In this document: positions 1 to 20,739 of the stretch, piece after piece
Layout: every line of letters begins with the position of its first letter
Numbering within the stretch: the first letter of the stretch is position 1
IMG/VR virus record: IMGVR_UViG_3300050014_001138
Span: 1 to 20,739 of that record
Reading direction: 5' to 3' (one strand)
Origin: a virus
DNA length: 20,739 nt
Position numbers and translations under genes: made by a program
The notes under the pieces: generated by a model
The model's database searches: none
What the model saw: only the letters and a program-made list of their open reading frames with translations
What the model was told of the DNA's origin: nothing

Positions 1-975
1 CCAGCAATACCTGTTGAAGAAATAATTCAAAATGAAGTTAATCGAAGATTAGAGGAAGCTTTAAAAGAGAAAGAAGGCGTTGAACCGCCAGAACTGGAAC
101 CAATTAAGGAACAGGAGCCAGAACCTATTAAGGATGAGTCTGAACCAGAGATTATTCCAGAACCTAGAAAGGAAATCATTATTGAGGATTTATTACCATC
201 TCGAGAAGATCAATTAACGGGTTTAAAAAATGCCATTGTAAATAACATCCAACAGAAGGCCTCTCCTAATGAAGAAAATCCCCTTATTGGCGAAGGTGGT
301 GTTCAAATTGTAAGACCCCCGGTTGTTATTAATATTGGGCCGGAAAATCAGGAAGAAGCAAATGCTGAATACGCAAAAAGTCTTGATCCTGAAGTTCGAA
401 TTGGTGAAGGCGGGATACAGGTTTTAAAAGATGCCCATTCTTATGATGCAAAAGGTAACCCATTAGAAGTTGTTGAAGTAATCAGGGAAAGACCAAAACC
501 AGCAGAACCTACCGATGAGGAGTTGGAAGAAGAAGCTAAACAATATGAAGATCAATTAGATGAAGAAGCAAGCCAATATATGGATATACATGATGCTTCT
601 GTAAATTTAAATGATGCTCTTAAAAATGGTCAAATTAGTCTTCTTCCAATAATGGAGGATCTTCAGAAAAAATACGAAAGTAATAATATACCCATTGAAG
701 ATAAAAAAGCTTTGATTAATGCATTGGAAGCTATTAAACAACCTGCTACAACAATTTATACAAATCCTCCAGCTGATGCAATTCCAGATGAGGTAGCAAA
801 AGAAACCATCATTCCTAATGCAAATATTATTTCTTTGGAAAACATCAAGCCGGTCAATAAAGTTCAGGGGTGGCATTTTATGAAGGAATATGTTGATGAA
901 GCTGGCAATATCTTTGAAAAAGGAAAATATGTAGGAAATGTAAAAAATGACCCTCAGAGATTAAAAAAAGCTTAG
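1..975 (+). CDS. Acidic Pro/Glu-rich phage protein, 3' part (zero frame)
   Basis: The frame is open from the first base to a TAG at 973-975, so the start lies left of the window and 324 residues are visible. The protein is highly charged, with Glu/Pro-rich stretches in the first 60 residues (repeated PEP, EPE, KDE patterns) that read as disordered or extended. A short motif occurs twice, IGEGGVQIV near residue 96 and IGEGGIQVL near residue 135, which suggests a small internal duplication. The last third is Asp/Glu-rich and probably helical. I do not recognise the family. Its position beside genes that look like virion components suggests a structural or assembly role, but that is inference. 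The zero-frame stop directly follows a seven-A run that looks like a -1 slip site, so this may be only the short form of a longer protein. The plus-strand direction matches the following three genes. Confidence 0.85.
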   Translation, partial: PAIPVEEIIQNEVNRRLEEALKEKEGVEPPELEPIKEQEPEPIKDESEPEIIPEPRKEIIIEDLLPSREDQLTGLKNAIVNNIQQKASPNEENPLIGEGGVQIVRPPVVINIGPENQEEANAEYAKSLDPEVRIGEGGIQVLKDAHSYDAKGNPLEVVEVIRERPKPAEPTDEELEEEAKQYEDQLDEEASQYMDIHDASVNLNDALKNGQISLLPIMEDLQKKYESNNIPIEDKKALINALEAIKQPATTIYTNPPADAIPDEVAKETIIPNANIISLENIKPVNKVQGWHFMKEYVDEAGNIFEKGKYVGNVKNDPQRLKKA

Positions 976-1012
976 GAGCGAGCACTGAAGGGGATGAAAT
1001 CGTACCCGCTCC
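963..1012 (+). other. Putative programmed -1 ribosomal frameshift signal
   Basis: Codons here read TTA AAA AAA GCT TAG. The heptamer A AAA AAA (963-969) sits in the correct X XXY YYZ phase for -1 slippage, and both tRNAs would re-pair perfectly after slipping. After a 5-nt spacer (GCTTA, 970-974) comes a perfect 6-bp stem, GGAGCG (975-980) with CGCTCC (1007-1012), enclosing a 26-nt loop. That spacing is typical of a stimulatory stem or pseudoknot. The -1 frame is then open for 100 more codons without any ATG, GTG or TTG. The main alternative is a missing A in the homopolymer, through mutation or sequencing error, because one extra A would join the frames directly. Confidence 0.6.
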
Positions 1013-1271
1013 GCAAATTGAACCAGAAAATCCCGTTGAAGAATTAAATAAGCCCTCTCCCGGTAAAGAACTTATCGATAGGATAAAGAGGGAAGATTCT
1101 CTTAAGAGGGAAGCTGAGAAAGCTGAAAAGCTTGAAGATTATGCTTCGGTAATTATAGATGGAGTTGAAGTTATAGATGCAAAGGCAGTTCCAAAGAAGC
1201 ATGAACCTGCAAAAATAAATAAATTTGGGATACCCGAGCCAAAGGAAAGATTAAGCTGGGATAAAATTTAG
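969..1271 (+). CDS. Frameshift extension of the acidic protein (-1 frame)
   Basis: This frame is open from just after a TGA at 948-950 to a TAG at 1269-1271. It contains no ATG, GTG or TTG, so it can hardly be translated on its own. Read from the slip site it adds 100 residues, starting SLGASTEGDEIVP and ending ERLSWDKI. The composition matches the upstream gene: Pro/Glu-rich at first (PAPQIEPENP), then a Lys/Glu-rich helical stretch (RIKREDSLKREAEKAEK), then a short ordered-looking tail. Codon use looks like real coding sequence, in contrast to the two other plus frames, which carry early stops. The joined product would have at least 423 residues in the window. It either encodes the long form of a frameshifted virion protein or is the displaced 3' end of a gene broken by a one-base deletion. 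No function is recognised. Confidence 0.65.
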   Translation, partial: SLGASTEGDEIVPAPQIEPENPVEELNKPSPGKELIDRIKREDSLKREAEKAEKLEDYASVIIDGVEVIDAKAVPKKHEPAKINKFGIPEPKERLSWDKI

Positions 1272-1335
1272 TTCCCAATCAGAAGGACCAAATCTTCACG
1301 ATACAAACGTGTAGGGACACGCCTACTCACTTATT

Positions 1336-1374
1336 TCCCTTTTGACATATTAATCTATGTCTAAAGGGATTTTT
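1336..1374 (+). terminator. Rho-independent terminator
   Basis: A 13-bp stem with one mismatch (TCCCTTTTGACAT at 1336-1348 against ATGTCTAAAGGGA at 1357-1369) has an 8-nt loop and is followed by a T run at 1370-1374. It lies 64 nt after the frameshift-extension stop and separates the left gene from the structural genes that follow. Confidence 0.8.
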
Positions 1375-1423
1375 AGTGTACGCATGAAATATGGTATCTA
1401 TGAAAACATATTCCCCATAAATT

Positions 1424-1457
1424 AATCTCGAATAAATAAATAAAATAAAAGACTTAG
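1424..1457 (+). promoter_or_regulatory. A-rich leader before the structural gene at 1458
   Basis: The 34 bases before the ATG are almost entirely A and T, with AATAAATAAATAAAATAAAAG just before the start region and no clear Shine-Dalgarno sequence. Closely similar leaders (GAATAAATAA...) precede the tail tube start at 14763 and the sheath start at 17536 on the other strand, so this looks like a shared expression signal for virion genes. It may be a T4-late-like TATAAATA promoter element, an A-rich translation enhancer as used in Bacteroidota, or both; the sequence alone does not separate these. Confidence 0.35.
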
Positions 1458-3062
1458 ATGGCCAACAATGTAGATCTATTCAATAATCCTAGCAATGATT
1501 ACGTATATCCAGCTCTATCTCCTTGTGCTGGTAGCGGAGATGATATGACACTTGAGTTTTTACCCAATGATCAAATTGGAATAATTCAGGGAAGCAACAT
1601 ATTAGAAAGCTTGTCTTTTGCAAGTTTAAAAATTCCTGTAACTGCATTTAACTCATTTAATCAAACAATCCAGCCAGGAGAAGTTATTTTTGTTCCCGGA
1701 TTAACTAAGGGTCTTACCACGAGAGTATTAGGATTTTTATTTCCGTATTTTACAACAACTGATGAATCTAAAGATCCCTACTTTATGAAAGTGGATCTTT
1801 CAATAAATTTTTACAAGAACTTTCAATATTTTAATTTAAATATTTCTGCTACAGCTGATGTTTCTAATAACGTTAGTATTGATACGGCATTGACCATTGC
1901 TTTAACAAATGCTCAGTCTAAAGTTATTGCTTCTTACGATCCTAGTGTTCTCACATTTTCAGCAACTCAGGATGGATATAATTTTGATATTACTCATTTG
2001 CATTTAACCCTTATTGATACTTTTACTAATATAAATTCGCCATTCCCTTATATTGGGGTTACTCAGGATTTTTACTTAGATGCATCTATAAACGTTCCCT
2101 ATGCTAAATACCCAAATTCAGCTATTCAGGGGGTTATAATGAAATTGGATTATCCCCCAACAAATTATGCACCACCTGTAAATAGTGGCGTAGGTAATTC
2201 CAACCAATTAAATTATCCTTATAGTGCTAATTATATAAATGGAGTAAATCAAGGTCCTTACAAAACGGTTTACGATGATTGGGTTTATATTAATCATCTT
2301 ATTGATCCAGTTACGATTTATAGTCCTATTGGAATTGCTAATTTCATCAATACTATTGTTTTTGATTCTTCAATGTCTTGGAATTTTGTTGGACCAATGC
2401 TCGCACCCGATGTATCTAGTTTAGTTATAGATGGTTCTATTATTGGCAGCGTAAAAATAAAAGATTGTTCTATTACTGATTCAAGCATCTCTCATTGCCA
2501 AATTTATAAAACTGACATTAAAGATATTTTAACTTCCATAACTATTCAGGATTCTTCAATTGAAAATTCCAATATTAATATGGTGGTTGTATCCCCTTCT
2601 CTTAGAATCAATATTCAGAATTCTTTAATCAATGATACTTCAATCATAAACTGCACGATTAGCGATACTTCAATTTACAAGTCATTTATTTATGATGCAT
2701 CCTTGATAAATTGTACTCTTACTAACTGTACTTTTGATACAGTTGATGAAGAAAATTGCACATTTGTTACAATAAATCAAAGTGCTGATGTTTCGACATT
2801 TTTTACAGATTCGTCAACTTTCTATACCAAGTCAGTAAAATCAGTTGCTGTAGGTATGGGAGGTCCTTCTTCTGATACTGTCATGAGTGCAGGAGATTAT
2901 TTAACTTGGGTTCAGGATAATAATCTTTGGTTTAAAGTTGGTGAATTTTATGTTTGGACAACTGCTCCTGATTATACGGATACAAAGAACCTTATTAATG
3001 GATTCTATGTTTTCAATCCCCATAATTTTGCAGTTAAGCTTGAATACATTTTGTTTATCTAA
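1458..3062 (+). CDS. Putative virion structural protein with pentapeptide-like beta-helix
   Basis: This 534-residue protein has no signal peptide or membrane segment. The first ~300 residues are rich in Asn, Ser, Tyr and beta-branched residues, which suits a beta-sandwich virion protein. Residues ~319-440 form a run of short repeats of the type S-x-I-x-x-S/C-x-I (IDGSIIG, KDCSITDSS, INCTISDTS, LINCTLTNCTF), with regularly placed Ser, Cys and Ile. This is the pattern of a right-handed beta-helix related to pentapeptide repeats. A compact aromatic-rich C-terminal domain follows, with several Trp and Phe. Such helices are common in fibre, spike and head-decoration proteins of phages, so a fibre or capsid-surface role is likely but not shown. 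The stop overlaps the next ATG (TAATG at 3060-3064), implying translational coupling. The start follows an A-rich leader and the upstream terminator. Confidence 0.7.
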   Translation: MANNVDLFNNPSNDYVYPALSPCAGSGDDMTLEFLPNDQIGIIQGSNILESLSFASLKIPVTAFNSFNQTIQPGEVIFVPGLTKGLTTRVLGFLFPYFTTTDESKDPYFMKVDLSINFYKNFQYFNLNISATADVSNNVSIDTALTIALTNAQSKVIASYDPSVLTFSATQDGYNFDITHLHLTLIDTFTNINSPFPYIGVTQDFYLDASINVPYAKYPNSAIQGVIMKLDYPPTNYAPPVNSGVGNSNQLNYPYSANYINGVNQGPYKTVYDDWVYINHLIDPVTIYSPIGIANFINTIVFDSSMSWNFVGPMLAPDVSSLVIDGSIIGSVKIKDCSITDSSISHCQIYKTDIKDILTSITIQDSSIENSNINMVVVSPSLRINIQNSLINDTSIINCTISDTSIYKSFIYDASLINCTLTNCTFDTVDEENCTFVTINQSADVSTFFTDSSTFYTKSVKSVAVGMGGPSSDTVMSAGDYLTWVQDNNLWFKVGEFYVWTTAPDYTDTKNLINGFYVFNPHNFAVKLEYILFI

Positions 3063-3532
3063 TGAGAGCTTTAAAAGTATATGAAGCCATTGATTTTACT
3101 AGAGAGGGCGATCCCCTTGACAGATTGAATATCGGAAGAAAATCTCGATCCCCTCTGTTAAGAGCTCTTAAGTTTATGAATACTGGGAAAATGCAGGAAC
3201 AATTGGATGGAGAAGCTACCAATGATTGGTTAAAGGGAAATCCATCTTTATGTAAAGCTCTTAATTATGATCCCAATAATCCGAAAGAGGTATTTGAATG
3301 GACAAATATATGGACTATAGAAACGGATTCTTATTGTGAAGAATATGCACCAGATGATGTGGATTATGAAGTTTTAGATAATGAATTCATTCCTACCGGT
3401 AAATATTGGGGGGTATCTAAGCCTGGAGAATATGATATTCGAGAAGGTGTTATCAAGGGAACTAACATTAAAGTAATAAAATATACAGGTAGTGGAACCT
3501 CCGGATATGCAATGAGGAAAGAATGGTTATAA
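3062..3532 (+). CDS. Unknown protein with IDFxRxGDPLxxxxIG motif
   Basis: This 156-residue protein starts at the ATG that shares its A with the stop of the preceding gene, so it is probably translated by coupling. Residues 10-25 read IDFTREGDPLDRLNIG, and the gene at 3545 carries a close match at its residues 220-235. The rest is mixed alpha/beta with many acidic and aromatic residues (EWTNIWTIETDSY, KYWGVSKPGEYDI) and a Gly/Ser/Thr-rich stretch near the C terminus (YTGSGTSGYA). There is no membrane segment or signal peptide. I do not recognise the family. Its place between two putative virion genes, with 1-nt overlap and 12-nt spacing, suggests that it serves in the same assembly. Confidence 0.7.
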   Translation: MRALKVYEAIDFTREGDPLDRLNIGRKSRSPLLRALKFMNTGKMQEQLDGEATNDWLKGNPSLCKALNYDPNNPKEVFEWTNIWTIETDSYCEEYAPDDVDYEVLDNEFIPTGKYWGVSKPGEYDIREGVIKGTNIKVIKYTGSGTSGYAMRKEWL

Positions 3533-3544
3533 AATAAATACTGT

Positions 3545-4468
3545 ATGAACGCAGAACAAATTATAGTTGATCACAAGGAATTTTATTTCAATGCGGATAC
3601 TTTAGAGGATCCAAAAGTTATAAGAGTATTTCTATTCGAAGATCCCCAGCTAGAACATGTAGCTAAGAATCCGGAAGGAAAAACTAGAATGGTTGACAAA
3701 GAGCAGATTCACGAAAACCTTAATGAATGGGGTGGCGGTGGAGCTGGATATGCAGTTTGGGGTGGTGGTTCGGGAAGACAGTTTGGTAACCCATCATCTG
3801 GCGGTAGATTTACTGGTAGAGGATTTGGATTTGGCCAATCATCGAATAACAATGGGGGATCGAATTTAATGTATACCTACAGCATTGAACCTCTTAATCA
3901 AACTCTTCAGACAAAACCTACAATGCAGGAAGAAGGAGAATATATTCATGTTGGAACAGAAATTAGAGGAAAAGTATTAGGAAAAGATAGATGGGTTGAA
4001 GCACAGGTTCTATCTATTGAAGAAGACTCAGATAACAATACATCATCTTACACGGTTTTAGATCCCGATACAGCTCAGTCTATTAAGATAGATCCAACTT
4101 CAGCGGAGGTCCTTAAGAAAGAGCTATCTCCAGAGATGATCGTACGTGACGTTGTTGGAGAAAATTATTATCCTAGAATCGGAGAATTTTTAAATGAAAA
4201 AATAGATTTTGAAAGAACCGGGGATCCTTTAAAAGCAATGAAAATTGGTAAAGAATATTTCAAACTCTCCGAAGATGAAATCTTCGATGTTGTAGATCAA
4301 TATTTTGAAGAAGCAGAACAATTTGTATTTGCCACCTACCCCGATATGAAATACACACATAAACAATATGATGAAGCTTTTAATCAATACATCAAGGAAA
4401 AAGAACCTCGTTTAAAATACGACAAGAGAAATTTTTATAAAATATACTGCAAATATGGACCACAATAA
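3545..4468 (+). CDS. Unknown protein with Gly-rich linker and SH3-like segment
   Basis: This 307-residue protein seems modular. Residues 1-60 are mixed and acidic. Residues ~62-107 are a Gly-rich low-complexity linker with Trp, Phe and Arg (WGGGGAGYAVWGGGSGR, GRFTGRGFGFG). Residues ~137-190 look like a small beta-barrel of SH3 or Tudor type (EIRGKVLGKDRWVEAQVLSI...YTVLD); this is a shape-based inference only. Residues 220-235 hold the IDFERTGDPLKAMKIG motif shared with the upstream gene. The C-terminal 70 residues are helical and rich in Tyr and charged residues. The ATG lies 12 nt after the preceding stop and is preceded by TATAAAATAAATA. It is the last gene of the left plus-strand cluster and ends at a bidirectional terminator. 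The family is not recognised; a virion or virion-assembly role is inferred from context. Confidence 0.7.
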   Translation: MNAEQIIVDHKEFYFNADTLEDPKVIRVFLFEDPQLEHVAKNPEGKTRMVDKEQIHENLNEWGGGGAGYAVWGGGSGRQFGNPSSGGRFTGRGFGFGQSSNNNGGSNLMYTYSIEPLNQTLQTKPTMQEEGEYIHVGTEIRGKVLGKDRWVEAQVLSIEEDSDNNTSSYTVLDPDTAQSIKIDPTSAEVLKKELSPEMIVRDVVGENYYPRIGEFLNEKIDFERTGDPLKAMKIGKEYFKLSEDEIFDVVDQYFEEAEQFVFATYPDMKYTHKQYDEAFNQYIKEKEPRLKYDKRNFYKIYCKYGPQ

Positions 4469-4495
4469 AAAAGGAGCTTATGCTCCTTCTTTTTT
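4465..4495. terminator. Bidirectional terminator between convergent genes
   Basis: A perfect 7-bp stem, AAGGAGC (4471-4477) and GCTCCTT (4482-4488), has a TTAT loop, an A run on its left and CTTTTTT on its right, so it can terminate transcription from both strands. The stop codon of the minus-strand glycosyltransferase gene lies inside the loop, so the right arm also encodes that protein's last residues. Confidence 0.85.
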
Positions 4496-5311
4496 GTCCT
4501 TTAACCAAGGTACCTCAAATTTGTGTATCTTAGTTTCTAATTTCCTTACATATACGTGATTTTCCGGAACGTTGAATAGCATAATAGCATCATCTCCTTC
4601 TTTCCATGTTTCCCATCTTTTTACAGCTTCGTCTATTAATTCCTTTTTGAAATGATTTTTTGCACTCCAGTTGACAAGTTTCTTACGAATATCTCGTCTA
4701 ATCCAAGCTGCATGACCCATTCGGATTTCTTCATCTTCAAAGACATAAGTTCCCACATTAAGCGGATTTAGGATTCTTCTTGTTGGATCTGTTGGTCCAG
4801 GAGCAGAACTTTCATAGGTATAGTTAAAGAAAGTTGAGTGAATGAAGGGAACAAAAGGACGAAATGGATATACTAAATAATGATCAAAATCCCTATAATA
4901 ATTTACATAGGAACAATAAGTAATGGGCCAACCCATTTCATCAATTTTATTTTTAGCATATCTAAACTGATCCTTATCATAAAATTCATCAGCATCAATA
5001 TTTAAAATATGAGAATATCCTTTAGCTCTCATAAGATTAATTCCCATGTTTCTTTTTTCACATTCCTGATTTCTGGAATAAGCACCAAAGTCTGGTTTAA
5101 ATTCGATCAATTCGTCTACAAGACCTAAACTTTTTAGTCTTTCCAATTCTGCCATATCTTTTCTATCCATTGGATTTTTCCAATATGATTTCTTTTGATA
5201 TATTGCAGCTACCCAGTCAATTTGATCTCGTATTTCTAAAATTAGATCATGTAAGAGTTCTGAGGAGTCAAACGCGTTTATCGTAATGCCGAGCTTTTTA
5301 ATGTGAGCCAT
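4478..5311 (-). CDS. Glycosyltransferase, family-2-like (GT-A fold)
   Basis: This 277-residue protein resembles glycan-modifying family-2-like transferases. It starts with a beta strand (KKLGITINAFDSS). It has the pattern R-N-Q-E-C-E-K-R-N at residues 80-88, and a hydrophobic strand ending in the metal- and nucleotide-sugar-binding D-A-D-E-F motif (D106, D108). These are the usual order for this fold (aR...kRN..l..a...G..~il.~DaDEf). The second half is aromatic-rich with a HAAW segment that probably binds the acceptor. Substrate is unknown. In phages such enzymes may glycosylate virion proteins or DNA, or change host surface sugars. Its ATG lies inside the last 14 nt of the upstream GIY-YIG gene, so translation is probably coupled to it. 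Transcription ends at the terminator overlapping its last codons. Confidence 0.75.
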   Translation of the reverse strand: MAHIKKLGITINAFDSSELLHDLILEIRDQIDWVAAIYQKKSYWKNPMDRKDMAELERLKSLGLVDELIEFKPDFGAYSRNQECEKRNMGINLMRAKGYSHILNIDADEFYDKDQFRYAKNKIDEMGWPITYCSYVNYYRDFDHYLVYPFRPFVPFIHSTFFNYTYESSAPGPTDPTRRILNPLNVGTYVFEDEEIRMGHAAWIRRDIRKKLVNWSAKNHFKKELIDEAVKRWETWKEGDDAIMLFNVPENHVYVRKLETKIHKFEVPWLKDKKEGA

Positions 5312-5996
5312 CTTTCTTTAGTTTTGGTTTTTTTAAATTGTTTTTTCTTTCTTCCGAAAATTTTATACCCCAATTTGGATGATTTTCACCACTTAATTTT
5401 TCACTTATTAAATTAATGGATTCTTGGGTATGATGTTTTCCCTTTATCCAGGGTATTTTATCTTTATGTGAATCGCTTTGTTTTTTAATAAAAATTTCAT
5501 ATCGTTTGACCCCTTCTTCTAATCCATATATTTCAATTAGTTCTTTTTTAAATCCCTTTCCCTTTCTAGAAGTAGTTGTGCCCAATTTAGCAAGTCTTTG
5601 ATTTTCTTTCATCCGATTTGCTTGCTCTATTCCATATAATTCTTCATATGTTTTCCCTTTTTGCCATTCTCTCTGTTTCTTTTTTGTATCTTCAGATTGT
5701 TCAGCGCCAGAAAAACCTATGCCCCCTTTTGGACATAAATTATATCCATTGGGGCAAAGAGTTTGAAATTTTTCTATATACTCAGCTTCTTTATGTAAGG
5801 CATCTTCTCGATCTTTACATTCCTCCAATATTTCTCTTTTAAAATTTTTCTTTCCTTCTTTTTTTACAGATTTGAGAAAATATCTGCCGCTTCCAATATA
5901 ATTATCCTCAATGTTATCAGTGGCATGCGAACCGACATATTGTTTTCCAGAGATTAAATTTGTAGTAATATAGACGTAATTAAATTCCCTAGCCAT
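5298..5996 (-). CDS. GIY-YIG homing endonuclease with NUMOD-type tail
   Basis: The 232-residue protein begins with a GIY-YIG nuclease domain: YVYITT at residues 7-12, YVGSH at 20-24 and YIGSG at 33-37, then an acidic residue within EAEYIEKF (69-77) fitting the catalytic Glu, and GYNLCPKGG (85-92), a motif typical of Seg-like phage enzymes. The rest looks like DNA-binding modules. Two copies of a Y-G-x-E-x-x-x-x-R helix occur at ~121 and ~157, and a NUMOD3-like SGENHPNWG at 202-210. Such enzymes cut DNA lacking the gene and so spread between related phages. It stands free between the small membrane-protein gene and the glycosyltransferase gene and overlaps the latter by 14 nt. A TATAAATA-containing element lies 18 nt upstream of the ATG, suggesting its own late promoter. 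Confidence 0.9.
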   Translation of the reverse strand: MAREFNYVYITTNLISGKQYVGSHATDNIEDNYIGSGRYFLKSVKKEGKKNFKREILEECKDREDALHKEAEYIEKFQTLCPNGYNLCPKGGIGFSGAEQSEDTKKKQREWQKGKTYEELYGIEQANRMKENQRLAKLGTTTSRKGKGFKKELIEIYGLEEGVKRYEIFIKKQSDSHKDKIPWIKGKHHTQESINLISEKLSGENHPNWGIKFSEERKNNLKKPKLKKDGSH

Positions 5997-6014
5997 GACT
6001 ATTAATGGGTATTT

Positions 6015-6029
6015 TTTATTTATATATCC
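6015..6029 (-). promoter_or_regulatory. Late-promoter-like element GGATATATAAATAAA
   Basis: On the minus strand this reads GGATATATAAATAAA and contains TATAAATA, the consensus of T4 late promoters. It ends 18 nt before the ATG of the GIY-YIG gene. Near-identical elements lie upstream of the tape measure (12366-12380) and sheath (17612-17626) genes. Assignment as a promoter rests on this repetition and on the T4 analogy. Confidence 0.45.
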
Positions 6030-6061
6030 GTTAAGAATTCATGGTTAATGCCAGTTCTACA

Positions 6062-6098
6062 ACAAAAAAGCTCCGAGTTTTAATACTCGAAGCTTTTT
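6062..6098 (-). terminator. Rho-independent terminator after the 84-aa gene
   Basis: A long inverted repeat, AAAAAGCT-C-CGAGT (6065-6078) and ACTCG-A-AGCTTTTT (6085-6098), has one mismatch and a 6-nt loop. On the minus strand it follows the TAA of the small membrane-protein gene and ends in a T run, so it ends the thyA transcript before the GIY-YIG gene. Confidence 0.8.
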
Positions 6099-6351
6099 AA
6101 TAATTTTTATGTTCTTTATTTTGATCTTTACCTTTTAATAATTCCAACCATAGTTTATCAATTCTTCTTTTTCTTTCTTCAGATTCTTTATGCATCTTTC
6201 TAATATCTTTTACAGCTTTGATTGCAAGAATAAGTCCTAAAACTATGGCTATCATAATGAAAACCGATAAAGCACCACCAATTGTTTTATCTGTTATTCC
6301 AACATAAAAATTAAGGATTTCGTCTCTGATATATCTGAATATAATACCCAT
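6097..6351 (-). CDS. Small one-helix membrane protein
   Basis: This 84-residue protein has one clear transmembrane helix at about residues 26-46 (GALSVFIMIAIVLGLILAIKA). It is followed by a Lys/Arg/Glu-rich, probably coiled cytoplasmic tail (DIRKMHKESEERKRRIDKLW). The short N-terminal part (MGIIFRYIRDEILNFYVGI) is amphipathic. The positive charge after the helix suggests an N-out, C-in topology. The size and layout would also fit a lysis-accessory or spanin-like protein, but there is no lipobox, no partner gene and no endolysin nearby, so I give no function. It lies 14 nt downstream of thyA in the same direction and ends at a strong terminator, so the two probably form a small operon. Confidence 0.65.
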   Translation of the reverse strand: MGIIFRYIRDEILNFYVGITDKTIGGALSVFIMIAIVLGLILAIKAVKDIRKMHKESEERKRRIDKLWLELLKGKDQNKEHKNY

Positions 6352-6365
6352 GAGATCTATATATC

Positions 6366-6380
6366 TTACTTTTTATATCC
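6366..6380 (-). promoter_or_regulatory. Possible promoter inside the 3' end of thyA
   Basis: The last codons of thyA on the minus strand read GGATATAAAAAGTAA, which resembles the GGATATATAAA[G/T]AAA elements elsewhere and lies 14 nt before the ATG of the small membrane protein. It may be a real embedded promoter or a chance match from the codons for Gly-Tyr-Lys-Lys-stop. Confidence 0.2.
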
Positions 6381-7439
6381 TGTGTGTAATTCAGCGATAA
6401 TTTTTTCATGACTTTCATAACCAATCAACTCAAAATCCTGAATGGTTAAGCTGAGAATATCATCAAGAGTTTTAAGCTCTTTATTTATTTTTAATTCAGG
6501 AAGAGGAAGGGGTTCTCTCTGGATTTGTTCTTTTGCTTTTTCTACATGGTCAACATATAAATGTGTATCCCCGCCAATCCAAGTAGATATTCCAGGAATC
6601 ATGTTCGAAACCTGTGCAACGATCATAAGAAGCAAAGACATTGAAGCAATATTGAAAGGAACTCCTAAAATGGTATCGCAAGATCTCTGGTACATGTTAA
6701 GATCTAGATAGAATTTAGGAATCTCGCATTCATCCAAAATTTTCTTAATGGTTTCAATGCTATCAAAGTTAATCATCATTCCATTATTGCGTTCCCTGTA
6801 GATATTGTGTCTCCGGTCGAGAGTGAGAGGGCGTACAATAAATTGATACAGCAAATGGCAAGGGGGTAGAGCCATTTTTTTAAAATCTGCTGCATTCCAG
6901 GCATTAATAATATGGTATCTGCTATAGGGATTGTCCTTTAATCCATCAATAACATTTTTAACTTGGTCTACACCATTTTGATTTCTCCATTGGTACCCAT
7001 AAACTTTGCCGAGATCCCCCAGCTGGTAACCAACCCATGTACTTGAAAGAACGACAGGATCATTCCAATCAATATCTTTTGTGTATACGGTTAGATTTCC
7101 CTCTTTTATTTTTTCAATAAATTCATCCATGGTATAGGTTTTCATACCAGGTTTGTCAAAATGCTTCTGATACCAACGATATGCATCGCCATCCCAGATA
7201 TGAACATTATTATCTACAAGGTATTTTATATTAGTCTCCCCGCGTAAGAACCAGAGAAGTTCATGAATAATGGTCTTCCATGCCATTTTTTTAGTTGTAA
7301 GTAATGGAAAGCCATCAGCTAAATTCATTTTAATAACTCCATGAGAAATTCCTATGGTATTAGGCATATTTGCTCTGCCACTTTCTTTCTCAACCCCATT
7401 ATCTATAATATTTTGAAGGAGGTCTAGATATTGTTTCAT
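6366..7439 (-). CDS. thyA: Thymidylate synthase (ThyA type)
   Basis: It makes dTMP from dUMP with methylene-tetrahydrofolate and so supplies phage DNA synthesis. The catalytic Cys194 sits in MALPPCH. Also visible are FPLLTTKKM (44-52), ELLWFLRGETNIKYL (60-74), LGKVYGYQWR (143-152), SRYHIINAWN (173-182), YQRSCD (250-255), GVPFNIAS (259-266) and GGDTHLY (289-295). At 357 residues it is longer than the E. coli enzyme (264). One extra segment (~88-132) fits the small-domain insertion of longer bacterial forms; a second, less usual one (~205-243) lies between the Cys strand and YQRS. The second Arg of the usual phosphate-binding SRR is Tyr175. I chose the ATG at 7439 because the family N terminus begins MKQYLDLLQ; an in-frame ATG at 7478 would add 13 residues. 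It is divergent from the gene at 7562. Confidence 0.95.
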   Translation of the reverse strand: MKQYLDLLQNIIDNGVEKESGRANMPNTIGISHGVIKMNLADGFPLLTTKKMAWKTIIHELLWFLRGETNIKYLVDNNVHIWDGDAYRWYQKHFDKPGMKTYTMDEFIEKIKEGNLTVYTKDIDWNDPVVLSSTWVGYQLGDLGKVYGYQWRNQNGVDQVKNVIDGLKDNPYSRYHIINAWNAADFKKMALPPCHLLYQFIVRPLTLDRRHNIYRERNNGMMINFDSIETIKKILDECEIPKFYLDLNMYQRSCDTILGVPFNIASMSLLLMIVAQVSNMIPGISTWIGGDTHLYVDHVEKAKEQIQREPLPLPELKINKELKTLDDILSLTIQDFELIGYESHEKIIAELHTGYKK

Positions 7440-7527
7440 AAAGATAATTTTATTAGTTATAGCCAAAAAAATGTTCATAGTTTTAAAAAATAAATGTGAA
7501 AATATTTTTTTACTTGGGAAGTATTTC

Positions 7528-7552
7528 GTACATTTACCTTGTAATTAAAAAC
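7528..7552 (+). promoter_or_regulatory. Promoter-like element, copy 1
   Basis: GTACATTTACC then TTGTAATTAAAAAC, ending 9 nt before the ATG at 7562. Apart from one extra C it is identical to the element at 8234-8257, which also ends just before an ATG. The sequence preceding each copy is also similar (TTTTTTAC.TTGGGA against TTTTTTAGTTTGGGA). Repetition only at gene starts in the same direction argues for a promoter or a regulator site plus leader. Confidence 0.55.
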
Positions 7553-7561
7553 TTAATCATC

Positions 7562-8179
7562 ATGGCAACCAAAGTAATTTCAATCGACCTCTTCGCAAAA
7601 GCAAAAAAAGAATCAGTATCTAAGAAAGCTGAAAAACACGAGATCCTTACCATATCTGCAAAGTTCGAAAAGAATCTTGAGAGAATGGCAGAAATTGATG
7701 AGAAAATGGCTGAAATGGAAGCTGAAAGAGCTCTTCTTGACGGTGACGTTCGTGAAGCAGCTAAAACTGGTATGATTGATCTTTATAACCAGAAAAATTC
7801 ATTTCCCGGAACCCTTAAGGTTGAAGCTGGAAGTAGATCATTTCTTTTCATTACTTCTGACAAGTATATCAAAATTGATGAGGAAGGCGCAAACAACCTT
7901 ACCAAGAAATATGGTGACGACGTTGTTACAGAAAAAACTTTATTCACTCTGAATCCTGCAATGGTTGAAAAATATGCTCCAGTTCTGAGCGACCTGATCA
8001 TGAACAGCAAGAAAATCGCTGATGCTGACAAAGTAAAAATTATCGAGAACACTACTTCCTGGACCGTTGCTAAAGGAACTATCGAAAAACTTCGTTCAAT
8101 CAACTTCGCTAAATTCAATCTTACACAGATTATCGAAGACATTCGTCCGATCTTCTCAGTAAAAGCGAACAAAGAATAA
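7562..8179 (+). CDS. Unknown conserved-looking phage protein, 205 aa
   Basis: The ATG at 7562 is preferred over an in-frame ATG at 7496 because the promoter-like element at 7528-7552 lies between them and the added residues look like translated leader. The protein is soluble and strongly charged. Residues ~15-70 form a likely coiled coil (KAEKHEILTISAKFEKNLERMAEIDEKMAEMEAERALLD, cut here by register). A mixed alpha/beta middle follows (TLKVEAGSRSFLFITSDKY) and then a helical C-terminal half. Codon choice is richer in GC-ending codons (ATC, AAC, GAC, CTT) than in neighbouring genes, which suggests high expression. No known family is recognised. It is followed by its own terminator and by a gene pair carrying a copy of the same promoter, so the three probably belong to one regulon, perhaps nucleic-acid metabolism in view of the ligase. 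Confidence 0.8.
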   Translation: MATKVISIDLFAKAKKESVSKKAEKHEILTISAKFEKNLERMAEIDEKMAEMEAERALLDGDVREAAKTGMIDLYNQKNSFPGTLKVEAGSRSFLFITSDKYIKIDEEGANNLTKKYGDDVVTEKTLFTLNPAMVEKYAPVLSDLIMNSKKIADADKVKIIENTTSWTVAKGTIEKLRSINFAKFNLTQIIEDIRPIFSVKANKE

Positions 8180-8199
8180 TCAAAATTTCGTTAAAAAAG

Positions 8200-8231
8200 A
8201 TCCCAAATTATTTTTTAGTTTGGGATTTTTT
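8200..8231 (+). terminator. Rho-independent terminator after the 205-aa gene
   Basis: A perfect 8-bp stem, ATCCCAAA (8200-8207) and TTTGGGAT (8219-8226), has an 11-nt loop and a run of T at 8226-8231, 20 nt after the stop codon. The next promoter-like element starts three bases later. Confidence 0.85.
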
Positions 8232-8233
8232 AT

Positions 8234-8257
8234 GTACATTTACTTGTAATTAAAAAC
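8234..8257 (+). promoter_or_regulatory. Promoter-like element, copy 2
   Basis: GTACATTTAC then TTGTAATTAAAAAC, ending 8 nt before the ATG at 8266. It repeats the element at 7528-7552 with a single-base deletion. It starts directly after the terminator of the upstream gene, which makes a promoter the simplest reading. Confidence 0.55.
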
Positions 8258-8265
8258 CAACCAAA

Positions 8266-8406
8266 ATGGACTCAAAAAACACTATCACAGTTACAACCGA
8301 AGACGATCAGATTAAACTTCAGATTGCAGAATTTGAATCAAAAAAAGAGCTGGTTCTTGAAAGTGACATTCCTGCATTTTTCTCACAGGATCCTTCAATA
8401 TTCTAA
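8266..8406 (+). CDS. Acidic mini-protein, 46 aa
   Basis: ATG at 8266, 45 further codons and TAA at 8404-8406. The protein starts MDSKNTITVTTEDDQIKL and ends PAFFSQDPSIF. It is acidic, has no membrane segment or Cys, and looks like a short beta strand followed by a helix. Support for its being real: the start lies 8 nt after a promoter-like element that is repeated before another gene; the stop is only 2 nt before the ligase ATG; and codon choice (ATC, AAC, GAC, CTT) resembles the highly expressed gene upstream. No family is recognised. Small acidic proteins beside a nucleic-acid enzyme may act as partners or inhibitors of host enzymes, but nothing here shows this. Confidence 0.6.
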   Translation: MDSKNTITVTTEDDQIKLQIAEFESKKELVLESDIPAFFSQDPSIF

Positions 8407-8408
8407 GA

Positions 8409-9014
8409 ATGTACATTTATCCTCCGAGACCGGAAATTAAAATAGCTCCAGCAAGTCTGGGGCTTTTTGAGAGTCAGGATAGATTCCTTGCAGAACCAAA
8501 ACTTAATGGAAGCGCAATGGAAATCTATTTTCCTGAACTTAAAACCTGGAACCGTCATAAAGCTCCATTATTCTGTAATATTGACAAAGTAGAATTGATG
8601 GATTTGAAAAAGGGAAAAGGAGATATGATTTTGTGCGGGGAGTACATGAATAAGAAATGCAAGGATGAGAATAGCGAATATTGGAATATTAAATACGTTA
8701 TTTGGGATATTATCATGTTCGAAGGCAAACATCTTTTAGGTTCAACCTTTGAAGAAAGATATAATTTACTTTGCGAACTTTACCCGATTAACCCTGTCAA
8801 AAAACACCTTCATCAGATTTCAGAAAATTGTTTCAGAGTAAATGCTATCACTTCAGGCTTTCTTGAAACTTATAACGATCTGACAAAATGGGATATGTAT
8901 GAAGGACTGGTATTGAAAAGAAGAGATGGGAAATTGGAAAATGGAACGACGGAAAACAACAATACCAGAACCCAGATTAAATGCCGTAAAGGAACAAAAA
9001 ATTATAATTTTTAA
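8409..9014 (+). CDS. ATP-dependent DNA/RNA ligase, catalytic domain only
   Basis: The nucleotidyltransferase motifs of the ATP-dependent ligase superfamily appear in order. Motif I is K31-L-N-G34, where the Lys is expected to take AMP (in AEPKLNGSA). Motif III is around LCGEYM (75-80). The YVIWDII strand is at 96-102, motif IV is EGLVLK (165-170), and motif V is QIKCRK (189-194) with its two Lys. The protein ends seven residues later (201 aa), so the C-terminal OB-fold domain of most DNA ligases is absent. The KLNG form instead of the usual KxDG leaves DNA or RNA as the substrate open. It would seal nicks during phage replication or repair RNA cut by the host. The ATG lies 2 nt after the 46-aa gene stop. 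Its TAA overlaps the stop of the convergent tape measure gene, with no terminator seen. Confidence 0.8.
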   Translation: MYIYPPRPEIKIAPASLGLFESQDRFLAEPKLNGSAMEIYFPELKTWNRHKAPLFCNIDKVELMDLKKGKGDMILCGEYMNKKCKDENSEYWNIKYVIWDIIMFEGKHLLGSTFEERYNLLCELYPINPVKKHLHQISENCFRVNAITSGFLETYNDLTKWDMYEGLVLKRRDGKLENGTTENNNTRTQIKCRKGTKNYNF

Positions 9015-12000
9015 TCAAAAGATAAAACCCCCTTGCCCTGTCCACTTGGTGAAAATTCAAATTTAACCTGTCCCGCTTTCATAGCATCAACAATCGAAGA
9101 TCCTACATGTTGACCAATTTGAGCAGCAACTAAATCCCAATTTATAGGCATAGATTCGGCAGCAGCTGGAGCTCCCTTCATTGATTGGGATTTTTTGTCA
9201 ATATTATCTGCTGTTGTATTTCCAGCTTGTTCAGATGCAGAAGGTCCACCAGTAGCAACTCTTATGGAACCTAATTTTGTAAGTTTAGCTGAATCAAATC
9301 CGTCAAGACTTACAGAAAGTTCCGTGATGGATCTTGCTAAATTAGAAACGCTGTCCCCCATTTTTTGTAATGAGTCCAGGGATTCAGAAAACTTAGATAA
9401 CGACTCTATAATTCCGCTAACTTTACCAATATTTTTTTCAGCTTTTTCTACATCTCCAGTTAGATTAGAACTTCCTAACGTTGTTGAAAATGAGGATAGA
9501 TTGGCAACAATATGAGAAGCAACATCAGTTACTTTTACTTTATCAATAACTTTACCTTGGGCATCAAGTATAGGGATTTCTCCAGTATTTCCGAACTGAC
9601 CAAATGTTTTTAGGATTTCCCCAAATTTCATAATAGGTTCAAGAAGACCCGGTTTTTCTCTACCAAATGATAAACCAAATACTTTAAAATATTTTGTTCC
9701 TAATAAGATAGAAGCTAGTTGTTGCATGCTCTTTCCTTTAGACCCTGTAAATTCAAACATAGCGGTATGTTTGGTAAGTTCATCAACAAATGTACCAAAG
9801 GAATCGGCAATATTTTTAGCTACAACAGTGATTTTTACTTTAGAAGGAACTTGTTTGAATTTAGCATTTCCATCTTCATCAACTCCATCTGGAACAAAAT
9901 CAACATATCCTATTTCTCCTGCTGGACCAAATTGAGCAAAGGTTTTTAATAATTCTGCAAAGTCATGAATAGCAGATAAAATTCCTCTTCTTCCAGTTAA
10001 TGCTCTTCCTAATTTCTTTAAAGCTTTAGCTTTAGACATTGTTAATTGTCCAGTAGATTCAATAAGTCCAGTTAAAAAAGATGATAATGTAGCAGTCATG
10101 GTTCTTCCAACCTGTTCTACATTTATTTTTTCTCCGAATATTGGTTTACCATTCTTATCAGTTCCTGTAACAACTCTCATATTGCCTAGTTCAGCAAAAG
10201 CTGTAAGTGACCAAGCAAACAAAGATAAAGCAACAGACATAGAAACTAAAATAGCCACACCTGCGAATATTTTAGCACTGTTTTTCATAAATGCAGCTAT
10301 TCCTGCAACTCCGGTTTTTCCACCTGATAAAGCTGAAAGACCACCGATGAATCCATTGATAGTTCCACCAATTAAATTTGTAAGAGTTCCGGCAACATCT
10401 TTACCTGCTAATTGTTCCCCTACTTCTACTAATTTTTGTATGCTAAGAGCCATTACAAATAACGCTCCTCCCATTAACATCATAGTAATTGCACCAGATT
10501 TGATAATGGTGGATAATCCAGGAATACCTAATAATGAAAATGCAGCAATTGCACCAAGCAAAACTAAACCAAAGATTCCGAGACCTTTGACCATACTTTT
10601 CTTGTTCTCATCTTTTTCTTCTTTTCCAGCATTTTTATCAAAAGTCATCCCGGTCATAAGCATCTTTGCAACCATAGCAAGTCCTAAGACTGTTATAGCA
10701 AATATTGCTAAACCTGCTGACATAAGAAGAATTGTTTTAAATCCTCCATCCACGAAAGGTTTAGCTAAATCCAAAGCTGCAAAAGCTAAAGCCATAATGC
10801 CTATAATACCCACCATAATGAGCATTCCTTTTATAATACTGCCATTGGATTCCCCTTTAAATATAAGTGGAAGCAAACGTATGGTAAGAGCAAATGAAAT
10901 AATTCCTAATGCTAAAGCAGCAAGTCCAAGACCCATGTCTTTAATAACACTGGTCCCTCCTTTAACAAATTTAGCAGCTAAATGAAGTGCTCCAAATGCA
11001 ACAAGAAGTGCAATGATAGTCATACCCAAAAATGGCAATACATCGGATGGTTTGGCCAAACTTAAAAGCATTCCTGCTAGTACAAAAGATCCTGCAAATG
11101 CAACAATACCTAGGCCTAAATACATAAATCCTTCTCCAATATCCTTAAGAACATTGAATCCCCTTAAAGCTTTGCTAGCTTTATTCATTACATCTATTCC
11201 TTTTTGAATCTTTTTAGCTGTAGCCGGTTTTCCTTTCTCCTCAATAAAGTGAAATAAAAAGCCTAAACTCTTTAGAGCTGCTGCCATTGTTTTTTCCTTG
11301 ATCTTAGCAATAGAGTTAACACCAGCCGTTAATCCTGGCATAGCTTTAACTAAAGCTTCTAATGATTCGCTTAATACCTTTATATCGGAATTTCCCTTCT
11401 TTTTAGCTTGGAGCTGAATAAAATCAAATAATTTTCTAAGATTGAAAAGAGCTTTATCTATAACTTTGGCTTTCAGTTTTCCAATAAGATCCAATCCGCT
11501 TCCAATTCCTGGTAGGGATTGGCCTAAATTGATCATAAAGATAGAAATATCTTTAATGCTCTTACTTATTTTAGAAGTGCCGGGTTTTCCTTTATCTTCA
11601 ATGAAGGTAAATAGCATTCCCAAACTTTTTAAAGCCATCGCCATAGATTTTTCTTTAATCTTAGCAATGGATGATATTCCTGCTTCTAGACCTGGTATTG
11701 CTTTCACTAAAGCTCCGAGAGCTTCAGTTAGTATTTTTACATTATCCGAACTTTTCTTTTTGCCAGCTTCTCTAAGAAAATCAAAAAGTTTTCTAAGATT
11801 GAAAAGAGCTTTATCTATAACTTTGGCTTTCAGTTTTCCGATTGTATCAAGACCCGATGCTATTCCAGGTAATGATTGACCTAGATTGATCATGAAAATA
11901 GAAATATCCTTTATACTCTTAGCTACTTTGGCAGTAATTAATCGACCATTATAATCTATGAAATTAAATAGGGATTGCATGTTTCCCAAAGCACCATTAA

Positions 12001-12352
12001 TGTTTCTAATACTGCTTATTCTTTCAATTCCAGCAGTCATTCCTGGTAATGCTTGTCCCAGATTCATCATAGACATCGATAAATCTTTTAGCCCGCTACC
12101 TCCCTTTTTAACCTTGTCGGCAGATATAAGCATCTGATCCATAAAGGAAAAGAAGGTTTTTATAGTTTTTGGATTTGCCCCTTTAAATGAGCTAAGACCT
12201 GCGCCTAAATTAGATAAGAGAGATGCAGTGGATTTTGGTTCTTTAGGTGCAGCAGCTGGTGCTCCAGCAGGCTGGCCACCTCCCTTCATATTTTGTTCTA
12301 TTCTTCCTACAACTTGAAGGATCCCGTATAAAAGTTCGTTAGCTTGCTGCAT
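9011..12352 (-). CDS. Tail tape measure protein
   Basis: The 1113-residue protein has the features and place of a tape measure, which sets tail length and is ejected during DNA entry. It starts with a helix and a Gly/Ala/Pro linker (GGGQPAGAPAAAP). Residues ~60-385 hold repeats of ~60 residues with the signature PGLxxGxxxIxKIK...AL..L..LFxFI. Residues ~405-715 hold about ten hydrophobic, Gly/Ala-rich segments that could span a membrane. The C-terminal part is amphipathic and ends in a predicted ordered tail (VKFEFSPSGQGKGVLSFD). If the usual ~1.5 angstrom per residue holds, the tail would be about 165 nm long. It is downstream of the tube and chaperone-like genes, as in other tailed phages, but an HNH endonuclease gene now separates it from them. 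A late-promoter-like element lies 13 nt before the ATG. Confidence 0.85.
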   Translation of the reverse strand: MQQANELLYGILQVVGRIEQNMKGGGQPAGAPAAAPKEPKSTASLLSNLGAGLSSFKGANPKTIKTFFSFMDQMLISADKVKKGGSGLKDLSMSMMNLGQALPGMTAGIERISSIRNINGALGNMQSLFNFIDYNGRLITAKVAKSIKDISIFMINLGQSLPGIASGLDTIGKLKAKVIDKALFNLRKLFDFLREAGKKKSSDNVKILTEALGALVKAIPGLEAGISSIAKIKEKSMAMALKSLGMLFTFIEDKGKPGTSKISKSIKDISIFMINLGQSLPGIGSGLDLIGKLKAKVIDKALFNLRKLFDFIQLQAKKKGNSDIKVLSESLEALVKAMPGLTAGVNSIAKIKEKTMAAALKSLGFLFHFIEEKGKPATAKKIQKGIDVMNKASKALRGFNVLKDIGEGFMYLGLGIVAFAGSFVLAGMLLSLAKPSDVLPFLGMTIIALLVAFGALHLAAKFVKGGTSVIKDMGLGLAALALGIISFALTIRLLPLIFKGESNGSIIKGMLIMVGIIGIMALAFAALDLAKPFVDGGFKTILLMSAGLAIFAITVLGLAMVAKMLMTGMTFDKNAGKEEKDENKKSMVKGLGIFGLVLLGAIAAFSLLGIPGLSTIIKSGAITMMLMGGALFVMALSIQKLVEVGEQLAGKDVAGTLTNLIGGTINGFIGGLSALSGGKTGVAGIAAFMKNSAKIFAGVAILVSMSVALSLFAWSLTAFAELGNMRVVTGTDKNGKPIFGEKINVEQVGRTMTATLSSFLTGLIESTGQLTMSKAKALKKLGRALTGRRGILSAIHDFAELLKTFAQFGPAGEIGYVDFVPDGVDEDGNAKFKQVPSKVKITVVAKNIADSFGTFVDELTKHTAMFEFTGSKGKSMQQLASILLGTKYFKVFGLSFGREKPGLLEPIMKFGEILKTFGQFGNTGEIPILDAQGKVIDKVKVTDVASHIVANLSSFSTTLGSSNLTGDVEKAEKNIGKVSGIIESLSKFSESLDSLQKMGDSVSNLARSITELSVSLDGFDSAKLTKLGSIRVATGGPSASEQAGNTTADNIDKKSQSMKGAPAAAESMPINWDLVAAQIGQHVGSSIVDAMKAGQVKFEFSPSGQGKGVLSFD
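11432..11839 (-). repeat. Internal 357-bp duplication in the tape measure gene
   Basis: A 51-bp stretch at 11432-11482 is repeated exactly at 11789-11839. At protein level residues ~172-188 equal ~291-307, and a ~119-residue unit around them is duplicated with few changes (SIKDISIFMINLGQSLPGI occurs in both). Each unit is itself made of two ~60-residue repeats, and more diverged copies lie on either side. Confidence 0.85.
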
Positions 12353-12365
12353 TTATAGAAACGCT

Positions 12366-12380
12366 TTTCTTTATATATCC
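12366..12380 (-). promoter_or_regulatory. Late-promoter-like element before the tape measure gene
   Basis: The minus strand reads GGATATATAAAGAAA, ending 13 nt before the tape measure ATG. It differs from the element at 6015-6029 by one base and from that at 17612-17626 by one base. It allows tape measure expression independent of the HNH gene inserted upstream. Confidence 0.5.
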
Positions 12381-12395
12381 CTACAAAATAAAAGA

Positions 12396-12836
12396 TTAAG
12401 GTTTCTGAAATAATTTAAATTTCTGAAAAGCTTCTTCGATTGTATCGAATTCATAAAGTATGGATGAAAAATAAACTAAATATTTTAATCCATTAAAAGT
12501 GAGATATGGATAAGGGCTTTTCTTTCCAAATAATGAATTCTCTCTATTAGTTTCTTGAGTAACCCATCGTAAATTTTCGATATTATTATTTAACCTATTT
12601 CTATCTCTGTGATCGACTTCCGGATAATTGTTGGGATTTTCTATAAAAGTTATTGCTACCGTTCGATGAATTTTTATTACATGACCTTTATTATTTTGGG
12701 ACAAAGTAACTTGATAATATTTTCCTCTTTTAGTTATTTGAGGTTTTAATATTCTTCCAAATTTTATATTTCGAACATTTCCAAAATTGCTAATTTCATA
12801 ATTTACAAATCCCTTAATTGGTAAATATTTTTCCAT
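12396..12836 (-). CDS. HNH homing endonuclease with NUMOD4 domain
   Basis: A 146-residue free-standing homing endonuclease. Residues 7-24 are the NUMOD4 signature (IKGFVNYEISNFGNVRNI). It is followed by the strand region before the nuclease (YYQVTLSQNNKGHVIKIHRTVA), with H57 in the first metal-site strand. The HNH core is then V-D75-H76-R-D...N83-N-N-I-E-N-L-R-W (74-91). After that come the usual TQETNREN helix and a short C-terminal domain. Such genes spread by cutting allelic sites that lack them. It sits between the chaperone-like gene and the tape measure, two genes normally adjacent, so it is probably a later insertion. A hairpin terminator and a TATAAATA box (12844-12851, minus strand) lie just before the start, so it seems to have its own signals. 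Confidence 0.9.
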   Translation of the reverse strand: MEKYLPIKGFVNYEISNFGNVRNIKFGRILKPQITKRGKYYQVTLSQNNKGHVIKIHRTVAITFIENPNNYPEVDHRDRNRLNNNIENLRWVTQETNRENSLFGKKSPYPYLTFNGLKYLVYFSSILYEFDTIEEAFQKFKLFQKP

Positions 12837-12851
12837 AGTTTTATTTATAAA

Positions 12852-12876
12852 AAAAGGATCCCGAAGATCCTTTTAG
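12852..12876 (-). terminator. Terminator after the chaperone-like pair
   Basis: A 9-bp stem, AAAAGGATC and GATCCTTTT, has a 5-nt CCGAA loop. On the minus strand it follows the stop of the 89-residue gene and ends in seven T, so it separates the tail operon from the HNH gene. The ends are accurate to about two bases. Confidence 0.75.
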
Positions 12877-12879
12877 TTT

Positions 12880-13149
12880 TTAATGTTTGATAGAGGGAAT
12901 TTTTGGAGTGGGAAATCCTCCATAATTAGTTTTTCCGACGTTAGGCATTTTCATTTGTTTGGAATTCTTTTCGTATTCCTTTTCCTGAGCCTTATTTCGT
13001 TTTTCTTCTTCCTCGTTATGTTCTTCAATTTCCTTTAGAAGATATTCAATTTCATAAAATTCTAATTGTCGTATGTCAACAGGGGAAACATTCCTCTGCA
13101 TAAATACGAATGCAATTTTATGCCAATTTGCTAAACGGATTTGAAACAA
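12880..13149 (-). CDS. Second tail-chaperone-like protein, overlapping the gp26-like gene
   Basis: The 89-residue frame overlaps the end of the gp26-like gene by 32 nt in the +1 (equally -2) frame. The first start is a TTG at 13149; the first ATG is at 13101, which would give 73 residues. The start is thus uncertain, and a frameshift from the upstream gene is also possible, since the frame stays open back to a TAA about 40 nt before the TTG. The sequence VSPVDIRQLEFYEIEYLLKEIEEHNEEEEKRNK is typical of short helical proteins placed just before tape measure genes, where lambda G/GT-type chaperones lie. The C-terminal third is Lys-, Pro- and Gly-rich and probably disordered. Role as a tail assembly chaperone is inferred from place, overlap and composition, not from a clear family match. 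Confidence 0.6.
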   Translation of the reverse strand: MFQIRLANWHKIAFVFMQRNVSPVDIRQLEFYEIEYLLKEIEEHNEEEEKRNKAQEKEYEKNSKQMKMPNVGKTNYGGFPTPKIPSIKH

Positions 13150-14065
13150 GGAAAAGAGATTTAATCCCGCCCTGAAAGTTTAGCGGGATCACCCGCTCGC
13201 CTCCTTTTTCGTCTCGATATTTGATAACAGGATCAATAGTATCTGAAAATATCTTTCTAGTTTCTGTTAGAAGGGAAACTTCTAAGTCCGACCAGCTATT
13301 ACTTTCCATGACAGCTTTTTCATAAGTAGCGTCATTTAATCCCCTCCAATCACCGATGACAAAAGGAGCAAAATTGACAAAATCTTCATCAATAGGCTCT
13401 TGCATTTGACGTTTACGAATGATATACTGTTTTAGCCAGTTAGTAACACCAGCTGAGGGAAGATATACCCTTAATTTCTTACCATTTTTCTGAGTGAAAA
13501 CTATGCATCTTTCTTCTGGAGAATAATACTGCATAAGTTGATCATCAAAGGTAATATAGCTTATCATATCCTTAACAACGTCGATACGATTTGATTCGGA
13601 TACTTTAACCTGTAATTGGTTTTCTCCTTTTACAAATGTTCTTTCTCTAATTGCAAGAATAATATAGAATCTATCTACCTCTTTAATGTCTCTCCAAGAA
13701 GAAAGACGGTTATTTGGATATTTAACATTGCAACATTTTTCCAATACCCAGTTAAGCATATCATCCAAAGATGAAAGATCTTCTTCATTTAAAGTTGACC
13801 AGTGACGAATTTCTCCACCAGTAGCAGAACGAATAGTTATTTCAGTTCCTTCTGGATAAAATAGTCCTTGAGTTGGAAGGTCAGTAAGTTTGAGTTTTTC
13901 CCAACCAATTTCATTTTGAACATCGTGGAGTTCCGCTGTTTTTTGCCAAGGCAATTTAGCTCCGGTCGTGGGCGTTAAAGGTGCACCTACTACATCATTT
14001 GCAGGAACTTCAGATTTTTGAACGAATTCCTTAATTTTTTCTTCATTTAAATTATTTTCTGGCAT
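13118..14065 (-). CDS. T4 gp26-like baseplate/tail assembly protein
   Basis: In this 315-residue protein residues ~55-85 read LKLTDLPTQGLFYP followed by EITIRSATGGEIRHW. That opening is typical of the T4 gp26-type baseplate family (short 'P-x-x-G-x-x-Y-P' turn, then an I-x-I-R strand and a helix starting 'EE' after a short loop). The middle is alpha/beta with conserved-looking aromatic residues (DRFYIILAIRERTF, GDWRGLNDATYEKAV). The ~50 N-terminal residues are disordered. Its place between the tail tube and the tape measure, and the overlapping small frame downstream, also fit the first protein of a tail assembly chaperone pair. These two readings may not conflict, because gp26 itself acts in tail hub assembly. 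The ATG is preceded by an AT-rich leader, with the tube gene's terminator 58 nt upstream. Confidence 0.65.
   Translation of the reverse strand: MPENNLNEEKIKEFVQKSEVPANDVVGAPLTPTTGAKLPWQKTAELHDVQNEIGWEKLKLTDLPTQGLFYPEGTEITIRSATGGEIRHWSTLNEEDLSSLDDMLNWVLEKCCNVKYPNNRLSSWRDIKEVDRFYIILAIRERTFVKGENQLQVKVSESNRIDVVKDMISYITFDDQLMQYYSPEERCIVFTQKNGKKLRVYLPSAGVTNWLKQYIIRKRQMQEPIDEDFVNFAPFVIGDWRGLNDATYEKAVMESNSWSDLEVSLLTETRKIFSDTIDPVIKYRDEKGGERVIPLNFQGGIKSLFLVSNPFSKLA
13164..13189 (-). other. Hairpin at the overlap of the two tail genes
   Basis: A perfect 7-bp inverted repeat, ATCCCGC and GCGGGAT, has a 12-nt loop inside the last part of the gp26-like gene. It ends about 15 nt before the TTG start of the overlapping frame. 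The loop covers the last stop (TAA) of that second frame. It could control initiation or slippage at the overlap. Confidence 0.45.
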
Positions 14066-14122
14066 ATTTACATTATTTAGACTATATACTATTATATCGT
14101 TAAAAACATGATAGTTTTAACA

Positions 14123-14149
14123 AAAAAAGAGAGCCAAAGCTCTCTTTTA
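14123..14149 (-). terminator. Terminator after the tail tube gene
   Basis: A perfect 10-bp stem, AAAAGAGAGC (14126-14135) and GCTCTCTTTT (14140-14149), has a 4-nt loop. On the minus strand it starts 17 nt after the tube gene stop and runs into T residues. It ends or lowers the very abundant sheath/tube transcript before the chaperone-like genes. Confidence 0.85.
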
Positions 14150-14166
14150 ATAAATATTGTTTATGG

Positions 14167-14763
14167 TTATACGATTGTTTCGTCCCAAACGTCGCAGGCG
14201 ATTGTATATCCGGCGATTCTGTAAATTTCCTCACTCATGTACTCAAGATCCGGTACGTTTAGAGGAGTGATTGGGAATACATTGTAAAGTTTCCATTGCC
14301 AGAAAGGATTAGCAGCTCTATCATAAAGGGTGATTAATACCCAAGGAGCAACGTAATCGGCTTTAAGTCCGGTTCTACCAGTTAGTGGATCATATACAAG
14401 GTCGTTCCATTTTCTTAGGGTCTTTAAAACGTAAGCACTAGGTGTACGGTTTAAGTTGACTTCAAAAGATAGTCCAACATCCATAGTGGTCTTTTCAGGT
14501 TTTGCCTGAGCAAACCTTCTGGTTGCCCACTTATACTGCTGAGCTACAGAAGAAGTTGGGAAAGAGTTGGACTCAAGTCCAGTGATCTTAATTATATTCT
14601 CGAGTAGGAGATTCGTATTTTCAGTTGTAGAACCCACTCCGACAGGAAGTGCTATCTGAACTGTAAATAGATTTAAATATGCGGGTTCATAGAGCTCTTG
14701 TGCAGCCCTTGAATTTCTCCAATGGGGTAGGCCAAATGTGCCTTGACTTGTGAAATCTGCCAT
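14167..14763 (-). CDS. Tail tube protein (T4 gp19-like)
   Basis: A 198-residue protein with the features of myovirus tube proteins. The N-terminal arm is followed by LFTVQIALP, and FEVNLNRTPSAYVLKTLRKW fits the long helix-containing segment. The C-terminal half has the strand series WVLITLYDRAANPFWQWKLYNVFP, then ITPLNVPDLEYMSEEIYRIAGYTIACDVW, the closing strands of the gp19 fold. It is somewhat longer than T4 gp19 (163 residues). It would form the inner tube through which DNA passes. It follows the sheath gene directly (28-nt gap), as gp19 follows gp18 in T4, and has the same A-rich leader (GAATAAATAAAATAAAAG). A strong terminator follows. Confidence 0.9.
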   Translation of the reverse strand: MADFTSQGTFGLPHWRNSRAAQELYEPAYLNLFTVQIALPVGVGSTTENTNLLLENIIKITGLESNSFPTSSVAQQYKWATRRFAQAKPEKTTMDVGLSFEVNLNRTPSAYVLKTLRKWNDLVYDPLTGRTGLKADYVAPWVLITLYDRAANPFWQWKLYNVFPITPLNVPDLEYMSEEIYRIAGYTIACDVWDETIV

Positions 14764-14791
14764 ATCGCGTTACTTTTATTTTATTTATTCA

Positions 14792-17536
14792 TTAAGCTGT
14801 TGTAAATCCGCCTGAACTTGCTCCACCAGTCTTATTAACGGTAATTCTCTGGATAATCTTCTCCATACCCTTAGTAACCCAAACTCCGATGTCGATTATT
14901 GCGAAAGCTTCGTCAATTATATCTGGGGTGTTGTTAGTTTCATCCATTACAATTTCGTATTGTGAAAGTGCTCCGGCATCTTTTATACTCTGTAAAATAG
15001 GAGTAATTGCGTTTACAATAGTTAATCTTGTTACAGCGTTGTTGTAGTTGAATACGAAATTCTTAAGTACCTCTTCAACCTGTAATTCGATTGTATTTAA
15101 TAGCTCTCTAACGTGTAAGTAGTTGTAATCACTCTTAATTGTCTGGAAAGCTGTTCTGTTTGAGTAGATCATAATCTCGCCTGTTGCAGTTCTTTCAACG
15201 ATTGAGTTGTATCCAAATGGTTCAAGATAATTTCTATCTTGCTGATCAAGCATATATTCTACACCTGCTAAAGCTGGGTTCGAAATGATACCATTTTTGT
15301 TTGCAACGATAGCAAATGGATCGCCTCCTAAGAACTTTCTAACGAAACTGTTAGAAATATCTGCTGCTGGGGGAACTAATACTGTTGTATCGCTGTCAGT
15401 CATACTAAGGAATGGTCCGAATACTCCGGTAAATTTAGCTCCGTTGTCTTCATCTGGTAAAGTAAACTGGAATGAACGAGGCATTTCAGGGTTACCACCT
15501 TGAGGAATAAATGCGGTGTTAAATATTGGTTTTGGATCTACGCCTGGAATAAATACGTCGCAGAAATAAGGATCCTGAGATGTTGCAAATTGTGTTAATG
15601 AAGGAGCACTTATAATAGCTGTGGTTTTACCTCTTTTCTTAGCAAGACGTGATAAGTAAACTTTACCACCGCAATTAGGTCTTAGTCCGTATCCCATTGT
15701 ATCAACTACATATCTGTAGTTAATCATATCTGGGTTAGTTAATCCTCTTAGAATTCCCTGGTCTTCAAGCATTGAGTAAATCTTGATAATACCTTCTTCA
15801 ACGTTTGGTTGTCCGGTTTTTGAATATCCAGGAAGGTGATTAGCAGTTAACTTAAGGCCCTGAAGCATTAAGAATTTATATTGAGGGGTTACATCGTCGA
15901 TAGGTTTCTGAACATAAACTTCAGAAGCGTTCTGAGTATAAGCCCAGATAGGTTCAGATGTTCCGATAATATAATTCATCGAAGTATCCGTTACTTTAGA
16001 AATAACATAAGCTACCCCGCCTCCGGTTGTTGAAGCACTTGGATCTTTTTTGATTAAAGTTCCAATAGTAATTAAAGCTTGCTGAGCTGGACCCATTTTA
16101 AATGTTTTTCCAGTTGTATCCAAAAGGGACATAATTGGAATAGTAGTGTGCATTATGTCATTTGGAACATTTAAGTCATAACTTAAAAAGTCTGACTTAA
16201 TGTTTACCCCAGCAACTCCATATAAAGACGAATTTTGTACAACTGCTGGTGATACAAATACTGATACATCGACTGTGTTTCCACTTGCATCAAAGTAAGC
16301 AACATTTTGTACAACTGCTGGTGATACGTATACGGAAGCATTTAATGTGATATAAGTTATTGAAGCATCAAAAGTTGCTGGTGATATGAATAACGAAACG
16401 TCAGCTGGTATTAGTGCACTAGCATCAAGGAAATAAGTTGAAGTATTAGTTGTAAATATTGCAGGGGTATCAAAATGATTAAAGGGTACGCCAACTGCTG
16501 TTACTCCTTCATTAATAAGTCCGTGTCCTACAAGGTCGACGGTATATTTTGCTGCATCTGTTGCAGAACCATCTCCGATTTCCCATTCACTCTGATTTTC
16601 ATCCCAGATAAGTTGATCAAGTGCCTGCTGATTAACATTAGCTAAAACACCTGTGATTGGGGTAGAGGAATTGATAATATCTTCAATATACTGATTAGCT
16701 CCAGTTTGATCTCTGAAATCCGGAATAATTGTTCCGATCCATGATCCTATCAAGTTAACCTGTGGAAGATTAATAAATGCTTGTAACTGAGATGGAATTA
16801 TACCTTCAGCATTAAAATATGTTGAGAAGAATGGGTCTGTTGAAAGACTCTTATAATTGGTCCATCTACCTTCGATTGCAATAACCTGGATAAAATAATC
16901 TTTTAACAAGTCATAAGGACGGATCCACTCAAAAGGAATGTTTGTATTTGAACCGTACCAATCTTTTGCTGCAACACTGTATCCCTGAAGTCCAACAGCT
17001 TTTCTAACGATAACTGATAGATCTCTGGTTCCAACGTTTGCTACTTGTAAAAGTGAAGTACTTTCAGCATTTGGAACACCTTCTTTATTTCCAGCAACTC
17101 CTAATAGATAATCTGAATCTGCTTTCCAGAATCTTTCTCTGTTGAAGAAATTGATATATGGGTCAGTATAAACTCCATTATTGGAAACGTCACATGCAAC
17201 TGATAAGTCAGCAAATCCTACAGATTCTGTAGAAGGATCTGCGCCAACATTTAGTAAACTTATTGCGAATACTGGTGCTTGAAGCAAGCAAGTATCAATT
17301 CCTCTCTGGAAAAAAGAACCTTTTCTTTCAAGTTTTTTATCAGTGTCAGCATAAAATCTGTAACGATCTCTAGTTGAACGAATAAAAACAGGTGCGTTAA
17401 ATGGTCCGACTTTCGAGAAACCAGCTACTAATCTAAGTGACTGTGTAGTAACTGTAATTCTTTCTGATTGATCAATCTCAATGGTGTAAACACCGGCAGA
17501 TTGAAATTGAGATAGGTCGAGAGCTAATTTAGCCAT
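14792..17536 (-). CDS. Tail sheath protein (T4 gp18-like)
   Basis: This 914-residue protein contracts around the tube at infection. The N terminus (QSAGVYTIEIDQSERITVTTQSLRLVAGFSKVGPFNAPVFI) has the shape of sheath proteins: start strand, 'G.f..GP...p..i'. The last ~130 residues match the conserved C-terminal domain, with TAFQTIKSDYNYLHVRELLNTIE and then the region around LKNFVFNYNNAVTR, YEIVMDETNNTPDIID and IDIGVWVTKGMEKIIQRITV. It is much longer than T4 gp18 (659 residues). The extra mass includes a Ser/Val/Asp-rich region at ~360-440 built of tandem repeats, probably a surface-exposed insertion domain. It lies between terl and the tube gene, as in T4. An A-rich leader and a late-promoter-like element 75 nt upstream precede the ATG. 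Confidence 0.93.
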   Translation of the reverse strand: MAKLALDLSQFQSAGVYTIEIDQSERITVTTQSLRLVAGFSKVGPFNAPVFIRSTRDRYRFYADTDKKLERKGSFFQRGIDTCLLQAPVFAISLLNVGADPSTESVGFADLSVACDVSNNGVYTDPYINFFNRERFWKADSDYLLGVAGNKEGVPNAESTSLLQVANVGTRDLSVIVRKAVGLQGYSVAAKDWYGSNTNIPFEWIRPYDLLKDYFIQVIAIEGRWTNYKSLSTDPFFSTYFNAEGIIPSQLQAFINLPQVNLIGSWIGTIIPDFRDQTGANQYIEDIINSSTPITGVLANVNQQALDQLIWDENQSEWEIGDGSATDAAKYTVDLVGHGLINEGVTAVGVPFNHFDTPAIFTTNTSTYFLDASALIPADVSLFISPATFDASITYITLNASVYVSPAVVQNVAYFDASGNTVDVSVFVSPAVVQNSSLYGVAGVNIKSDFLSYDLNVPNDIMHTTIPIMSLLDTTGKTFKMGPAQQALITIGTLIKKDPSASTTGGGVAYVISKVTDTSMNYIIGTSEPIWAYTQNASEVYVQKPIDDVTPQYKFLMLQGLKLTANHLPGYSKTGQPNVEEGIIKIYSMLEDQGILRGLTNPDMINYRYVVDTMGYGLRPNCGGKVYLSRLAKKRGKTTAIISAPSLTQFATSQDPYFCDVFIPGVDPKPIFNTAFIPQGGNPEMPRSFQFTLPDEDNGAKFTGVFGPFLSMTDSDTTVLVPPAADISNSFVRKFLGGDPFAIVANKNGIISNPALAGVEYMLDQQDRNYLEPFGYNSIVERTATGEIMIYSNRTAFQTIKSDYNYLHVRELLNTIELQVEEVLKNFVFNYNNAVTRLTIVNAITPILQSIKDAGALSQYEIVMDETNNTPDIIDEAFAIIDIGVWVTKGMEKIIQRITVNKTGGASSGGFTTA
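16232..16387 (-). repeat. Short tandem repeats in the sheath insertion domain
   Basis: A 24-bp sequence at 16232-16255 recurs exactly at 16304-16327 (72 bp apart), and a shorter match (GCTGGTGATAT) lies at 16377-16387. In the protein these give SPAVVQN twice and SPATFDA once, each preceded by a DVS- or NASVY-type strand, at residues ~384-435. The repeats look like beta-hairpin units of 20-24 residues. Confidence 0.8.
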
Positions 17537-17611
17537 ATTTTTAAAACTTATTTTTATTATTTATTCACATAGAAAAACTGGAAAAACTTCTTTCTATCTT
17601 TAAATAATGTG

Positions 17612-17626
17612 TTTCTTTATATATCG
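17612..17626 (-). promoter_or_regulatory. Late-promoter-like element before the sheath gene
   Basis: The minus strand reads CGATATATAAAGAAA, ending 75 nt before the sheath ATG in the 116-bp gap after the terminase gene. It matches the element before the tape measure gene except for its first base. It would let sheath and tube be made in amounts far above the terminase. Confidence 0.5.
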
Positions 17627-17652
17627 ATGCTAAAATATTCCCAATTTAACTT

Positions 17653-19677
17653 TTATCGTCTACCTCCCCACATTGTCGAGCCCGAACTAGAACCAGAATA
17701 CCTTGGTTTGTTAGCATTCTGATATATTTTTTGTAATTGAGCCATCTCATTTCCAGAAACATCATCATTATTATAGAGATTATGGAAAGAATCATCGCTT
17801 AATTCTTCCGGGGTTTCTATAGGAGTTTTAAGAAGCTCAGAAATATATCTTTTTATTGGGGAATCATCTAAATCCTGAAGAAAGTCATATAGCCAATCAC
17901 CATATTCGGGTTCTTCATAAAGTCTTGCAGTATTAATACATGCCATTGCAGCATCGTCATGTTTTGCTATACCCTTCCAAGAAAGTTTTACCTTACCAAA
18001 AGCTCCAAATTCTCCAGTAGTTTTTGAATCATTCGGAATTAGGCATTTAGTTTCGACTAATTTTCTTGCAAGTTTGCAGAAGAAGTCTTTATCTTGTTTT
18101 TGGCGGAATCCTGCTTTTCTTCTTGGGGGTTTTTCTCCTGGAACTGGAGCCGTGTGATATGAATGCATAACGCATCCTTCAAAATAACCATCATGATCTG
18201 CAAATTTATCAAGAAACCTCTTACCATTAAAGTTCATTTCTGTAACTAATTTGCAGAAATCCCCGCCAAATTGGTCAAATACAAGTGCCTTGTTAACTTG
18301 AGCCATAACTTCCTCATCTCCATAATTGTCAAAGAATATTCCAACCTGTCTCATTCGAAACATATTTTGGATTTTTCTTTCATCTTTTCTGAGTTTACGA
18401 AGTTTTACCATAGATTTAGGTTCTACTTTGTAAATAGCGGTAACATTAAAGTCATTATCCTTCTTTTCCTCATCCTCATCTTTTCCATCGGCAATATCAT
18501 TGGATAAAACAAAACGATCCCTTTTATCAAAACTATTATTTGGATCAAATCCGGGATGCCAAAGTAATTTGTCTCGATAAAGATCTTCAGACAAAGCGGA
18601 TTTTTCTAATGGATGATATTTATATTTTTTCTCATTCTTTTTAAGCCATCTCATTTGATTTGGTGTTAAAAGAAGATTACTTTTACGGTCAAATAAAAGT
18701 TCATATTCCTGAGCAAATTCTTCTTCCCCAAAGTTTGCTTTGATTTCTTCCATCCAAGCATCATCGTGGCCAGGAACTTCCCAATAGTCGACTCTCTTAA
18801 ATTTAAAAGTGTTTTTTCCTGTATTAGCTTTATCCCATATTTCATAGAATAAGTTATCCATGCCGTCGGGCGTAGATGAGATAATACATTGGGAAACTAA
18901 TGAAGAGGATAAGGTAGGATAAACAGATCTCCAGAATGATTTAACAAGTTTCTGGTTGATGTGAGCAAACTCATCGATGTATAATACGTGGATGGTAAAA
19001 CCGATAGATGCTGTTTTGGTGGTAGCTTGAGAAGTAAGCATACATCCATTATCGAGACGAAGACCTAAAGCCCCGATGGATTTTATACCAGGCTTCATAA
19101 AGAATGGTAGTCCTCGGAATACATCAACAACCTTTGCTACAATTTCTGTAGTAGTGGCCTGTTTGTTAGCAAGAATAAGTAAGTTTCTATCTGTGTGAAA
19201 GCAAAGATACCAAGCAAAGAAAGCTGAAATAGTTGTAGTATTGTGGGACAAAATCCCGTTTGAATAAAATCGGTGTTCTGGTGAATTAACCGTTACATCA
19301 AACATTGAGATTTTTTGTGAATATTTTTTTATATTAATAACTCTTGATAATCCCCTTTTTGTTTGGATACAATTCCCTACTTTTAAATTCTTAATAAATA
19401 CCTCATTCATTAATTTATTAAAAACTATGTGATTATCTGCCCCCTCTAGATACATGCCATTTTCTAAATCCACCCTCCATAGAGTATAAGGCTGGGTTTT
19501 ATGGATTTGAGAAATGGGTTTAAAACCCATATCAGTTTCAATTTCTAAATTCTCTATAGATATGCTTTCAATAATTTTCTTACTATTATCATTTTCATCT
19601 AAATTTAAATGACGATATTCCCATTTTTCGATAAGTTGAATTAAAAATAAGATAAGATATTTAAGGGTTTTTTTCAT
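17653..19677 (-). CDS. terL: Terminase large subunit, C-terminal part with N-terminal split-intein piece
   Basis: A 674-residue protein in two parts. Residues 1-146 are intein (see separate entry). Residues 147-674 are a T4 gp17-like DNA-packaging motor lacking its start: TTTISAFFAWYLCFH directly continues a Walker A motif whose '...GK' must lie on another gene. Walker B is VLYIDE (D235, E236) and the coupling motif is STPDGMDNLF (268-277). The RNase H-like nuclease has D394 (SNDIADG), E480 (TEMNFNG) and D575 (KHDDAAM), fitting the three metal-binding acids of gp17. The last ~60 residues are low-complexity. Without the upstream part the protein cannot bind ATP, so trans-splicing is required. 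The ATG lies inside the last 17 nt of the upstream endonuclease gene. It precedes sheath and tube as in T4. Confidence 0.92.
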   Translation of the reverse strand: MKKTLKYLILFLIQLIEKWEYRHLNLDENDNSKKIIESISIENLEIETDMGFKPISQIHKTQPYTLWRVDLENGMYLEGADNHIVFNKLMNEVFIKNLKVGNCIQTKRGLSRVINIKKYSQKISMFDVTVNSPEHRFYSNGILSHNTTTISAFFAWYLCFHTDRNLLILANKQATTTEIVAKVVDVFRGLPFFMKPGIKSIGALGLRLDNGCMLTSQATTKTASIGFTIHVLYIDEFAHINQKLVKSFWRSVYPTLSSSLVSQCIISSTPDGMDNLFYEIWDKANTGKNTFKFKRVDYWEVPGHDDAWMEEIKANFGEEEFAQEYELLFDRKSNLLLTPNQMRWLKKNEKKYKYHPLEKSALSEDLYRDKLLWHPGFDPNNSFDKRDRFVLSNDIADGKDEDEEKKDNDFNVTAIYKVEPKSMVKLRKLRKDERKIQNMFRMRQVGIFFDNYGDEEVMAQVNKALVFDQFGGDFCKLVTEMNFNGKRFLDKFADHDGYFEGCVMHSYHTAPVPGEKPPRRKAGFRQKQDKDFFCKLARKLVETKCLIPNDSKTTGEFGAFGKVKLSWKGIAKHDDAAMACINTARLYEEPEYGDWLYDFLQDLDDSPIKRYISELLKTPIETPEELSDDSFHNLYNNDDVSGNEMAQLQKIYQNANKPRYSGSSSGSTMWGGRR
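19240..19677 (-). other. C-terminal piece of a split intein (IntC), atypically long
   Basis: Residues 1-146 of the terminase piece. Residues 44-58 (LEIETDMGFKPISQI) match the strand region following intein block A. Residues 77-86 (LEGADNHIVF) are block B with its His83. Residues 128-141 (DVTVNSPEHRFYSN...) are block F, and GILSHN (141-146) is block G with penultimate His and final Asn146. The next residue, Thr147, is the +1 nucleophile and is also the Thr of the Walker A GKT. Block A with its Cys1 is absent, so the N-intein is short and lies on a gene to the right of the window. I recall the AceL-TerL intein from Antarctic lake metagenomes as having the same early split in the same protein. 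Residues 1-43 would connect block A to the rest. Confidence 0.9.
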
Positions 19678-20722
19678 AAATAAAATCTATACATTTTTTT
19701 ACAGTATTTTCCGGATTTTTCTTATATTCATTTTCCCAAATATGCAAAATCTCATATCCGGCATTTTTCAATATGTAATCCCTATCGTATTCTCTTTTTT
19801 GGTTTTCGGGGGTATTTCTATGCCAGTAAACCCCATCGAATTCAATTATCTTATTTTTATCTAATATAATAAAATCCGGGCATAAAACTTTATTACTTAA
19901 AATTAATCTATATTCATTGTTTATATCATTATCCACACAAGTTGCATAAAAAATTTGTTTAAAATCTTTTTTAATTTTAAGGTCTAGTGTTTTAAATAAT
20001 ATTTGAGAAATATTTGAATAATTTTGTTTTTTATAATTTTTTAACCATTTTTCCTGTCTCCCTCTCCATCTTTCTAACCCTTTTTCCTCCCCGTATTTTT
20101 CTATACATTTTTTTAACGAAAAAGTTGTTTGCCTTTCTTTTAACTTTTCTTTTGCTTCTTCTTCAGAAAATCCTCTTTTTAAATAATATTCTAAAGTGGT
20201 ATCAAATTCTCTTTCGCTTAATGACCCTTTTAAAAATTTTTTATAATCATTTTCGGATAAATTTCTTTTTTTATAAAATTCTTTGCTAAATGGGGATAAT
20301 TCTTTTCTTTTTTGTTCAGACATATTATTTTTATGGACAGGATTTTTTTCTCCTTTTACCATTTCAGAAAACATTTTTCTATATTTCTCTTCCTTCATGT
20401 GTTTACCCGAATTAACAGATATATTTTTTATATCATTTTCTGTACAAACAGGGGAATCGGGAAATTCTTTCCTATAATCTTTTATAGTTTTATCAGGATG
20501 AGAAAATTTTATGTGTTGGCCGTATATTCTCGTAACTTTTTGACCGCACCATTTGCATATGATATAGTCTTTTCCTTCTATACCAGATAAATATTTTTCC
20601 CTCTTTTTATCTGAATAAGTTTTGCTGTATTTGTCTTTGCATTTTTGAGAACACATTTTAACTCTTCCATCTGATGTAGAAAATTCTTTGTTACAAATAA
20701 TACATTTTTTTATAGTTTCCAT
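19661..20722 (-). CDS. Vsr-like (EDxHD-type) free-standing homing endonuclease
   Basis: A 353-residue modular protein. Residues 7-28 hold a Cys4 zinc motif (C7-x2-C10, C24-x3-C28). Residues 56-75 hold a second one (C56-x2-C59, H70-x4-H75) followed by KTIKDYRKEFPDSP. Then come NUMOD3-like GEKNPVHK (124-131), two further helical segments and a KYGEEKGLERWRGRQEKW helix (209-226). The C-terminal nuclease has P-D283-F, E294-F-D-G-x-Y-W-H301, then R-D315 and GYEILHIWENE, the order seen in Vsr-like nucleases. This family was described with 'fractured' phage genes in which such an enzyme lies between the halves of a split-intein gene, and here it lies directly before the terminase C part. The gene ends with 17 nt inside the next gene; an AT-rich leader (TATAAAATATATATT) precedes the ATG. 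Confidence 0.88.
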   Translation of the reverse strand: METIKKCIICNKEFSTSDGRVKMCSQKCKDKYSKTYSDKKREKYLSGIEGKDYIICKWCGQKVTRIYGQHIKFSHPDKTIKDYRKEFPDSPVCTENDIKNISVNSGKHMKEEKYRKMFSEMVKGEKNPVHKNNMSEQKRKELSPFSKEFYKKRNLSENDYKKFLKGSLSEREFDTTLEYYLKRGFSEEEAKEKLKERQTTFSLKKCIEKYGEEKGLERWRGRQEKWLKNYKKQNYSNISQILFKTLDLKIKKDFKQIFYATCVDNDINNEYRLILSNKVLCPDFIILDKNKIIEFDGVYWHRNTPENQKREYDRDYILKNAGYEILHIWENEYKKNPENTVKKCIDFIYEKNP

Positions 20723-20739
20723 AATATATATTTTATAGC

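Follow-up and report, generated by a model that had tools for sequence, protein, structure and literature searches.

Results

The window analysed here, a stretch of 20,739 nucleotides from a virus (IMG/VR record IMGVR_UViG_3300050014_001138), opens inside a gene for a membrane protein whose start lies outside it. Read from a second IMG/VR contig, IMGVR_UViG_3300050015_000940 (L013), the ATG (L013:4001) lies 519 nt ahead of the first base of the window. Over 4,039 nt that contig matches the window base for base, and the matching part takes in a run of seven A's near the 3' end of the gene; the contig possibly comes from the same sample, which makes its independence from the window uncertain, and the diverged relatives described below are free of that doubt. 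At this run the zero frame reads ...AGA TTA AAA AAA GCT TAG (963-975), with A963 to A969 in phase as A AAA AAA. The initial annotation had pointed to a zero-frame stop at 973-975 right after this heptamer, to a -1 frame open to 1271 without a start codon, and to a GC-rich 6-bp stem beginning five bases past the heptamer, and all of these are found in place (Table 1), with not one ATG, GTG or TTG in the 102 codons of the -1 extension. Likewise, the two reading frames predict the two protein forms it had named, one ending KKA and the other 99 residues longer, with FGIP...WDKI at the close of the added part; the -1 frame ends at TAG 1269-1271, for a predicted long form of 596 aa, and the transframe peptide would lie in the region around RLKKSLGASTEGDEIVPAPQ. 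Counting both strands, the window contains 19 A7 runs, of which that at 963-969 alone is followed 4-9 nt downstream by a GC-rich stem of at least 6 bp. Inspection by eye revealed no Shine-Dalgarno-like stimulator upstream of the heptamer.

Table 1. Features of the shift region in window coordinates
Feature	Position	Strand	Remarks
Zero-frame ORF, 3' part of the membrane protein gene	1..975	+	Short form 497 aa, ends KKA at TAG 973-975
GWH module GWHFMKEYVDEAGNIFEKGKY, short conserved stretch before the shift site	868..930	+	In most A7-site relatives; lacking in L121 and L023
Slippery heptamer A AAA AAA, zero-frame phase	963..969	+	Exactly 7 A's then G in 16/16 distinct internal sites
-1-frame extension KKSLGAST...LSWDKI	963..1271	+	Shift is the sole access; purifying selection in the -1 frame; 61% identical in L011
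5-nt spacer GCTTA	970..974	+	Length 5 in 16/16 sites
Zero-frame stop TAG just past the shift site	973..975	+	TAG here or nearby in 15/16 sites
Stem S1, 5' arm GGAGCG	975..980	+	Compensatory changes in relatives, 7/9 pairs
Possible pseudoknot strand S2, loop, GGGAT	991..995	+	Complementary to 1030-1034
Stem S1, 3' arm CGCTCC	1007..1012	+	Compensatory changes; 60 nt after the heptamer fold at -12.3 kcal/mol
Possible pseudoknot strand S2, downstream, ATCCC	1030..1034	+	Complementary to 991-995
Conserved C-terminal motif FGIPEPKERLSWDKI	1224..1268	+	WDKI- or NFDRI-ending versions in nearly all close relatives

Within the conserved N-terminal 158 residues of the protein, four hydrophobic segments are modelled as helices, and this four-transmembrane N-terminus, which is encoded outside the window, is common to 23 aligned relatives. 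The remainder is acidic and rich in Pro and Glu, with a long charged tail that is mostly of low confidence in the model; the charge distribution suggests that the tail is cytoplasmic. The label of a probable virion protein, proposed in the initial annotation, is unsupported, given the four predicted transmembrane helices at the N-terminus. No Pfam or PHROG family matches the membrane protein. Membership of DUF2637 (PF10935), suggested by a weak Foldseek match, was rejected, as the Pfam model had no match in the 23 and 22 members scanned at E values up to 1 and 10. Since the AlphaFold models are of low confidence (mean pLDDT 65.0 and 68.7), we draw no function from the folds. The GWH module listed in Table 1 occurs also in a separate cysteine-rich, zinc-ribbon-like protein of other phages (L002, L003 and L004), which suggests a shared interaction module.

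The gene is followed by one for a 534-aa protein, which is no tape measure, and preceded by one for a short protein with one hydrophobic segment; both neighbours recur in the relatives L022 and L033. The tail sheath is closest to those of Prevotella Lak phages (44%), and the window appears to come from a large relative of the Lak megaphages. All 17 other tabulated genes of the window end in TAA, with neither TAG nor TGA among their stops. On the minus strand, the large terminase gene is apparently broken up (17653-20722): at the start of the ORF at 17653-19677 there seems to be an intein's C-terminal half, whose final HN stands ahead of TTTISAFF, and this ORF is preceded by a separate DUF559-like nuclease ORF (19661-20722), a layout that resembles a gene fractured by a split intein, the Pfam intein match being weak (E 0.019). 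Two further minus-strand ORFs are homing-endonuclease-like, at 5298-5996 (GIY-YIG with NUMOD3) and 12396-12836 (HNH with NUMOD4).

A profile of the N-terminal membrane domain, run against viral contigs, matched 276 related stretches, the best 80 of which were kept; a tighter profile yielded 36 loci, and a search with a profile of the extension added one more. In the annotated phage collection, the single relative was a distant one, LR756500.1, which carries no annotation. The extension itself matched one clear diverged relative (L011/L024), 61% identical and with the same heptamer, spacer and stem. In total, 16 distinct internal sites were recovered (the window, W, and L019, L022, L023, L024, L025, L030, L031, L033, L034, L035, L118, L119, L121, L128 and L135), and in every one of them a G comes right after the A7, the spacer is 5 nt long and the stem begins GG. 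All 16 heptamers follow the X XXZ ZZN pattern of bacterial -1 frameshift sites, in zero-frame phase. One site, L024, has no zero-frame stop, and there the zero frame continues for about 55 codons. Across the sites the stems themselves are diverse in sequence (GGAGCGAGC/GCTCGCTCC, GGGACCGGC/GCCGGTCCC, GGAACTTCT/AGAAGTTCC and GGGGTAG/CTACCCC).

Covariation was analysed in 14 distinct stems (L135 left out), with arms chosen by eye from predicted folds, a choice that inflates the percentage of paired cells and from which covariation should suffer less. Paired cells made up 92%, against 70% in shuffled sets; cells changed on both sides numbered 34, against a shuffled mean of 11.6, a count that none of 500 shuffles reached; and the covariation score was 0.726 against 0.278, with none of 500 shuffles matching either the score or the paired percentage. 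Sliding the partner arm by 1-3 nt abolished the covariation signal. In the same 14 stems, neither the number of pairs altered in both arms (116/500) nor the number of further pair types (86/500) went beyond the shuffles. The compensating stem, at 5 nt, falls within the 5-8 nt after the heptamer that characterize the downstream structures of bacterial -1 sites. A minus-strand intrinsic terminator was considered and rejected: its T7 would sit 5 nt past the stem and not directly after it, and the outer seven pairs hold 5 cells of plus-strand G-U against 1 of A-C, an excess of G-U that favours plus-strand RNA. A pseudoknot between the loop and the downstream sequence (S2) may possibly form at the shift site. 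Complementary patches like S2 are seen in 14/16 sites; a permutation of own versus cross pairings over all sites was not significant, with 5221/20000 reaching the observed value, and significance was seen only in a subset picked afterwards (229/20000).

The initial annotation had named a lost A as the main alternative, in which a gene that in truth runs in one frame through eight A's appears split, either through a mistake of sequencing or assembly or through a mutation that recently inactivated it. Homopolymers are error-prone, and three relatives (L015, L026 and L027) do encode the tail in a single frame; nonetheless, the comparisons with relatives that it had named as possible refutations did not refute the frameshift, and exactly seven A's stand in the identical record and in 15 diverged relatives, together with the conserved spacer and the covarying stem. 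Retention of the slip signal in at least 15 diverged relatives indicates that it is selected and is no sequencing error. With the compensatory changes in the stem and the evolution of the -1 frame, to which we now turn, the lost base is excluded in practice, and we assign it a negligible likelihood.

The downstream part, whose absence from relatives had been raised as a possibility, is present in the -1 frame in the 15 diverged relatives. Between W and L024, dN is 0.27 and dS 2.05 in the -1 frame (dN/dS ~0.13, an approximate ratio since dS is near saturation at such divergence), the zero-frame values being 0.41 and 0.38 (dN/dS ~1). For five other pairs, too, the -1 frame is the only one with dN below dS or the one in which this is most marked, and a position-3 excess appears there alone. 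On these substitution patterns, the extension is judged to be under protein-level selection in the -1 frame, and the zero frame past the TAG is not; a conserved -1-frame coding sequence lies where the shift would lead.

The same results bear on two further accounts. The downstream part might be an independent gene that has a start of its own, or noncoding, and an annotation built on an ORF list would indeed omit it; an internal GTG in L033 moreover gives an ORF of 105 aa. Yet the extensions of L022 and L034, like that of W, contain no ATG, GTG or TTG, the search with the extension profile matched the extension only where it is joined to the membrane protein gene, and dN/dS is ~0.13 in the -1 frame; we regard this account as very improbable. 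The second account would have TAG read as a sense codon in this phage, leaving no true zero-frame stop at 973-975. TAG encodes Gln in Lak phages, those closest by tail sheath, and the exclusive use of TAA by the other 17 tabulated genes is in keeping with such a code. The standard code, however, leaves those genes unbroken, including large ones of 1113 and 914 aa; a TAG also closes the long form, at the conserved -WDKI end where relatives carry TAA or TGA; the window yielded no tRNA gene; and the zero-frame sequence beyond the TAG lacks protein-level selection. A sense TAG here is thus scarcely credible.

Several relatives reach the tail by another route, and versions of the C-terminal motif are attained across the family through a shift at A7, a shift at A9, both, or in frame. 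In nine loci (L014, L016, L018, L020, L021, L029, L037, L108 and L114), a tail end of the KFGIPI..GEH.NFDRI type lies in the -1 frame after a run of exactly nine A's, with a zero-frame stop soon after and, L020 excepted, mostly no strong stem. L023, L031 and L034 carry an A9 downstream of the A7 site, and their tail end is reached only after two -1 shifts; these three seem to need both shifts in series. The tail ends of L021, L031, L034 and L114 were assigned by eye, the automatic search for the end motif being too lax there. In L015, L026 and L027 the tail is in frame; L015 keeps the A9 run, but its phase is such that one extra A would bring an early stop. No A9 site is present in the window. 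In three more remote relatives (L038, L039 and L082), the C-terminus that lies in the -1 frame past an A9 is a different one, about 30 residues long with RPGVNF or RPGVNA at its end.

Discussion

We interpret this locus as a site of programmed -1 ribosomal frameshifting that yields a short and a long form of a membrane protein, and judge the probability of this reading to be roughly 0.92; the conserved A7 site, the covarying stem and the protein-level selection in the -1 frame all support the frameshift proposed in the initial annotation. We infer that the slip is ribosomal, and the efficiency and purpose of the slip belong likewise to the inferred parts of the reading. Ribosomes would read Lys-Lys at A AAA AAA while the stem 5 nt downstream holds them up, and both tRNA-Lys would re-pair one base back at the heptamer. 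Those that do not slip would terminate at the TAG and release the short form of 497 aa, ending KKA, and the slipping fraction would remain in the -1 frame and produce the long form of 596 aa with its conserved C-terminal tail. Two heptamers, A_AAA_AAA among them, account for 72% of the heptamers of IS elements, and a stimulatory structure will usually begin 5-8 nt past the heptamer (PMC4066793).

Alternatively, one could envision transcriptional slippage, in which RNA polymerase adds one A at the A7 run so that some mRNAs carry eight A's and encode the long form. A homopolymer is present, and the A9 site of relatives, being mostly stemless, resembles a polymerase slippage site (PMC5009743). 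Such slippage would nevertheless leave the exact 5-nt spacer and the covarying downstream stem unexplained, and the efficient bacterial cases have been described for runs of nine (PMC5009743), whereas the run here is seven in 16/16 sites; we consider this explanation improbable for the A7 site. The A9 site is another matter: A9/T9 runs are efficient polymerase slippage sites, one of which is used by Thermus dnaX (PMC5009743), and for this reason we tentatively regard slippage as transcriptional at A9 and ribosomal at A7. We would give even odds to the broader proposition that a single C-terminal tag is controlled in one family by two devices, a ribosomal one (A7 plus structure) and polymerase slippage at A9, with lineages using one, the other, both in series (giving three nested products) or neither. 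If this is true, the family constitutes a natural series in which ribosomal and transcriptional recoding are interchangeable within one gene.

As for the role of the two forms, we propose that the protein is a membrane tether. The four-transmembrane N-terminus would anchor it in the host inner membrane, the long, mostly disordered tail would be cytoplasmic, and frameshifting might, as a guess, set how many anchors bear a C-terminal docking motif relative to those that lack it. Conservation of the site implies that making both forms matters in the lineage. Since the gene looks split, annotation would miss the long form. The relatives, for their part, offer a natural experiment in which frameshift signals arise, move along the gene and are lost.

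Known phage frameshift genes encode mainly tail chaperones, capsid or tail proteins (PMC5009743, PMC10274946), and the conserved frameshift described here concerns a membrane protein from a large-phage lineage about which little is known. As in lambda G/GT and gene 10 of T7/T3, a -1 shift near the 3' end would give a minor, C-terminally extended form, but those proteins are tail chaperones or capsid proteins, and the present one has four transmembrane helices and no detectable sequence relation to them. A tail assembly chaperone is a soluble protein encoded just before the tape measure; here the protein is a four-transmembrane one and the next gene encodes no tape measure. DUF2637-type phage membrane proteins have a similar four-helix layout (Foldseek E 5e-3, a weak match obtained with a low-confidence model of pLDDT 65), but the aligned members show no Pfam match to them.

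In mechanism the site resembles that of Escherichia coli dnaX, where A_AAA_AAG and a stem-loop combine a Lys-Lys, A-rich heptamer with a similarly spaced downstream stem and where, as here, two products share their N-terminal part; the gene is unrelated, however, its shift yields the shorter product whereas that of the phage would yield the longer, and the phage site has no visible Shine-Dalgarno-like stimulator. The signals of the IS3/IS911 family are likewise A_AAA_AAA, which is common there, or A_AAA_AAG, with stem-loops or pseudoknots (PMC4066793), but they join the parts of a transposase, and the pseudoknot of the phage site is a tentative one. The slippage of Thermus thermophilus dnaX at A9/T9 (PMC5009743) resembles the mostly stemless A9 site of the relatives, in contrast to the site of the window, which has no such run. 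A limited literature search, of partial coverage, found no published report of this gene. The mechanism is thus a known one of the standard bacterial type, and it is the host gene and the two-site arrangement that appear new.

What the first reader, a model, noticed from the sequence alone, without database searches (positions are those of the whole stretch)
19240..20739. Terminase broken in Walker A by an atypically split intein, with a homing endonuclease in the gap
Seen: the terminase piece starts with an intein lacking block A, and splicing would join '...GK' to Thr147 inside the ATP-binding loop. A Vsr-like endonuclease gene sits just upstream. Known: such 'fractured genes' were described from phage-rich metagenomes, and an early-split TerL intein (AceL-TerL) has been reported from metagenomes. 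Inferred: an upstream gene, right of position 20739, encodes the N-terminal terminase up to GK plus a short N-intein of about 25-45 residues starting with Cys. The packaging motor would then depend on trans-splicing of two separately made proteins. The 146-residue C-piece is longer than the ~104 residues I recall for AceL-TerL, mainly through a ~40-residue N-terminal stretch, so it may be a new sub-type.
Basis: partly seen in the sequence, partly recalled or inferred. Interest (0 to 1): 0.88.

Follow-up and report, generated by a model that had tools for sequence, protein, structure and literature searches.

The report
Fractured phage packaging motor with split intein
This virus fragment carries the back half of the phage DNA-packaging motor fused to one half of a split, self-splicing protein element; dozens of relatives carry the matching front half, broken inside the ATP-binding loop with a selfish DNA-cutting gene usually in the gap, so the working motor must be pieced together from two separately made proteins.

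Summary
Window 17653-19677(-) is a 146-aa C-intein ending HN|Thr147, followed by TerL from the Walker A threonine. A Vsr-like (I-Bth0305I-type) endonuclease gene, 19661-20722(-), lies just upstream. The record ends there, so the N-piece cannot be read in this phage. Of 65 non-redundant split loci, 56 carry it nearby: TerL ...RQxGK|Cys plus a 46-72 aa N-intein. The +1 residue is Thr throughout and 68 of 71 inteins end His-Asn.

New points: (i) the closest TerL relatives are intein-free (GK|TTT), one in the same metagenome; (ii) contiguous inteins occur at the same site, and one pair is 94-96% identical in DNA, one contiguous, one split plus endonuclease; (iii) in a predicted structure the break lies at the tip of a two-helix hairpin; (iv) synonymous divergence and a sharp boundary indicate that the cassette moves; (v) endonuclease genes decay while the fracture persists. 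Trans-splicing itself is inferred, not shown.

Verdict: a new variant of a known kind (fractured genes; atypically split TerL inteins) with unusually complete natural intermediates.

The parts
19240..19677 (-). C-intein, 146 aa, ending ...GILSHN
19603..19677 (-). N-terminal helix of the C-intein (residues 1-25), second helix of the hairpin in contiguous relatives
   Evidence: alignment; model of contiguous L066 intein
19429..19440 (-). block B motif ADNH (residues 80-83; Ala80 and His83 invariant in the family alignment; Ala where many inteins have Thr)
19240..19308 (-). blocks F and G (residues 124-146, ...MFDVTV...HRFYSNGILSHN)
19237..19242 (-). C-terminal splice junction Asn146|Thr147; Thr147 is the first Thr of the TerL Walker A motif GK|TTT
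   Evidence: comparison with intein-free relatives
17653..19239 (-). C-terminal TerL extein, 528 aa plus stop: rest of ATPase domain and nuclease domain
19661..20722 (-). free-standing endonuclease gene, 353 aa, zinc-ribbon-like start and I-Bth0305I/Vsr-like C-terminal nuclease (about residues 283-345, 19688-19876)
19661..19677 (-). 17-nt overlap of endonuclease end and C-piece start, in different frames; same overlap in 6 other relatives
20723..20739 (-). last bases before the contig end; the TerL N-piece with N-intein is expected beyond this point
   Evidence: inferred from 56 relatives; not in the record

Best explanation
The window holds the C-terminal half of a TerL gene fractured inside Walker A (GK|T) by a naturally split intein. 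A second gene upstream, off the contig, encodes TerL residues 1 to about 122 ending in GK, then a Cys-initiated N-intein of about 50-60 residues that ends in a helix. The two halves find each other (probably by pairing of this helix with the first helix of the C-intein), rebuild the intein fold, and class 1 splicing (Cys1, block B His, His-Asn, Thr+1) joins GK to TTT, making an intact P-loop. Neither piece alone has a complete ATP site. The endonuclease between the halves probably cuts intein-free terL at the P-loop codons so that repair copies in the whole N-intein/endonuclease/C-intein cassette. The endonuclease gene sits at the tip of a hairpin of a once contiguous intein; when it decays the fracture stays, because both halves are needed for an essential protein. 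Shown: gene arrangement, conserved splicing residues, empty and contiguous alleles, signs of movement, endonuclease relics. Inferred: splicing itself, cutting of the empty site, helix pairing, direction from contiguous to split.
For: N-piece plus N-intein in the same locus in 56 of 65 non-redundant split loci, all starting with Cys after (G/A/Y)K; +1 Thr throughout; 68 of 71 end HN. Empty sites read GK|TTT exactly at the junction. Large relatives show one TerL. Contiguous allele L100 against split allele L084 at 94-96% DNA identity, differing only around the hairpin. Model of a contiguous intein with the split point at the hairpin turn; best fold match is the split intein VidaL. dN/dS mostly well below 1 in TerL, endonuclease and C-intein. 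Intein pS below extein pS in 25 of 59 close pairs; left cassette boundary at GK|C in L113/L127. Endonuclease relics in endonuclease-less loci. No Rfam intron in window, L006, L009, L017, L066.
Against: The window's own N-piece is not seen (contig end). No splicing, cutting or homing was measured. The pS pairs are not independent and some are near saturation. In the L113/L127 comparison the right boundary lies inside the last part of the C-intein, and part of the endonuclease gene is shared, so the cassette recombines piecewise as well as whole. A few relatives have unusual C-intein ends (LN, SN, SQ).
Confidence: 0.9

Rival explanations
1. The halves are joined at the RNA level (group I or II intron) or by frameshift or readthrough, not by protein splicing.
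For: Phage terL genes split by group I introns are known (PMC12363816; ICP1 in PMC10448857).
Against: No Rfam match in window, L006, L009, L017 or L066. Gaps of -8 to 77 nt in several relatives leave no room for an intron. Both halves carry conserved intein residues that an intron would not need. The endonuclease and C-piece frames differ.
Confidence: 0.03
2. The TerL locus is a broken, dead gene: endonuclease insertion destroyed an intein and the phage uses another terminase, or the fragment is a decayed copy.
For: Some relatives have odd ends (L016 LN, L017 SQ) or a broken N-piece (L013); two huge phages carry a second TerL-like ATPase gene.
Against: dN/dS mostly well below 1 in exteins and C-intein, splice residues kept across 71 loci, one TerL match in each of thirteen IMG/VR relatives. 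The second TerL-like genes have a damaged P-loop (SRQMGIT/S) and are not replacements.
Confidence: 0.04
3. The mobile unit is only the endonuclease gene, which cuts the hairpin region of contiguous inteins and splits them; the intein halves do not move with it, and intein presence or absence reflects ordinary recombination or loss.
For: L084 and L100 differ only in the hairpin and endonuclease region. Endonuclease modules recombine on their own: L039/L067 nuclease exchange, L113/L127 shared DNA-binding part.
Against: Both intein halves share low synonymous divergence against exteins in several pairs; the L113/L127 left boundary lies at the splice codon; intein-free and intein-bearing TerL are intermixed on the tree.
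Confidence: 0.25

Closest known systems
Atypically split TerL inteins AceL-TerL and GOS-TerL (and consensus Cat)
   Same: Natural split inteins in phage-type TerL found in metagenomes, break early in the fold after alpha-1 (S2; PMC13014065); the engineered Cat C-half aligns to this family (6dsl, E 5e-9).
   Different: Those have +1 Cys and N/C lengths 25/104 and 37/115 (PMC11766414). Here +1 is Thr, the site is the Walker A GK|T, the N-intein is 46-72 aa and the C-intein 146 aa because of a helical hairpin at the break, and an endonuclease gene sits in the gap.
Fractured genes with split inteins and Vsr-like homing endonucleases (Dassa et al. 2009)
   Same: Gene halves with N- and C-intein, free-standing I-Bth0305I/Vsr-like endonuclease gene between them. 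The paper itself was not held; known from memory and from its title in cited papers.
   Different: Host gene and site (TerL Walker A) and the atypical split position; here empty, contiguous and endonuclease-less alleles of the same site are also seen.
Contiguous P-loop inteins of TerL (mycobacteriophage TerL1-a, PMC5050341; Ackermannviridae such as Klebsiella phage Magnus)
   Same: Insertion between the invariant Lys and the Thr of Walker A.
   Different: One chain, not split. The Ackermannviridae inteins lack the hairpin and a gap endonuclease gene.
VidaL and PolB16 OarG inteins
   Same: Natural atypically split inteins; VidaL is the best solved match by sequence and by fold.
   Different: N-inteins of only 16 and 15 aa, split at S1 (PMC13014065); no hairpin.

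Membership tests
Split intein (class 1) | Two separate genes encode complementary intein halves flanked by halves of one protein | tested here: met
   56 of 65 split relatives; in the window only the C-half is on the contig
Split intein (class 1) | Catalytic residues Cys/Ser1, block B His, terminal (His)Asn, +1 Cys/Ser/Thr | tested here: met
   56/56 Cys1, His83 invariant in the family alignment, 68/71 HN, +1 Thr; window: His83, HN, Thr147
Split intein (class 1) | Trans-splicing activity | not testable with these tools
   needs co-expression
Split intein (class 1) | HINT fold | tested here: met
   model of a contiguous relative, pLDDT 89.7, best matches are solved inteins
Fractured gene (Dassa et al. 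2009) | Endonuclease gene of the Vsr-like/I-Bth0305I kind between the two gene halves | tested here: met
   36 of 65 split loci with full-length gene, relics in others
AceL/GOS-type TerL split intein | +1 Cys, N-intein 25-37 aa, C-intein 104-115 aa | tested here: not met
   +1 Thr, N-intein 46-72 aa, C-intein 146 aa (values of the known ones from PMC11766414)
Homing endonuclease I-Bth0305I/Vsr-like | EDxHD/Vsr-like nuclease fold | tested here: met
   Foldseek prob 1.00, TM 0.70 over 3r3p, E 4e-3; hmmsearch E 0.008: moderate support
Homing endonuclease I-Bth0305I/Vsr-like | Site-specific cleavage of the element-free allele, copying the element in | not testable with these tools
   Indirect only: empty alleles, lower synonymous divergence of the cassette, sharp left boundary

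The most novel reading that the evidence does not exclude
Split inteins arise when a free-standing homing endonuclease gene lands in the tip of a tolerant helical hairpin inside a contiguous intein. The whole N-intein/endonuclease/C-intein cassette then homes as one unit into the P-loop codons of intein-free terL, and the hairpin helices become the docking device for the two halves. The fracture is locked in after the endonuclease dies, leaving an essential packaging motor permanently dependent on trans-splicing.
Probability: 0.5. Interest if true: 0.82.

Novelty: new variant of a known kind. Interest (0 to 1): 0.7.

Why it matters
How contiguous inteins become split is, to my knowledge, an open question. 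Here one gene shows intein-free, contiguous, split-with-endonuclease and split-without-endonuclease alleles, with near-identical pairs that can be compared directly. It offers dozens of new natural Cys1/Thr+1 split inteins, probably with a built-in helical docking pair, of use for protein ligation. And it means that in many large phages the packaging ATPase has no complete P-loop until two proteins meet.

Tried and rejected
Looked for the missing upstream contig by exact match of the last 33 bases of the longer contig: only that contig itself. An N-piece profile scan found no matching contig from the same sample. Looked for introns: none. Looked for a second TerL in larger relatives: none of this Pfam family in thirteen IMG/VR relatives; the second TerL-like genes in two huge phages have a damaged P-loop. 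N-intein rows could not be aligned usefully with C-intein rows for structure prediction, so contiguous inteins were used. No Shine-Dalgarno-like motif at 63 C-piece starts, so a ribosome-binding-site argument was dropped. The Dassa 2009 and VidaL papers were not held. The genome-contig scan gave only one MAG contig, nearly the same as L003.

Full report
What is in the window. On the minus strand, ORF 17653-19677 starts with a 146-residue C-intein (19240-19677) and continues as TerL from Thr147. Pfam and PHROGs call the second part a T4-type large terminase. The intein part has blocks B, F and G and lacks block A. The open frame has only three codons above the ATG, so it cannot be a contiguous intein. 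Upstream, 19661-20722 encodes a 353-aa protein that overlaps the C-piece start by 17 nt in another frame. By sequence its C-terminus is closest to I-Bth0305I (3r3p, E 0.008) and Vsr (E about 0.4), and its predicted fold again hits 3r3p first (probability 1.00, TM 0.70 over the target, E 4e-3). The window is the whole IMG/VR record; a longer record, identical over the overlap, ends 16 bases further on, so the N-piece of this phage is not available.

The missing half in relatives. A scan with the C-intein gave 13 loci; a scan with its alignment gave 127 relatives, of which 80 were kept. After removing duplicates and adding phage records there are 71 C-inteins: 65 split and 6 contiguous. In 56 split loci the same stretch carries a TerL N-piece (mostly about 110-130 residues) ending RQxGK (rarely RQTAK or RQSYK), then Cys and an N-intein of 46-72 residues (median 55), then a stop. 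In the 735-kb phage LR756501 the halves lie about 12.8 kb apart with unrelated genes between. Thirteen IMG/VR relatives of 35-323 kb each show one TerL match of this Pfam family.

Empty and contiguous alleles. Close relatives have uninterrupted TerL reading RQxGK|TTT. The nearest TerL relatives of the window (70% identity) are of this kind, MASRQTGK|TTTISAFFAWYL, and one intein-free relative (66%) comes from the same metagenome. Contiguous inteins at the same site occur in L066, L099, L100 and L104 and, without the hairpin, in Ackermannviridae such as Magnus and Kuja. L100 (contiguous) and L084 (split, with endonuclease) are 94-96% identical in DNA on both sides and differ only in the hairpin region and the endonuclease gene. 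Split with endonuclease, split without, contiguous and empty states are scattered over the TerL tree (a quick tree with some long branches).

Anatomy of the break. The contiguous L066 intein was modelled with pLDDT 89.7 and pTM 0.83: alpha-1 (21-30), a helical hairpin (37-51 and 54-68), then the rest of the fold. The best solved match is VidaL by sequence and by fold. AceL and GOS TerL are split after alpha-1 with N-inteins of 25 and 37 aa (PMC13014065, PMC11766414); the present family breaks in the same region but with the hairpin added. Pairing of the helices from the two halves is an inference.

Movement and decay. In 59 close pairs, synonymous divergence of the intein halves is significantly below that of the exteins in 25 and above it in 4 (the pairs are not independent, and some are near saturation). 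The four are L110/L113 against L127/L128: exteins 99-100% identical in protein, inteins 46%. In L113/L127 the DNA is near-identical up to the GK codons and diverges from the Cys codon on; identity resumes within the last part of the C-intein, and part of the endonuclease gene is shared. L039 and L067 share the intein and the DNA-binding part but carry different nuclease modules. A full-length endonuclease gene is present in 36 of 65 split loci. Most endonuclease-poor loci that were checked keep a relic of its tail (KCIxFI-like) in the gap or fused to the N-piece: L003, L009, L056, L058, L071, L078, L085, L087, L090, L121; L094 and L115 show none that is clear. So the fracture outlives the endonuclease. 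dN/dS is mostly well below 1 in all parts, with the N-intein the least constrained.

What is known and what is new. P-loop inteins in TerL (PMC5050341), split TerL inteins with other +1 residues, and fractured genes with Vsr-like endonucleases are known. I found no report of a TerL split at Walker A in the open library, but most subscription papers are not held, Dassa 2009 among them. I rate it a new variant of a known kind. Trans-splicing, cutting by the endonuclease and the direction from contiguous to split are inferred; the gene arrangement, alleles, relics and divergence patterns are what the tools show.

Noticed in passing
Salicola phage SCTP-2 (MF360958): L144 (record near 429.5 kb), L019:3950-4843 (256.4 kb), L149 (near 216 kb): In this cultured phage TerL appears to be in three genes 40-173 kb apart: an N-piece ending ARQLGK|C, a middle piece from HN|T to a second N-intein after ...SISLLY|C, and a C-piece starting with a C-intein before CDEFAF (Walker B) that also holds a third, contiguous intein.
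   Followed up: partly
L131 (LR756501, record near 700 kb) and L017:7937-8746 (LR756500): Two huge phages with the split TerL also carry a second TerL-like ATPase gene whose P-loop is damaged (SRQMGIT, SRQMGIS). Its role is unknown.
   Followed up: no
L127 and L109, C-pieces of 1107-1115 aa: A second, contiguous intein with a LAGLIDADG-like middle interrupts the TerL nuclease motif at (N/H)DD|C, so these TerL genes carry a split intein in the ATPase and a whole one in the nuclease.
   Followed up: partly
L017 and L016, ends of the C-inteins: Unusual C-intein ends SSQ|T (L017) and NLN|T (L016) in place of SHN|T; whether they splice is open.
   Followed up: no
L039 and L067, endonuclease genes: Endonucleases with near-identical N-terminal parts carry different C-terminal nuclease modules (EFDG...ENxKRE type and EFNG type): module exchange.
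   Followed up: partly
window 5298-5996 and 12396-12836 (-): Two further endonuclease-like genes: 5298-5996 matches homing endonuclease PHROGs; 12396-12836 looks HNH-like by eye only.
   Followed up: no
window genes, C-piece starts in 63 loci, and L130: No Shine-Dalgarno-like motif at the C-piece starts, and one relative lies in a Bacteroidales MAG contig; a Bacteroidota host is possible but not shown.
   Followed up: partly
L007:4017-6014, L075:3305-5008, L118:2756-4480 (-): In a few relatives a different large gene fills the gap between the TerL halves (666, 568 and 575 aa; the last two match DUF7487), so the gap may be a landing place for other elements.
   Followed up: partly
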